DNA from: an uncultured Bacteroidota bacterium
Lineage (GTDB): Bacteria > Bacteroidota > Bacteroidia > Chitinophagales > Chitinophagaceae
Reading direction: 5' to 3'
Assembly (NCBI GenBank): GCA_903831935.1
Contig: CAIKZP010000031.1
Span: forward strand, 74,401-138,400
Length of the DNA stretch: 64,000 nucleotides
The notes beneath the pieces were generated by a model. That model was not told the DNA's origin and made no database searches. It saw nothing but the letters and a program-made list of their open reading frames with translations. Made by a program: the position numbers and the translations under genes. This document shows positions 1 to 64,000 of the stretch, in pieces. Within the stretch, counting starts at the first letter, position 1. Each line of letters begins with the position of its first letter.

Positions 1-1619
1 CTGATAGAAAAGTTATTGAACGAAACCCCTAGTGTTCCTGTTAATCCAATAATACCACCCCATCCTGCACTCAATTCAAGTTGGTCACTTGATTTTTCTT
101 CTACCCCATAATTAATATCTACGGTACCATCATCAGGATTAGGTACAGGATCGATTTTAATTTTTTCTTGGTTGAAATAATTTAACTGCGCAATCTCTCT
201 ATTAGAACGAACCAAATCTGAACGGCTGAATTTTTCACCCGGAATGGTTCTTAATTCTCTTCTAATTACATATTCTTTGGTACGATCGTTTCCAGTAATG
301 CGCACATTTTTAATAGTGGCTTGAGGACCTTCCACTATACGAATTTCAAAATCGATTGTATCATTGTATACAGCTGTTTCTACAGGATCTGTACGGAAAA
401 ATAAATAGCCATCATCTTGGTATAAGCCACTAATGTCGCCACCTTCTGGAGATGCATTCTTGCCTAATTTTTTATTTAAGATATCCATATTGTAGATATC
501 TCCTTTGCGAATGCCTAGAATTTGTGTTAAAACAGAATCTGGGAATTTGGTATTACCTCTCCAACCAATATTACCAAAATAGTAACGGTGGCCTTCAGAA
601 ATTTTAATGTCAATATTCAAATCGCCTTTTACGGTATGGTACACAGTATCTTTTTGAATCTGCGCATCACGGAATCCTAAAGTATTATAGTAATCAAGAA
701 TATTGTCTTTGTCATCTGTGTATTTTTTTTCATCGAATTTTGCAGATGAAAGTTTAATACGCACATAAGGATCCAATACTTTTTTAGTACGGCTAAAAGT
801 TAGATATCCTTTTTCTTTTAAGTAATCATCAAAAGTGTAACGCTTGGCTTCTACAATCATTCCCTTATCGAAAGTTGGATATAGTGTAAAGCGAGACTTT
901 TCTTTGGTATCCTTTAATTGGTGTTTTAATTTTCCAGCGTCAACTGTATTTCCACCAAAATTGATATTGTTGATATGAATTTTTGTGCCTTTGTCCACTG
1001 CAAAAGTTAAAGACAATGTATTATCTAGTGTGGTATCTTTTTTCTCACTAATTTTTACTTTTGCATCGCGAAAGCCTTTTTCTGCATAATATTTTTTAAT
1101 GGCTTCAACTGCAGTGATTTTCATGTTCTCAGTAACTACCCTGTTAGGAACCAAGCCTGTTTTACTCGACAAGTCGTCGGTTTCTGATTTACGAACGTCT
1201 TTAAAATAAAATTTAGACAAACGTGGTCTTTCGGTTACTTCAATTTCAACACTAATATTTTTTCCTTCTAGTTTGGTCAGGCTTACCTGCACATTGCTAA
1301 AATAGTTTTGACCCCAAAGTTTGGTAATGGCTTTTGCAAAATTGTCGCCACCTGGAATTTTAATTTCGTCACCTACATTAATATTTGCAATGGAAATCAA
1401 CAAATTTTCATCAAAAAAACGATTGCCCACCACTTTTACACTAGCTACTTTGTAATTCTTGGAGGCTTTTTGATTAAAAATATTGAGTAAGTCTACTTCA
1501 ATTGAAGTGATAGAAGTGTCTTGTGCTTGTTTTGACATTCTTGAAACCTGAGACTGAGCAGAAAAGCCCACTAACAAAGTAATTAAAATCAGCACTAAAT
1601 ATTTGTACAATTTCTGCAT
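1..1619 (-). CDS. bamA: Outer membrane protein assembly factor BamA (POTRA repeats), partial; runs off the left edge
   Basis: Reverse-strand reading gives MQKLYKYLVLILITLLVGFSAQS... (signal peptide) followed by POTRA-like repeats; lies upstream of uppS/porG as is usual in Bacteroidota. Confidence 0.85.
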   Translation of the reverse strand, partial: MQKLYKYLVLILITLLVGFSAQSQVSRMSKQAQDTSITSIEVDLLNIFNQKASKNYKVASVKVVGNRFFDENLLISIANINVGDEIKIPGGDNFAKAITKLWGQNYFSNVQVSLTKLEGKNISVEIEVTERPRLSKFYFKDVRKSETDDLSSKTGLVPNRVVTENMKITAVEAIKKYYAEKGFRDAKVKISEKKDTTLDNTLSLTFAVDKGTKIHINNINFGGNTVDAGKLKHQLKDTKEKSRFTLYPTFDKGMIVEAKRYTFDDYLKEKGYLTFSRTKKVLDPYVRIKLSSAKFDEKKYTDDKDNILDYYNTLGFRDAQIQKDTVYHTVKGDLNIDIKISEGHRYYFGNIGWRGNTKFPDSVLTQILGIRKGDIYNMDILNKKLGKNASPEGGDISGLYQDDGYLFFRTDPVETAVYNDTIDFEIRIVEGPQATIKNVRITGNDRTKEYVIRRELRTIPGEKFSRSDLVRSNREIAQLNYFNQEKIKIDPVPNPDDGTVDINYGVEEKSSDQLELSAGWGGIIGLTGTLGVSFNNFSI

Positions 1620-1769
1620 CCGGTTCGGTATTTGGTATTCCAGTCTGAAAGTAAAGCCCATCTTGCTTTCAGCGCTTGTTCTTGGTTTTAAGTGGGGCAA
1701 ATTAAAGGGAATAATTAAAAGTGTTTGTTAAATCACCCAATTAATTATTAATCTCTTAAAAATAATGTG

Positions 1770-2534
1770 TTACAACAAAGCTGTTTCCTCCTCTATTTGT
1801 TTATCTGTTTTGCCAAATCTTCGGTTTCTTCCCTGAAAATCAAGGATCGCTTCTACTAAGTTTTCTTTTCGAAAATCTGGCCAACGGGTATTAGTAAAAT
1901 ACAATTCGGCATAGGCCAATTGGTACAATAAAAAATTACTTATTCGGTATTCACCACTAGTGCGAATCATTAATTCAGGATCGGGAAACTCGCTCGTAGC
2001 AAGGTATTGCTCTAATGTTTGTTGATTTACATTTGCAGCTTGCAGGGTCCCTTTTTCAACATCTAGCGCAATATGTTTTACTGCATTTACAAGTTCCCAA
2101 CGACTACTATAACTCAATGCTAAAATCAGGTTTAATCCTGTATTTTGGCTAGTCATTTCTAAAGCTTCGTGTAATTCTTTGTGGGCATCTTTAGGCAATA
2201 AACTCAAATCACCAATAACACGTAAACGTATATTGTTTTTATTTAATATAGGTACTTCTTTGCGAATTGTGTCTACAAAAAGCAACATTAGGCCTTCCAC
2301 TTCTTTTTGTGGACGGTCCCAATTTTCGGTGCTAAAAGCATATAAAGTAAGGTATTCAACACCCAATTCGGCACATCCTTCCACAATGATTCGAACGCTT
2401 TCTACACCATGATAATGGCCGTATAAACGGTCTTGTCCTTGCTCTTCTGCCCAACGTCCATTACCATCCATAATGATGGCTATATGCCGAGGCATTCGCG
2501 CTTTATTGATTTTACCAATGAGGTCTTCCTGCAT
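1770..2534 (-). CDS. uppS: Isoprenyl transferase (undecaprenyl diphosphate synthase)
   Basis: MPRHIAIIMDGNGRWAEEQG and SEFPDPELMIRTSGEYRISNFLLYQLAYAELYF motifs. Confidence 0.97.
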   Translation of the reverse strand: MQEDLIGKINKARMPRHIAIIMDGNGRWAEEQGQDRLYGHYHGVESVRIIVEGCAELGVEYLTLYAFSTENWDRPQKEVEGLMLLFVDTIRKEVPILNKNNIRLRVIGDLSLLPKDAHKELHEALEMTSQNTGLNLILALSYSSRWELVNAVKHIALDVEKGTLQAANVNQQTLEQYLATSEFPDPELMIRTSGEYRISNFLLYQLAYAELYFTNTRWPDFRKENLVEAILDFQGRNRRFGKTDKQIEEETALL

Positions 2535-2636
2535 AGTATTCCCTACAATTAGGCTGCAAAATTAATAAAATCAACGGGCTTGTAAAGATTTAATTCGAAG
2601 AAAAACGGGTAGAATGTTCCGAAATTGGCTTATTTC

Positions 2637-3494
2637 TTAAAATCTACGACCAACTGCAGGGCAACGGTACGATTGAATATTAAAAGACATACCCACATGC
2701 ACCGTTACAAAAGCATCTTTTTGTAAACTATTTCCACGCTGACGGTCCTTGATTCCTATAGAATTACCTAGTTCATAACTTCTATCTTGTAATAAAAAAC
2801 TTGGTGATGGCGATCCATCTGGTAAAGCAGGAAAAGCATCTGGCGCATAAGAACCACTCACATCATCTAAATAATCGGTATTGGTAAAGCGATAAGATAT
2901 TTCGCCAAATACATTCACTTTTTCACTCAAACTATATTTAACGCCCAAACCTACTGGAATACTCATGGCTATTGGATTGTAGGGCTGCTTTTCTGGATAC
3001 AAACTACTTCCTTGCCCCTCGGTTCCTAATGGACGGAGTAAATATCTTTCACCCGCCATATAAGCATAAGGGTCAAAAGAAAACACCCCAACTCCTAAAC
3101 TGATATAGGGCGTATAACTATACTCTTCAAACCCTGGAATGAATTTAAAAAAGTTAAAATCACCCGACACACTCATTTCCCAAACATTGGTATTGAAACT
3201 TAAATTGCGCAGGTTTTCGGCGGCATTATGGCTATAAGCATCGGAATAGCCCAATAAAGCGTAGTTAGCCGCTACTTTTAAGCCAATATAATTAGAGAGT
3301 TGTTTTCTAAAAAAAATCCCACCCGAAAACTTAGGTCGATTGATTTGCATGCTGGTATTCAAATCGCCAAAATAATGGCCAAGTCCTACCGAAAAACCAT
3401 ATTCAGCTTGGTGCACATACGTTTCCATGCTCTGCGCATAGGCAACCGCCGAACAAATGGAGAATAAAATGATGCTGAAAATTTTCTTAAACAT
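2637..3494 (-). CDS. porG: DUF6089 / PorG-like outer membrane beta-barrel protein (type IX secretion associated)
   Basis: Signal peptide, beta-barrel-like YGFSVGLGHYFGDLNT start, position between uppS and nadK. Confidence 0.75.
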   Translation of the reverse strand: MFKKIFSIILFSICSAVAYAQSMETYVHQAEYGFSVGLGHYFGDLNTSMQINRPKFSGGIFFRKQLSNYIGLKVAANYALLGYSDAYSHNAAENLRNLSFNTNVWEMSVSGDFNFFKFIPGFEEYSYTPYISLGVGVFSFDPYAYMAGERYLLRPLGTEGQGSSLYPEKQPYNPIAMSIPVGLGVKYSLSEKVNVFGEISYRFTNTDYLDDVSGSYAPDAFPALPDGSPSPSFLLQDRSYELGNSIGIKDRQRGNSLQKDAFVTVHVGMSFNIQSYRCPAVGRRF

Positions 3495-3549
3495 GTTATT
3501 AGGGATAAATGCTTTTGTAAAATAGCATCAAAAAAATCTAATATAAAAG

Positions 3550-4428
3550 TTAATTTCTTTTATCTAGTCCCCAAGTAAGCTTGGTTCTTAGTGTAGAAAG
3601 GAAATTATTTTCATTTAAACGCGCTAGATTAACATAAAATGCTTCTTTTCTTACCGCCAACTGAATGCTTTTGTTAACAATTTCTCGGCGGGCATCTAGT
3701 GCACAAATGAATTGGTCGGACCTGCTTTCAATTTCAAATGAAATGACATTATTATCTGGCACTACAATTGGTCGAACATTTAAATTATGTGGCGCAACCG
3801 GGGTAATTACAAAACTAGACGAATCTGGAAATACAATCGGGCCATTACAACTCATATTATATCCTGTAGAGCCAGTAGGGGTTGAAACAATTAACCCATC
3901 CGCCCAATAAGAATTTAAAAATTCACCATTTAAATAGGTATGAATTTTAACCATTGGTGAAATATCGCGCTTATGTATGGCAAACTCATTTAAGCCAAAA
4001 GGTGTATCTCCAAATAAAGGCTCGTTTGAATCTAAATGAATTAAAGTTCTTTTTTCAATATGGAACGTACGATTAATTAATGCATCAACCGCTAAGGATA
4101 ATTCATCTTTACTAATACTTGCCAAAAAGCCTAGACGTCCAAAATTGATGCCTAAAATGGGAATATTTTTTTGTTTCACTAGCGTAACCGCGTCGAGCAT
4201 GGTTCCATCTCCCCCCAAACTAATTAACATGTCTATATCGGTACTCAATTCATCGGAACAAGAAAAAGGAATTAATTTTTCAAGAATTGCCTGCGGAAAT
4301 GAAAACTGTTCTAATAACGGTTTGTAAATAAGTATGCATGAGTCGTAACGCATTAGTTCCACCAGCAATATCTGAATGGGATTTTCTTGTTCAAAATCTA
4401 GTCCACGACTATAAATAGCTAGTTTCAT
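3550..4428 (-). CDS. nadK: NAD kinase
   Basis: LISLGGDGTMLDAV, GINFGRLGFLA, STPTGSTGYNMSCNGPIV motifs. Confidence 0.97.
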   Translation of the reverse strand: MKLAIYSRGLDFEQENPIQILLVELMRYDSCILIYKPLLEQFSFPQAILEKLIPFSCSDELSTDIDMLISLGGDGTMLDAVTLVKQKNIPILGINFGRLGFLASISKDELSLAVDALINRTFHIEKRTLIHLDSNEPLFGDTPFGLNEFAIHKRDISPMVKIHTYLNGEFLNSYWADGLIVSTPTGSTGYNMSCNGPIVFPDSSSFVITPVAPHNLNVRPIVVPDNNVISFEIESRSDQFICALDARREIVNKSIQLAVRKEAFYVNLARLNENNFLSTLRTKLTWGLDKRN

Positions 4429-4455
4429 TGAATGCGTATTGGTAAAACAGTAGTA

Positions 4456-5895
4456 TTAGAAATCATTTCTACTTTGTAAATATAAGCCATGATTATTAAG
4501 TTGGTTATAGCTGTATTCAATTTTAAACACAAAATCATAGATAGAAACAATATCAATACCAAAGCCCCAGGTCTTTAATAAACGATTATTAAGAGTATTT
4601 GCAGGAACTGGATTAGCTATAGAAGCATACCCCAAATCGGTATAGGTTTTTAAATAAATTCTAAATGGAATTCGATCGTGCGTTTTGCTAGGAAAAGGAT
4701 TTTTAATTTCAAATTTTACCAATTGTTGGTGGATGCTAGATTTTAACATGGCTCCATTCATACCATCAATCACATTGTACTCCAAACCACGCATTTGAAA
4801 ATGGCCATAGCCAAACAAACGTTGGTCGCTAAAAGCATTATTACTAGGAAATTTCAATTGTGCTAATCCTTCAAAATGCAAGAATGCTTTTTTTGCAATT
4901 GGTACGGCATAGATAGCCCTTGAATGTAACATCCATAAACTGGCAGATTGTGTAAGGCCTCTTTTATAGACGTTTCCTTCAAACAAAAAACCATTGGTAG
5001 GATAAGCATTGGCATCGGCATTATAATATTTAAACCGATAATTGAAATCGATATACTTGAATTGCGTGGTGTTATTACTAAAATATGTTGGATTCATTTT
5101 AAAAACCGTATCCGCAATTGATTCGTTGTTATATGATATACGCAGCGAATGCCATTTTTTTAATCCCGGCCTATAAGAATAGGTAAAATCAATTTTTGTT
5201 TGCTTTTTTATAAAAGACTGGTCGTTCTTAAAAAACTGTTGCTTATCATTGGCTGTTGAAATATTAATTTCTTTTTGGCTTCCATGGCTTAATCCAATAT
5301 TAAAACCTTGGTTTAATTTTTTTCCAAATAAAGGAACATCATAGCGAAGTGTTACTTGTTGGGTATAACCTGAAATAAGCCAGATATCTAAATTATCGTT
5401 GTGCCCTGTAGTATTGTTTTGAATAAACTTAATGCCATAATTTACCCTTTCTAAACTCCGTTGTTGTTGTACCCACCACTGATTAAAATTTCGGTCTATT
5501 AATCTAAAATAGGGCAATGGAAATAAGTACCAGCGCTCCTTTAAATTAATTTGAATACTAACGGTACTATCTGTAGCAATGGGAATAATTTGCACGTCTA
5601 CAAACAGTGTTGTATTCATTAATTGTTCGCGCGATTGTTTGAGTTGAATGGCCAAATCTTTTTTTGGAATCAAGCCGTCTTTTATAAAAGACAATTCACG
5701 AAGTACGATTTGTTCTTTTGTTTTTTTATTGCCAGAAATACTAATATTTTCTACATATAAAAAATTAGCCTTTTTGCCTGTTTTAATAAAATCATTCCAA
5801 ACTGTTTGTCCTTGTTGTTCAATATTCAACTGTGCATTTAATTGCAGAGCTAACACAAAACAGCATAACAAAAAAGGCAATGACCTCATTAGCAA
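4456..5895 (-). CDS. POTRA domain-containing / BamA-TamA family outer membrane protein
   Basis: Signal peptide, POTRA-like N-terminus (YVENISISGNKKTKEQIVLREL), C-terminal barrel pattern. Confidence 0.75.
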   Translation of the reverse strand: MLMRSLPFLLCCFVLALQLNAQLNIEQQGQTVWNDFIKTGKKANFLYVENISISGNKKTKEQIVLRELSFIKDGLIPKKDLAIQLKQSREQLMNTTLFVDVQIIPIATDSTVSIQINLKERWYLFPLPYFRLIDRNFNQWWVQQQRSLERVNYGIKFIQNNTTGHNDNLDIWLISGYTQQVTLRYDVPLFGKKLNQGFNIGLSHGSQKEINISTANDKQQFFKNDQSFIKKQTKIDFTYSYRPGLKKWHSLRISYNNESIADTVFKMNPTYFSNNTTQFKYIDFNYRFKYYNADANAYPTNGFLFEGNVYKRGLTQSASLWMLHSRAIYAVPIAKKAFLHFEGLAQLKFPSNNAFSDQRLFGYGHFQMRGLEYNVIDGMNGAMLKSSIHQQLVKFEIKNPFPSKTHDRIPFRIYLKTYTDLGYASIANPVPANTLNNRLLKTWGFGIDIVSIYDFVFKIEYSYNQLNNHGLYLQSRNDF

Positions 5896-5929
5896 ATTTT
5901 AGTTAGAAACGGTTAAATAAAATGGAGAT

Positions 5930-6589
5930 TTATACATTTAAATAGGCAAGCAAATGCTGGTAATTGTCTTTTAATTCATTATCGTAAGACTCCTGTCCAA
6001 AATAGTAACGAACAGTATAATCATAGCGTTGAAAAGTTGCAACGATAGCAGAGATTTCTATTTTATTTAATTTAAGTGTTACAATAATTAAGCCTGTATC
6101 TGGCTCAGTCATTGTATTGCACTGGGTAATTAAGGCATCATTGGTTTCAACAAGTCTGCAAATTTCTCCAAACGAAAAATTACGTCGAGCAATTTCTAAT
6201 ACAATCAAACCGCCTTTTTCTTCAGTGCCTAAAAAACGAGAAAGTTGTTGCATTAAATCGGTAATAGCAATAATGCCTATTAGTTCTGTTTGTTCATTAA
6301 CAACAGCTAGTAATGACAATTCCTTTTCTGCCATTAATTTTAATGCTACCAAAAAATGCTCTTCGCCTTTAACACTAACAGGTATTATAAATTCTTGCGT
6401 AGTTGCGATAGTATTGGTTTCAGAAACATCCAGCAAGTCAGATTTACCAATAATGCCAACATACTTTTCTTCATTTACAACAGCTAAATGTTGAATATCA
6501 TATTCTTCCATTAACTGAAGCGCCATCGATACGCGGTCGTATAGATGAATAGTGGGGAAACTAGAATTTAGTAGTTGAGCAGCTAACAT
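5930..6589 (-). CDS. CBS domain-containing protein
   Basis: Two CBS-like repeats (DIQHLAVVNEEKYVGIIGKSDLLD; LSLLAVVNEQTELIGIIAITDLMQ). Confidence 0.88.
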   Translation of the reverse strand: MLAAQLLNSSFPTIHLYDRVSMALQLMEEYDIQHLAVVNEEKYVGIIGKSDLLDVSETNTIATTQEFIIPVSVKGEEHFLVALKLMAEKELSLLAVVNEQTELIGIIAITDLMQQLSRFLGTEEKGGLIVLEIARRNFSFGEICRLVETNDALITQCNTMTEPDTGLIIVTLKLNKIEISAIVATFQRYDYTVRYYFGQESYDNELKDNYQHLLAYLNV

Positions 6590-6637
6590 GTTTTAAGCAT
6601 TAGTTCTCAGAATAATTAATGCATTAACGTAATCTAT

Positions 6638-7408
6638 TTAAGCAATAGGTTCGTTCAGTTTATGCAAGAATTTTTCTAGAATATTATTAAATTCCTGTGG
6701 CACTTCCATCATAGGTGCATGACCACATTTATCAATAAAATGCAGTTCGCTATTAGGAATTAATTTGTTAAATTCTTGTCCTACAAAAGGAGGCGTAATA
6801 ATATCGTTATTGCCCCAAATTAATAAAGTAGGTTGTGTTATTTTATTTACTTCTTCTCCTAAATTATTGCGAATTGCACTTTTTGCAAGTGAAATAATTT
6901 TAATTACTTTAATGCGATTATTGGTAATCTCAAACACTTCATCCACTAATTCCTTAGTAGCCGTTGCTGGATCGTAAAAAGTAACTTGTGTTTTTGTTTT
7001 GATGTATTCGTAATCGCCTCTTTTAGGATAAGTATCTCCCATGCCATTTTCAAACAATCCACTGCTTCCAGTTAATATTAATGACTTGATTTTTTCGGGA
7101 TGTTTTAGCACATGAACTAGTGCAACATGACCACCTAAAGAATTACCCAATAAATGAATGCCAGTATAACCACGCAATTCAATAAATTTCTGTACATGCT
7201 TTTCTAATCCGCCTACTGTTGTATGAAAGATATCTAAATCAAACAATGGCAACAATGGAACAATTACTTTATAAGATCCTCTAAAATGTTCTACTAAATC
7301 TGCAAAATTACTCAATGCGCCAAATAGACCATGCAAAAGCAAAAGCGGTTCGCCTTCGCCCTCTTCAATAAATTTGAATTTTTCTTGTTGTTTTATTTCG
7401 TACTCCAT
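6638..7408 (-). CDS. Alpha/beta hydrolase
   Basis: LLLLHGLFGALSNF, HLLGNSLGGHVAL nucleophile elbow, C-terminal CGHAPMMEVP. Confidence 0.9.
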   Translation of the reverse strand: MEYEIKQQEKFKFIEEGEGEPLLLLHGLFGALSNFADLVEHFRGSYKVIVPLLPLFDLDIFHTTVGGLEKHVQKFIELRGYTGIHLLGNSLGGHVALVHVLKHPEKIKSLILTGSSGLFENGMGDTYPKRGDYEYIKTKTQVTFYDPATATKELVDEVFEITNNRIKVIKIISLAKSAIRNNLGEEVNKITQPTLLIWGNNDIITPPFVGQEFNKLIPNSELHFIDKCGHAPMMEVPQEFNNILEKFLHKLNEPIA

Positions 7409-7562
7409 GGTTCTTTTTCTTATGCAAACACGCCTGTTAATTCAAAATCAAAAAACGATTGGTTAAATATCAACCCAATTAATTCCCTGATTACTGCAAA
7501 ATACTGATTTTAAAGTAAAGCGGCTGATTATTGGTTGTTATCAAAAAAAGAACTGTTTGATT

Positions 7563-8090
7563 TTATTTTACTACAGATCCAAAGAATCCTGTTAACTCAT
7601 CAAACATTCCCTTAAAAATAGGTAGTAATTTAGAAAAAATATCCATTGTTTTAGGCCCAATAGGCGCTAAATAGGTATAGGTTTTAGAAGTATTTATCGC
7701 AGCAACTGTTAATAAATGCAATTTGTCTGCATAAAACAACAAAATGCTAAATACAATTGCATAAAGCGATGCGTACATTAAAATTCCTCCAAGTGTATTC
7801 AGCCATCCTAAAAAAGCCATTTCAACACTAGCTTCTATTAAAGCCGCACCTGCTCTAACCAAGGCCCAAACAACTACCAAAATCAATATAAAAGCCAAAA
7901 AAGGTAACCATCCAGCCCCAATGCTTGTATGTGATTTTAGTGCAGTAGCTACCCATGCAGACAGTTTCATTGCTGCGGCTAATCCTATAACAATACCCAC
8001 AAAAGAAAACGCTGCAACAATTAAGCCTTTGCGAAATCCTTTAATGATGGCAAGTACCATTAACACCAAAAAAACAATGTCTATCAGCAT
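7563..8090 (-). CDS. CvpA family membrane protein
   Basis: MLIDIVFLVLMVLAIIKGFRKGLIVAAFSFVGIVIGL N-terminus typical of CvpA. Confidence 0.88.
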   Translation of the reverse strand: MLIDIVFLVLMVLAIIKGFRKGLIVAAFSFVGIVIGLAAAMKLSAWVATALKSHTSIGAGWLPFLAFILILVVVWALVRAGAALIEASVEMAFLGWLNTLGGILMYASLYAIVFSILLFYADKLHLLTVAAINTSKTYTYLAPIGPKTMDIFSKLLPIFKGMFDELTGFFGSVVK

Positions 8091-8115
8091 TTTAATGTTT
8101 TCGATTTATACTATT

Positions 8116-8565
8116 CTAACCCAACAAGGTTTTCACCGTTGCAGAAATTAGTTTGCCTTCTGCCTTACCTGCTAATTGCTTGCTTGCAACTCCCATTACT
8201 TTGCCCATATCTTGAGGACCTGTTGCACCAACTGCCGCAATGATACTTGTAATTACTTCGGTTAATTCTTCTGCCGACATTTGGGCTGGTAAAAACTTTT
8301 CAATTACCGCAATTTCTTCCGACTCTTTAACTGCTAAGTCTGGGCGATTTTGTTTTTGATATATTTCCAAAGAATCCTTTCTAGACTTTACTAGTTTTTG
8401 TAACAATTTTATTTCTGTATCGGCCGAAATTTCACCATTTGCTCCAGGCTCGGTTTTGGCTTTAATGATTTCGGCTTTAATAGCACGAAGTCCACGCAAA
8501 AGCGCTTCATTCTTAGCTTTCATGGCATCTTTCATTTCAGACATTACTTGTATTTCTAAACTCAT
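8116..8565 (-). CDS. GatB/YqeY domain-containing protein
   Basis: AMKAKNEALLRGLRAIKAEI...EIAVIEKFLPAQMSAEEL...DMGKVMGVASKQLAGKAEGK. Confidence 0.93.
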   Translation of the reverse strand: MSLEIQVMSEMKDAMKAKNEALLRGLRAIKAEIIKAKTEPGANGEISADTEIKLLQKLVKSRKDSLEIYQKQNRPDLAVKESEEIAVIEKFLPAQMSAEELTEVITSIIAAVGATGPQDMGKVMGVASKQLAGKAEGKLISATVKTLLG

Positions 8566-8575
8566 AGCGTTGGTA

Positions 8576-8920
8576 TTATTTGTTTTCTTTTAATTGTATT
8601 TCTCTGAACTTGTTGTAAAAATCCTTTGCATATGCTTTCATTTCATCCACCAATACAGTTTGCTGTGTAGCACGTAAAAAAGTGTCGGCCATTCCCATAA
8701 AAGTTTGGTAATAAAAATCGGCCATTTCATCTACCATCAGGTCTTTTGTCCATAAATCAATGCGTAAAGCAGATTTATCTTTGGCATCCCAAAAAGCAAC
8801 CATCATGGCTTTGGCCGCTTGCATCATATCTGCGGTACTATCGGTGGCCGTCCAATTTATTTGTTCTGGAACTTTGTTTTCATCTAAATGAATATCTATT
8901 GAAATGGTTGATTTGTTCAT
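8576..8920 (-). CDS. gldC: Gliding motility protein GldC
   Basis: STISIDIHLDENKVPEQINWTATDS...AMMVAFWDAKDKSALRIDLWTKDLMVDEM, characteristic of GldC. Confidence 0.9.
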   Translation of the reverse strand: MNKSTISIDIHLDENKVPEQINWTATDSTADMMQAAKAMMVAFWDAKDKSALRIDLWTKDLMVDEMADFYYQTFMGMADTFLRATQQTVLVDEMKAYAKDFYNKFREIQLKENK

Positions 8921-8975
8921 ACTGTTTATTGATTAAAAAATTAGCGCTGTAAAAGTACGATTTATCTGCGCAAGA

Positions 8976-10103
8976 TTAGTTTTCTACCGTTTTCAAAATG
9001 GCTTCCCAAAATTTATTGGCGGTGTCATCCCAACTAAAACTGGCTGCCCTTAGTTTTCCGGCTTCAATCAATTTTTCTCTTGCAGACTCGTCTTTATAAA
9101 TTAAAAGTAACTGTTTTGCAATAGCATCCGGATCATCCGGACTTGCAAACAGGGCTGCTTCTCCGGCTATTTCAGGCATACTACTTGTATTGCTTGTAAT
9201 TACTGGAACTCCAGATTGCATGGCTTCTAAAATGGGCAAACCAAATCCTTCAAAGAAAGAAGGATATACAAGGGCATACGCCGATGCGGTGAGCTGCGTT
9301 AAGGTCTGTTCTGAAACATAGTTTAACATTACTACGTCTTCGCGGTATTTATAGGTTTTTAATTTCTCTACTATATCGCCATACTGCCAAGCCAAACGTC
9401 CTACCACTAGTAATTTCATATTACTGTGTTGCCATTTTTTAAATAATGAAAATGCTTTGAGTAAATTCATTAAGTTTTTTCGTGGATGGACCCCTCCTAC
9501 AAATAAAAAATACTCTCTGCCATCGGCATAACTAGCTTTGGTGGCATCTTTGCTGCCCCAATCTAGTGGGTCAAAACCTTCTCTGGCAGCGCCATGCACC
9601 ACAGACAGCTTATTTGCTTCAACAGGATAATGCAACAAAATATCTTGCTTAGAAAACTCCGACACCGTTACAATTTGCTTAGCCTTTTTCAAAAACTTGG
9701 GTGTAAATCGCTGGTAATACCAACGCTGGTGCCATGAAATGAATTTTGGATAGTGTAAAAAAGCCAAGTCATGCACCACCATTAATTGGGGCGTTTTAGT
9801 AGTTAAACTGCAAAACCCATAAGGTTGCACCCAAATAGCTGGCTGAAATTTTTTAAGTGCCATTGGTGCTTTTAAATCATACCAGTATTTAAAACTAAAT
9901 ATATGGCGTGCTGCAGGCTTTACCACAACTGGGGTTACGTTTTTGGCAAATACAAATGACTCGTTGTATGGCCTGTCAAATACAAAAATGAATTCGTGTT
10001 CTGGATGCTGGTTTACCAATCTTTTAAATACCTCTTGCACAAACCAGCCATAGCCTTCTAATGAGGTTTTTTGAAGAAATATGGCATTTACCGCTATTTG
10101 CAT
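8976..10103 (-). CDS. Glycosyltransferase family 4
   Basis: FVGGVHPRKNL, YPSFFEGFGLPILEAMQSGVPVITSN motifs. Confidence 0.92.
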   Translation of the reverse strand: MQIAVNAIFLQKTSLEGYGWFVQEVFKRLVNQHPEHEFIFVFDRPYNESFVFAKNVTPVVVKPAARHIFSFKYWYDLKAPMALKKFQPAIWVQPYGFCSLTTKTPQLMVVHDLAFLHYPKFISWHQRWYYQRFTPKFLKKAKQIVTVSEFSKQDILLHYPVEANKLSVVHGAAREGFDPLDWGSKDATKASYADGREYFLFVGGVHPRKNLMNLLKAFSLFKKWQHSNMKLLVVGRLAWQYGDIVEKLKTYKYREDVVMLNYVSEQTLTQLTASAYALVYPSFFEGFGLPILEAMQSGVPVITSNTSSMPEIAGEAALFASPDDPDAIAKQLLLIYKDESAREKLIEAGKLRAASFSWDDTANKFWEAILKTVEN

Positions 10104-10237
10104 GGAGCAAAATTAACTTGTAAATATTTAATTCAGATGTTTAGAAAGTATTTTCAGTTGAATACTACTCGTATGTTTCCCCCAGTAAAAGACATCTTTT
10201 CCACCAACACCCTTTGCCTGGTAGATAAGCTAGCTAC

Positions 10238-10903
10238 TTGTGTTACTTTTATACTATGGCGGAATTGCAACAATTAGATTTATTTGGTTTTCCAGTTGAA
10301 ACGGCTGCGCCCAAACCTAAAAAGGAAAAAGCAGAAAAGCCCGCAATCAAAGAACCGATTGCAGCAAAACCTGCTGAAGTTGTATTTGCAGATGAAACCA
10401 TTGGCATTCGTATCAAACAAACGCCAGTTCCAGAAAAACTACCTGCTGTTGAAAAACAATCGGTGGCAATAGCAACTGCTAGCAAATCTTTAGTACCTGG
10501 CAAGAGAGGTAGAAAATCGTTTAAAGAAATGGACAACGAAGTAGACCTTATTGACGTGCCAGATGAATCAATCCTTAAGCAAAAATTATATTACAGTATT
10601 AGCGAAGTGGCTAGTTGGTTTAAAGTAAACACTTCTTTACTCCGTTACTGGGAAAATGAATTTGATGTATTGCAACCTCGAAAAACAAGAAAAGGCGATC
10701 GCTTATTTAGAGTGGAGGATATAAAAAATTTACAACTGATTTATTTTCTTCTGCGCCAAAGAAAATTTTCAATTGAGGGTGCAAAAAAATACATAAAGAA
10801 TAATAAAACGCAAGCAGATATTCAATCGCAACTAATTCAATCTTTAACTAAGTTCAAATCTTTTTTATTAGAATTGAAGTCTCAATTACCAGTTGCCCAT
10901 TGA
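10238..10903 (+). CDS. MerR family transcriptional regulator; probable start ATG at 10256
   Basis: LYYSISEVASWFKVNTSLLRYWENEFDVLQPRKTRKGDRLFRVEDIKNLQLIYFLL HTH. Confidence 0.88.
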   Translation: MCYFYTMAELQQLDLFGFPVETAAPKPKKEKAEKPAIKEPIAAKPAEVVFADETIGIRIKQTPVPEKLPAVEKQSVAIATASKSLVPGKRGRKSFKEMDNEVDLIDVPDESILKQKLYYSISEVASWFKVNTSLLRYWENEFDVLQPRKTRKGDRLFRVEDIKNLQLIYFLLRQRKFSIEGAKKYIKNNKTQADIQSQLIQSLTKFKSFLLELKSQLPVAH

Positions 10904-11649
10904 TGCAATTGCATGGTTGATCCGTTGAAACTTGCATAGGTAAAATGTTGAATCCAATCGCCTAAATTAATGTACCTACTCGTTTCGCTTATCTTGATAT
11001 CAATTGGATAATGTCGGTGACCAAATACAAAATATTGAATGGGTAATTCTTGTACATATTCTTTTGAAAAGATAATTAGCCATTCTTTGTCTTCGCCTAA
11101 AAATATATCATCTGCAGTTCCTGTTTTTTGTCTGCTCTTTTTACTGAAATAATTTGCCAAACCTATGCCCCAGTTAGGGTGCAGCCATTCAAACAACCAC
11201 TTGCAAATTGAATTAGTGAATATTTTTTTCAGAAATTTATATCCATGATCACCTGGTCCTAAACCATCTCCATGAGCAATAAAAAATCGGTGCTCATTCC
11301 AAGCAAATATTTTGGGTTGATAATATACTGGGATATTTAGTTCTTGTTGAAAATAATCTTTCATCCACATATCGTGATTCCCTACAAAAATATGCACCAG
11401 AATTCCGCTATCGGTTAGTTCAGCTAACTTTCCTAATAAGCGCGTATACCCTTTTGGAACGGTTGTTTTATACTCAAACCAAAAGTCAAAAATATCACCT
11501 ACAATAAATATTTCTGCCGCATCGTGTTGAATACTTTCTAAAAAAGCAACTACTTTTTTTTCACGCACCAAACTACTGGCATAGTCAGGAGCACCCAAAT
11601 GAAAATCAGATAAGAAATATATTTTTTTATTTGGGGGGAGTTGCTGCAT
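10882..11649 (-). CDS. lpxH: UDP-2,3-diacylglucosamine diphosphatase (LpxH-type metallophosphoesterase)
   Basis: FLSDFHLGAPD, VGDIFDFWFEY, VGNHDMW, FIAHGDG, FGHRHYP metallophosphatase motifs. Confidence 0.88.
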   Translation of the reverse strand: MQQLPPNKKIYFLSDFHLGAPDYASSLVREKKVVAFLESIQHDAAEIFIVGDIFDFWFEYKTTVPKGYTRLLGKLAELTDSGILVHIFVGNHDMWMKDYFQQELNIPVYYQPKIFAWNEHRFFIAHGDGLGPGDHGYKFLKKIFTNSICKWLFEWLHPNWGIGLANYFSKKSRQKTGTADDIFLGEDKEWLIIFSKEYVQELPIQYFVFGHRHYPIDIKISETSRYINLGDWIQHFTYASFNGSTMQLHQWATGN

Positions 11650-11658
11650 ACTAATAAA

Positions 11659-12306
11659 TTAAACAGTTGCTTCTTGTCTGTCCAATAAAAAACAAAACAC
11701 TTCTTTGGGTCCGTGTACTCCCACAACTAATGTTTTTTCTATATCAGCAGTTCTGCTTGGGCCAGAAGCCAAACTAATTAATGAAGGTAAATTCAATCGA
11801 TATTTATCTATCAACGAATCAATGCCATCTGCAATATCATATACCAATTGATCGGTGTAGGCAATACAAATATGAACTGGAGCATATACGCTAACCGTTC
11901 TTCCACTTGCTTGGCCGCTACTAAGTAATAAACTACCTGTTCTAGCTACTAATTGTTCGCAGTAAGTAATAGAGGCATCGCAACTAGCTAGTGCAGTAGC
12001 TGTATGGTTTTCAAAACCATTGTTCGAAAGGGTTGTTTTTAACTCGGGTTCTACACAATAAATATTTTCCCATTTGCGCTGAGCAACTAGCGTTTGAAGT
12101 TGCACAGCTAATTCAGCTTCATTGGAGCAATAAGAAAATCTACCCTGCAATTTTGAAAAATTCTCTGCAAACTCTATTTCAAGTTCTTGCACAGAAGGTT
12201 GAAAAACACTGTTGTTTCCTTCACTTGCAGGAAAGGGAACAGGCACTGATTTTTTCAGTGCCTGTTTTATTTTCCCTAATATATTTTCTCTTGCTGTAGT
12301 TGCCAT
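11659..12306 (-). CDS. LUD domain protein (LutC/YkgG family)
   Basis: LVARTGSLLLSSGQASGR...VYAPVHICIAY...LASGPSRTADIEKTLVVGVHGPKEV. Confidence 0.9.
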   Translation of the reverse strand: MATTARENILGKIKQALKKSVPVPFPASEGNNSVFQPSVQELEIEFAENFSKLQGRFSYCSNEAELAVQLQTLVAQRKWENIYCVEPELKTTLSNNGFENHTATALASCDASITYCEQLVARTGSLLLSSGQASGRTVSVYAPVHICIAYTDQLVYDIADGIDSLIDKYRLNLPSLISLASGPSRTADIEKTLVVGVHGPKEVFCFLLDRQEATV

Positions 12307-12319
12307 AAAACAAATAGCA

Positions 12320-14374
12320 TTAGCTGATGGTAGTATTTTGTTCGTCGGTTTCTGTACCTACAATTGGAATAATTGGTAATTCAGTTGGTACCGGCGGAAT
12401 AACTACTTCTAATATTTTCTTTTCTTCAAAAGGTCTTTTACCAATCAACTCTTCAACGTCTGATTTGTGTAAGACTTCTTTGTCTAGTAATTCCTTGGCT
12501 AACTTTTCTACCTCAGGGCTTTTTTCGCGCAATAAAGCAAGCGTTCTTTGATAGGCTTCACTTACTAGTTTTCTAACTTCATCGTCAATCATTTTACCCG
12601 TTTCTTCGCTAAAAGGTTTGGTAAAAGTATTTTCTTGTGAAGGATCATAGAAACTAATATTTCCAATTTTATCATTCATACCATAGGTGGTTACCATTGA
12701 GTAAGCCATTTTGGTAATTTGTTGTAAATCGTTAGCCGCACCTGTTGAAATTTTATTGAAGAAAATTTCTTCAGCAGCACGTCCGCCAAGTGTCATACAC
12801 AATTGGTCGATTAACTGCTCGGTTGTATAAAGGTATTGTTCTTTAGGTGTGTACTGAGCGTAACCCAGTGCAGCTGTGCCTCTTGGAACAATCGTTACTT
12901 TTAATAAAGGATATGCGTGTTCTAAAAACCAACCACAAATAGCATGTCCTGCTTCGTGATAAGCAATCACTTCTTTTTCTTCTGGAGAAATGATTTTGTT
13001 TTTCTTTTCTAATCCTCCAATTACGCGGTCAATGGCATCTTGGAAATCACTCATATCAACTGCAAGCTTATCTTTTCTTGCTGCAATCAATGCTGCTTCA
13101 TTACAAACATTGGCAATATCTGCGCCAGCAAAACCTGGTGTTTGTTCTGCTAGCTTGTGTATATCAAGTGTTTCAGAAATTTTAATGGCTCCTAAATGCA
13201 CTTTAAAAATGGCTTCTCTTCCTACAACGTCTGGACGGTCAATAGAAATTTGACGATCAAAACGACCTGGACGTAACAATGCCGTATCCAATACATCTGG
13301 TCTATTGGTAGCAGCTAAAATAATAATGCCGGTGTCTCCACCAAAACCATCCATTTCTACTAACAACTGATTTAATGTATTTTCTCTTTCGTCATTGCTC
13401 ATCATGGCATTTCTTCCACGTGCACGACCAATAGCATCAATTTCATCTATAAAAATAATACAAGGTGCTTTTTCACGTGCTTGTTTAAATAAATCACGTA
13501 CACGACTGGCTCCAACACCCACAAACATTTCAACAAAATCACTTCCGCTCAAACTAAAGAAAGGCACTTGCGCTTCTCCAGCCATGGCTTTGGCTAATAA
13601 TGTTTTACCGGTACCTGGAGGTCCTATCAATAAAGCACCTTTAGGAATTTTACCTCCCAAGGAAGTATACTTTTTAGGATTTTTTAAGAAGTCTACAATT
13701 TCCATGACCTCTACTTTTGCTTCATCGAGCCCAGCAACATCAGAGAATGTGATATTTACTTTAGCACCTTTATCAAACAAGGTTGCTTTTGATTTTCCAA
13801 TATTAAAAATTCCGCCTGGACCACCGCTACCGCCGGCACCGCCACCGCCCATCTTACGCATCATCAACATCCAAGCAGCAACTATAATTAACAGTGTTAG
13901 AATAGTATTAGCAATGGGTCCGAACCACTCTCCTTCTTCAAAAATATTTTCAGGAACTTCCGCCATATTATTGGCTTTATAAAATTCCTTTAATCCATCA
14001 TTAAAACTTTTCCAATCTGTTACTTTAAACTCAAAAAGAGGAACACCTTTGGCTTTTTCTTTGGTTAAAGCTTTAGAGAATTTTTGAACATAAAATTCTT
14101 TAGAAACACTATCGGGCTTTATATAAACGCGAACTACGTTTTTATTGGTGATTAGGTCTAGTCTTTCAACATCGCCTACAATCAACATTTTTTGCTTGAA
14201 TTCTTGCTCGGTTGACTTGTATAAATCTGGCGCTAATTTCCAGAATTGAGTAGACAACAATACAATAGCAATCACTGCATAGAGCCAGTAAATATTGAAT
14301 TTTGGGCCTTTGCGTGGTGCATCGCCTTTATCGTTCTGAATGTTGAATTTTGGTGATTTATTTTCTTGTGACAT
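12320..14374 (-). CDS. ftsH: ATP-dependent zinc metalloprotease FtsH
   Basis: [38 protein letters not shown] zinc motif, N-terminal TM segments. Confidence 0.98.
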
Positions 14375-14429
14375 ATCTATTTTCCGCTATATATAAATAA
14401 TAATTCTGTCTAATAAAATTACTGAATAC

Positions 14430-14846
14430 TTACTTGCTTGCTATTTCGTCGTGCATTTGTGAATCGGCATCGCTCCAATTTTCTTCTAATTGATAAAACT
14501 TTCTGGCATCTGGCTGCATAATATGTACCACTACATTTACATAATCAATCAAAGCCCATTGGCCCGTGATTCTACCTTCGTGTTTGTAAGGAATTTCGGC
14601 GCAAACCTCTTGCACCCTAAATTCAACATTATCACTAATCGCTTTTACCTGCGTTGTAGAACTTGCTTGGCAAACAATAAAAAAGTCTGCTGATGCTTCT
14701 GTGATTTTACGCAAATCGAGGCTAACAATATTTTCCCCTTTCTTTTCTTGAATGGCTTTGATAATTGTTTTGAAAATTTTAGAATTACGGTTCAACCTAG
14801 AACTAGTAGTCTTTGAGCGGCTATTTGATAGAGAAAGCGTTGCCAA
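14430..14846 (-). CDS. rsfS: Ribosome silencing factor RsfS
   Basis: KKGENIVSLDLRKITEASADFFIVCQASSTTQVKAISDNVE...GWALIDYVNVVVHIM-like RsfS core. Confidence 0.95.
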   Translation of the reverse strand: MATLSLSNSRSKTTSSRLNRNSKIFKTIIKAIQEKKGENIVSLDLRKITEASADFFIVCQASSTTQVKAISDNVEFRVQEVCAEIPYKHEGRITGQWALIDYVNVVVHIMQPDARKFYQLEENWSDADSQMHDEIASK

Positions 14847-14924
14847 TAAATTAAGTCGTTTAAAAGTGATTATTTAGAACCCCTGCCTCTCCAAATCAAA
14901 TTACAAATACTTGCAATTCTTAAC

Positions 14925-14953
14925 TTGGTTGATGACCATTGGTGCTAACTTTG
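14925..14953 (+). promoter_or_regulatory. Putative Bacteroidetes-type promoter of birA: TTG-N18-TAACTTTG
   Basis: TTG at 14925-14927 and TAACTTTG (TAnnTTTG) at 14946-14953, 16 nt before the apparent TTG start at 14970. Confidence 0.5.
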
Positions 14954-14969
14954 TAAAAATAGTAATTCT

Positions 14970-15728
14970 TTGTTACCAACAAATGCTAAAACTCCTATTG
15001 GAGCTCCATTTTTCGAATTACCTGACGTCGATAGCACCAACATCTATGCCATTGACAAGGTTCAGGCTAATTTGGCTGCTCATGGAGCCGTATTCTTTGC
15101 ACACCACCAATTTGCAGGAAAAGGGCAAAGAGAAAAGGAATGGACCGCTGAACCTGGTATGAATTTGCTAATTTCTATTGTAATTGACCCCAGTTTTCTG
15201 CCCCTTAGCCAACAATTTTCATTGAGCGCAATGACGGCTCTGGCTTGTTTTGATTTTTTTAGTGCCTATGCGGGCGAAGAAACCTCCATAAAATGGCCAA
15301 ATGATTTATACTGGCGTGACAGAAAGGCAGCAGGGATTTTAATTGAAAACCATATCCAGGGCAAGAATTGGCAGTATGCAATTATTGGAATTGGCATCAA
15401 TATCAATCAAACAATATTTGATGCTAGCATTAAAAACCCTGTTTCTCTAAAACAAATTACTGGACAAGATTTCAATCCTGTAGCAATGGCTAAGGACTTA
15501 TGTGTTTGTATGGAAAACAGGTTTCAAACCCTAAAAGCTGGTGGTCAAGCCGCTCAATTGCTAGATTATAACAAGCATTTGTTCAAAAAAAATGAATTGG
15601 TGCGATTTAAAAAAGACAATATTCAATTTCAAGCAAGGGTTGAGGGCGTGAACGCAAAAGGAGAACTGCTTTTAACAGGCGGATTACAAGACAGTTTTAG
15701 GTTTGGAGAAATTGTGTGGGTGATATGA
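14970..15728 (+). CDS. birA: Biotin--[acetyl-CoA-carboxylase] ligase; apparent TTG start
   Basis: AVFFAHHQFAGKGQREKEWTAEPGMNLLISIV...IKWPNDLYWRDRKAAGILIEN...GIGININQ. Confidence 0.92.
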   Translation: MLPTNAKTPIGAPFFELPDVDSTNIYAIDKVQANLAAHGAVFFAHHQFAGKGQREKEWTAEPGMNLLISIVIDPSFLPLSQQFSLSAMTALACFDFFSAYAGEETSIKWPNDLYWRDRKAAGILIENHIQGKNWQYAIIGIGININQTIFDASIKNPVSLKQITGQDFNPVAMAKDLCVCMENRFQTLKAGGQAAQLLDYNKHLFKKNELVRFKKDNIQFQARVEGVNAKGELLLTGGLQDSFRFGEIVWVI

Positions 15729-15783
15729 TTTTAAGTATTTATCGATTAGTTTGAACGTATTTTGCGCTGAATAAATTTTAACA

Positions 15784-16833
15784 ATGGAAGCAATTCGATT
15801 AACGCAGTTTTCGCATGGTGGTGGATGTGGTTGTAAAATAGCCCCCTCCGTTTTAAGTACTATTTTACAAAGTAGCTTTTTAGCACCCGAAAACAAGCAA
15901 TTATTGGTAGGCAATGCTAGTAATGATGACGCAGCAGCTTATGATTTGCAAAACGGAACTGCTTTAATTAGTACCACCGATTTTTTCATGCCCATTGTAG
16001 ATGATGCAAACACTTTTGGTAAAATTGCTTCTGCCAATGCTATCAGCGACGTGTATGCCATGGGCGGAAAACCCATTTTGGCGATTGCTATTTTAGGATG
16101 GCCCGTAAATAAACTTCCGGCAGAATTGGCCCAACAAGTACTTGAAGGCGCAAGGGCTATTTGCTTAGAAGCCGGAATTCCTTTAGCTGGCGGACATAGT
16201 ATTGATAGCCCTGAACCCATTTTTGGATTAGCGGTAAGCGGGTTAGTAGATATTGTAAACCTAAAAAGAAACAATACCGCCAAAGAGAACGATCTATTAT
16301 TTCTTACAAAACCAATTGGTGTTGGTATTTTGGCAACGGCTCAAAAACGAGAAAAAATTTCTGCAGCGCATTTAAGCCAATTAATTGCACAATTAACTAC
16401 CCTAAATAAAGCAGGCGAAGCACTTGGAAAAATTCCAGGTGTTCATGCAATGACCGATGTTACAGGATTTGGATTGATTGGTCATTTGGTTGAAATGGCC
16501 GAGGGCAGTGGATTGAGTGCCGAATTAAATTATGCCGCAATACCAATGTTGGAATCTGCTAAGGTTTACCAACAACAAAAAATTGGGCCCGATGCTACCC
16601 ATAGAAACTGGAATAGTTATCAACACAAAATTTCATTAGCCGAAGGAATTGATGAAATTGAAGCAACACATTTATTGCCCGATCCTCAAACCAATGGTGG
16701 ATTATTAATTTCGGTTTCTGCAGATGCGGTGGCAGAAGTAATTAGTGTATTTGAAAGGTTTGGACTAAGTGCTTATGCAAAACCCATTGGCAAAATGGTA
16801 GCAGCCCAAGAAAAAATCATTCAGGTAATCTAG
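15784..16833 (+). CDS. selD: Selenide, water dikinase (Cys form)
   Basis: HGGGCGCKIAP active-site motif with Cys, DDAAAY..., TDFFMPIVDD, DVYAMGG, TDVTGFGLIGHL. Confidence 0.95.
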   Translation: MEAIRLTQFSHGGGCGCKIAPSVLSTILQSSFLAPENKQLLVGNASNDDAAAYDLQNGTALISTTDFFMPIVDDANTFGKIASANAISDVYAMGGKPILAIAILGWPVNKLPAELAQQVLEGARAICLEAGIPLAGGHSIDSPEPIFGLAVSGLVDIVNLKRNNTAKENDLLFLTKPIGVGILATAQKREKISAAHLSQLIAQLTTLNKAGEALGKIPGVHAMTDVTGFGLIGHLVEMAEGSGLSAELNYAAIPMLESAKVYQQQKIGPDATHRNWNSYQHKISLAEGIDEIEATHLLPDPQTNGGLLISVSADAVAEVISVFERFGLSAYAKPIGKMVAAQEKIIQVI

Positions 16834-16836
16834 TAA

Positions 16837-17274
16837 TTAAAAAACCATATTTCCTTTGTTCTTGATTTGCTCGTTGGTAAGTTCTACTACTAGTTGAACT
16901 CCTGCAATATTATTGATGGTTTGTCGGATCCAATTACATTTATCATCGTCTACCAAATCGCCTTTCATTAACCACAAAAAATCCATATGCCTAAATTCTG
17001 GCAAAAGGTATTCACCATCAAATTGGTTGTGGTAAACATAGTGTTGTAAAAAACTATTTGGTTCAGAAGATTGGTATACCGAAAAAAAATAGCTGCGTTC
17101 TTTTTTTCGCAAATGCACTTCAATTTCTGGATTCAATCGAAATTCATAGCCCAATAAATTGTTTAAATGCCAACAAAACTGATAACTTTTTAAAGGCGCT
17201 GTAATGCCCAATAGGCGCGTATCTTCGAAGAAGTCTTCATTCAGTTCGTCTACATTTAAACGGAGTTTAGACAT
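16837..17274 (-). CDS. IPExxxVDY family protein
   Basis: YLLPEFRHMDFLWLMKGD matches the family motif region; typical length. Confidence 0.8.
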   Translation of the reverse strand: MSKLRLNVDELNEDFFEDTRLLGITAPLKSYQFCWHLNNLLGYEFRLNPEIEVHLRKKERSYFFSVYQSSEPNSFLQHYVYHNQFDGEYLLPEFRHMDFLWLMKGDLVDDDKCNWIRQTINNIAGVQLVVELTNEQIKNKGNMVF

Positions 17275-17284
17275 GTTTTTTTTC

Positions 17285-18979
17285 TTAAAATTGAATGTTT
17301 ATTATTTTTTCTTCTGAACCTCTTTTAATTGTTAATTTGGTTTTATCGTCTTTGTTAAATTTACCCAAAGCCTGCATATAACTCATTACATCTACAAATT
17401 TAAATTCACCCAATTGCAATAAAATATCACCTGCTTGTAAGCCAATTTTTTCTGCTAGTTTTCCAGGACTAACGCCATCAATACGCATACCTGTTCCACT
17501 ATAACCATAATCTGGAATCACACCCAAACTCACTTTAAACTTTGTACTGCGGCCTTGTTCTTGATCTCTAGTTTTGGTAAATACTAACTTGCCTTTATTA
17601 TCAACCGCTTCAATTAATTGGTAGATACTATTAACAATATCTTTTTCGCCTTGGTAATTAATTTTATCCCAATCATCAGTTGATTTATGATAGTCTTGGT
17701 GGCTACCAGTAAAATAAAACAATACCGGAATATCTTTTCTATAAAAAATAGCATGGTCACTAGGGCCAGTTCCTGAACTATCAAACTTAATTAATAAAGA
17801 AGCTGGTTTAGCACTTGAAAAATAACTGCCCCAAACCGGCGATGTGCCATATCCACCAATTGTCAATTTGTGTGAAGTATCGTATCTGCCCACCATATCC
17901 ATATTAATCATATAGTTAGGGGTAATGTTGGTTGTAGGATTTTCAATCCAATACTTGCTACCCAATGTGCCTAATTCTTCTGCAGAAAAATGGAGAATTA
18001 AATAGTTATTATTTTTTGGTGACGCGTTTTTTAATTTACGCGTTAATTCAATTAAGGCAGCAGTTCCACTTGCATTATCATCTGCGCCATTGTGAATTAC
18101 ATGACCCGTATCTAAAGCATTTTTGTCTTCGCCATAACCAAGGTGATCGTAGTGTGCACCAAGAATAACAGTAGTTGCTGCATGATTATCGATATAGCCA
18201 ATAATATTGGTAGCATTGCGTTTGCGCTCATTGAATGCTACTGTAATAGCCGTTTTTAAACTCTTGGCTTGGTCTGAAAAATAATGCTGATACCCGTCTT
18301 TTGTAATATAAATGATAGGTATAGATGCAGCAGTAGACTTGTCGTTTTTATTAAACTGAATATTGTCGGTACTATTACTGCTATTGTATAGGAACAATGC
18401 AGTTGCTCCTTTTTCTGCAATTGTTATTGCTTCTTTTTTTATTGTTTCTTCAATATCAAAATGAGTATTGTTCTTGTTTTCATCTAACCACTCTTTTAGG
18501 TCTTTAAACCATGGTTGTCCTTTTTCATTTAGGGCCATTGCAGGATTTCCTTTCACCGTTTTTTCTGCACTAAATGCAAGTGGAAAATACTCTTCTGTAA
18601 GTTTTAAAAAACTGCCATTAATTCTTAGAATGGTAGCAGGTGAAAATTGTTTTCCTTCATTAATTTCAAAGGTTTGCAAAAAGCCATTTTGACCCCTTGG
18701 TTCAAGGCCCATTTCTTTGTATTGTGCAATAATATATTGTAAAGCCAATTGCTCTCCTGGGGTACCAGTTCGGCGGCCTTCTAACTTGTCATCTGCTAAG
18801 TATTGTACATGCGCTGTTAAGTGATTTACTAGTTCAGTGCTTGCTTTCTCTGCTGCTATTCTTAATTTACGTTTACTTTGCGCTGTTGCAAAACTAGAGA
18901 ACAACAAAACAATCCATAGTAATTTTTGCATTTGTAACAATTTTATGAATACAAAAATAAGCGAGTGAACGCGAATCAA
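17285..18979 (-). CDS. M28 family metallopeptidase with C-terminal PDZ domain (secreted); probable start at internal MQKLLW
   Basis: VILGAHYDHLGYGEDKNALDTGHVIHNGADDNASGTAALIEL, FSAEELGTLGS, SGTGPSDHAIF; C-terminal PDZ-like region; signal peptide. Confidence 0.92.
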   Translation of the reverse strand: MIRVHSLIFVFIKLLQMQKLLWIVLLFSSFATAQSKRKLRIAAEKASTELVNHLTAHVQYLADDKLEGRRTGTPGEQLALQYIIAQYKEMGLEPRGQNGFLQTFEINEGKQFSPATILRINGSFLKLTEEYFPLAFSAEKTVKGNPAMALNEKGQPWFKDLKEWLDENKNNTHFDIEETIKKEAITIAEKGATALFLYNSSNSTDNIQFNKNDKSTAASIPIIYITKDGYQHYFSDQAKSLKTAITVAFNERKRNATNIIGYIDNHAATTVILGAHYDHLGYGEDKNALDTGHVIHNGADDNASGTAALIELTRKLKNASPKNNNYLILHFSAEELGTLGSKYWIENPTTNITPNYMINMDMVGRYDTSHKLTIGGYGTSPVWGSYFSSAKPASLLIKFDSSGTGPSDHAIFYRKDIPVLFYFTGSHQDYHKSTDDWDKINYQGEKDIVNSIYQLIEAVDNKGKLVFTKTRDQEQGRSTKFKVSLGVIPDYGYSGTGMRIDGVSPGKLAEKIGLQAGDILLQLGEFKFVDVMSYMQALGKFNKDDKTKLTIKRGSEEKIINIQF

Positions 18980-19090
18980 ACGATTGCATCATAAATAATT
19001 GTAAAATAAAAAAATGAGCCTGAGAATCCGTTCCCAATCTCGTAACTAATAGCCTTTTAATGAACGTACTTTTACCATTCAATTTTATTT

Positions 19091-21205
19091 TTGAGTAAAC
19101 CTATTTTACATATTGCCTTGGTGGGTAACCCGAATAGCGGGAAAACCTCATTATTCAACGCCTTAACGGGTTTGAACCAAAAAGTAGGCAATTTTCCAGG
19201 GGTTACGGTTGATAAAAAAACTGGGGTATTAGATTTAGAGGATAACAGAAAAACCATATTAATTGATCTGCCAGGTACTTATAGTTTATACCCAAGACGA
19301 GCAGACGAGTGGGTGGCTTATAAAGTTTTAATGAATGCAGATGCAGACACCAAAGCCGATTTGGTTTTATTGGTGGCTGATGCAAGCAATCTAAAACGAA
19401 ATTTACTTTTTTGCAGCCAAATCATCGATTTAAAAATACCAGTAGTGGTTGCCTTAACCATGAATGATTTAGCAGCAAAAAAAGGAATTGGTATTGATAT
19501 TAGTGGTTTAGAAGCAGAATTAGGCGTTCCTGTTGTATTGGTTAATCCTCGAAAAAACAAGGGATTGGTTGAGTTGAAAAAAGTATTGGCGCAATACGCA
19601 AAAATTCCAGCAAATAAAACAAATGCCGATTTTATTGAGAACCTTAAAATGGCTCCAAAAGCAATTGAGCAAGTTCAAAACATTTTTCCTGCACTGAGTA
19701 ATTATGCGGCAGTGCACTACCTAATTAATCACGAAAATTTTCCATTAACCGAACAAACACAAAAAGATATTGAACAGATTGAATTAGATAATCAATTCAA
19801 TCCTACCAAAACACAGGCCGATGAAATTATGCAACGCTATGCACGCATAAAACAAATCATGCAAAAGAATGTGGTAGAACCAGATCCATTAGAACAAAAA
19901 TTGTTTTCCGATAAATTAGACGATGTTTTATTGCACCGTACTTGGGGTAACCTTATTTTATTTGCGGTGTTGTTTTTATTATTTCAAAGTGTTTTTTGGT
20001 TGGCTAAATTTCCAATGGATGGAATTGAATTAGTGTTTAAGCAATTAGCTTTTTGGCTAAACCACAACCTTGCAGCAAGTTGGTTTTCAGACTTACTAGT
20101 GAATGGAATTGTTGCGGGCATGAGTGGCATATTCGTTTTCATTCCTCAAATAATGATTTTATTTGGAATCATTACTATTTTAGAAGATACTGGATACATG
20201 GCACGCATTAGTTTTTTAAGCGACCGACTCATGCGTAAAGTTGGCTTGAATGGAAAAAGCGTAATGCCTATGATTAGTGGATTTGCTTGTGCAGTTCCTG
20301 CCATTATGAGTGCGCGCAATATTGAAAACAAAAAAGAACGACTCTTAACTATTTTGGTAACCCCATTAATGAGTTGTAGTGCTCGATTGCCAGTATACAC
20401 CATTCTCATTTCTTTAGTAGTAGATGATAAATATTATTTTGGATTTTTAAGTTTACAAGGCTTAGTAATGATGGGCCTATATGTGCTAGGAGTATTGATG
20501 GCATTGATTGTTAGCTATGTAATGAAATGGGTGATTCAAATAAAAGAAAAAAGTTTTTTCATTTTAGAATTGCCTATTTATCGTGCGCCAAGATGGAAAA
20601 ATGTGGGCATTACAATGGTTGAAAAAGCCAAAATATTTGTAACAGATGCAGGAAAAATAATCATGATTATTAGCATCCTATTATGGTTTTTATGTTCGCA
20701 CGGACCAGGCAATCGGATGGAAAATGTAGAAAGAAAATATGCAGCTTTAGCACAAGTGTTACCAGCGCAAAAAGCAGTTTTAGCAAAGCGCCTCTCTTCC
20801 GAAAAATTACAAAATTCTTATGCTGGATTATTGGGCCAAACTATTGAACCTGTAATAAAACCACTAGGCTACGATTGGAAAATTGGCATTGCATTAATTA
20901 CTTCCATTGCTGCAAGAGAAGTTTTTGTAGGTACAATGGCCACCTTATATAGTGTTGAAGAAAACGACAACAATTCGCTTAGGCAGAAACTCCAATCAGC
21001 TACACATGCAGACGGAACAAAAGTATATAGTTTGCCTGCCGCATTTTCGTTGATGATATTTTATGTATTGGCCATGCAGTGTATGAGTACACTTGCTGTA
21101 GTAAAAAGAGAAACCAAATCTTGGAAATGGCCGGTATTTCAATTCTCTTACATGACAGGTCTTGCCTATCTAATGAGTTTTATTGTTTACCAATTGTTTA
21201 AATAA
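19091..21205 (+). CDS. feoB: Ferrous iron transport protein B; apparent TTG start
   Basis: ALVGNPNSGKTSLFNALTGLNQKVGNFPGVTVDKKTG G1/G2, IDLPGTYSLYP, Nucleoside recognition (Gate) domains. Confidence 0.96.
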   Translation: MSKPILHIALVGNPNSGKTSLFNALTGLNQKVGNFPGVTVDKKTGVLDLEDNRKTILIDLPGTYSLYPRRADEWVAYKVLMNADADTKADLVLLVADASNLKRNLLFCSQIIDLKIPVVVALTMNDLAAKKGIGIDISGLEAELGVPVVLVNPRKNKGLVELKKVLAQYAKIPANKTNADFIENLKMAPKAIEQVQNIFPALSNYAAVHYLINHENFPLTEQTQKDIEQIELDNQFNPTKTQADEIMQRYARIKQIMQKNVVEPDPLEQKLFSDKLDDVLLHRTWGNLILFAVLFLLFQSVFWLAKFPMDGIELVFKQLAFWLNHNLAASWFSDLLVNGIVAGMSGIFVFIPQIMILFGIITILEDTGYMARISFLSDRLMRKVGLNGKSVMPMISGFACAVPAIMSARNIENKKERLLTILVTPLMSCSARLPVYTILISLVVDDKYYFGFLSLQGLVMMGLYVLGVLMALIVSYVMKWVIQIKEKSFFILELPIYRAPRWKNVGITMVEKAKIFVTDAGKIIMIISILLWFLCSHGPGNRMENVERKYAALAQVLPAQKAVLAKRLSSEKLQNSYAGLLGQTIEPVIKPLGYDWKIGIALITSIAAREVFVGTMATLYSVEENDNNSLRQKLQSATHADGTKVYSLPAAFSLMIFYVLAMQCMSTLAVVKRETKSWKWPVFQFSYMTGLAYLMSFIVYQLFK

Positions 21206-21244
21206 TAATATCCTCCCTAATTGTATAGAGAAGATATTATTATT
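21201..21244. terminator. AT-rich 12-bp inverted repeat between convergent feoB and bcp
   Basis: AATAATAATATC (21201-21212) / GATATTATTATT (21233-21244). Confidence 0.5.
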
Positions 21245-21254
21245 CAATTACCTA

Positions 21255-21722
21255 TTAACCTTCCGCCCAAGCAGCTAGTATTTCTTCGGTATGATTTTTT
21301 GTATCTGGTTTTACAATAATCTTTACAATCTTACCAGTTTCGTCAATTAAAAAAGTAGTACGGGTAGTTCCCATATAAGTATGGCCCATAATCTTTTTTT
21401 CGCCCCATAAATTGTATTTATCTACAATTTTCTTGTCTTCGTCTGAAATTAACGGGAAAGGAAGGGTAAATTTTTCTTCGAATTTTTTATGGCTCGCAAC
21501 ACTATCCGTACTTACGCCCACTACTTGGTATCCTTTTTTTAATAAAGCAGAATAATTATCTCTTAAATTACAAGCTTGAGCGGTACATCCTGGCGTATCG
21601 TCTTTTGGATAAAAATATAGAATTAACTTTTGTCCTTTGTAATCAGTCAATGAAATTGCCTTGCCATTTTGATCCACCGCTTTAAAAAGGGGTGCCTTGC
21701 TACCTTCTTTTAATACTGCCAT
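21255..21722 (-). CDS. bcp: Thioredoxin-dependent thiol peroxidase (Bcp/PrxQ peroxiredoxin)
   Basis: LILYFYPKDDTPGCTAQACNLRDNYS. Confidence 0.95.
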   Translation of the reverse strand: MAVLKEGSKAPLFKAVDQNGKAISLTDYKGQKLILYFYPKDDTPGCTAQACNLRDNYSALLKKGYQVVGVSTDSVASHKKFEEKFTLPFPLISDEDKKIVDKYNLWGEKKIMGHTYMGTTRTTFLIDETGKIVKIIVKPDTKNHTEEILAAWAEG

Positions 21723-21863
21723 TTTGTTTTATTTATGTGTTCAATCAATCAATAATAACCCTAAAAAATTGGTTTTGTTGGTATTTTTCCAAAACCATTT
21801 AAAAATTTAATGCCTTTTTTGGCTTCCTGACCTTACATTTGCACAATTTATTTTTTTGCAACT

Positions 21864-23510
21864 ATGCCTAGAGACAACTCCATCAAATCGGTTTTAATCA
21901 TTGGTTCAGGACCTATTATTATAGGCCAAGCCTGTGAATTCGACTATTCAGGCACACAAGCCGCTCGTAGCTTGCGTGAAGAGGGGATCGAAGTGATCCT
22001 TATTAACAGTAACCCTGCCACCATTATGACCGATCCAATGATGGCCGACAAGGTTTACCTACTCCCTTTGACCGTTGAAAGTATAGAAAAAATTTTAGAA
22101 GAGAACGAGATAGATTCCGTTTTGCCTACAATGGGCGGACAAACGGCATTAAATCTATGTAAAGAAGCCGACGAATTAGGGGTTTGGGAAAAATACGGGG
22201 TTAAGTTGATTGGTGTGGATATCGCTGCCATTGACACTGCCGAAGACCGTGAAAAGTTCCGCCAGTTGATGGTTCGTATTGGAATTGCAGTTGCACCTAG
22301 CCGTGTAGCCAATAGTTTTTTAGAAGGAAAAGAATTTGCCCAAGAAATAGGATTTCCTCTAGTAATTCGTCCATCTTTTACCCTTGGTGGTAGCGGAGGC
22401 GGATTTGTACACACCAAAGACGATTTGGATGGCGCACTAGAAAGAGGACTTAAAGCTTCTCCCATTCACGAAGTATTGGTAGAAAAAGCAGTTTTGGGAT
22501 GGAAAGAGTACGAATTAGAATTATTAAGAGATATCAATGATAATGTAGTTATTATCTGTACTGTTGAAAATTTAGACCCAATGGGCGTTCACACAGGCGA
22601 TAGTATTACTGTTGCACCAGCAATGACATTAAGTGACACAGCATACCAAGATATGCGCAACAAAGCCACTTTAATGATGCGTTCACTTGGTAATTTTACT
22701 GGTGGATGTAATGTGCAGTTTGCGCTCAACCCAGCAACCGAAGAATTGATTGCGGTAGAAATTAATCCACGCGTAAGTCGTTCATCGGCCTTGGCTTCAA
22801 AAGCAACAGGTTATCCAATTGCAAAAATTGCTGCGAAACTAGCTATTGGTTATTCGCTCGATGAATTAAAGAATCAAATTACTAAAACAACATCGGCTTA
22901 TTTTGAACCTGCTTTGGATTATGTGATTGTAAAAGTTCCTCGTTGGAATTTCGATAAATTCAAAGGAGCCAATGATACTTTAGGATTACAAATGAAAAGT
23001 GTGGGAGAGGTAATGGCCATTGGAAGAAGTTTTACCGAAGCCATTCAAAAAGCTTGTCAAAGTTTAGAAAATGAAGCGATTGGTTTGGGCTATTATGGAA
23101 AAAGTTTAATGAAGAGTGAAGAGATTGTAGAATACATTAAAACGCCAAAATGGGATCGTATTTTTAGAATCAAAGATGCTTTAATGCAAGGTTCTACTAT
23201 TAAATCTATTGCACAAGCCACTGGTATTGATCGTTGGTTCTTATACCAAATTCAACAAATCTGTGAAATTGAAAAAGAAATTGCAAAATATTCTTTAGAC
23301 ACTATTCCTACTGAGTTACTTAAAGAAGCCAAAAAGAATGGTTTTAGTGATTTGCAGATTGTTAAAATCATGAACAATACTTGCACAGAAGACGAGGTAT
23401 ATGAAAAGAGGAAAGCCTTAGGTATTACACGCGTTTATAAAATGGTGGATACTTGTAGCGCTGAATTTGAAGCGAAAACACCTTATTTCTACAGCACATT
23501 CGAAGGATAA
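21864..23510 (+). CDS. carB: Carbamoyl-phosphate synthase large subunit, N-terminal half only (carboxyphosphate synthetase plus oligomerisation domains)
   Basis: [76 protein letters not shown]; ends at [19 protein letters not shown] then stop. Confidence 0.93.
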
Positions 23511-23518
23511 AATTTAGT

Positions 23519-23554
23519 TCAAAATATTTGGCTATTTAACGCCAAATATTTTGA
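23519..23554. terminator. Bidirectional terminator-like hairpin between convergent carB half and sulfatase gene
   Basis: Perfect 14-bp stem TCAAAATATTTGGC (23519-23532) / GCCAAATATTTTGA (23541-23554), 8-nt loop, overlapping the sulfatase stop. Confidence 0.7.
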
Positions 23555-25985
23555 CTTTTAAATTTCGCATTAATAAGTTCATGGGTAATACCTGTGTGTA
23601 GAAAGATAAATCGAATAATTTATTGCGGTAATTTTTGTACTCCTCTATTGTAAATAAATCATTGGTAGTAGTGGTGTTCCATTTCTTTTCTACATAATCT
23701 CCTTTGGTCATTTGCACAATATTATGGTGCGTATAGAATAAAAAATTACGCCCTTTGTGTGTGGTATCAATAATAGATAACCTAAATGAAGGTTGGTCTT
23801 CTAAGCCTGGGGTTTGTAAATTAATTTCTGCAGAAACTTCTACATAAATATATTTTTCGCCGATGGGTATTTTAATTTCTGGTAAAATAGTTGTGTCGGA
23901 ACTTTGCGTGAATATTTTTTGTGTAGTAGGATTTGAATAATCTAACAACAATTCTTTGGTTCCTGTTGGCAATACTTTATTTGCCGGAAAAATTTTATTG
24001 TTGTCGCATACATAAGAATTGATCAACTTAAAATTATTGAGCAATTGTTTCATGTATTGTTTAACGGAATCGTTCTCTACATGCTCTTCTAGCAAATTGG
24101 GTGTTAATCGATACAACTCGTCTCCTGAAAGATAATATCCTTTATAAATATAATCTGTCATTTCTCTACTCCACTCCATAAACGGCATAGCATGTGTATT
24201 TCTAAAACGTACACAAGTATCTAATACATCGCCAAGCCAGTTCACTTCTTTGGGTTTGTTTTGTAAAGCAGGATAATTATTTAATACCAACGAAGAAATG
24301 GTTGGCGCCAAATTATTGTGTGAGTTGACCGAATAAAATTTCTTCGGTGCTTTTAACATGGGCGAATAAACAATTAATGGAACATGGTAATCATCTATGC
24401 CACAAGTGGAAGGAAAAGATCCTATATGATGGTCTCCAGTAATAAAAAATATGGTGTTCGAATATTCTGGGCGCTTGGCATATTTGGCAAAAAAATCTCT
24501 GAAGCAATCATCGGCAAACATATAAGTAACCAATACCTCTTTGCTTTCTTTGAGTGTTTTCTTTACCGTTGATGTATTAGGAATTCCCAACATTTTTTTG
24601 TCAAACAATTTTTCGTAACGTGGCTTTTGCTCAAACAAATAAGGCATATGCGTTGTGCCTGTATGATAGATATTTAAATAGGGCGATTCATGTAAAGAAT
24701 CCATCACTTCAAAACTTCGGTTGAATAATGCATCATCCGGATAGCCCATCGACCAACCTTCAGAACCTACACCCATCTCTTTGTATTTGGCGCCGTATTT
24801 AGACAAAATCATGTCTGTTCCTTGTAAGCGCATATAACCACCCATATTATCAAAATCAGGATTAAACCCAATTAAAAAATTAGCATGGTATCCATTTGAT
24901 CGTAAAATATTGATGAGTGATAAATGATTGGGCATTACATTAATCACAGAAAATCCGCGTTTTCCATAAGGCAAGGAACCAGAAATGGCAGGATGTGCTG
25001 CAAAAGTTCCTGGAGCAGTACTTAAAAAATTATCCCAGGTTAAACTTTTATTGGAGAGTGAATCTAAAAATGGCGTAAAGCTTCCTGCATAAGCGCTATC
25101 GCCACTAAAATCACGCGACAAACCTTCCACCACCAATATCACAATATTTGGCGGCTTGGTTTTATTTAAATTAAAGAATGAACCAAGTACATCTTTACTA
25201 TTGTTTTCATGTAATAGTGGAAAGTCTTTTCTAGTAAATGCAAAAGGTTGGTTTTTTTGATAGAACGCAATAGCATCGGCCAATTCTTCTGGCGATAAAT
25301 TACTAGCATCAAAATTGTCTTTGTTTTTAAAGTATCGATAATTGTCAATTACCCAAAAAACAAATTTGTTGGAAGTAAAATAGTAGGCTTTTTTTTGTGC
25401 AAACCATTTTTGAGAAGGGTTAGCATAAGAAAAAAACAAGATAGATAATATAGATGCCGTTAACCATACGCGTATAAAAACCTTGCCAATGACACGAGAT
25501 TTAAATAGCCAATTGTTTAAGAAAAAATAAAGTACAACATATAATAAAAATGGCAAATACAATAAAGGGCCGCTAGTCATCATCTGCTTAGAAGTCATCC
25601 ATGATTCCTTTAAACTTCTTGTAAAAAACTCGTGATCGAATGGAGTGTTCCGTTCAGAAAAAACCACAATTAATGCGATATATAAAACAATTAGTAAAGT
25701 GTTGAGTGTATGTAAAACGATTCTAGCAGCCCGATTACTTGCCCAGCCTATTAGCAATAAAGGCAATAGAACGATTGCAGCATACAGCAAACAACCCCAA
25801 ATATCATAGAACCAACCCCCTAGTTCAAAATAAAACGCATGTTTTACAAAAGACTTAGAAGCCACTAAAAAGTATTCATAAAAGCGAATGCCGCAAATGG
25901 TAATAACCAATGCCACCATTGCTTTTAGATAAACTTGAATAAAAGAAAGGTTTTTAGTTGCTACCATAGAAAGATAAAAGTACAA
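23532..25985 (-). CDS. LTA synthase-like sulfatase/phosphatase-fold membrane transferase; probable start at internal MVATKNLS
   Basis: N-terminal TM helices then NIVILVVEGLSRDFSGDSAYAGSFTPFLDSLSNKSLTWDNFLSTAPGTFAAHPAISGSLP...FFITGDHHIG. Confidence 0.85.
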   Translation of the reverse strand: MYFYLSMVATKNLSFIQVYLKAMVALVITICGIRFYEYFLVASKSFVKHAFYFELGGWFYDIWGCLLYAAIVLLPLLLIGWASNRAARIVLHTLNTLLIVLYIALIVVFSERNTPFDHEFFTRSLKESWMTSKQMMTSGPLLYLPFLLYVVLYFFLNNWLFKSRVIGKVFIRVWLTASILSILFFSYANPSQKWFAQKKAYYFTSNKFVFWVIDNYRYFKNKDNFDASNLSPEELADAIAFYQKNQPFAFTRKDFPLLHENNSKDVLGSFFNLNKTKPPNIVILVVEGLSRDFSGDSAYAGSFTPFLDSLSNKSLTWDNFLSTAPGTFAAHPAISGSLPYGKRGFSVINVMPNHLSLINILRSNGYHANFLIGFNPDFDNMGGYMRLQGTDMILSKYGAKYKEMGVGSEGWSMGYPDDALFNRSFEVMDSLHESPYLNIYHTGTTHMPYLFEQKPRYEKLFDKKMLGIPNTSTVKKTLKESKEVLVTYMFADDCFRDFFAKYAKRPEYSNTIFFITGDHHIGSFPSTCGIDDYHVPLIVYSPMLKAPKKFYSVNSHNNLAPTISSLVLNNYPALQNKPKEVNWLGDVLDTCVRFRNTHAMPFMEWSREMTDYIYKGYYLSGDELYRLTPNLLEEHVENDSVKQYMKQLLNNFKLINSYVCDNNKIFPANKVLPTGTKELLLDYSNPTTQKIFTQSSDTTILPEIKIPIGEKYIYVEVSAEINLQTPGLEDQPSFRLSIIDTTHKGRNFLFYTHHNIVQMTKGDYVEKKWNTTTTNDLFTIEEYKNYRNKLFDLSFYTQVLPMNLLMRNLKVKIFGVK

Positions 25986-26062
25986 AACTAAGTTTTAATT
26001 ATTTTTGTGATATGGAATTGTGTGATCGGCAGTAACTTGCAACTTATTCGAATTCATGCTGA

Positions 26063-29000
26063 GTGCCAAATAATATGCCAGACCAACCTCAAGTTTTTCA
26101 TTCTGTTTCAAAAGCAAGATGGCAGCGATTTAAAATCGCTTACCGGTTTCTGCTTTTTTTAGGTCTATTGGCTATTGGGGTAATAATGATTGCTATTAGA
26201 AATATGGATAGCAATGAGCCAGAAATTTCATTGGCAAATAAAGCCATTAAAAAAGTATTAACCGATAAAGTTGCGCCATATAGAGAAAGTAAAATGGCAC
26301 AAGATTACCGAGGATTTAGAAATGCCATCAGTGCCAAATGGGCAAAAGGTAAAGTGGGTGGAAAAAATGACGATGTACTCGATCTTTCTACCTCGCCATT
26401 ATTTAGTGACAGCATTGGCATAAGAGCAGCTTTTTATGTAGCATGGGATCCTCAATCTTTTTACTCATTAGAAAAAAATATTTCGAAATTAAACTTAGTT
26501 ATTCCTGAGTGGTTTTTTATAGACCCTAATGCAGATACTTTATTTACCAATATTGACGCACGTGCACTAAAACTAATGAAAGCGTCGGGTGTAAGAATCA
26601 TGCCTATTCTTTCTAATAATTTTAAGCAAGAATTTAGGGGTGCTGCTATTCATAGAATTTTAACAAGCCCTATAAAAAAGCAAAAGCTAATCAATGACCT
26701 TGTTAAGCTATTAAAACAATACGATTTTGCAGGAGTAAATATTGATTTTGAAGAATTAGAGGCTACTAGTTCTGAAGATATTGTTGCATTTCAAAAAGAT
26801 GCATACGCACAATTACACGCCAATAATTTTTTGGTTTCGCAAGATGTGATTCCATTTAATGACGACTACAATTTCAAAGCACTTGCTAAATACAACGACT
26901 ATTTAATTTTAATGGCTTATGATCAATTCCACACAGAAACTAAGCCTGGACCAATTTCTTCGCAACGCTGGATTCAAGCAGCACTAGATGCAATGGATGA
27001 CCATGTTATTGCGTCAAAAATTATTCTGGGCATGGCTGCCTATGGCTATGATTGGAAACTAAAAAGCAAACAAGTAGAAGTGCTATCTTATCAAGAAGCA
27101 CTGGCCAATGCCAAGGAAAGCGATGCTGTAGTTGACTTTGACAATGACACTTATAATTTACACTACCAATATTACGATGGTGCCGACTCTATGCATGAAG
27201 TGCATTTTACAGATGCCGCTACCAATTTTAATATTTTGCGTTTTGCAACAGAATATCGATTAGCGGGAACCGCACTATGGCGTTTAGGAAGCGAAGACAG
27301 TAGGCTTTGGGAATTCTACCATAAGTCAATGACCAAAGAAGCCTTACAAAGTTTTGACTTTAAGGAGTTCAGTAAAGTACCCGCAGGAACTAAACCAGAT
27401 TATATTGGAGAGGGTGAAGTTTTAGATGTGATTGCAACACCAACACCAGGAATGATTACGCCAGAAATTGACAAAGTTGATATGCTAATTAGCGAAGAAG
27501 CATATACCAAACTTCCATCAACTTATGTGATTCGAAAATTTGGCGAAACAAAAAAAAGAAAATTAGTACTCACTTTTGATGATGGACCAGATAGAGTATA
27601 CACCAAACAAATTTTAGACACACTAGCTTTCTACCATGTGCCTGCAAACTTCTTTGTAGTTGGGATTGAAGCAGAAAATAATATCCCTTTAGTTAAAAGA
27701 ATTTTTAGAGAAGGGCACGAGCTAAGTAACCATACTTTTTTTCATCCTAATATGGCCAAGGTTAGTACACAGCGCGCCAATTTAGAAATGGACTTAACAA
27801 GGTTATTGATTGAATGTATCACAGGGCATAGTACCATTATGTTTCGAGCGCCTTTTAATGCTGATAGTGAGCCCGATAAAAGCGAGGAATTAATTCCTGT
27901 AGCATTAAGCAGAAAAAAGAATTACCTAACTGTTGGCGAAAGTATTGATCCCGAAGACTGGCAAAAAGAAGAAGTGCCCAACTTTAATGCAGATACAATT
28001 TTTAATCGGGTGGTGGCTGTTTATAATAAGCGAATTAACAACCCCGATAAAACGGATACTAGTGGTGTAAATGGAAATATTATTTTATTACACGATGCAG
28101 GTGGAGACAGATCTGCAACAGTAGAAGCTACTGGTAAGATCATACGGTTTTTCCAAAGCAGGGGTTACACTTTTACCACAGTAGCAGATTTATTAGGAAA
28201 AAAACCTGAAGACGTAATGCCTGAAGTGCCCAAAGGCAGTGGTTATTATGCACTTCAAGCCAATTATATTTTTGCCGAAATAGGTTATTTGAGTGGTGCA
28301 TTTTTATATGCCCTATTCTTGTTATTTCTTTTATTAAGCGCCATTAGACTTATTGTGATTTTTATACTAGCTGCGCTAGAAAGAAAAACCGAGACGCTTA
28401 AAAATAATACTGCTATTACTATCAATCAATATCCATTAGTTTCCATTATTGTACCTGCATACAACGAAGAAGTAAATGCGGTGAACTCTATTGAAAATTT
28501 ATTAAAATGCAATTACCCTGTTTTTGAAATCATATTTATTGATGACGGTAGTACCGATGCAACTTATAAAAAAGTGACTGATGCCTTTGAATTTAATTCA
28601 TTGGTTAAAATATTAACCAAATCAAATGGCGGTAAAGCCTCAGCATTAAATCATGGAATAGAACATTCGGCAGCACAGTATGTGGTATGTATTGATGCAG
28701 ATACACAATTGGCTACAGATGCAGTGAGTAAGCTCATGCAACATTTTTTAAACCCAATTGGAGGTCAAAAAATTGGCGCAGTAGCAGGCACAGTAAAAGT
28801 GGGGAATGAAATAAATGTTTTAACCAAATGGCAGAGTATTGAATATACAGTAGGCCAAAATTTAGACCGAAAAGCATTTGCACAAGTGAACGCTATTACG
28901 GTGGTTCCTGGAGCAATTGGTGCATTCAACAAAACTGTTTTATTAGATGCCGGTGGATTTACAACAGACACGCTTGCAGAAGACTGCGACCTTACTATTC

Positions 29001-29515
29001 GTATTTTAAAATTAGGCTACCAAATAACCAATGAACAAAATGCCGTTGCATTTACAGAAGCCCCAGAAACTGTTAAGCAGTTTTTGAAGCAACGATTCCG
29101 TTGGAGCTTTGGGGTGATGCAAACTTTTTGGAAACACAAAGAATTATTGTTTAATACCAAGTATAAAGCATTAGGGTTTATTGCTTTTCCAGACATGCTT
29201 TTGTTTAAATACATCATCCCATTATTCAGCCCTATTGCAGATTTTTTAATGGTAATTGGATTATTAACAGACAATGCCGCGAAAATTGGGCGCTATTATT
29301 TGGTATTTATAATAGTGGATGCCATCACTGCAAGTATTGCATTTGCCTTTGCAAAAGAAAAAGTATGGAAGTTAGTTTGGTTAATTCCCCAACGACTAAT
29401 CTATCGATGGTTGATGTTATGGGTATTATTTAAGTCGATGCGTCAGGCAATTAAAGGAGAATTACAACACTGGGGCGTATTAAAAAGAACAGGAAATGTA
29501 AAAGACATTGTATAG
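26063..29515 (+). CDS. Trifunctional GH18-like / CE4 polysaccharide deacetylase / GT2 processive glycosyltransferase fusion; ATG at 26075 may be the real start
   Basis: GH18 FAGVNIDFEE; CE4 LTFDDGPD, NHTFFHPN, RAPFN, ILLHDAGGD; GT2 SIIVPAYNEE, DDGSTD, CIDADTQ, LAEDCDLTIR, KQRFRWSFG. Confidence 0.93.
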   Translation: MPNNMPDQPQVFHSVSKARWQRFKIAYRFLLFLGLLAIGVIMIAIRNMDSNEPEISLANKAIKKVLTDKVAPYRESKMAQDYRGFRNAISAKWAKGKVGGKNDDVLDLSTSPLFSDSIGIRAAFYVAWDPQSFYSLEKNISKLNLVIPEWFFIDPNADTLFTNIDARALKLMKASGVRIMPILSNNFKQEFRGAAIHRILTSPIKKQKLINDLVKLLKQYDFAGVNIDFEELEATSSEDIVAFQKDAYAQLHANNFLVSQDVIPFNDDYNFKALAKYNDYLILMAYDQFHTETKPGPISSQRWIQAALDAMDDHVIASKIILGMAAYGYDWKLKSKQVEVLSYQEALANAKESDAVVDFDNDTYNLHYQYYDGADSMHEVHFTDAATNFNILRFATEYRLAGTALWRLGSEDSRLWEFYHKSMTKEALQSFDFKEFSKVPAGTKPDYIGEGEVLDVIATPTPGMITPEIDKVDMLISEEAYTKLPSTYVIRKFGETKKRKLVLTFDDGPDRVYTKQILDTLAFYHVPANFFVVGIEAENNIPLVKRIFREGHELSNHTFFHPNMAKVSTQRANLEMDLTRLLIECITGHSTIMFRAPFNADSEPDKSEELIPVALSRKKNYLTVGESIDPEDWQKEEVPNFNADTIFNRVVAVYNKRINNPDKTDTSGVNGNIILLHDAGGDRSATVEATGKIIRFFQSRGYTFTTVADLLGKKPEDVMPEVPKGSGYYALQANYIFAEIGYLSGAFLYALFLLFLLLSAIRLIVIFILAALERKTETLKNNTAITINQYPLVSIIVPAYNEEVNAVNSIENLLKCNYPVFEIIFIDDGSTDATYKKVTDAFEFNSLVKILTKSNGGKASALNHGIEHSAAQYVVCIDADTQLATDAVSKLMQHFLNPIGGQKIGAVAGTVKVGNEINVLTKWQSIEYTVGQNLDRKAFAQVNAITVVPGAIGAFNKTVLLDAGGFTTDTLAEDCDLTIRILKLGYQITNEQNAVAFTEAPETVKQFLKQRFRWSFGVMQTFWKHKELLFNTKYKALGFIAFPDMLLFKYIIPLFSPIADFLMVIGLLTDNAAKIGRYYLVFIIVDAITASIAFAFAKEKVWKLVWLIPQRLIYRWLMLWVLFKSMRQAIKGELQHWGVLKRTGNVKDIV

Positions 29516-29617
29516 ACACTGAAATATAATCGGAGTAAAAACGAGCATTATTACCCAAAACTGCCCTTCTTTTCTTTACTTTGCAGCAATTTATATCCAG
29601 TGCATCATTTTATATAA

Positions 29618-30613
29618 TTGATTCACTATCAAAAGAAACTACCAATAGTTATGAAATTAACTGATATCCAAGTACAAAATGAGAAAGAAACCCGCGGTGG
29701 GTTTGGTGAAGGCATCTACGAAATTGGAAAAGAAAATGAAAATGTAGTGGTGTTAACCGCAGACTTAGCAGGCTCTTTAAAACTAGGACCCTTTATTAAA
29801 GACTTCCCTAACCGTTTTGTACAAGTAGGTATTGCCGAAGCGAATATGATTGGTATTGCCGCTGGTATGACCATTGGCGGTAAAATTCCATATACCACTA
29901 CTTTTGCCAATTTTAGCACTGGTAGGGTTTACGATCAAATTCGTCAAAGCGTTGCTTATAGCGGTAAAAACGTTAAAATATGTGCTTCTCATGCTGGCTT
30001 AACACTAGGAGAAGATGGTGCAACTCACCAAATTTTAGAAGATATTGGTTTGATGAAAATGTTACCAGGCATGACCGTTATTGTGCCTTGTGATTTTAAC
30101 CAAACCAAGGCTGCTACCAAAGCAATTGCCAATTATGAAGGTCCAGTATACCTACGTTTTGGACGTCCAAAATGGCCAAACTTTACAGCAGTTGACGGAT
30201 CGGATTTTGAAATTGGAAAAGCACAAAAACTAAGTGATGGTGCAGACGTTTCTATTTTTGCTTGCGGACACATGGTTTGGAAAGCTATTGAAGCAGGAAG
30301 AATTTTAGAAGCAAAAGGCATTAGCGTTGAACTCATTAACGTGCATACTATTAAGCCATTAGATACCGAAGCAATATTGGCTTCAATCAGCAAAACCAAA
30401 TGCGCTGTAACAGTAGAAGAACACAATGTGATTGGTGGATTGGGTGATGCTATTGCACAAGTGGCTGCAAAAAATTGTCCAATTCCTATTGAATATATTG
30501 GCACCAACGATACTTTTGGAGAAAGCGGTAAACCAACAGAACTATTAACAAAGTATGGCCTAGACACACCATTTATTGTAAGCGCTGTTGAAAAAGTAAT
30601 GGCTAGAAAATAA
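29618..30613 (+). CDS. Transketolase C-terminal subunit (pyrimidine-binding plus C-terminal domains); probable start ATG 29651
   Basis: QVGIAEANMIGIAAGMTIGGKIPYTTTFANFSTGRVYDQIRQSVAYSGKNVKICASHAGLTLGEDGATHQ. Confidence 0.94.
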   Translation: MIHYQKKLPIVMKLTDIQVQNEKETRGGFGEGIYEIGKENENVVVLTADLAGSLKLGPFIKDFPNRFVQVGIAEANMIGIAAGMTIGGKIPYTTTFANFSTGRVYDQIRQSVAYSGKNVKICASHAGLTLGEDGATHQILEDIGLMKMLPGMTVIVPCDFNQTKAATKAIANYEGPVYLRFGRPKWPNFTAVDGSDFEIGKAQKLSDGADVSIFACGHMVWKAIEAGRILEAKGISVELINVHTIKPLDTEAILASISKTKCAVTVEEHNVIGGLGDAIAQVAAKNCPIPIEYIGTNDTFGESGKPTELLTKYGLDTPFIVSAVEKVMARK

Positions 30614-30638
30614 TAGAATAAACCTTGTTTAAATATTT

Positions 30639-30668
30639 AAACCGCGGCCTTGGTTGCGGTTTTTTTAT
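30639..30668 (+). terminator. Rho-independent-like terminator downstream of the transketolase subunit
   Basis: AAACCGC (30639-30645) / GCGGTTT (30656-30662) followed by a T-rich tract. Confidence 0.75.
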
Positions 30669-30673
30669 TTTCA

Positions 30674-31318
30674 TTATGGCGCCAATCTTTCTAAAGTCCA
30701 GGAATGATTGTCATTTAGTTTGTAATGCATACGATCGTGCATTCTACTACTGCGACCTTGCCAGAATTCCATAGCTATAGGCTTCACTACATAACCACCC
30801 CAATGATTAGGACGGGGAATATAATTTTCTCCAAACTCTTGTTCAAAATGCACAAAATTGTTTTCTATAATTGTACGATCAGCAATCACGGTGCTTTGTG
30901 GCGAAGACCAAGCACCAATTCTGCTACCTGCAGGACGAGATTGAAAATAAGCATCACTTTCAGATGCGTGTATTTTTTCTATCCGACCCTCAATACGAAC
31001 TTGTCGTTCTAATTCTTTCCAAAAAAACACCAAAGAAGCATATGGATTTTCGGCAATGTCTTTTCCTTTTTGACTATTATAGTTGGTAAAAAAAACAAAG
31101 CCGTTTTGGTCATATCCTTTTAATAAAACAATTCTTGCAGAAGGAATACCTTGTAACGATGCTGTAGCCAAGGTCATAGCGTTTACTTCGTCAATTTCAG
31201 AGTTTAATGCTTCGTCCCACCAACGCGTGAACTGTTCGAAGGGGTTGGCTGCAACATCCGCTTCTAGTAATGATTTCATGCGATAATCAGAACGTATATC
31301 AGCGATTGGCGATTTCAT
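30674..31318 (-). CDS. pdxH: Pyridoxamine 5'-phosphate oxidase
   Basis: GIPSARIVLLKGYDQNGFVFFTNYNSQKGKDIAENPYASLVFFW...QSRPAGSRIGAWSSPQS...RMHDRMHY. Confidence 0.97.
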   Translation of the reverse strand: MKSPIADIRSDYRMKSLLEADVAANPFEQFTRWWDEALNSEIDEVNAMTLATASLQGIPSARIVLLKGYDQNGFVFFTNYNSQKGKDIAENPYASLVFFWKELERQVRIEGRIEKIHASESDAYFQSRPAGSRIGAWSSPQSTVIADRTIIENNFVHFEQEFGENYIPRPNHWGGYVVKPIAMEFWQGRSSRMHDRMHYKLNDNHSWTLERLAP

Positions 31319-31344
31319 AAAAACTTATTTAAAGCAAAGTTAAC

Positions 31345-34300
31345 CTATTCGCTTATTTCTAATTTTTCTGACGCATGTTTTCCTGAGATAAATGTATAAA
31401 CGGCAGGAATAACAAATAGCGTTAGTACTAAAGAGAACATCAATCCGCCTACTACCACAATCCCTAACGGCATTCTACTAGTACTTGCGGCTCCCAAACT
31501 CAATGCAATTGGCAATGCACCTAATGCAGTAGCCAAACTAGTCATTAAAATTGGACGCAATCTTTGCGAAGCAGCTTCTAAAACAGCACTGCGTTTATCT
31601 AAACCTAAATTGCGTTTTTGGTTGGCAAATTCCACAATTAAAATACCATTTTTTGTTACCAATCCAATTAGCATAATCATACCAATCTGCGAAAAGATAT
31701 TAATGGTTTGATCAAAAATCCATAAGCTTAATAATGCCCCTGCAATCGCCAAAGGAACGGTAATCATAATGGTTAATGGATCAGTGAAACTTTCAAACTG
31801 GGCAGCTAATACTAAGTAGATTAATACTAAGGCTAGAATTAACGCAAAACTGGTATTGGAAGAACTCTCTACAAAATCTCTAGAAGGGCCACTTAAGTCT
31901 GTTTGAAAAGATTCATCTAGTACTTTATTGCCAATAGCCTGCATGGCTATCACTCCATCCCCAATTGTTTTTCCTTCGGCAAGTGACGCTGAAATTGTGG
32001 CCGCTTTAAATCGATTAAAATGGTACAAAGTTGGCGGGTTACTATTCTCCTCTAATTTAACAACTGCAGTTAAAGGAATATTATCTCCACGGTTATTTCT
32101 AACATATAATTTTTCAATATCTAAGGGTTCATTTCTATCGGCCCTTTCTACTTGATTAATTACAGTGTATTGTTTTCCATTCATTACAAAATAAGCGGAA
32201 CGCGCACCACTAAAAGCCGCTTGCACAGCAGCAGCAACATCTGTAGTTGTTAAGCCCAAATCCTTTGCTTTTATTCTATCAATAGTTAACTGTATTTCTG
32301 GTTTATTAAACTTAAGATTTACGTCAATATTTTGAAAGGTTTTGTCTTTTCTTGCTTCCTCTAAAAATTGTGGGATGACCGATTTAATTTTTTCAAAATC
32401 TAAATTCTGTACAATGAATTGAACAGGCAAAGAACCCCTAGAACCAAGCCCAATAGAAATGGTTTGCTCTTGTACTGCAAAAATTCTTGCATCATTAAAG
32501 CGGGTCATTTTTTTATTTAATTCATTGGCAATTTCATTTTGAGATCGCTTTCTAAATTGAGGTAATACTAATCCAACCCTTGCACTTCCACCATTAGAAC
32601 CACTCGAACTAAAACCTGGTGCTGCAGTAAATGAAAAATCTTTTTCAGGAATAGAGTCATCTAAAAAATCTCCCACTTTGTCGGCAATTTTTTGCATCTG
32701 GTCATAACTTGTTCCTTCGGGAGCAGACATTGTTAATCGAACACTACTTTTATCTTCTAATGGAGCAATTTCACTTTGAATTCCTTTGCCAATAAAATAT
32801 ATAATACCAACACAAATTGCTACAATCACCCAAGCCATCCACCTGATCTTTAAAAAGGCAGTTAAAAATTTAGTGTAGCCATTTTCCATTCCTCTAAAGA
32901 ATGGTTCTGTACGCTCATAAAACTTACCATGACCCGCGTTCTTTTTGTTCAAATAAACATTTAAAACAGGTGTGATAGTTAAGGATACAAATGCTGATAT
33001 TAATACAGCGCAGGCAACCACAATTCCAAATTCACGGAATAAACTACCTACGAATCCTTGTAAAAAAATTACTGGTAAAAACACTACCGCTAGTGTGATA
33101 GAAGTTGAAATGACTGCAAAAAATATTTCCTTACTGCCTTCTAATGCAGCCTGCCTGATGGGCAATCCACCTTCGAGTTTTCGGAAGATATTTTCCGTGA
33201 CCACAATTCCATCATCTACCACCAATCCTGTTGCTAAAACGATACCCAATAAGGTTAATACATTCACAGAAAAACCTGCTAGGTACATGATAAAGAAAGT
33301 AGCAATCAAGGATATTGGAATATCTATTAAAGGTCTAATGGCAATTAACCAATTACGGAAGAAGAAGAAAATTACTAGCACCACTAAGCTTAAAGAAATA
33401 AATAATGTTTCTTTTACTTCGGCTAAAGATTTTCTAATGTTTTTTGTGTTGTCAATTAATACCGTAAAAGTTATATCTGATTTGTTTTGTTTTTTAATTT
33501 CTTCTAGCCTTTTGTTGAACTCATCGGCAATACGAATATAATTGGCACCCGGTTGAGGTGTTATAGAAATACCTACAGCAGGCACCCCATTAAACTTCCA
33601 ACTAAACTCTTCCATTTCTGGACCAAGCTCAACTTTAGCAATATCAGATAGCCTTACAATACCAGATGCATCTTCTTTAATAATTAAATCACTAAACTGT
33701 TTTTCGGTAGTTAACTTACCCATGGTACGAATAACCAATTCGGTATTGTTACCATAAATTTTCCCGGCAGGTAATTCTACATTCTCTTTGTTTAATGCTG
33801 TTTGAATATCATTAAAAGCAATTCCATAAGCGGCCAATTTATCGGGGTTAGTCCAAATACGCATGGAGTACCTTTTTTGTCCACGAATATTAACAGAACT
33901 TACTTCATTAATTGTTTGAAATCTTTCTTGCAAAACATTCTCAGCATAATCACTCAGTTCAAGTAAACTTTTCGTTTTACTTTGAATTGCCATCATAATA
34001 ATAAAATCACTATTGGCATCTGATTTACCAACAACTGGTGGTGCATCAATATCTTGTGGTAAATTTCTTGCAGCCTGACTCACTTTATCACGCACATCAT
34101 TGGCGGCAGTTTCCAAAGAAACACCCAAATTAAATTCAACCGTTATATTACTAGACCCAATAGAACTAGATGAACTAATGCTCTTGATACCTGGAATGCC
34201 GTTGATTTGTTTTTCTAAGGGTTCTGTAATTTGACTTTCAATAACATCAGAATTTGCACCAGTATAAGAAGTACTTACACTAATATTAGGCGGGTCAAGT

Positions 34301-34416
34301 GCAGGATATTCTCTTACGGCCAAAAAACTAAATCCAACCACACCAAACAACACAATCATGATATTCATCACTGTGGCTAGTACCGGTCTTTTTAATGACA
34401 ATTCTGATATATTCAT
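31345..34416 (-). CDS. Efflux RND transporter permease (AcrB-like)
   Basis: About 1023 aa, N-terminal NISELSLKRPVLATVMNIMIVLFGVVGFSFLAVREYPALDPP; repeated TM blocks (GLVVDDGIVVTENI; GLVTKNGILIVEFANQ). Confidence 0.97.
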   Translation of the reverse strand: MNISELSLKRPVLATVMNIMIVLFGVVGFSFLAVREYPALDPPNISVSTSYTGANSDVIESQITEPLEKQINGIPGIKSISSSSSIGSSNITVEFNLGVSLETAANDVRDKVSQAARNLPQDIDAPPVVGKSDANSDFIIMMAIQSKTKSLLELSDYAENVLQERFQTINEVSSVNIRGQKRYSMRIWTNPDKLAAYGIAFNDIQTALNKENVELPAGKIYGNNTELVIRTMGKLTTEKQFSDLIIKEDASGIVRLSDIAKVELGPEMEEFSWKFNGVPAVGISITPQPGANYIRIADEFNKRLEEIKKQNKSDITFTVLIDNTKNIRKSLAEVKETLFISLSLVVLVIFFFFRNWLIAIRPLIDIPISLIATFFIMYLAGFSVNVLTLLGIVLATGLVVDDGIVVTENIFRKLEGGLPIRQAALEGSKEIFFAVISTSITLAVVFLPVIFLQGFVGSLFREFGIVVACAVLISAFVSLTITPVLNVYLNKKNAGHGKFYERTEPFFRGMENGYTKFLTAFLKIRWMAWVIVAICVGIIYFIGKGIQSEIAPLEDKSSVRLTMSAPEGTSYDQMQKIADKVGDFLDDSIPEKDFSFTAAPGFSSSGSNGGSARVGLVLPQFRKRSQNEIANELNKKMTRFNDARIFAVQEQTISIGLGSRGSLPVQFIVQNLDFEKIKSVIPQFLEEARKDKTFQNIDVNLKFNKPEIQLTIDRIKAKDLGLTTTDVAAAVQAAFSGARSAYFVMNGKQYTVINQVERADRNEPLDIEKLYVRNNRGDNIPLTAVVKLEENSNPPTLYHFNRFKAATISASLAEGKTIGDGVIAMQAIGNKVLDESFQTDLSGPSRDFVESSSNTSFALILALVLIYLVLAAQFESFTDPLTIMITVPLAIAGALLSLWIFDQTINIFSQIGMIMLIGLVTKNGILIVEFANQKRNLGLDKRSAVLEAASQRLRPILMTSLATALGALPIALSLGAASTSRMPLGIVVVGGLMFSLVLTLFVIPAVYTFISGKHASEKLEISE

Positions 34417-34468
34417 CTTATTCCTTAAATCAAAAAAATTATAAATAAAGGGAATTCCTATTATACAT

Positions 34469-35515
34469 TTAGCGAATTAAATCTTCGATTTTTTTCACTG
34501 AACGAACTTTTAAGGCTGCACCAGGTTTTGCAAATAAAACACCTGTTACAACTACACTATCACCAACATTAATCCCACTAACAATTTCAACTGCACCAGT
34601 AGTTCTTACTCCTGTAACAACATCGGTAAACTTGGCTTTGCCATTTTTTATAATCACCAGCTTTTTATTTCTGGCTTCAGGAATAACAGCATTGGCAGGC
34701 ACCATAATACTTTTACTGTTTTCACCTGCATCTAAATATATTTTTACAAATGCACCAGGATTAGCAGTGGCATTTAAATAGGCGCGAACTTTTAAATTTC
34801 TAGTTGCTGCATTAACCATTGGTTCGGTAGCAAAAATGGTTGCTTTTTTACGAGCTGATTTTCCTCCATCAATATCTACTTCAACAGTTTTGCCTTTACG
34901 AATAAGATTGCTATAATTTTCTGGTAGTGTAAAATCAATTTTTAATTTACTCACCTGCTGTATACTTGTTAAAACAGTAGCGGTTGTAACGAATGAGCCT
35001 TGGCTTATTAAACGCAATCCTAATAAACCTTCAAATGGTGCTTTTAAAACTGTTTTATCAATTAAGGTTTGGGTATATGCTAAATCGGCTTTTAAACTAT
35101 TTACTTGATTTAAAGCAACATCATAGTCATTTTGGTTAATGCCATTGATGTTCAATAATTTTTTATACCGCTGCTCGGTAAGTTCTGCCAAGTTTAATTG
35201 CACTTTGGTTTTAGACAATTGTGCTTGCAAATCGGCATCATTTATTCTAGCAATAACAGTACCTTTTTTAACCACTGTTCCCTCGGGAACTTCTAAAAAA
35301 ACAAGGCGGCCATTTACTTCGGGATGCAATTCTGCATATTCATTGGCTAAAACAGTACCATTGGCCTCAATGATATTACTTATTCGTTGCGTACTGGCAA
35401 TAATTACATCTACCATAACCTTTTGGGGGCCAGCATTTTGCTTAAGATCGGGCTTTTTGTTTTTACAGGCAGCAACTACAAAGAAGACAATTACAACTAA
35501 AAATATACGTTTCAA
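34469..35515 (-). CDS. Efflux RND transporter periplasmic adaptor subunit
   Basis: Lipoprotein-like N-terminus, ISNIIEANGTVLANEYAELHPEVNGRLVFLEVPEGTVVKKGTVIARI, LKAPFEGLLGLRLISQGSFV. Confidence 0.95.
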   Translation of the reverse strand: MKRIFLVVIVFFVVAACKNKKPDLKQNAGPQKVMVDVIIASTQRISNIIEANGTVLANEYAELHPEVNGRLVFLEVPEGTVVKKGTVIARINDADLQAQLSKTKVQLNLAELTEQRYKKLLNINGINQNDYDVALNQVNSLKADLAYTQTLIDKTVLKAPFEGLLGLRLISQGSFVTTATVLTSIQQVSKLKIDFTLPENYSNLIRKGKTVEVDIDGGKSARKKATIFATEPMVNAATRNLKVRAYLNATANPGAFVKIYLDAGENSKSIMVPANAVIPEARNKKLVIIKNGKAKFTDVVTGVRTTGAVEIVSGINVGDSVVVTGVLFAKPGAALKVRSVKKIEDLIR

Positions 35516-35676
35516 GGCTGAAGTTTTGAGTGATTAAAGATAGAAAAAAAACGATACTAGCCCGTGTTCAATATTTGAATGGTTGAACTAATGAAATATT
35601 TCGACAAATCCGCTAGTTTCCACAATTTGCTACGTAAATTCAGTGCATAGAATTACATCATCCTTTAATTTACAAA

Positions 35677-36513
35677 ATGTACCAATTTTCGCAAAAATTT
35701 CCTGCTAAACGTGCTTTTATAACGGGTGCCGCTTCTGGGCTTGGAAAAGCCTTCTCTATTGAATTGGCCCAAGAAGGCTGGACAATAGGTATGGCCGATA
35801 TTAATGAGGCAGAATTGGCAGTTGCAGCACAAGAAATTAATGCGCTAGGCGGCAAAGCCCTCGTATTTCAATTAAACGTAGCCGATAAGCAAGCCTACAA
35901 AATTGTGGCGGAATCATTTTTACAAGAAGTTGGAGGAATTGATTTGTTGTTTAATAATGCAGGTGTTGGAGATGGAAGTGTTTTTGAGGAATATAGTTTA
36001 GAGAATTATGAGTGGATGATAGGTATAAATTTAATGGGTGTTGTTCATGGCTGTTACTATTTTATTCCCACCATGAAACAACAAAAATCAGGACATATTC
36101 TTAACACGGCTAGTGCTGCAGCTTTTGCTTGTTCACCAACAATGGCTGCTTATAATATGACCAAAGCAGCAGTGGTAGCATTAAGCGAAACATTGTATGG
36201 AGAATTAATGGAACACCATATTCAAGTGTCTTCTATTGAACCAACTTATTTTAAAACAAATGTGGTACAATATGCGCGGGGCGGGGCTTTTGTAAAAAAA
36301 GCAACCCAACATTTTATTGATCGCTCTGGCTTAGAAGCAAAAGAAGTAGCACAAGAAATTTTAACCCGAGCTGGCAACAAAGAACTCTATATTATTTTAC
36401 CAAAATCGGCTAGAAAAATGTGGCAATTAAAAAGACTAGCACCAACTTGGTTTAGAAAAAAAGTAACCGAACAATTTTATACGGCTATGAAAAAAGCCAT
36501 GAAACGATCTTAG
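35677..36513 (+). CDS. SDR family oxidoreductase
   Basis: AFITGAASGLGKAFS, LFNNAGVGD, YNMTKAAVVALSE. Confidence 0.93.
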   Translation: MYQFSQKFPAKRAFITGAASGLGKAFSIELAQEGWTIGMADINEAELAVAAQEINALGGKALVFQLNVADKQAYKIVAESFLQEVGGIDLLFNNAGVGDGSVFEEYSLENYEWMIGINLMGVVHGCYYFIPTMKQQKSGHILNTASAAAFACSPTMAAYNMTKAAVVALSETLYGELMEHHIQVSSIEPTYFKTNVVQYARGGAFVKKATQHFIDRSGLEAKEVAQEILTRAGNKELYIILPKSARKMWQLKRLAPTWFRKKVTEQFYTAMKKAMKRS

Positions 36514-36536
36514 TTTTCATCTCATAAAAAAACACA

Positions 36537-37304
36537 ATGGACGCCAATCAAATATTTAGTTTAAATGGAAAAGTGGCTTTAATAACCGGTGCTAGCAAAG
36601 GTATTGGAGAAGCCATAGCCCGTTATTTTGCTGCCTGTGGGGCACGCGTAATTATCAATTCTAGAAAACAAGATGAGTTAGATAAAGTAGCTGCAGCTAT
36701 TCAAGCAACAGGAGGCGATTGTATAGGAATGGCGGCTAATGCAGGCGATATTGCTGCTTGTAAAATATTAATAGAAAACATCAAAGAACAGTATGGAGGG
36801 ATTGATATATTGGTCAATAATGCCGCAAGCAATCCTGTGTTTGGACCGATGGTAGATTGCGAAGAATGGGCATTTGACAAAATCATGAATGTGAATGTTA
36901 AAGCGCCTTTTGAATTAAGTAGAATGGTGCACCCAATCATGAAAGCTAGGGGTGGCGGTTCTATTATTAATATCAGTTCTATTGCAGGACTCACGCCAGA
37001 TCCAGGACTAGGTATGTATTCTATTTCAAAAGCCGCATTAAATATGCTTACCAAAGTAACCGCAAAAGAATGGGGTGTTGATGGTATTCGTGTAAATGCC
37101 ATTTGTCCGGGTTTAATTAAAACAAAATTTTCTGAAGCACTTTGGCAGAACGAAAAATTTCTAAACTATTTTGTTAAACAGTCTCCCATACAACGCATGG
37201 GAACTGTAGAAGAAATTGCCGGGTTAGCACTTTATTTAGCGGCTGATGCTTCTGGTTATTGCACAGGAACCGTTTTTACTGCAGATGGCGGAAATACTAT
37301 TTAA
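36537..37304 (+). CDS. SDR family oxidoreductase
   Basis: ALITGASKGIGEAIA, LVNNAASNP, YSISKAALNMLTK, YCTGTVFTADGG. Confidence 0.94.
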   Translation: MDANQIFSLNGKVALITGASKGIGEAIARYFAACGARVIINSRKQDELDKVAAAIQATGGDCIGMAANAGDIAACKILIENIKEQYGGIDILVNNAASNPVFGPMVDCEEWAFDKIMNVNVKAPFELSRMVHPIMKARGGGSIINISSIAGLTPDPGLGMYSISKAALNMLTKVTAKEWGVDGIRVNAICPGLIKTKFSEALWQNEKFLNYFVKQSPIQRMGTVEEIAGLALYLAADASGYCTGTVFTADGGNTI

Positions 37305-38548
37305 TTCAGTGTTTTAAATTGTTTACCATGGAACCAATTTTTGTTACCGATCGCATCAAAAACATTATTCCAATTATCAGGGAATTTGTTATTTCAGAAT
37401 TAATCCCATTAGAAAAAGACCATTTAACAAGGCCATTTAAGCAAACTGAAATTATTTTACAAGCAAAAAGAGAAAAAGTAAAAGCCCTTGGTTTATGGGG
37501 ATTACACTTAACAAAAGAAGAAGGTGGCCACGGTCTAACCCTTTGTGAATTTGGGCAGTTAAGTGAAATCATGTCTTTAGCACCTTATTATGGCCAATAC
37601 ACTTTTAATTGCCAAGCACCCGATATTGGTAATGTAGAATTGATAGGAAAATTTGGATCAGCAGCTGTTAAAGAAAAATTTTTACAGCCATTATTGGAAG
37701 GAAAAATCAGGAGTTGTTTTTCAATGACGGAACCAGAATTTGCTGGATCAAATCCTACCAGACTGGGAACAACCGCTGTAAAAGAAGGCGATGAATATGT
37801 AATTAATGGACACAAATGGTTTACCTCTTCGGCCGATGGTGCTGCATTTGCAGTAGTCATGGCCGTTACCAATCCTAGTGCTGCGCCGCACGAAAGAGCC
37901 AGTATGATTATTGTTCCAACCAATACGCCTGGATTTGAGTTGGTGCGAAACATCCCCATTTTTGGAGAGACTGGTGAAGGATGGGCAAGCCATGCAGAAA
38001 TTCGTTACACCAATTGCCGCGTACCTATTTCAAATTTGATAGGACAAGAAGGTGCCGGATTTAAACTTGCGCAAGAACGCCTAGGACCCGGCAGAATTCA
38101 CCATTGCATGCGTTGGATAGGTATTGCAGAAAAAGGACTCGACCTACTTTGTAAATACGCAGTTAGTAGAGAAATTGAAGAAGGCGTTTTATTAGGTGAG
38201 AAACAATTTATACAAGGCTTTATTGCAGAAAGCAGGGTAGAAATTGATGCCGCAAGATTATTGGTTTTGCGTACTGCGCACAATATAGATTTATACGGTG
38301 CAAAAGCTGTTCGCGACCAAATTTCAGGCATCAAGTTTTATGTTGCGAATATGTTTTTAAAAGTGTTAGACCGAGCTATTCAAGTACACGGTGGATTGGG
38401 CCTAACCGATGAAACAATGTTGGCTAATTTATACCAACACGAACGCGGTGCTAGAATTTGGGATGGAGCAGACGAAGTGCACAAACAAGCTATGGCAAGA
38501 AATATTTTAAAAACTTATGGATTGGATATCAAAAAGAAAAATAAGTAA
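37259..38548 (+). CDS. Acyl-CoA dehydrogenase (ACAD10/11-like); probable start ATG 37328
   Basis: CFSMTEPEFAGSNPTRLGTTA, KWFTSSADGAAFAVVM, GPGRIHHCMRWIGIAEKGLDLL, IQVHGGLGLTDETMLANLYQHERGARIWDGADEVHK. Confidence 0.94.
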   Translation: MHRNRFYCRWRKYYLIQCFKLFTMEPIFVTDRIKNIIPIIREFVISELIPLEKDHLTRPFKQTEIILQAKREKVKALGLWGLHLTKEEGGHGLTLCEFGQLSEIMSLAPYYGQYTFNCQAPDIGNVELIGKFGSAAVKEKFLQPLLEGKIRSCFSMTEPEFAGSNPTRLGTTAVKEGDEYVINGHKWFTSSADGAAFAVVMAVTNPSAAPHERASMIIVPTNTPGFELVRNIPIFGETGEGWASHAEIRYTNCRVPISNLIGQEGAGFKLAQERLGPGRIHHCMRWIGIAEKGLDLLCKYAVSREIEEGVLLGEKQFIQGFIAESRVEIDAARLLVLRTAHNIDLYGAKAVRDQISGIKFYVANMFLKVLDRAIQVHGGLGLTDETMLANLYQHERGARIWDGADEVHKQAMARNILKTYGLDIKKKNK

Positions 38549-39603
38549 TGACCATTGACGCTGCTATTCCATTAAAAAACAGTGAATCATTTAATATTGA
38601 TTTGCTCAATGATTATTTAATGGCGCATGCGCCATCCATTGAAAAAATTATTGGTGTAACAAGATTTCCGGGCGGATACTCCAATACCACTTACTGTTTG
38701 CAAACAGCACAAAAAGAACTAGTACTACGCATGCCACCAGCTGGTGCACAAATACAATCTGCACATGATATGGCTAGGGAATTTCGGGTACTCAGTTTAC
38801 TCGAACCGCATTATAAAAAAATTCCGCACCCCATACATTATTGCGCTGCAGATAGCATTCTTGGGGCTCCTTTTTATATCATGGAACGCTTGCAGGGCGT
38901 GGTTTTGCGCGCAGGAAATGCACCTGGTTTGCAATTACCTTTAAACACAATGCACGAAATTTCAGTTGCTTTGGTTGATAATTTAGTAGCCCTACATGCC
39001 ATTGATATTGAATCAACAGATTTAATACAATTGGGTAAGCCAGATGGCTATACTGCCCGCCAAGTTGCTGGTTGGATAAAAAGATATCAAACTGCAGAAA
39101 CCGATACAATTAACAACATGAATCAGTTGGCAGATTGGTTAACAAAAAACCAACCACCAGCACTTGCTCCAACACTATTACACAACGATTATAAATACGA
39201 TAACTTAATTCTTGATAGAAATAATCTTGCAACTATTATAGGTGTATTAGACTGGGAAATGGCCACTGTTGGCAATCCATTAATGGACCTCGGCGCAACA
39301 CTTGCCTATTGGTTTGAAGCCGGAGAAGAACCCGTTTTAAAACACTATAATTTAACTTGGTTAGCAGGTAATTTAACCAGAAAAGAATTGGCCGATAGGT
39401 ATGCCTATAAAACCGGAAGGGACCTGAAAAATATAGTTTTTTATTATGTTTTTGGCTTGTTTAAAAACGCAGTTATTTTACAACAAATTTACCATCGCTG
39501 GAAACAAGGAAAATCGGCTGACCAACGTTTTGGCGCACTCTTACCCATCATTCATATTATTGGAAATATGGCCACTAAAGCGCTAGAAAAAGACAGTATT
39601 TAA
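38548..39603 (+). CDS. Phosphotransferase (APH) family protein, ACAD10/11 kinase-domain-like
   Basis: FPGGYSNTTYCLQT, LLHNDYKYDNLILD, GVLDWEMATVGNPLMDLGATLAYW; TAATG overlap with the ACAD stop. Confidence 0.93.
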   Translation: MTIDAAIPLKNSESFNIDLLNDYLMAHAPSIEKIIGVTRFPGGYSNTTYCLQTAQKELVLRMPPAGAQIQSAHDMAREFRVLSLLEPHYKKIPHPIHYCAADSILGAPFYIMERLQGVVLRAGNAPGLQLPLNTMHEISVALVDNLVALHAIDIESTDLIQLGKPDGYTARQVAGWIKRYQTAETDTINNMNQLADWLTKNQPPALAPTLLHNDYKYDNLILDRNNLATIIGVLDWEMATVGNPLMDLGATLAYWFEAGEEPVLKHYNLTWLAGNLTRKELADRYAYKTGRDLKNIVFYYVFGLFKNAVILQQIYHRWKQGKSADQRFGALLPIIHIIGNMATKALEKDSI

Positions 39604-39612
39604 ATGTGCTAT

Positions 39613-40392
39613 TTACTCTTCTCTTTTTCTTAAACTTCCTTTGGAATTATTTTTTGTAGCCTTATAATGCTCGAAACTTTTTTCAATAAAATACCCCAGC
39701 TCTAATTCGTTTAATTGCTGCACAATATCGTAGTCTGGTCTATACCGATGCATGAAACTGTCTAATTCAGCGCCAGTTAATTTAGTCACCTTTCTTACAA
39801 ATGATTTACTAAAGCGGTTGTCTACGTATTTTTCTTGTTCTTGTTCAAGTAAGCGTTTCTGCAAACTCAAGATGCTTTTATTGCGTTTGAAACGAAACAT
39901 ATTAATGATTTCGTCTAAGTCAAAACCAACAGTCATGCTCCCAGGATTGTAATTTGGATTCGAACTCAAACGAAGCGCTGGCTTTTTAAAGTCAAAGATT
40001 TTTGCGTAGTCTTTTCTGTTTTGTACAGAATCAAATTTGTAATAATTGTTACGCACTTTTACATCTGGAAGATCAAATGAGCGTACATGGATCATTACAT
40101 CAAAATTATCGGTGTTTGAAATGGTGTCCACTGCAAATTTCATGGTTGATTTTCCTATCATTGAAAACCAAATAGAATCATTTACCGAAACCCTAATTTG
40201 GTATTTACCCAATGAGTCGGTAATAGTGCCTCGTCCAGAATTGCTCAATACAGCAACTGCTTCTAATGGCCTTCTTGCAGATATATCAAATACCCTACCG
40301 CTAATTAAAACAGATTGGGCTTGGGTTATTTGTGCAAACAAACCAAACAGTACAATTAAACTAAAATAAAGAAAGTGTAGCCTTTTTCTCAA
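39613..40392 (-). CDS. Carboxypeptidase-like regulatory domain-containing secreted protein
   Basis: Signal peptide then ISGRVFDISARRPLEAVAVLSNSGRGTITDSLGKYQIRV. Confidence 0.75.
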   Translation of the reverse strand: MRKRLHFLYFSLIVLFGLFAQITQAQSVLISGRVFDISARRPLEAVAVLSNSGRGTITDSLGKYQIRVSVNDSIWFSMIGKSTMKFAVDTISNTDNFDVMIHVRSFDLPDVKVRNNYYKFDSVQNRKDYAKIFDFKKPALRLSSNPNYNPGSMTVGFDLDEIINMFRFKRNKSILSLQKRLLEQEQEKYVDNRFSKSFVRKVTKLTGAELDSFMHRYRPDYDIVQQLNELELGYFIEKSFEHYKATKNNSKGSLRKREE

Positions 40393-40494
40393 ACAACAGT
40401 ATTAAGCTGTAATATTAAAACAGTCAGTGCAGAATACAAGATAAGTTCAACGAATTAACGAGTCTTTTGCAGATTTAGATAGAAATAATAAAGA

Positions 40495-41238
40495 TTAGCT
40501 CACGCAATTCTTTTTTACCTCCTTCCAAAGGTCTCTATAGCATTGTGCTGCAAAGCTGCTTGCTGCATAGGTTTCCAATGGGGCTTCTTGAATACCCATT
40601 TTTTCTACTTCACTCAAATAAGGGATATAATTTTTTAGAAATATCTTGTCTTTGTAGAATTGGTTGATTACCTCGTGGTGTAAATTTTTTCGGTGATCCA
40701 CCATGCTGAAAAAACATTTCAATTTAGAAGCGTCGAACCCATTTTCTTGAAAATAGTCAACCACTGTTTCGTAAGATCTAATTGAAAGTGTAGTAGGAAT
40801 ATTGGGCATCAACACAAAATCAGCGCCAAAAAAGATAGCATCATGCAACAAAGAAATGCCTGGAGGACAGTCAAGTATAATTATATCATAGGTTTTTTTT
40901 AACCCCGATAAAAGTTGCGCAATTATTTTTTTAGACTGTTTGATATCATTTAACAACACATCTGCATACCTAGCAGAAAGGTCGGCAGGTATAATGTCTA
41001 AATTTTCAAAAGCTGTTGGCTGAATAGCAGCGGTTAAAGCCAACTCGCTATTTAACAATTTTTTTGACTCGTTTTTTACTTTGGCAGCACAGCCCAAATA
41101 AAATGAGCTAGAACCTTGTGGATCAAGGTCCCAAACAAGTGTTTTGTAGCCGTCTTTGGCAGACAAATAGGCTAGGTTAACGGCAGCAGCAGTTTTTCCT
41201 ACACCCCCTTTTAAATTGTATAATGCAAGTGTGATCAT
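40495..41238 (-). CDS. ParA family ATPase (no ParB alongside)
   Basis: ALYNLKGGVGKTAAAVNLAYLSAKDGYKTLVWDLDPQGSSSFYLG; IIILDCPPGISLL. Confidence 0.93.
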   Translation of the reverse strand: MITLALYNLKGGVGKTAAAVNLAYLSAKDGYKTLVWDLDPQGSSSFYLGCAAKVKNESKKLLNSELALTAAIQPTAFENLDIIPADLSARYADVLLNDIKQSKKIIAQLLSGLKKTYDIIILDCPPGISLLHDAIFFGADFVLMPNIPTTLSIRSYETVVDYFQENGFDASKLKCFFSMVDHRKNLHHEVINQFYKDKIFLKNYIPYLSEVEKMGIQEAPLETYAASSFAAQCYRDLWKEVKKNCVS

Positions 41239-41282
41239 GCTCTAATGTACAAAAAAATATCAAATCAGTAAACTAGTAGTGG

Positions 41283-42545
41283 TTAAAAACTACCCTGGGT
41301 AAGCCATCCAAGCAGTAAACAGCCAATAACAATATAAGGTGCTGGAATGCGATTTGTTCTAAGCAGTAAAAAAGTGGCTGCCACAATAAAAACATCGGCA
41401 AAAGCAATTGACTCTCCATTAAACAGGGCAAATAGAAAATTATCTTTAATTAAATAAAAGGTTGCGCCAGTCATAATACCCACTACTGCCGCATTAATGC
41501 CTTCTAAGGATCGATAAATAACTGCATATTTTTTAAGATTATGCCATACTGGAAAAAAGAATAATACCAACAAAACACTGGGTAAAAAAATAGCAATGGT
41601 TCCAATAACGCATCCTAGTATTTGATGGGCAAATCCGGCATCGCGCATTACCATTCCGCCTGCAAAAGAGCCAATAGAAAAAACCGGACCAGGAATTGCT
41701 CTAACCATACCTGAGCCAGTTAAAAAATCTGCCTTATTCATTTGCAATACATCGCGCTTAGAATTTTGCACCACTTTGGTATTTGGACGAGTTACATATT
41801 GTTCGTACATCAGCGGCATTAATACATCGCCTCCACCAAAAACTAGGCTACCAAAACGATAGGCATTTTCAAATAAGTTAATGGACTTTCTGTTTTGCCA
41901 GTTTTTACGCGTAGCTGTTTCAGACAAATAACCCGCAATACCAAAAACGGCCAGAAAAATTAAAATATTTCCCCACTTGATTTTTTTTGGTGGGATGCCT
42001 TTTTGAGGGTGGCGTCGGTCACTAAAATTGGTAATAATTCCTGCAACCAAAATCAAGCCCGGAAAAATCCAAGGTGTTTTGAACGCTAAGAAAGTAGCCA
42101 CCGTAGCTAGTGCCATAATAACCCGAGTAATAGTATTGTGTACGGCAATGCCAAATATTCTAAAAGTTGAATAGGCAATAAATCCAATAGCCATGGGCTG
42201 AATGAATTTAAAAACACCTAATTGCGCATTATTTATACTCAAATAATTCAATAAAAAAGAAAGTCCACCCATTATGGTACTGGCAGGTAATATCCAAATT
42301 AATAGGGTTAACAAGGCTAGTGGAATACCGCCTCTTTTGTAACCAATTAATGTTAAGGTTTGGGTAGACGAAGCGCCTGGTAATAATTGGCAAAACCCAT
42401 TGTATTCAATTAATTCAAGTTCAGTAAGGTCTTTGCGTCGGTGCACAAAGGTTTTCATCATCATTCCCATATGACCCTGCGGACCACCAAATGCGGTAAT
42501 GCTATGCCAAAAAACAGCCCGTAAAAAAGGGATATGACGAAACAT
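41283..42545 (-). CDS. chrA: Chromate efflux transporter (two-domain CHR family)
   Basis: [67 protein letters not shown]; second half [19 protein letters not shown]. Confidence 0.9.
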
Positions 42546-42552
42546 GTAACTG

Positions 42553-43548
42553 CTATTTTTTTAATCCAATTTCTCTTAAACGCTCGTCTAAATAATCACC
42601 CGCAGTAATATCTTCATAAGCCTTAGGATGTGCTGCATCAATGCAACTATCTAAACATGCCAAACTCATTTCGCTTCGAGGATGTAAAAAAAATGGCATT
42701 GAAAACCTACTGGTATGCCATAAGTCACGAGATGGATTTACTACACGATGAGTGGTGCTACAAAGTTTGTTATTGGTTAATCGCTGAAGCATATCTCCTA
42801 CATTCACCACAATTTGGTCTGGTAAAGAAGTTACATTCAACCACTCGCCTTGCTTGGTAAGTATTTGTAAACCATCTGCCGATGCGCCAACTAATAAAGT
42901 AATTAAGTTGATGTCTTCGTGTTGTTCTGCACGAATAGCCGATTTTGGCTCGCTAGTAATGGGTGGATAATGGATACAACGTAAAATGGAATTTCCATTA
43001 TGTATATGTGGGGTAAAATAATTTTCATTCAAGCCCAAATAACTAGCAATGGCTGCTAATAAAGCGGAGCCTGCTGTTTCAAAATGTTTGTAGGCATTAA
43101 ATATGGTTTCATTAAAAATAGGAATCTCAGCAATTTTTACATTTTCTGGATAACTCTCTTTAATTAGATCGGCATCTTCAACCGTTTGTCCATATTGAAA
43201 AAACTCTTTTAAATCTGGGGCTTCACTGCCTTTTGCATGTTCACGTCCAAAACTAGTATAACCACGTTGTCCGGCTAATCCAGCAATTTCGTAGTGTAGC
43301 TTTTTTTCTAAGGGCAACGAAAAAAATTGTTGCACATATTCGTATTGTGCTGCAATTAATGCATCGGGAATTCCATGGTTTTTTACTGCAACAAAGCCAA
43401 CTGTTTCATAGGCATTCCCTAAAGACTGAATAAAATCGGCTTTCTGTTCTGGACTGCCACTTACAAAAGCGGCTAAATCAACTACTGGTATTGCCATAGC
43501 AAGAATATTAAAATAATACAGACCATTTTTAATCACACTAAAATACAA
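42553..43548 (-). CDS. Isopenicillin N synthase family 2OG-Fe(II) dioxygenase
   Basis: [49 protein letters not shown]. Confidence 0.92.
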
Positions 43549-43601
43549 AAGAAGATGCAGATACGCATTAATGAAAAGTTCTTATATAGAATTTAATAAA
43601 T

Positions 43602-44678
43602 ATGGTAGATTTTTTAGACCTTTATTGCATGAAGCAGCATCGTATTTTATATCTATTTGTATTAAGTACCCTAGTATTTAGTTGTAGTACTCAAAAGCAA
43701 TCTTTCTCATCAAATGAAGCCTATCAATTCAAAGCATTGAACAACGGCCAACCAGATTATAGCGATTTGCATTATTGGGCAGCCCATCCTTATAAAAAAG
43801 ACCCTTCGGATAGTGTTCCTAAACCACTGTTAGCCAATTACCAAAAAGACTCAGCGGTAGATATTTTTTTCGTTTACCCTACTACTTATACCGATGAAGC
43901 AAAAACAATGGGCTGGAATGCATTAATTGATGATGCAGCTGTAAATGCAAAAACAGATTATAGCCCCATTCTTTTTCAGGCCAGTGTTTTCAATGCAGCA
44001 GGAAGGGTTTTTGCACCTAGGTACCGACAAGCACATTTATCTGCCTATTATGCAAAAACCGCTCAAGACAGTACCGATGCAATTGCCGCTTTTGAATTGG
44101 CATATCAAGATGTAAAAACTGCATTTGAATATTATTTAGCACATTACAATGCAGGAAGGCCTATTATCATAGCATCTCATAGCCAAGGAAGTACGCATAC
44201 CAAAAGATTGCTCAAAGAGTTTTTTGATAACAAGCCACTCTATTCAAAACTAGTAACTGCATATGTTATAGGAATGCCTGTTCCAACAAATTTATATACG
44301 GCTATTCCTAGTTGCAGTTTGCCTAATCAAATAGGATGTGTTTGTAGTTGGCGCACTTACCAACAAAACTATATTCCAGAAGCCATTACCCAAGAAGCAA
44401 ACAAGGCCATTGTTACCAACCCACTCAGCTGGGGTGCTACTAAAACCCATGTAGACCGAAAAGATAACAAGGGTGGTATTTTACTAAAATTCAATAGTTT
44501 GGTAAAACATGTTGCAGATGCAACCATCAGCGATGGGGTACTTTGGACGGTAAAACCACATTTTTTTGGCAATATTTTTTATACCACCAAGAACTACCAT
44601 ATTGCAGATTACAACCTTTATTACCTGAGTATTAGGGAAAATGCCCAAACCCGTATTAATGCCTATTTAAAAAAATAG
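43602..44678 (+). CDS. DUF3089 domain-containing lipoprotein (alpha/beta hydrolase fold); probable start ATG 43629
   Basis: Lipobox LVFSCST; DIFFVYPTTYTD; IIASHSQGSTHTKRLL nucleophile elbow. Confidence 0.85.
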   Translation: MVDFLDLYCMKQHRILYLFVLSTLVFSCSTQKQSFSSNEAYQFKALNNGQPDYSDLHYWAAHPYKKDPSDSVPKPLLANYQKDSAVDIFFVYPTTYTDEAKTMGWNALIDDAAVNAKTDYSPILFQASVFNAAGRVFAPRYRQAHLSAYYAKTAQDSTDAIAAFELAYQDVKTAFEYYLAHYNAGRPIIIASHSQGSTHTKRLLKEFFDNKPLYSKLVTAYVIGMPVPTNLYTAIPSCSLPNQIGCVCSWRTYQQNYIPEAITQEANKAIVTNPLSWGATKTHVDRKDNKGGILLKFNSLVKHVADATISDGVLWTVKPHFFGNIFYTTKNYHIADYNLYYLSIRENAQTRINAYLKK

Positions 44679-44828
44679 ACCCCATTCTAAAGAACAGGGC
44701 CTAAATGGTTTCACAGTAGGAAATTGGATATTACTGCACAGACTACACAAAAAAAGTCTGCTAATTAATTGACAATAGATTAAACGGTTCTGCTGCATTT
44801 CCTGGAAAAAAAAATAGAATTAGAACAA

Positions 44829-44874
44829 AAAAACCTGCGGAACCTCCCAAAACAAGGGTAATTCGCAGGTTTTT
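44829..44874. terminator. Bidirectional terminator between DUF3089 gene and recQ
   Basis: AAAAACCTGCG (44829-44839) / CGCAGGTTTTT (44864-44874), A tract before and T tract after. Confidence 0.8.
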
Positions 44875-44892
44875 GTATGTTACTAATTAGTT

Positions 44893-47190
44893 TTAGTTAC
44901 CGTAAACACTTAAAAATTTAATTCGCATAATTTTTAATTGTTCCCAACTATAGTCATTATCGCTGAGCTCTTGACGGGCCACATCTAAAGAAGAGGTTTG
45001 GCAACTTTTAAAATAGTCTATAATATCTATCTGATCGTCTTCATCGAGCCATTCGTCAATGGCATAATCTAAATTTAAACGGGTGCCACTTGCAGCAATG
45101 GTTTCCATTTCTTCTAGTAGTTCGTCGAGCTTTAGACTTTTGTTTTTTGCAATGGTTTCTAAAGGAATTTTTTTGTCTACGTTTTGTATGATATAGATTT
45201 TATTATTCCCTTTATTAGCCACACTGCGCATTACAAAATCATCGGGTTTTTCTATTTCATTCTCTACCACATATTTGGCAATAACTTCAACAAATGGCTT
45301 GCCATATTTTAAAGATTTTCCCTTGCTTACACCCTGACATTTTTCTAATTCTTCTAAAGTAGTTGGATACAAAGTAGCCATATCCTGTAAAGAATTTTCT
45401 AAGAAAATTACAAATGGAGGAAGGCTTTTTTTCTTGGCTTCTGTTTGGCGAAGGTCTTTCAACATTTCAAATAACTTGTCGTCGGCAGCAGCCCCTGTTT
45501 GAGAAGCATTTTCTCCCTCATCATCATCGGCATTGGCTTCTTCGAACAAATTATTCAACACTATTTTAAAGGAACTTGGTTTCTTTAAAAATTGCTCGCC
45601 TTTTTCAGTAATTTTTAATAAGCCATATTCCTCAATATCTTTTCTTATTAAATTCTCCAATAACATTTGTCTGATTAAACTGCTCCATAAATGGTATTCT
45701 TTATCGTTACCAACTCCAAAAACAGGAAGGCTATCGTGGCGGAACATACTTATTTGTGGAGTGAGTTTACCCATCACTACATTCACAACATAATCGGTAA
45801 CAAATCTTTCGTCTAAAGCAACAACTGTTTTAAGAATATTTACTACATCGTCTTTTGCTTCAATTCGCTCTTTTGGATTTAAACAATTATCGCAATTGCC
45901 GCAGTTTTTTGTTTCCCAATCTTCTCCAAAATAGTGCAATAACACTTTTCTTCTACACACCGCAGATTCAGCGTAGGCAACCGTTTCGTCAATTAACTGT
46001 GCGCCAACTTCTCTTTCACTTAAAGGTTTGTCTCGCAAAAAATGTTCTAGTTTAGATACATCTTTGTGCGAATAATATAATACACACAAACCTTCCATAC
46101 CATCACGTCCAGCCCTACCCGTTTCTTGGTAATAATTTTCAATTGATTTTGGAATATTAAAGTGAACAACAAACCGAATATCTGGTTTGTCTATTCCCAT
46201 TCCAAAAGCAATTGTTGCAACAATTACTTGTACGTCTTCGTTCAAAAATTGGTCTTGCCTTTCTGCGCGTAATTTTTGATCGAGCCCTGCGTGATAAGCA
46301 ACTGCTTTAATATTATTTGCCACCAATAACTCGGCCAATTCTTCGGTAGTTTTTCTATTTAGTGTATAAATAATACCGCTCTTTCCTTTATGCCCACTAA
46401 TAAACTTAACGATACTTTTTACCGTTTGGTCTTTTTTAATTTTGGGTTGAATTTCGTAGTATAAATTGCTGCGATTAAAAGAAGAAATATAAATATGTGG
46501 CTTTCTTAGTCCTAGATTTTTTACTATATCACTTTGTACTTTTGGTGTTGCAGTTGCAGTTAATGCAATCACAGGAATGTCTGGATTAATAATTTCCATC
46601 ATCTCTCGCAAACGACGATACTCTGGTCTAAAATCATGCCCCCATTCCGATATACAATGCGCTTCATCTACCGCAAAAAAAGATATTTTAAGGTCGCTAA
46701 AATATTCTAGATTTTCTTGTTTGGTAAGTGTTTCAGGAGCTACATATAATAACTTGGTCATGCCAGCTGTTAAATCGTCTTTTACGGCTTTAATTTGACC
46801 TTTATTTAATGAGGAATTTAAGAAATGTGCTACATCGTCTTTTTCACTATATCCCCTTACTAAGTCTACTTGGTTTTTCATTAACGCAATCAAAGGCGAT
46901 ACAATAATGGCGCAACCCTCCATCATCATAGCAGGCAATTGGTAGCAAAGACTTTTACCACCACCAGTTGGCATGATAACAAAAGTATCCTGACCATTCA
47001 AAAGGCTATTAATTGCTTTTTCTTGGGTACCCTTAAACTCTCTAAAACCAAAATATTTTTCAAGGCCGGCATGAATATCATAATGATGTTCTGTAGTAAT
47101 AGTTGCCGTGTTGTCTTTTCTAGGAGAACTTCGCTTATTTATTATTTTGCTTGCAGGTTTTGCAGTTGTTTTTTTTATTGTTGTGGCCAT
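44893..47190 (-). CDS. recQ: ATP-dependent DNA helicase RecQ
   Basis: MPTGGGKSLCYQLPAMM, DEAHCISEWGHDFRPEY, QETGRAGRDG, Zn-binding CRRKVLLHYFGE...CGNCDNC, HRDC-like C-terminus. Confidence 0.97.
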   Translation of the reverse strand: MATTIKKTTAKPASKIINKRSSPRKDNTATITTEHHYDIHAGLEKYFGFREFKGTQEKAINSLLNGQDTFVIMPTGGGKSLCYQLPAMMMEGCAIIVSPLIALMKNQVDLVRGYSEKDDVAHFLNSSLNKGQIKAVKDDLTAGMTKLLYVAPETLTKQENLEYFSDLKISFFAVDEAHCISEWGHDFRPEYRRLREMMEIINPDIPVIALTATATPKVQSDIVKNLGLRKPHIYISSFNRSNLYYEIQPKIKKDQTVKSIVKFISGHKGKSGIIYTLNRKTTEELAELLVANNIKAVAYHAGLDQKLRAERQDQFLNEDVQVIVATIAFGMGIDKPDIRFVVHFNIPKSIENYYQETGRAGRDGMEGLCVLYYSHKDVSKLEHFLRDKPLSEREVGAQLIDETVAYAESAVCRRKVLLHYFGEDWETKNCGNCDNCLNPKERIEAKDDVVNILKTVVALDERFVTDYVVNVVMGKLTPQISMFRHDSLPVFGVGNDKEYHLWSSLIRQMLLENLIRKDIEEYGLLKITEKGEQFLKKPSSFKIVLNNLFEEANADDDEGENASQTGAAADDKLFEMLKDLRQTEAKKKSLPPFVIFLENSLQDMATLYPTTLEELEKCQGVSKGKSLKYGKPFVEVIAKYVVENEIEKPDDFVMRSVANKGNNKIYIIQNVDKKIPLETIAKNKSLKLDELLEEMETIAASGTRLNLDYAIDEWLDEDDQIDIIDYFKSCQTSSLDVARQELSDNDYSWEQLKIMRIKFLSVYGN

Positions 47191-47406
47191 TTATCAAAGT
47201 CAATTTTCCATCCCATTATTAGGAATCTACATTACTAAAAGTTAAAACATTTTTTTTGAATCCCCCATTTAAATTGATAATCGGTTTACAATGCTGTAAA
47301 ATGATCGTTCCCTTAAGCATAGCCATTGCTATTTTTAAGAAAAATAGGCTTACGAAGTTAACGAACTGCAGTTTGAATTAAAAGTTTAAGCTGTTAAAGT
47401 TTACAT

Positions 47407-48378
47407 TTGCATTGTATGAATCAATCAATACAAAAAACAGCCCTTCGAACCATTGAATTGGAAGCTGCTTCAGTAGCTGGTTTGTTGGCTTTTATCAATG
47501 CCAATTTTGAAAAAGCAATCAATGTAATTCATGCATCAAAAGGCCGCTTAGTAATTAGTGGAATAGGGAAAAGCGCCATTGTTGCCCAAAAAATTGTTGC
47601 CACACTCAACTCTACTGGAACCCCTGCCTTATTTATGCATGCAGCAGATGCCATTCATGGCGATTTGGGCATGATACAAGAAGCAGATATTGTATTAATC
47701 ATCAGTAAGAGTGGCGAAAGCCCAGAGATTAAAGTATTGGTACCACTTATTAGAAATTTTGGCAATACATTAATTGCCATGGTGGGTAATATGGATAGTT
47801 TCTTGGCTAAAGAATCGGCCATTGTTTTAAATACCACAGTAAGTCAAGAAGCATGCCCTAATAATTTAGCCCCTACCAGTAGTACAACAGTTCAAATGGT
47901 AATGGGAGATGTAATAGCCGTTTGCTTGATGGAATTGAACGGTTTCAGCCAAAGAGATTTTGCCAAGTATCATCCGGGAGGAAATTTAGGCAAGCGACTA
48001 TATTTACGTGTTGGTGAATTAAGCAAACAGAATGCTAGCCCCAAAGTATTGGCCAGTGCAAGTTTGAAAGAAGTGATTGTAGAAATCACCCAAAAAAGAT
48101 TGGGTATTACTGCAGTAGTAAACGAACAAAATCAAATTATAGGCATTATTACCGATGGTGATTTGCGTAGAATGCTAGAGAAAAGTAGTTCGCTAGATCA
48201 AATTACCGCAAAAGATATTTTAACGCTTAATCCAAAAACAATTGGTGCCGATAATTTGGCGGTAGAAGCATTAGAAATTTTAAGAAATAACGATATTAGT
48301 GCATTACTAGTAGCAGATAACAATGAATACCTTGGGGTACTCCATTTACACGATTTAGTAAGAGAAGGAATCGTTTAG
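47407..48378 (+). CDS. kdsD: KpsF/GutQ family arabinose-5-phosphate isomerase; probable start ATG 47416
   Basis: SIS domain GRLVISGIGKSAIVAQKIVATLNSTGTPALFMHAADAIHGDLGMI plus two CBS domains. Confidence 0.95.
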   Translation: MHCMNQSIQKTALRTIELEAASVAGLLAFINANFEKAINVIHASKGRLVISGIGKSAIVAQKIVATLNSTGTPALFMHAADAIHGDLGMIQEADIVLIISKSGESPEIKVLVPLIRNFGNTLIAMVGNMDSFLAKESAIVLNTTVSQEACPNNLAPTSSTTVQMVMGDVIAVCLMELNGFSQRDFAKYHPGGNLGKRLYLRVGELSKQNASPKVLASASLKEVIVEITQKRLGITAVVNEQNQIIGIITDGDLRRMLEKSSSLDQITAKDILTLNPKTIGADNLAVEALEILRNNDISALLVADNNEYLGVLHLHDLVREGIV

Positions 48379-48460
48379 TTAAAACAATTTTTTGTTTATA
48401 GCTTTCGTTTTATATCTTGTAAAAATATTTAATACGATTATTATTATAACCCACTCTTGA

Positions 48461-49543
48461 ATGAATAAACATCACTATGTAGCCATAATGGCCGGCGGAA
48501 TTGGGAGTCGTTTTTGGCCAAAGAGTAGAACCAGCTATCCAAAGCAATTCTTAGACATTTTAAATACAGGAAAATCATTAATACAATGGACTTATGAGCG
48601 CTACGCCGCTTTTATTCCAAATGAAAATATTTTCATTGTTACTTCCGACGAATATGTGTCTATTGTTAAAGAACAATTACCGCTTTTACCGGCCGAAAAT
48701 ATTTTAGCAGAACCTAGCAGAAAAAATACAGCACCTTGTGTGGCGTATATCTCTTATAAATTACTGCAAAAAGATCCAGAAGCCAGTTTAATTGTAGCAC
48801 CTAGCGACCATATGATTCTAGACAATGAAGCGTTTAGAAACATTACCCAAAAAGCATTGGATTTTGTAACAGAACTGCCATCACTAGTAACACTTGGCAT
48901 CAAACCAACGCATCCAAATACCGGATATGGTTATATTCAACACGCACCTTCTACTACCACAGAAGGTATTTATAAAGTAAAAACATTTACCGAAAAACCC
49001 GATTTAGAATTGGCAAAAACCTTTATCTCTAGCGGTGATTTTTTATGGAATGCAGGCATCTTTGTTTGGCAAGTAAAAAATGTAATGAAAGCATTTGAAT
49101 TACACCAACCAGAAATGTTTGAACTATTCGATAACGAGAAAACACATTTTAATACCGCAAGCGAAAAAGAAGCGATCAATAGAATCTATCCACAATGCAC
49201 CAATGTGTCAATTGATTTTGCCATCATGGAAAAAGCAAACAATGTATTTGTAATTCCTTCTTCTTTTGGATGGAGTGATTTAGGAACTTGGAATAGTGCT
49301 TACGATAATTTAGAGAAAGACTATTTAGGAAATGCCGTGACTAGTGAAAATGTAATTGTAATTGATGCAACTAAATGCATGATTTCTGCAACCAACGACA
49401 AGCTTATTGTTGTACAAGGATTAGACGATTGCATTATTGTAGATACAAAAGATGTATTATTAATTTGTAAAAAAGACAAAGAGCAAGCTATTAAAGAATA
49501 CGTTGCAGAAGTGAAAAGGAATAAAGGTGATCGATACTTATAA
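48461..49543 (+). CDS. manC: Mannose-1-phosphate guanylyltransferase
   Basis: AIMAGGIGSRFWPKSRTSYPKQFLDIL, EKPDLELA, FLWNAGIFVW, SFGWSDLGTW. Confidence 0.95.
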   Translation: MNKHHYVAIMAGGIGSRFWPKSRTSYPKQFLDILNTGKSLIQWTYERYAAFIPNENIFIVTSDEYVSIVKEQLPLLPAENILAEPSRKNTAPCVAYISYKLLQKDPEASLIVAPSDHMILDNEAFRNITQKALDFVTELPSLVTLGIKPTHPNTGYGYIQHAPSTTTEGIYKVKTFTEKPDLELAKTFISSGDFLWNAGIFVWQVKNVMKAFELHQPEMFELFDNEKTHFNTASEKEAINRIYPQCTNVSIDFAIMEKANNVFVIPSSFGWSDLGTWNSAYDNLEKDYLGNAVTSENVIVIDATKCMISATNDKLIVVQGLDDCIIVDTKDVLLICKKDKEQAIKEYVAEVKRNKGDRYL

Positions 49544-49569
49544 AACAATCACACCATAAAGTAAACGAC

Positions 49570-50655
49570 TTGTATATGCCAGCAACAAGAACGGTAATTA
49601 CTGGAACAGGATCTTATATTCCGCCAATGGTAAAAACCAATGGCGATTTTATGAATGCTGAATTTTATGGCGAAGACCATCAACCATTATTAACACCTGC
49701 TGCTGAAATTGTAGAAAAATTTAAAGACATTACGGGTATTGAAGAACGTCGTTATGCAAATAATGAAATCAATTCTTCTGATATGGCATTTGAAGCGGCA
49801 AAGCTTGCTATTGCAGATGCAGGCATTGACCCAGAAACCATCGACCAAATTATATTTGCACACAATTTTGGCAATGTTTTAAAAGATACCATTCAAACAG
49901 ATGTATTGCCAGCATTGGCTTCTCGGGTAAAGCAACAACTAGGTATTCGCAATCCTGCTTGTGTGGCTTACGATATTTTATTTGGTTGCCCTGGTTGGAT
50001 TCAAGGTGTTATTCAAGGTCATGCATTTATTTTAGCAGGCATGGCAAAAAAATGTTTGGTTATTGGTTCCGAAACTTTAAGTAGGGTGATAGATGTTCAC
50101 GATAGAGATAGCATGATTTTTAGCGACGGTGCAGGTGCTTGTATTATAGAAGCGGTAGATGCCAATACTACCAATAGCGGTATATTATCAACCAGTGTAC
50201 AAAGCCATTGCATAGACGAAGCATTTTATTTACAGTTAGGCAAATCGAATTACCCCAATTCAGACCCTACTATTCGATACATGAAAATGAAAGGCAGAAA
50301 AGTATATGAGTACGCAATTAAAAACGTACCCATTGCAATGAAAGATTGTATTGAAAAAGCAGGCTTACAAGTGAGCGATGTAAAAAAGTTTTTCTTGCAC
50401 CAAGCCAATGAAAAAATGGATGAAGGATTTGTAAAAGCATTATACAAATTAGCGGGTAGCAAAGAAATTCCAAATAATATCATGCCCATGAGCATTCACC
50501 AATTAGGTAATAGTTCTGTTGCTACCATTCCTACTTTATATGATTTGGTTAAAAAAAATTTAATGGAAGGACACAGTATTTCAACTGGTGATATTGTAGT
50601 ATTTGCTTCGGTTGGTGCTGGTATGAATATCAATGCTATTTGTTACCGAGTATAG
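49570..50655 (+). CDS. 3-oxoacyl-ACP synthase III family protein (FabH-like)
   Basis: Cys-His-Asn triad contexts: DILFGCPGWIQG, FFLHQANEKMDEG, SIHQLGNSSVATIPTLYDL. Confidence 0.92.
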   Translation: MYMPATRTVITGTGSYIPPMVKTNGDFMNAEFYGEDHQPLLTPAAEIVEKFKDITGIEERRYANNEINSSDMAFEAAKLAIADAGIDPETIDQIIFAHNFGNVLKDTIQTDVLPALASRVKQQLGIRNPACVAYDILFGCPGWIQGVIQGHAFILAGMAKKCLVIGSETLSRVIDVHDRDSMIFSDGAGACIIEAVDANTTNSGILSTSVQSHCIDEAFYLQLGKSNYPNSDPTIRYMKMKGRKVYEYAIKNVPIAMKDCIEKAGLQVSDVKKFFLHQANEKMDEGFVKALYKLAGSKEIPNNIMPMSIHQLGNSSVATIPTLYDLVKKNLMEGHSISTGDIVVFASVGAGMNINAICYRV

Positions 50656-50709
50656 CATCAATACCATTTAATACAAGCGCTAGAATTGTATTCGCTAAAT
50701 ACTTTGCAA

Positions 50710-52557
50710 TTAATATCCCCTTACATTTTTCCCTTCCATATAATTTAGGAAAGCTTTGTTAACTACTCTATTACCACCTGGTGTTGGATAGTTTCCTGTA
50801 AAATACCAGTCGCCGGTATTGGTTGGGCAACTATCGTGTAAGTCTTCTATTGTTTGATAGATAACTTCCACAACTGTTGACACACCCGGAGGTGTAATCA
50901 ATTGTGCAATTTTAGCAGAAATTTCTTCGGGAGAAAATGGTTTGTAAATTAATCGAACTAGGTTTTCGGTATGTAGTTGATTACTATTTTGTAGTTCTTT
51001 TATTTTATCGGATACTTCTGTTAAAACATGCTCCATATTGCGCTCTTTTAATAAAGCGATGGCTGCGCGGAAAGCAATAAAATCACCCAGCTTACTCATA
51101 TCAATTCCATAACAATCTGGGTATCTAATTTGTGGGGCCGATGAAACAACAAGCACTTTTTTAGGTTCTAAACGCGATAACATTCTAATGATACTTTCTT
51201 TGAGGGTTGTACCGCGAACAATACTATCATCAATCACCACTAATGTGTCTTCGTTTCTGCGAACGGTTCCGTAAGTAATATCATACACGTGTTGTACCAT
51301 TTCATTCCGATTGGCATCTTCGGTAATAAATGTGCGTAGCTTCACGTCTTTGATGGCAATTTTTTCTTGGCGAATTTTTCTATTCACCATTTCTTCTAAT
51401 TTGTCGGGCGTAAAATCATTACCCCAACTTAAAATTCTTTCAACCTTAATTTTATTCAAATACTCTTCCATTCCTTTTACCAAGCCATAAAAAGCAACTT
51501 CAGCGGTATTGGGAATATAAGAAAATATGGTGTTTTTTAAATCGTAATTAATGTTGTCTAAAACAGTTTTGCTTAAATGATGCCCAAGTGCAATACGTTC
51601 CCGATAAATTTTTTCATCACTACCACGGCTAAAATAAATGCGCTCAAAACTACAAGCACGTCTTTGTTTGGGTTCTAGAATTTGTTCAATCTTATAGTTT
51701 CCGTTATCATCTACAATAATGGCAGCACCAGGCATGAGTTCCATTACTTCATTTTCACCAACATTAAAAGTGGTTCTAATAGCCGCTCTTTCACTTGCTG
51801 CAACAATCACTTCGTCATTAATATAATAATACGCAGGACGAATACCATGTGCATCACGCATTACAAAACTATAGCCGTTGCCAATTAAGCTACCAATGGT
51901 ATATCCGCCGTCAAATAATGGAGTTGCTTTTTTTAGTACACTTACAATATCTGCTGAATTAGGATGTAGGTTATCTTCTTCTGCTAAAAAATGGTGGATG
52001 ACCTCCATCATAGCAGCCAAATCACTTTGTTTTTGAAAATCACCTGGATTCATTTTAATGGCATCGAATAGCTCATCGGTATTGACTAAATTAAAATTAC
52101 CAGCAAGGGCAATGTTTTTGCCCGGCATTAAGTCTCTTTTAATAAAAGGATGACAAAATTCCAGATTGTTTTTGCCTTGGGTTCCATAACGCAAATGACC
52201 TAATAGCAACTCACCCAAAAAAGGCAAATGCCCTTTCATTAATCCAGGGTGCAGTTTAATATCAGTTTGGTGTTTTTCTAGCTCGGCAATTTCTTGACCT
52301 ACCCTAAAGAAAAGGTCGGCAATTGGCTGAGGCGCATTACTGCGCATTCTATATAAAAAAGGATTTCCAGGTTCAGTATTGAGTTTTACAGAGGCAAAAC
52401 CGGCTCCATCTTGGCCACGATTGTGCTGTTTTTCCATTAACAAGTAAAGTTTGGTTAGCCCATAGGTTACCGAACCATGCTGTTGCAAATAGTAGGAAAA
52501 AGGTTTTCTCAGGCGGATGTAGGCTAGCCCACATTCATGTTTGATTTCGTCGCTCAT
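50710..52557 (-). CDS. Amidophosphoribosyltransferase-like class II glutamine amidotransferase (long form)
   Basis: ECGLAYIRL N-terminal Ntn Cys; HNRGQDGAGFAS; LGHLRYGTQG; PRPP motif LVVIDDSIVRGTTLKESI. Confidence 0.92.
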   Translation of the reverse strand: MSDEIKHECGLAYIRLRKPFSYYLQQHGSVTYGLTKLYLLMEKQHNRGQDGAGFASVKLNTEPGNPFLYRMRSNAPQPIADLFFRVGQEIAELEKHQTDIKLHPGLMKGHLPFLGELLLGHLRYGTQGKNNLEFCHPFIKRDLMPGKNIALAGNFNLVNTDELFDAIKMNPGDFQKQSDLAAMMEVIHHFLAEEDNLHPNSADIVSVLKKATPLFDGGYTIGSLIGNGYSFVMRDAHGIRPAYYYINDEVIVAASERAAIRTTFNVGENEVMELMPGAAIIVDDNGNYKIEQILEPKQRRACSFERIYFSRGSDEKIYRERIALGHHLSKTVLDNINYDLKNTIFSYIPNTAEVAFYGLVKGMEEYLNKIKVERILSWGNDFTPDKLEEMVNRKIRQEKIAIKDVKLRTFITEDANRNEMVQHVYDITYGTVRRNEDTLVVIDDSIVRGTTLKESIIRMLSRLEPKKVLVVSSAPQIRYPDCYGIDMSKLGDFIAFRAAIALLKERNMEHVLTEVSDKIKELQNSNQLHTENLVRLIYKPFSPEEISAKIAQLITPPGVSTVVEVIYQTIEDLHDSCPTNTGDWYFTGNYPTPGGNRVVNKAFLNYMEGKNVRGY

Positions 52558-52708
52558 GATGGTTATTAAAAGGAAGTGGCGAAGTTACAACTCCGCCACA
52601 TTTATTTCATGTTATTTATAAACAGCTTTTATACTTATTCCAAACACGCTACTAACCAAAGAAATACTTTAATAAATACACTAGAATAATTGGTTAGTAT
52701 ATTATTTA

Positions 52709-53581
52709 TTAAGACTCAATTAATACGCCCATTTTACCCATTTGATAGTCTCTAATGGCTTCCATTATTTCTGTTTGGTTATTCATTACAAAAGGACCAT
52801 GCGATGCAACTGGTTCATTTAAAGGTTCGCCTGTTCCAATAAAAAAATGGGTGTCTGCTAGTGCTTCTAATTCAAACCCATCACCATCTAATTGAAAACT
52901 AGCTACATATTTTTCTTCAATAACCGAATTGCCAGTAACTGAAATTTGTCCTTGCATTAAATAAATAAATGCATTGTGCGAAAGCGGAATATCAAAAAAG
53001 TATTTGGCCCCTTTTTTCATATTTACAGTAAAAGTGTTTACGTTAGAAAGTGTATGAATAGGACCTTTTACCGCTTCTAACTGACCCGCTATAATATTAA
53101 TTTGGGTTAACCCATCTGCCGAAATAATAGTAGGTGTGTCTTCTTTGGTTAAGGGCTGATAAGATGGAATATCCATTTTGTGTTTGGCTGGTGTATTCAC
53201 CCATAATTGAATCAACTCTTGAACACCACCGTGTAATTGTATATCAGCAGGAGGTCTCTCGCTATGTATCATGCCCATCCCTGCATTCATCCATTGTGTG
53301 CCACCGGCGTAAACTACATTGTCATTACCCCTGCTATCTCTGTGGTGAACACCCCCTTGAAAAATAAAACTCACCGGACTAAATCCACGGTGCGGATGTG
53401 GACCAACGCCAGATTGTAAAACCGGAATATGTTCAGGAACTTTTAATTCAGCATGGTGCAAAAGCAAAAACGGATCAATCTGTTCTGCCTTACGCGAAGG
53501 AAAAGGTTGCCTGATTGGAAAGCCTCCCATATCCATTGGTGTAGCGTATAAAATTTTTTGAATGGTTCGGTTCTTTTTCAT
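52709..53581 (-). CDS. Pirin family protein
   Basis: GVGPHPHRGFSPVSFIFQGGVHHRDSRGNDNVVYAGGTQWMNAGMGMIHSE. Confidence 0.95.
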   Translation of the reverse strand: MKKNRTIQKILYATPMDMGGFPIRQPFPSRKAEQIDPFLLLHHAELKVPEHIPVLQSGVGPHPHRGFSPVSFIFQGGVHHRDSRGNDNVVYAGGTQWMNAGMGMIHSERPPADIQLHGGVQELIQLWVNTPAKHKMDIPSYQPLTKEDTPTIISADGLTQINIIAGQLEAVKGPIHTLSNVNTFTVNMKKGAKYFFDIPLSHNAFIYLMQGQISVTGNSVIEEKYVASFQLDGDGFELEALADTHFFIGTGEPLNEPVASHGPFVMNNQTEIMEAIRDYQMGKMGVLIES

Positions 53582-53591
53582 TGGTATGATT

Positions 53592-54332
53592 TTAAGCTAG
53601 TTCCATTGGTATATCAATTAACAGTAATTCCGATTCTGTATTAGCAACAATGTTTAATACAGCTGTTTCAGAAACACCAAGGCCGTCTCTATTGTCAAGT
53701 ACCGTTCCATTAACTGTTACACTGCCACTTAAAACAAATACATATACCCCATTGCCTATTTTTTTTATTGGATAGTCAATAGATAAGTCTTTTGAAAAAT
53801 GGCCCAAAGAAAACCAAGCATCTTGGTTAATAAAAACAGCATTCGCATTATCGGGTGCTACCACTGTTAATATTTGATTCAACCTGTTTTCGGGTAAGAA
53901 TGATTTCTGTTCGTAACGAGGTTCAATATTTTTTAATTTCGGAAATACCCAGATTTGTAAAAATTTTACTTCCTCTGTTTTGCTTGCATTCATTTCACTA
54001 TGCGCTATACCACTACCTGCACTCATAATTTGAACATCGTGTGCACGAATGATTTCGTTTCTTCCAGTACTGTCTTGGTGTTGTAAATCTCCAGACAAAG
54101 GAATTGAAACAATTTCCATATTATCATGCGGATGCTTTCCAAAACCCATGCCTGCAGCAACGGTATCGTCATTCAATACTCGTAATGCACCAAAATGCAT
54201 TCTATCGGGATGGTGGTAACCTCCAAAACTAAAACTGTGGAAGCTATTTAACCAACCATGATTGGCATGACCTCTAGAACCGGCTTTGTGTAATACTGTT
54301 TTCATATAAATTAATTTTAAGTGTATGTACAC
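53592..54332 (-). CDS. Pirin family protein (YhhW-like); probable start ATG 54305
   Basis: GWLNSFHSFSFGGYHHPDRMHFGALRVLNDDTVAAGMGFGKHPHDNMEIVSIPLSGDLQHQDSTGR...MSAGSGIAHSE. Confidence 0.94.
   Translation of the reverse strand: MYIHLKLIYMKTVLHKAGSRGHANHGWLNSFHSFSFGGYHHPDRMHFGALRVLNDDTVAAGMGFGKHPHDNMEIVSIPLSGDLQHQDSTGRNEIIRAHDVQIMSAGSGIAHSEMNASKTEEVKFLQIWVFPKLKNIEPRYEQKSFLPENRLNQILTVVAPDNANAVFINQDAWFSLGHFSKDLSIDYPIKKIGNGVYVFVLSGSVTVNGTVLDNRDGLGVSETAVLNIVANTESELLLIDIPMELA
54321..54332. promoter_or_regulatory. Putative MarR operator copy 1 (GTGTATGTACAC), upstream of the YhhW-like pirin
   Basis: Palindrome GTGTA-TG-TACAC, 16 nt upstream of the pirin ATG; matches the second copy at 54822-54833. 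Confidence 0.55.
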
Positions 54333-54351
54333 CTATCATTGTAAAAAAATA

Positions 54352-54810
54352 TCAACTTTCTTTCTCTCTAATTTTTTCAAGAATCAAATTCAACTGCTTG
54401 GCATCTGTATTTGAAATATCAACAACGCCATCCATTAATTGATTAACAGATTGCGTTGCCGCTTCTAACAAAACAATGCCACTTGTAGTTAAACTAATTA
54501 CCGTTTCGCGTTTATCTAATAATGAACTTGTTCGCTTAACTAGTTTTTTTATTTCTAAACGGCCTATAATCCTTGGTACGTTTGAGTTTTTTTCAATCAT
54601 TCTACAAGCAATATCCCTTACACACATTTGCTCAGGGTATTTTCCTTTTAGTATTCTTAACACATTGTATTGTTCGTGGGTTAAGCTATACTCTTTTAAA
54701 GACTTACTCATAGTGGTTTTTAACCACCAGGCAGAATACAAAATATTCAAAACTGCTTTGTGTGCTTCACTTTTGAATTTTGTACTTAATATAGCTTGTT
54801 CTAGTTTCAC
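54352..54810 (-). CDS. MarR family transcriptional regulator; GTG start
   Basis: YSLTHEQYNVLRILKGKYPEQMCVRDIACRMIEKNSNVPRIIGRLEIKKLVKRTSSLLDKRETVISLTTSG winged HTH. Confidence 0.93.
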   Translation of the reverse strand: MKLEQAILSTKFKSEAHKAVLNILYSAWWLKTTMSKSLKEYSLTHEQYNVLRILKGKYPEQMCVRDIACRMIEKNSNVPRIIGRLEIKKLVKRTSSLLDKRETVISLTTSGIVLLEAATQSVNQLMDGVVDISNTDAKQLNLILEKIREKES

Positions 54811-54814
54811 AGCA

Positions 54815-54845
54815 CAAATGTATGTATGTACATCTATTTTTCAAA
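54815..54845 (-). promoter_or_regulatory. Putative marR promoter TTTG-N19-TACATTTG with embedded palindromic operator ATGTATGTACAT (54822-54833)
   Basis: CAAATGTA 54815-54822 and CAAA 54842-54845 on the + strand (reverse complements of TACATTTG and TTTG); palindrome in the spacer. Confidence 0.6.
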
Positions 54846-54859
54846 ATATATTCAAAAAA

Positions 54860-54887
54860 AATCCCGCTAGTACTTACTAACGGGATT
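54860..54887 (-). terminator. Rho-independent-like terminator downstream of the SurA-like gene
   Basis: AATCCCGCTAGT (54860-54871) / ACTAACGGGATT (54876-54887), one mismatch; T tract follows on the minus strand (A run 54854-54860). Confidence 0.8.
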
Positions 54888-54907
54888 AATATTGTTTTTT
54901 GTTTAAC

Positions 54908-56290
54908 TTAATTTCTGGCTTCAATTGCCGCCTTGCGCCACTCTTCTAAACCTGTGCAAGCACCAAAACTTTTGTCAATTGAAATATAATAAGTAGGAAT
55001 ATGTTCTTTAAACCATTTTTCTAAAATGCCCGATTTTTTGTCTTCCATAGCCCTATTTGCCACGCGATTATAGTCTTCCTTTAAATTCTCGCGATGCGGC
55101 TCGGTTCTGTTTTTTAAATAAATAATTCTAACTTTTTTGCTTCCTCTTTCATCGGTAAAAACCTGTGGTTGAGAAAAGCTTCCTGGCTTCATATCCTTTA
55201 AAGCAATCACCATTTCTTTGTCTACCTGATCCATGGTAATATAAGTAGATCCGTCTTTTCCAGATACGGCACCCGCACTAAATTTGCTACCATCGTCGTC
55301 ACTAAATTTGCTAACTGCTTCGCCAAAAGCCAAACTACCATCCACTAATTTTTTACGAATAGAATCTAATTTTTGTTTGGTTTCTTTAATTTCTTCGTCG
55401 GTTACTGGAGGGATTCTTAATATATGACGAACAACTGCATCATCGCCAGAACGGCTAACCATTTGAATAATGTGCAGGCCGAATTTAGATTTAATTACAG
55501 AAGAAATTTGTCCTTCTTTTAAACGAAATGCGCCAGATAAAAATGCAGGATCCCACATATTTTTATCATTTCTATTCAAATTATATTGACCAGCATTTTC
55601 GGTTTTTCCTGGATCTTCAGAATAGAATTTAACCAATTGCTCAAATTTTTTGCTGCCAGATTCAACTTGGCGCTTGTAATCGTACAATTGCTTTGAAACA
55701 TATTCCTCTACATCTTTATTTGCTTTTGGATGTATTACAATTTGGCTTACTTCAATTTCACTTTCGTAAAATGGAAGGCTATCTTTTGGCGTTTTATTGT
55801 AGTATGCTTTTACTTCTGTTGGCGTCATTTTAATGTTGTCAACAATCTTGCCGCGCATTTGATCGGCCAGTTTTTGTTCCCTTAAAGCTTCTTTAAAATC
55901 TTCTTTCATTTGATACACTGTTTTACCAGCAATCTCTTCAAGAATTTCTTTAGAGCCATATGAATTGATAAAACTGCGAATACGATTCTCCATTTGGTTT
56001 TCGATCTCTTCGTCGTTAACCGTTAAAGAATCCTTCATAGCTTGTAATACCAAGGCTTTTTGAATCAATTGTCCTTCTAATACCTGACACTCTGTTGGAA
56101 TGATGGCATTTTCTTGACCTTGCGCCTGACGCTTTACATCTAAAATGGCATTGGTTACATCTGATTGTAAAATGATTTTATCACCTACTTGCGCAATGAT
56201 TTTATCGGCAACCACTTTTTTAGTTTGTGCCTGTGCGCCAAATGATCCAACTATCAATAAAATAAAAAATACCTGCTTCATAGATTTCAA
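54908..56290 (-). CDS. SurA-like peptidylprolyl isomerase (parvulin repeats)
   Basis: Signal peptide, KIIAQVGDKIILQSDV, parvulin domain EIEVSQIVIHPKANKD...FKLHIIQMV-like (SKFGLHIIQMVSR). Confidence 0.93.
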   Translation of the reverse strand: MKSMKQVFFILLIVGSFGAQAQTKKVVADKIIAQVGDKIILQSDVTNAILDVKRQAQGQENAIIPTECQVLEGQLIQKALVLQAMKDSLTVNDEEIENQMENRIRSFINSYGSKEILEEIAGKTVYQMKEDFKEALREQKLADQMRGKIVDNIKMTPTEVKAYYNKTPKDSLPFYESEIEVSQIVIHPKANKDVEEYVSKQLYDYKRQVESGSKKFEQLVKFYSEDPGKTENAGQYNLNRNDKNMWDPAFLSGAFRLKEGQISSVIKSKFGLHIIQMVSRSGDDAVVRHILRIPPVTDEEIKETKQKLDSIRKKLVDGSLAFGEAVSKFSDDDGSKFSAGAVSGKDGSTYITMDQVDKEMVIALKDMKPGSFSQPQVFTDERGSKKVRIIYLKNRTEPHRENLKEDYNRVANRAMEDKKSGILEKWFKEHIPTYYISIDKSFGACTGLEEWRKAAIEARN

Positions 56291-56353
56291 TATCAGTCAA
56301 AAATAGCGATTCAACGCTCGAACTGCGCCATTCAAAATGGCTTTTAACAAAAC

Positions 56354-59300
56354 TTATAAAGTACGCTTCACTTCTTCTTCTTCAAATGCCTCAACTATAT
56401 CACCTACACGGATGTCGGCGTAGTTTTTAATAGTCAATCCGCACTCAGTGTTTGTTGCAACGTCTTTTACATCGTCTTTAAAGCGTTTCAAGCTGCCCAA
56501 TTCAGCGGCTTGTCCTTCTCCTTTCGGATACTCCACAATACCATCACGAATAATTCTGATTTTACTGTTACGGGCAATTTTGCCTTCAAGTACAAAACAT
56601 CCTGCAACGGTTGCCTTATCGAATTTATAGACTTCTCTAACCTCAACATTCGCTGTGATTTTCTCTTGGAATTTAGGTTCCAACATACCTTCCATGGCGC
56701 TTTTAACTTCGTCAATGGCTTGGTAGATAATAGAGTATAATTTAATTTCTACTCCTTCGGTATCGGCTAGTTTATTGGCCTGCATAGAAGGTCGAACGTT
56801 AAATCCTACAACGATTGCATCAGAAGCCGTAGCCAATAATACATCAGATTCAGAAATTTGACCAACTCCTTTATGTACAACTCTAATAGCAATTTCTTCG
56901 GTAGAAAGTTTTTGTAATGAATCACTTAATGCTTCTACAGAACCATCCACGTCTCCTTTAATAATAATATTAAGTTCTTTAAAGTTACCCAATGCCAAAC
57001 GACGACCAATTTCATCGAGTGTAATGTGTTTACGAGCACGTAACCCTTGCTCACGCAATAATTGCGCACGCTTGGTAGCCATTTCTTTTGCTTCTGCTTC
57101 GTCTTCAAATACCCTGAACTTCTCACCCGCTTGTGGTGCACCATTCAATCCTAATATTACTACAGGCGTAGAAGGTGGCGCAACTTCAATACGTTGGTTA
57201 CGTTCGTTGAACATGGCTTTTACACGACCATAGTTTTGACCAGAAACTATCAAGTCTCCCTGACGTAGTGTTCCGTTCTGAACCAAAATGGTTGCTACAT
57301 ATCCGCGGCCTTTATCTAATGACGCTTCAATAATAGTACCACTTCCTTCCCTTTGTGGGTTGGCTTTTAGGTCTAAAATTTCTGCTTCAAACAATACTTT
57401 TTCTAACAACAAGTCTACATTCAAACCTTGCTTAGCAGATAATTCTTGGTTTTGGAATTTACCACCCCAAGCTTCTACTAAAATGTTCATTTGAGAAAGC
57501 TGTTCGTATATTTTTTGCGGTTGTGCACCGTCTTTATCAATTTTATTTACCGCAAAAATCATTGGTACACCCGCTGCTTGCGCGTGACTGATGGCTTCCT
57601 TGGTTTGAGGCATTACCGCATCATCGGCAGCTACCACAATAATAGCAATATCCGTTACTTTGGCACCACGAGCACGCATGGCCGTAAAGGCTTCGTGACC
57701 CGGAGTATCTAAGAAAGTAATTGCTTTACCATTAGGAAGTGTTACTTCATAAGCACCAATATGCTGTGTAATACCACCCGCTTCACCGGCAACTACATTG
57801 GCATTTCTAATATAATCCAATAATGAAGTTTTACCATGATCTACGTGACCCATGATGGTAACAATTGGCGCACGTTCTACTTGATCTGCAACATCGTCAT
57901 TATCATCTTCATCATCCAAATCATCTACGTCTTCTAAACCAATAAACTCAACTTCAAAACCAAACTCACTTGATACAAGTTCAATTACTTCCGCATCTAG
58001 TCTTTGGTTAATAGATACCATGATACCTAAGCCCATACACTTACCAATTACATCGGCAAAGCTTACGTCCATTAAGTTGGCTAATTCGCTCACTGTAACA
58101 AACTCGGTAACTTGTAAATGATTGTCTTCAGATGTATCACCAACTTGTTCAGCAGCTTCATCACGTTTTGCACGACGATACTTGGCTTTTAAACTCTTTC
58201 CACGTCCACCAGTACCAGATAATTTGGCCTGTGTTTCACGGATTTTTTCTTGTATGGCTTTTTGGTCAATTTCTTTATTGTCATCAGCTCCTCTGCGCGT
58301 TGCTGCAGTTCTGTCTCTGTTAGCACCACCGCCAGCACGATTTCCGCCGCCGCCAGCTGCACCGCCACGATTAAATCCGCCACCGCCTTGTTGACCTCCA
58401 CCGCCACCACGGTTTCCGCCATTATTATTGGCAGGAACAATTGGTCTGTTCGGACCAGATGGACGGGCAGGACCACCTGCACTAGCCACACCTAAGCCTT
58501 GGCCTTGTTGAGGTGGTTGGTTTGCACCAGCATTATTGTCGGGTTTTTTGTCGACAGGAATACGTTTGCGTTTGCGCTTTTCTTCCCTGCCCATTGGTTT
58601 TGGACGGGTATCGCTATTAACAGGTAATTCAATTCTTCCTAATATTTTAGGTCCTTCTAATTTATCTGCCTTAATATTTTCAATTACCGGACCCGCTTCT
58701 TCAACAGACTCGGGAACAACTACTGCAACTGGTGCTGGTGGAGGGGTTGGCGCTACAACTTCGGCTTGTTTTTTAGGAGCCGCTTTTTTAGGCGTTGCTA
58801 CAACTGGTGCAACTGCAGCCGTTTCTGGTGCAGCTTCCTTAGTTGGTGTTTTTTTGGCTGTTTTTTTAGGACGAGTAGAAGAATCAATAGCCGATAAGTC
58901 AATTTTACTCAACACTTTCGGTGATTCTAATTCTGGTGCATCTATTTTGGTAACCCCAGAATCATTGGTAACTGCCACATTGGTTGTTTCAACAATTGGA
59001 GCAGGGGCAACCACTGGCGCTTCTACTACTACTGGTTTTTCAACCACTGGTGCAACAACTACTGGTGCTGCAACAACTGGATCTGCTACTACTACTGGTG
59101 GAGGAGCTGCCACAACTGGAGCTGCTACTACTACTGGAGCAGGTGCTGCTTTTTCTTCTTTTTTATTGAAGCCAATATCTTCTTCGTCTTTTTTCTTTCT
59201 TGCTTCGGTTTGAGCGCCTTTTGGTATTTCTACCAAGTCGGCCTTGTTCTTGGCCTGTTTATCATTTTGGAACTCCGCCTGCAAGGCATAATAATGGTCT

Positions 59301-59434
59301 TCCGTAAGCTTTGCAGTTGGCTTCAGGTCGTCGCGGCTAAATCCTTTCTTCACCAAAAATTCGATCAGGGTATCCTGACCAATGTTGAATTCTTTGGCGG
59401 CTGCTAACAGTCTTGGTAATTTCAGTTCTGACAT
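56354..59434 (-). CDS. infB: Translation initiation factor IF-2
   Basis: [75 protein letters not shown]. Confidence 0.98.
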
Positions 59435-59453
59435 TCAGTTTTTTTTAGTCAAC

Positions 59454-59484
59454 AAACCAAGGGCAAGCCCCGGTTTTTTTTATT
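59454..59484 (+). terminator. Terminator-like hairpin plus T tract, + strand orientation, in the nusA-infB gap
   Basis: AAACC-aa-GGG-CAAG-CCC-c-GGTTT followed by TTTTTATTTTT. Confidence 0.45.
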
Positions 59485-59560
59485 TTTAGCTTTTCATCTA
59501 TCCATTCAAAGTTGTTTACTCAATTCAACACTAAGACAAAGATAATCTCCAAAAAGCGGC

Positions 59561-60811
59561 TTATTCTTCACGATCAAATTCATCTTGCAATACTTTGCGG
59601 ACTTCAGTAATCGTTTCAATTTCTAAATCGGTTCTTCTTTCAAGTTCTTCAGCAGATAATTTCAAGATACTTCTAGCCGTATCACAACCAATTCGCTTGA
59701 ATTCGTCAATAATCCATGGTTCAATTTCATCGCTGAATTCTTCTAAGTCAATATCAAATTCATCCACCACTTCTTCGTCTTCGCGGAATACATCAATTTC
59801 ATACCCTGTTAATTCACAAGCCAATTTAATGTTTACTCCTCTGCGGCCAATTGCTAAAGAAACTTGGTCGGCCTTTAAATAAACTTCGGCATGTTTTTTA
59901 TCGTTATCCAATTCCATATAGCTGATTTTAGCCGGCGTTAATGAACGCTGAATCAACAATTGAATATTGGTAGTAAAATTGATAACATCGATATTTTCAT
60001 TTTTCAATTCACGAACAATTCCATGAATACGACTTCCTTTCATTCCCACACAAGCACCTACTGGATCAATACGATCGTCGTAACTTTCAACAGCCACTTT
60101 TGCTCTTTCTCCTGGATCACGAACGATTTTTTTAATTGCTATTAAACCATCAAATATTTCAGGAACTTCAATCTCTAATAATTTAGATAAGAACAAAGGA
60201 CTAGTTCTTGAAAGAATAATTACAGGTGAGTTGTTTTTTAAATCAACCCTTGCAATTACTGCACGAACGTTTTCGCCTTTCTTGAAATAATCTTGTGGAA
60301 TTTGTTCAGATTTTGGCAAAATCAATTCATTGCTTTCTTCATCTAACAATAACACTTCTTTTTTCCAAACTTGATAAACTTCTGCACTGATAATTTCACC
60401 AATACGATCGCCATATTTTTTAATTAAAGCACTTTTCTTTAAATCGCTGATACGGCTTGCCAAGGTTTGTTTTGCAGCAAGAATGGCTCTACGACCAAAG
60501 TCTAGGATATCTACCTCTTCGTATAATTCTTCGCCTACTTCAAAATCTGGTTCAATTTTAACAGCATCGGTATAGCCAATTTCAGCCAATGGATCTAATA
60601 CTTCGCCATCGTCTACAATCATGCGTCGACGAATAATTTCTAAATCGCCTTTTTCGGCATTTACAATTACGTCGAAGTTTTCATCGCTTCCAAATTTTTT
60701 GCGCAAGAGTGTTTTAAAAACATCTTCTACCACCTTCATCATCGTAGGACGATCTATGCTTTCTGCGTCTTTGAATTCCTGGAATGCCTCAATCAGGTTG
60801 ATACTAGCCAT
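59561..60811 (-). CDS. nusA: Transcription termination/antitermination factor NusA
   Basis: S1/KH architecture: RVDLKNNSPVIILSRTSPLFLSKLLEIEVPEIFDGLIAIKKIVRDPGERAKVAVESYDDRIDPVGACVGMKGSRIHGIVREL. Confidence 0.98.
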   Translation of the reverse strand: MASINLIEAFQEFKDAESIDRPTMMKVVEDVFKTLLRKKFGSDENFDVIVNAEKGDLEIIRRRMIVDDGEVLDPLAEIGYTDAVKIEPDFEVGEELYEEVDILDFGRRAILAAKQTLASRISDLKKSALIKKYGDRIGEIISAEVYQVWKKEVLLLDEESNELILPKSEQIPQDYFKKGENVRAVIARVDLKNNSPVIILSRTSPLFLSKLLEIEVPEIFDGLIAIKKIVRDPGERAKVAVESYDDRIDPVGACVGMKGSRIHGIVRELKNENIDVINFTTNIQLLIQRSLTPAKISYMELDNDKKHAEVYLKADQVSLAIGRRGVNIKLACELTGYEIDVFREDEEVVDEFDIDLEEFSDEIEPWIIDEFKRIGCDTARSILKLSAEELERRTDLEIETITEVRKVLQDEFDREE

Positions 60812-60860
60812 AACTTAATTTTTACGTTTCGCTCTGCAAACCATTTCGGCTTGCAGCTGA

Positions 60861-61331
60861 TTAGAATTTGATTTGTACTGTTGTTGTTTTTATATTATTG
60901 AAAGGAATAACTAACTGTTGTGTAACGGCTTTTTTACCCTTTCCTTCTATTGTTTCTAATAAAATATCTGCAGGAGTTACCGCCAACAGGTTTCCTATTT
61001 TTTCGCTTCCATCTGCAAATGCTACTGCTACCGATCTGCCAATATTTTTTTGATACTGACGCAACAATTGCAATGGTTCGTCGATGCCTGGAGAAGAAAC
61101 TTCTAATGAAAATTCTCCTTCGGGATACCAAGCTTTCTCTTCAATTAAACTATAGAGTTGACGATTGATTTTCACACATTTTTCAATGGGAAAACCTGTA
61201 TCACCATCCATAAATATTTTAATATTATTTGTAGGCTTTATAAACACACTAACCAAAAAATAGGTAGGTTCTTCTGCCAATAACAGTTGAATTAGCGCCT
61301 CTATTTCTTTTATTCTTGTTTCCATTTTCAA
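60861..61331 (-). CDS. rimP: Ribosome maturation factor RimP
   Basis: NIKIFMDGDTGFPIEKCVKINRQLYSLIE...FSLEVSSPGIDEPLQLLRQYQKNIGRSV; upstream of nusA. Confidence 0.95.
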   Translation of the reverse strand: MKMETRIKEIEALIQLLLAEEPTYFLVSVFIKPTNNIKIFMDGDTGFPIEKCVKINRQLYSLIEEKAWYPEGEFSLEVSSPGIDEPLQLLRQYQKNIGRSVAVAFADGSEKIGNLLAVTPADILLETIEGKGKKAVTQQLVIPFNNIKTTTVQIKF

Positions 61332-61425
61332 AAACTTTCACAAAGCAGTAATTGCTGCTTTGATTTAGAAAATTGTTCCTTTTTTGTGGCCTTTTGACTC
61401 AAAAGCTTCAGGTATAGAAAAAGGA

Positions 61426-61450
61426 GAAGGGAACGGTAGCCGTTCCCTTC
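61426..61450. promoter_or_regulatory. Leader hairpin of the rimP-nusA-infB operon
   Basis: GAAGGGAACGG (61426-61436) / CCGTTCCCTTC (61440-61450), 11-bp perfect stem, 3-nt loop; TCCTTTTTC follows on the minus strand. Confidence 0.7.
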
Positions 61451-61468
61451 GTGTGTATTTTTCTATTG

Positions 61469-61501
61469 CAAATATAGTGGAAAACTAGATTATCTTCCAA
61501 A
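61469..61501 (-). promoter_or_regulatory. Putative promoter of rimP-nusA-infB: TTTG-N21-TATATTTG
   Basis: CAAATATA 61469-61476 and CAAA 61498-61501 on the + strand (reverse complements of TATATTTG and TTTG). Confidence 0.6.
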
Positions 61502-61515
61502 TTTGATGATTATCT

Positions 61516-61755
61516 TTGTTTTCTATGATCAAGATGATTTTTTATGGACTGGTTGCTTACCTGATCTATAAACTGGTTTTTGAGCTGGTTATTCCCGTAG
61601 GCAAGGCAAGTGTTCAAATGAAAGAAAAGTTGCAACAAATGCAAGAGCAACAGCGGTACCAACAGCAACAATCAAGGCCAACTGCCGAACCTACCCCTGC
61701 GCCAAAAGCCAAGGAAGACAAAGACTATATTGATTTTGAAGAGGTAAAGCCTTAA
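61516..61755 (+). CDS. Small single-TM hypothetical protein (DUF4834-like); probable start ATG 61525
   Basis: MIKMIFYGLVAYLIYKLVFELVIPV TM helix followed by Gln/Pro-rich tail, divergent from rimP. Confidence 0.5.
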   Translation: MFSMIKMIFYGLVAYLIYKLVFELVIPVGKASVQMKEKLQQMQEQQRYQQQQSRPTAEPTPAPKAKEDKDYIDFEEVKP

Positions 61756-61767
61756 GTAATTCTATTA

Positions 61768-62382
61768 TTATAAATCTAATTCTGGCAAGGTCTGTGGCCA
61801 TTGCAGGTGAATGGTTTGTAGGCCAACTTGATTAGCCGCTTCAATATTTTTTAAAGTATCGTCTATAAAAACAGTTTCTGCAGCTACTAATCCATGGTTT
61901 TCTAAAATTTGAATAAATGGTTCGAGCGATGGTTTGCGCAAACCCATTTCTTGCGAGTAATACGCTTTTTCAAAAAAATCATTAAAATTGGTTTTACCTG
62001 TTTGATTAAAATAGGTTTCTAAAAATGATTCGTAATGAATTTGGTTGGTGTTAGAAAATAAAAAGATTCGATACTTATTTTTTATGCTATCGAGCCATTC
62101 CAAACTAGGCAATCGAAAATCAATTAGCAAAGCATTCCATGCAGTTTTAATTTGATTGTTAGTTAATGCAATTTGAGTGGCATTCCTAAATGCATCATAA
62201 AATTCATTTGGGCTGATGGCGCCAGTTTCTAGTTGAATAAACAAATCGTTTGAGTGGTGCTGGGTGAACATTTCAGAAAAATTTTCAACACCTAATGCAA
62301 CAAATGCTGCTTCTGTTTTTTTAAAATCAATGTTAAACAACACGCCTCCTAAATCAAAAATGATATTTTTTACTCCTTGCAT
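61768..62382 (-). CDS. HAD family phosphatase
   Basis: NIIFDLGGVLFNIDF, IFLFSNTNQIHYE, VFIDDTLKNIEAANQVGLQTIHL. Confidence 0.93.
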   Translation of the reverse strand: MQGVKNIIFDLGGVLFNIDFKKTEAAFVALGVENFSEMFTQHHSNDLFIQLETGAISPNEFYDAFRNATQIALTNNQIKTAWNALLIDFRLPSLEWLDSIKNKYRIFLFSNTNQIHYESFLETYFNQTGKTNFNDFFEKAYYSQEMGLRKPSLEPFIQILENHGLVAAETVFIDDTLKNIEAANQVGLQTIHLQWPQTLPELDL

Positions 62383-62384
62383 AC

Positions 62385-63089
62385 TTAACTGATTTTATGT
62401 AGTGGATTTTTTTGCAACACAAAGATATTAATCAAAACGGTCTCGTGATTGAATCTAATTTCTTGCTCTTTGTTTAGCACACACCAAGGCAATAATTTAG
62501 CAATAAAATCCTTTGCTACCAATCGTTGCGGAGTACTTAATAGTATGGTGGTGCCTTGTTGAATAAACTGTTCTAGCATTAAAAATACCGTTTCAAAATC
62601 GGAAGGATTATAATTAATATCACTCAATAATAAAACTTCTGCTTCTACAGATTTGGGTATTGCTTGCCAATTAATTAAGGCGCTAGAAATATTTGATACT
62701 TGATTATCTGCAATATTTTTTTCTAATAATGCAATAGCGGCTGGCGCATAATCACTGCAACAAATATGGCTAGCATATTTTGCAGCCACAAAAGAAGGCA
62801 AGCCAATTCCTGCAGCTAATTCTAGTAGTTTTTTATTTTGAATATAGCTTGGATTTTCTTGTAAAAAATTGGCGAGCGCAATGGCCGATGGCCAAATTTT
62901 TGCCCAATAAGGAAAGTCTAATCCTCCCAATTGATATAGCGCCTGCAATTGAACAAAATCAGGAACGGCCAATTCTATGGTTGTGTTTGGAACCAAATAC
63001 TGTTCAAACACTAGGTCTTGTAACAACAGATGGGCATTGGGTGCTTGCATATACAACTGGTTTGAAAAATAATGGAGCAATAAGCGCAA
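62385..63089 (-). CDS. Class I SAM-dependent methyltransferase (NNT1/Methyltransf_16-like); probable start at internal MQAPNAH
   Basis: YWAKIWPSAIALANFLQENPSYIQNKKLLELAAGIGLPSFVAAKYASHICCSDY. Confidence 0.82.
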   Translation of the reverse strand: MRLLLHYFSNQLYMQAPNAHLLLQDLVFEQYLVPNTTIELAVPDFVQLQALYQLGGLDFPYWAKIWPSAIALANFLQENPSYIQNKKLLELAAGIGLPSFVAAKYASHICCSDYAPAAIALLEKNIADNQVSNISSALINWQAIPKSVEAEVLLLSDINYNPSDFETVFLMLEQFIQQGTTILLSTPQRLVAKDFIAKLLPWCVLNKEQEIRFNHETVLINIFVLQKNPLHKIS

Positions 63090-63137
63090 ATCAAATCAAC
63101 AATATTACTGTAGTTTCGCAAAAACAATTCAACAATC

Positions 63138-63584
63138 ATGAGCGAAAATGTACTTACACAAGGAAAAATTCACACCGAAAAAGGTGTTTTAACTTTTGAA
63201 CTTTACGATGATGATGCGCCCATTGCTGCTGCAAATTTTAAAAAACTAGTTTCCGAAGGTTATTATAATGGCTTGAAGTTTCACCGTGTGATACCAAATT
63301 TTATGGTACAAGGCGGTTGTCCAGACGGAACAGGAGCTGGTGGACCAGGCTATTCCATCAATTGCGAAACCTCAGGTGTTAAACAAATACACGACCGTGG
63401 GGTAATGTCTATGGCACACCGTGGCAGAAACACTGGAGGATCTCAATTTTTCATTTGTCATAACCGTCCAGGTACCCGCCATTTAGACGGCGTTCATACC
63501 TGTTTTGGTAGAATCATTGATGGCCTTGATGTAATTGACGACATTAGAGGCGGTGATATTATGACCAAAGTTGAATTGATCTAA
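63138..63584 (+). CDS. ppiB: Peptidylprolyl isomerase (cyclophilin type)
   Basis: FHRVIPNFMVQGGCPDGTGAGGPGY, MAHRGRNTGGSQFFICH, HTCFGRIIDGLDVID. Confidence 0.97.
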   Translation: MSENVLTQGKIHTEKGVLTFELYDDDAPIAAANFKKLVSEGYYNGLKFHRVIPNFMVQGGCPDGTGAGGPGYSINCETSGVKQIHDRGVMSMAHRGRNTGGSQFFICHNRPGTRHLDGVHTCFGRIIDGLDVIDDIRGGDIMTKVELI

Positions 63585-63588
63585 CTAA

Positions 63589-63813
63589 TTATACCGTTTT
63601 TTTAGGAGGTAAAGCAAAAGCAGCCGCTTCGTGTTCGAATTGTCCATTATGGGCACCGTCGCAAAATGGTTTGTTTTTGCTTAACCCACAACGGCACAAG
63701 CCAATTACTTCCCTTCCGGCTAAATCATAGCTGTTTCCTGCTCTATCTACAATGGTAAAATCACCTTCAATTTTAAGTGATCCGTTATTGTTTACTGTTA
63801 TTTTAGTTGACAT
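63589..63813 (-). CDS. CDGSH iron-sulfur domain protein
   Basis: CRCGLSKNKPFCDGAH matches C-x-C-x2-S-x3-P-x-C-D-G-x-H. Confidence 0.93.
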   Translation of the reverse strand: MSTKITVNNNGSLKIEGDFTIVDRAGNSYDLAGREVIGLCRCGLSKNKPFCDGAHNGQFEHEAAAFALPPKKTV

Positions 63814-63904
63814 ATTTTTGGTTTTGAAGCGAAGATAGTGGTAACAAAGATTACCTCATCAAACTTTGATTAAGGCATTACAATAATGCGAAAAATTAAT
63901 TTTA

Positions 63905-64000
63905 TTACAATGACCCAGTTGGTTTGCGATGGCCATATACAAATTGTTCCATGGCAGTCATAGACTGAATAGCATCTGCTGCAGTACATGGGTTATTGCC
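63905..64000 (-). CDS. Partial ORF, possibly the C-terminus of a Gfo/Idh/MocA-type oxidoreductase
   Basis: Reverse reading ...GNNPCTAADAIQSMTAMEQFVYGHRKPTGSL*; only the C-terminus is visible. Confidence 0.35.
   Translation of the reverse strand, partial: GNNPCTAADAIQSMTAMEQFVYGHRKPTGSL

Follow-up and report, generated by a model that had tools for sequence, protein, structure and literature searches.

Mammalian ACAD11 and ACAD10 join an APH-type kinase and an acyl-CoA dehydrogenase (ACAD) in one chain, with an Asp base instead of Glu (PMC12440821, PMC11342911), and were given a kinase-plus-ACAD route for 4-hydroxy fatty acids only in 2024-2025. In mouse ACAD11, mutation showed that R626, H634, R637, and D753 are needed for phosphate elimination (PMC12440821), and bacterial proteins can replace ACAD10 domains in vitro (PMC11342911). 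The lva operon of Pseudomonas putida and P. citronellolis encodes a kinase, an ACAD, and a short-chain dehydrogenase (SDR) together; in P. putida these are LvaA, LvaC, and LvaD, the last of which reduces the 4-keto group. A further APH-fold enzyme, the Sterolibacterium 25-hydroxysteroid kinase, phosphorylates an alcohol and thereby enables elimination, but has a steroid substrate and no ACAD partner gene (PMC8449060). Here, we describe a four-gene operon within a 64,000-nucleotide stretch of DNA (hereafter, the window) from an uncultured bacterium of the family Chitinophagaceae (Bacteroidota), in or near the genus Sediminibacterium, which encodes such a kinase and ACAD pair as two separate proteins, next to two SDRs. 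The operon most probably is a cassette that feeds 4-hydroxy- and 4-ketoacyl-CoAs into beta-oxidation via phosphorylation at C4 and elimination, and we infer that it acts on 4-keto/4-hydroxy fatty acids.

The open reading frame coordinates bear out the four-gene operon of the preliminary description (Table 1). SDR1 and SDR2, and likewise SDR2 and the ACAD gene, are separated by exactly 23 nt (36514-36536 and 37305-37327), while the ACAD stop codon TAA (38546-38548) and the APH start codon ATG (38548-38550) share one base, an overlap that likely reflects translational coupling. The motifs reported earlier, HNDYKYDNLILD and DWE in the kinase and GPGRIHHCMRWIG in the ACAD, were all found in the sequence. 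For the ACAD gene, we prefer the ATG at 37328 over the TTG at 37259 of the mechanical ORF list because relatives start at ATG. The operon promoter is presumed to lie within the intergenic region upstream of SDR1.

Table 1 Features of the operon and its upstream region in the window
Feature	Position	Strand	Basis
SDR1, short-chain dehydrogenase, NAD-type	35677..36513	+	adh_short E 1.7e-48
SDR2, DHRS4-like short-chain dehydrogenase, NADP-type	36537..37304	+	2zat, 3o4r matches
ACAD10/11-type ACAD-fold enzyme, proposed 4-phosphoacyl-CoA phosphate-eliminating	37328..38548	+	residues, tree, fold
APH-fold kinase, proposed 4-hydroxyacyl-CoA kinase	38548..39603	+	residues, sequence and fold matches
TAATG stop/start overlap, ACAD/APH	38546..38550	+	sequence
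Divergent intergenic region, 161 bp, upstream of SDR1	35516..35676	+	position only

Genes for an RND pump and its adaptor lie divergently upstream of the operon, and a convergent gene without a Pfam match at E <= 1e-8 (39613-40392) lies downstream. As noted earlier for LvaB and the ligase, no LvaB-like, CoA ligase, transporter, or sigma-54 regulator gene is adjacent, which, together with the second SDR, sets the locus apart from the lva operon, to which we liken it by gene content. LvaB, which we take to be DUF6285, is absent as such from the window genome and from 27/27 ACAD-bearing Bacteroidota genomes; a 116-aa DUF6285 gene directly after the kinase gene in a Thermus cluster supports this equation. 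The operon likewise has no acyl-CoA ligase (LvaE) gene, and fatty-acyl-CoA ligase-type, FadB-type, and thiolase genes are located elsewhere in the genome. If the operon were a strictly Lva-type route for levulinate (C5), it would share the logic of kinase, ACAD, and SDR, and the lack of LvaB has a precedent in the levulinate cluster of P. citronellolis (PMC6692424). We nevertheless regard such a pathway as quite improbable: the missing ligase, LvaB, transporter, and regulator leave a strict levulinate operon unsupported, no sequence feature indicates C5, and the pocket of ACAD11 reportedly also admits longer chains (PMC12440821).

Like ACAD11, the locus encodes the full set of phosphate-elimination and kinase catalytic residues. 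The window ACAD is ~42% identical to mouse ACAD11, and its H222, R251, R256, H259, C260, M261, R262, and D379 correspond to H597, R626, R631, H634, C635, M636, R637, and D753 of the mouse enzyme, with an intact HCMR motif (H259-R262). Equivalents of the four residues identified by mutation (R251, H259, R262, and D379 in the window ACAD) are present in 114/114 relatives, whereas the ordinary ACADs checked (three from the same genome and Clostridioides butyryl-CoA dehydrogenase, n=4) have other residues, with Glu replacing Asp. The best solved relatives by sequence are ACAD11 (E 6e-83, as compared to E 5e-44 for the best ordinary ACAD). Predicted structures of the ACAD and the kinase are confident, and in the fold comparison of the ACAD model Mycobacterium abscessus 4hr3 and ACAD11 occupy ranks 1-4. 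The top match, 4hr3, is of the ACAD10/11 type in its residues, with Cys of the HCMR motif replaced by Ala.

The ACAD tree places the window protein with ACAD11 and 4hr3, apart from ordinary ACADs (100/100), and in the 118-row ACAD tree the grouping with ACAD11 was supported at 100. The position among ordinary short- or medium-chain dehydrogenases that was named beforehand as the contrary outcome did not occur. The reference for the ACAD10/11-Lva kind in these trees is ACAD11. Two ACAD clades were recovered, each at 100/100 in the group test. Whereas 4hr3 sits in the ACAD11 clade, the window ACAD falls outside it and is, as judged from this tree, a member of its sister clade, on which our literature search found no biochemistry. 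An ordinary beta-oxidation ACAD is ruled out by residues and trees, and we propose that the window ACAD is a phosphate-eliminating enzyme and not an ordinary dehydrogenase.

The kinase is ~33% identical to the mouse ACAD11 kinase, and its R171, D214, N219, and D235 correspond to R176, D220, N225, and D240 of the latter; equivalents of the substrate-region R176 and of the catalytic D220, N225, and D240 are present in 82/82 kinases. Its top sequence match is 9o56 (E 5e-83), while the ACAD11 kinase is matched at E 1e-47, and the kinase tree places the window kinase with 9o56 in a subfamily separate from the ACAD11 kinase (96/98). The resemblance to the ACAD10/11-Lva kind put forward in the preliminary description holds for residues, tree, fold, and gene pairing, with the qualification that the ACAD belongs to a sister clade and the kinase to another subfamily. 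No function is assigned in the structure records consulted for 4hr3, 9o56, and 3dxp.

The generic Pfam names would allow for an ordinary ACAD and an aminoglycoside-resistance-like kinase as accidental neighbours. However, this is hardly conceivable in view of the residues, the trees, and the pairing itself, as 82/114 loci, spread over many phyla, have an APH gene next to the ACAD gene and in the same direction. An aminoglycoside-resistance-type APH is ruled out by trees, residues, and the scores of antibiotic-kinase models, which reach 33 bits against a cut-off of 205. At 4-5 points the kinase tree disagrees with the ACAD tree, indicating that the pairing persisted although clades exchanged partners. 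By extension, where a gene annotated only as 'phosphotransferase family protein' adjoins one for an 'acyl-CoA dehydrogenase family protein', it is in many cases likely to encode an enzyme of fatty-acid metabolism and not resistance.

The pair could also perform the same chemistry on another hydroxyacyl-CoA, i.e., a branched, tertiary, cyclic, or 5-hydroxyacyl-CoA. In the fold comparison of the kinase model, second place goes to the 25-hydroxysteroid kinase (9ft5, 9fsg), which acts on a tertiary alcohol (PMC8449060); moreover, the window ACAD clade is separate from ACAD11, and some relatives belong to catabolic clusters that include cytochrome P450, carboxylase, or IclR genes. We consider this unlikely, as the sequence match to the 25-hydroxysteroid kinase is weak (E 1.3e-6 for 9fsg/9ft5) compared with those to 9o56 and the ACAD11 kinase, the gene of the steroid enzyme has no adjoining lyase candidate, unlike the window kinase gene, and the phosphate-binding residues, tuned to the 4-phosphate in ACAD11, are fully retained. 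Still, given the identities of only ~42% and ~33% and the position of both proteins outside the mouse clades, chain length or hydroxyl position of the substrate could differ from those of mouse ACAD11.

The active-site motifs of both SDRs are intact, and we infer their functions from motif, similarity, and context. SDR1 is NAD-type, with a D-type motif (Asp41 after beta-2, 'MADIN'); its nearest NCBIfam model is PRK05650, under the cut-off of that model. SDR2 has the NADP-type cofactor motif 'NSRKQ' (Arg43). Its best solved relatives are pig (2zat, E 7e-57) and human (3o4r, E 2e-56) DHRS4, as compared to E 7e-46 for the best non-DHRS4 chain, and it is the top DHRS4 match among 17 in the genome. 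DHRS4, a peroxisomal NADP(H)-dependent carbonyl reductase, is 42% identical to SDR2, with a shared SRKQ motif. By these similarities SDR2 is DHRS4-like, with DHRS4 as its closest characterised relative, and because it is NADP-type and SDR1 NAD-type, the two are, as far as their motifs tell, not interchangeable. Two-SDR modules in general comprise one NADP-type and one NAD-type enzyme.

It is possible, though less likely than not, that SDR1 instead catalyses the following step of beta-oxidation as an NAD-dependent 3-hydroxyacyl-CoA dehydrogenase, leaving SDR2 as the sole 4-ketoacyl-CoA reductase and without redox inversion of the 4-hydroxyl. The NAD-type motif suits oxidation, Algoriphagus-type loci combine a DHRS4-like SDR with a 3-hydroxyacyl-CoA dehydrogenase and have no second SDR, and LvaC and ACAD10 also yield some 3-hydroxyacyl-CoA (PMC11342911). 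However, all three genes are found in two modules, and a D-type SDR and a 3-hydroxyacyl-CoA dehydrogenase occur together twice where ~4 cases are expected by chance (44 DHRS4-like-SDR loci), a weak sign of substitution. Relatives of SDR1 adjoin ACAD-APH in L039, L040, L052, and L120, and in L039 and L040 they do so without a DHRS4-like SDR; an enzyme acting at the 4-position therefore fits better.

The proposed pathway would start from CoA esters that are either made by a ligase encoded outside the operon or left when longer mid-chain hydroxy fatty acids are shortened. SDR2 and SDR1 would turn 4-keto into 4-hydroxy forms and back, and could thereby bring either starting compound, as well as the wrong enantiomer, into the form usable by the kinase. 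The 4-hydroxyl would then be phosphorylated by the APH kinase with ATP, and the FAD-holding ACAD would eliminate the phosphate to yield the 2-enoyl-CoA with no net oxidation, a step we ascribe to it because the residues that perform it experimentally in mouse ACAD11 are strictly conserved. FadB- and thiolase-type enzymes from elsewhere in the genome would complete the breakdown.

A DHRS4-like SDR is present in 23/27 Bacteroidota genomes with this ACAD and in 0/27 without it, in a sample that is not phylogenetically independent, so that Fisher's test yields an uncorrected value; four ACAD-bearing genomes have none, and in eight more it lies away from the ACAD gene. This bacterial co-occurrence suggests a link of DHRS4 to 4-oxygenated fatty acids, and our literature search found no paper tying DHRS4 to ACAD11 or 4-keto acids. 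It yields the testable idea that the natural role of human DHRS4 is in the entry of 4-keto acids into this pathway. More speculatively, and with considerable doubt, the DHRS4 family might comprise 4-ketoacyl-CoA reductases (4-hydroxyacyl-CoA dehydrogenases) that, alongside APH kinases and ACAD10/11-type enzymes, make up an ancient three-part module, of which animals would keep peroxisomal DHRS4 and ACAD11, while bacteria would add a second, NAD-type SDR for inverting the 4-hydroxyl to the configuration preferred by the kinase.

The bacterial side of this chemistry is thus indicated to be broader than the Lva operon, as a second ACAD clade, spread over many phyla, shares the catalytic residues and has swapped its kinase partners several times. 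Recurrent neighbours of ACAD-APH loci are genes for 3-hydroxyacyl-CoA dehydrogenase, enoyl-CoA hydratase, ETF, and acyl-CoA ligase. As ACAD-APH-SDR modules are widespread in bacteria, the earlier view of a minimal Bacteroidota version proved too narrow; the module is neither minimal nor Bacteroidota-specific. Among Bacteroidota, this ACAD is patchily present (27/396 genomes at the cut-off used), and among the Chitinophagaceae covered it was seen only in the genus to which the window belongs. The gene arrangement exceeds chance, since five other Sediminibacterium-type contigs carry all four genes in identical order (57-88% identity). For each of the four genes dN/dS is <0.2, with several comparisons saturated and hence giving upper bounds only. 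In a congener the flanks are conserved and the whole operon is missing, so the four genes were gained or lost as a unit. A related kinase gene is located between SDR genes on a haloarchaeal plasmid.

The operon consists of two short-chain dehydrogenase genes (SDR1 and SDR2), a gene for an acyl-CoA dehydrogenase-fold enzyme (ACAD) and a gene for an APH-fold kinase, each co-directional with the other three. This layout, including two gaps of exactly 23 nt each and a one-base overlap (TAATG), was confirmed in the window sequence, as were the motifs cited in the preliminary description. Pfam matches on the four genes comprise adh_short, adh_short_C2, three acyl-CoA dehydrogenase domains and APH. 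The genes for an RND pump and its adaptor lie upstream and point away from the operon; downstream lies a converging gene without Pfam match at the threshold used.

Genes of the operon and their positions in the window
Gene	Position
SDR1	35677-36513
SDR2	36537-37304
ACAD	37328-38548
APH	38548-39603

Sequence comparison places the ACAD closest, among solved structures, to mouse and human ACAD11 (E 6e-83 to 5e-82), kinase-ACAD fusion proteins, and to Mycobacterium abscessus 4hr3, with the first ordinary ACAD far behind (E 5e-44); 4hr3 and ACAD11 are also the top fold matches of its AlphaFold model (mean pLDDT 90). In mouse ACAD11, structure and mutants show that the 4-phosphate is held by R626, H634, and R637 and identify D753 as the base (PMC12440821). 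Our residue mapping, in which the numbering of the printed chain is shifted by one, is valid as it reproduces all eight residue names of that study. The corresponding residues R251, H259, R262, and D379 of the window ACAD have equivalents in 114/114 relatives; four comparison ACADs, three from the same genome plus a Clostridioides butyryl-CoA dehydrogenase, lack all three R/H/R residues and carry Glu in place of Asp. Grouping with ordinary dehydrogenases, named beforehand as the refuting outcome, was not observed: ACAD10/11-type proteins are set apart in the ACAD tree (100/100), a separation also seen in a 118-row tree. Their branch is divided into two clades, one with ACAD11, 4hr3, and many bacterial genes on plasmids, the other with the window ACAD and relatives from Bacteroidota, Chloroflexota, Planctomycetota, Thermodesulfobacteriota, Gemmatimonadota, and other groups; a Thermus protein forms a long branch outside both. 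The window ACAD is thus of the ACAD10/11 kind as proposed, but belongs to another clade than ACAD11 itself.

The same holds in part for the APH-like kinase. Equivalents of mouse D220, N225, D240, and R176 are present in 82/82 kinases, yet the kinase tree separates the window kinase at the subfamily level from the ACAD11 kinase, which is its second solved relative by sequence (1e-47) after 9o56 (E 5e-83). Its model (pLDDT 93) matches the fold of 3dxp first and of a 25-hydroxysteroid kinase second. The latter is distant in sequence and, unlike the ACAD-paired window kinase, has no lyase candidate gene nearby (PMC8449060). Kinase and ACAD trees conflict at four to five points, and window-subfamily kinases adjoin ACAD11-clade ACADs in two other Bacteroidota families and on Deinococcus and Pseudoalteromonas plasmids. 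These conflicts indicate that partners were swapped between clades while the pairing was retained, in agreement with the in vitro replacement of either ACAD10 domain by bacterial proteins (PMC11342911).

The operon was initially regarded as a minimal Bacteroidota version, which does not hold. Among 114 ACAD loci, 82 have an APH gene on the same strand within 3.5 kb, and neighbours include a DHRS4-like SDR (44 loci), a D-type SDR (21), a 3-hydroxyacyl-CoA dehydrogenase (18) and, repeatedly, histidine phosphatase, enoyl-CoA hydratase/MaoC, ETF, TetR regulators, and acyl-CoA ligases. Annotated plasmids arrange these parts differently (e.g., Novosphingobium, ACAD-APH-SDR-SDR-3-hydroxyacyl-CoA dehydrogenase-ligase; Bosea, ACAD-SDR-APH-SDR; Thermus, ligase-SDR-ACAD-APH-DUF6285-histidine phosphatase), and the operon is thus one layout of a module common in bacteria. 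The histidine phosphatase, found beside ACAD-APH pairs at 18 loci (e.g., L132 5172-5882), might salvage CoA or phosphate from dead-end phospho-intermediates.

On the Thermus thermophilus plasmid (L193 5923-6273), the DUF6285 gene directly follows the kinase and encodes 116 aa. LvaB of the Pseudomonas levulinate pathway is described as a 12 kDa protein; we take DUF6285 to be the LvaB family, and both position and size in Thermus support this. The initially noted lack of LvaB extends to the entire window genome, as no DUF6285 was found there or in any of the 27 Bacteroidota genomes with the ACAD. It is no argument against function, because LvaB is likewise missing from a levulinate cluster of Pseudomonas citronellolis (PMC6692424). 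Elsewhere, the window genome encodes two fatty-acyl-CoA ligase-type proteins, FadB-type proteins, and thiolases. If chain-shortened hydroxy fatty acids feed the pathway, a ligase of its own would be unnecessary.

In classical SDRs, the motif after beta-2 predicts the cofactor. The same-strand two-SDR modules examined, from about eleven lineages, always combine one Arg-type, NADP-like motif ('SSRKQ' or 'CARR') with one Asp-type, NAD-like motif; the pattern is less clear in a three-SDR module of Sphingomonas, and two opposite-strand SDRs of Sphingopyxis are both Asp-type. Such opposed preferences suit an inversion in which one enantiomer would be oxidised to the ketone and the ketone reduced to the other enantiomer; the ACAD10 kinase favours R about fourfold (PMC11342911). 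Alternatively, the NAD-type SDR could be the 3-hydroxyacyl-CoA dehydrogenase of the following step, with SDR2 alone acting as 4-ketoacyl-CoA reductase and no inversion, a combination that we consider possible rather than probable. Neighbourhood data separate inversion from this alternative weakly.

The top solved relatives of SDR2 are DHRS4 proteins (E 7e-57), peroxisomal NADP(H)-dependent carbonyl reductases, and SDR2 is the best of 17 DHRS4 matches in its genome (192 bits vs 128 for the next). In 54 Bacteroidota genomes, a DHRS4-like SDR (at least 180 bits to pig DHRS4) occurred in 23 of 27 with the ACAD (15 adjoining it, 8 elsewhere) and in none of the 27 without it, where the best scores reached about 141 bits (Fisher 3e-11, ignoring shared descent of the genomes). 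Two of the four exceptions have an SDR1 relative beside an ACAD-APH pair (L039, L040), a third (L052, genome G184) has an SDR1 relative plus another Arg-type SDR, and the fourth (G402) is a congener of G184. Three window-clade ACADs (L035, L037, L038) have no APH gene nearby, and their genomes encode a DHRS4-like SDR elsewhere. A peroxisomal signal is present on ACAD11 of both human and zebrafish, and the same inventory counts DHRS4 as a peroxisomal protein (PMC8919083). The bacterial co-occurrence suggests that DHRS4 may supply or remove the 4-hydroxyl in the ACAD11 pathway; our literature search found no paper tying DHRS4 to 4-keto acids or ACAD11 function. The gene structure, the conserved residues, the tree positions, the ACAD-APH pairing, the presence or absence of the block, and the co-occurrence of a DHRS4-like SDR are direct observations; the substrates, the direction in which the SDRs work, the stereochemistry, and the origin of the CoA esters are inferred. 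The chemistry and the kind of enzyme are already known; what appears new is the ACAD clade, the SDR pairing, and the DHRS4 link.

Contig C31, which contains the window, belongs to a draft genome of 3.5 Mb. Gene order and flanking genes are shared by five contigs of relatives such as Chitinophagaceae bacterium BSSC1 and Sediminibacterium spp. (identity 57-88%), and purifying selection acts on each of the four genes (dN/dS < 0.2, with many synonymous distances saturated). Genome G473 of the same genus retains the flanking genes, complete and in order, around ~240 bp at the operon's place and encodes neither the ACAD nor a DHRS4-like SDR; the four genes were therefore gained or lost as a single block. 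The ACAD was detected in 2 of 100 genomes (99 genera) of the family, in the window's genus only, and in 27 of 396 genomes of the phylum. Its closest relatives beyond the genus are from Spirosoma-type bacteria, which is compatible with, but does not prove, horizontal transfer. Nearby, a 2-oxoglutarate Fe(II) oxygenase gene (42553-43548) adjoins chromate-transporter-like and ParA-like genes, a group syntenic across Sediminibacterium-type contigs and also on the contig that lacks the operon. The window further encodes a half-length carbamoyl-phosphate synthase large chain (21864-23510; 548 aa, domains D1-D3 only), with no adjoining second half in the window, and a 1150-aa protein in which glycosyl hydrolase 18, polysaccharide deacetylase, and family 2 glycosyltransferase are fused (26063-29515).
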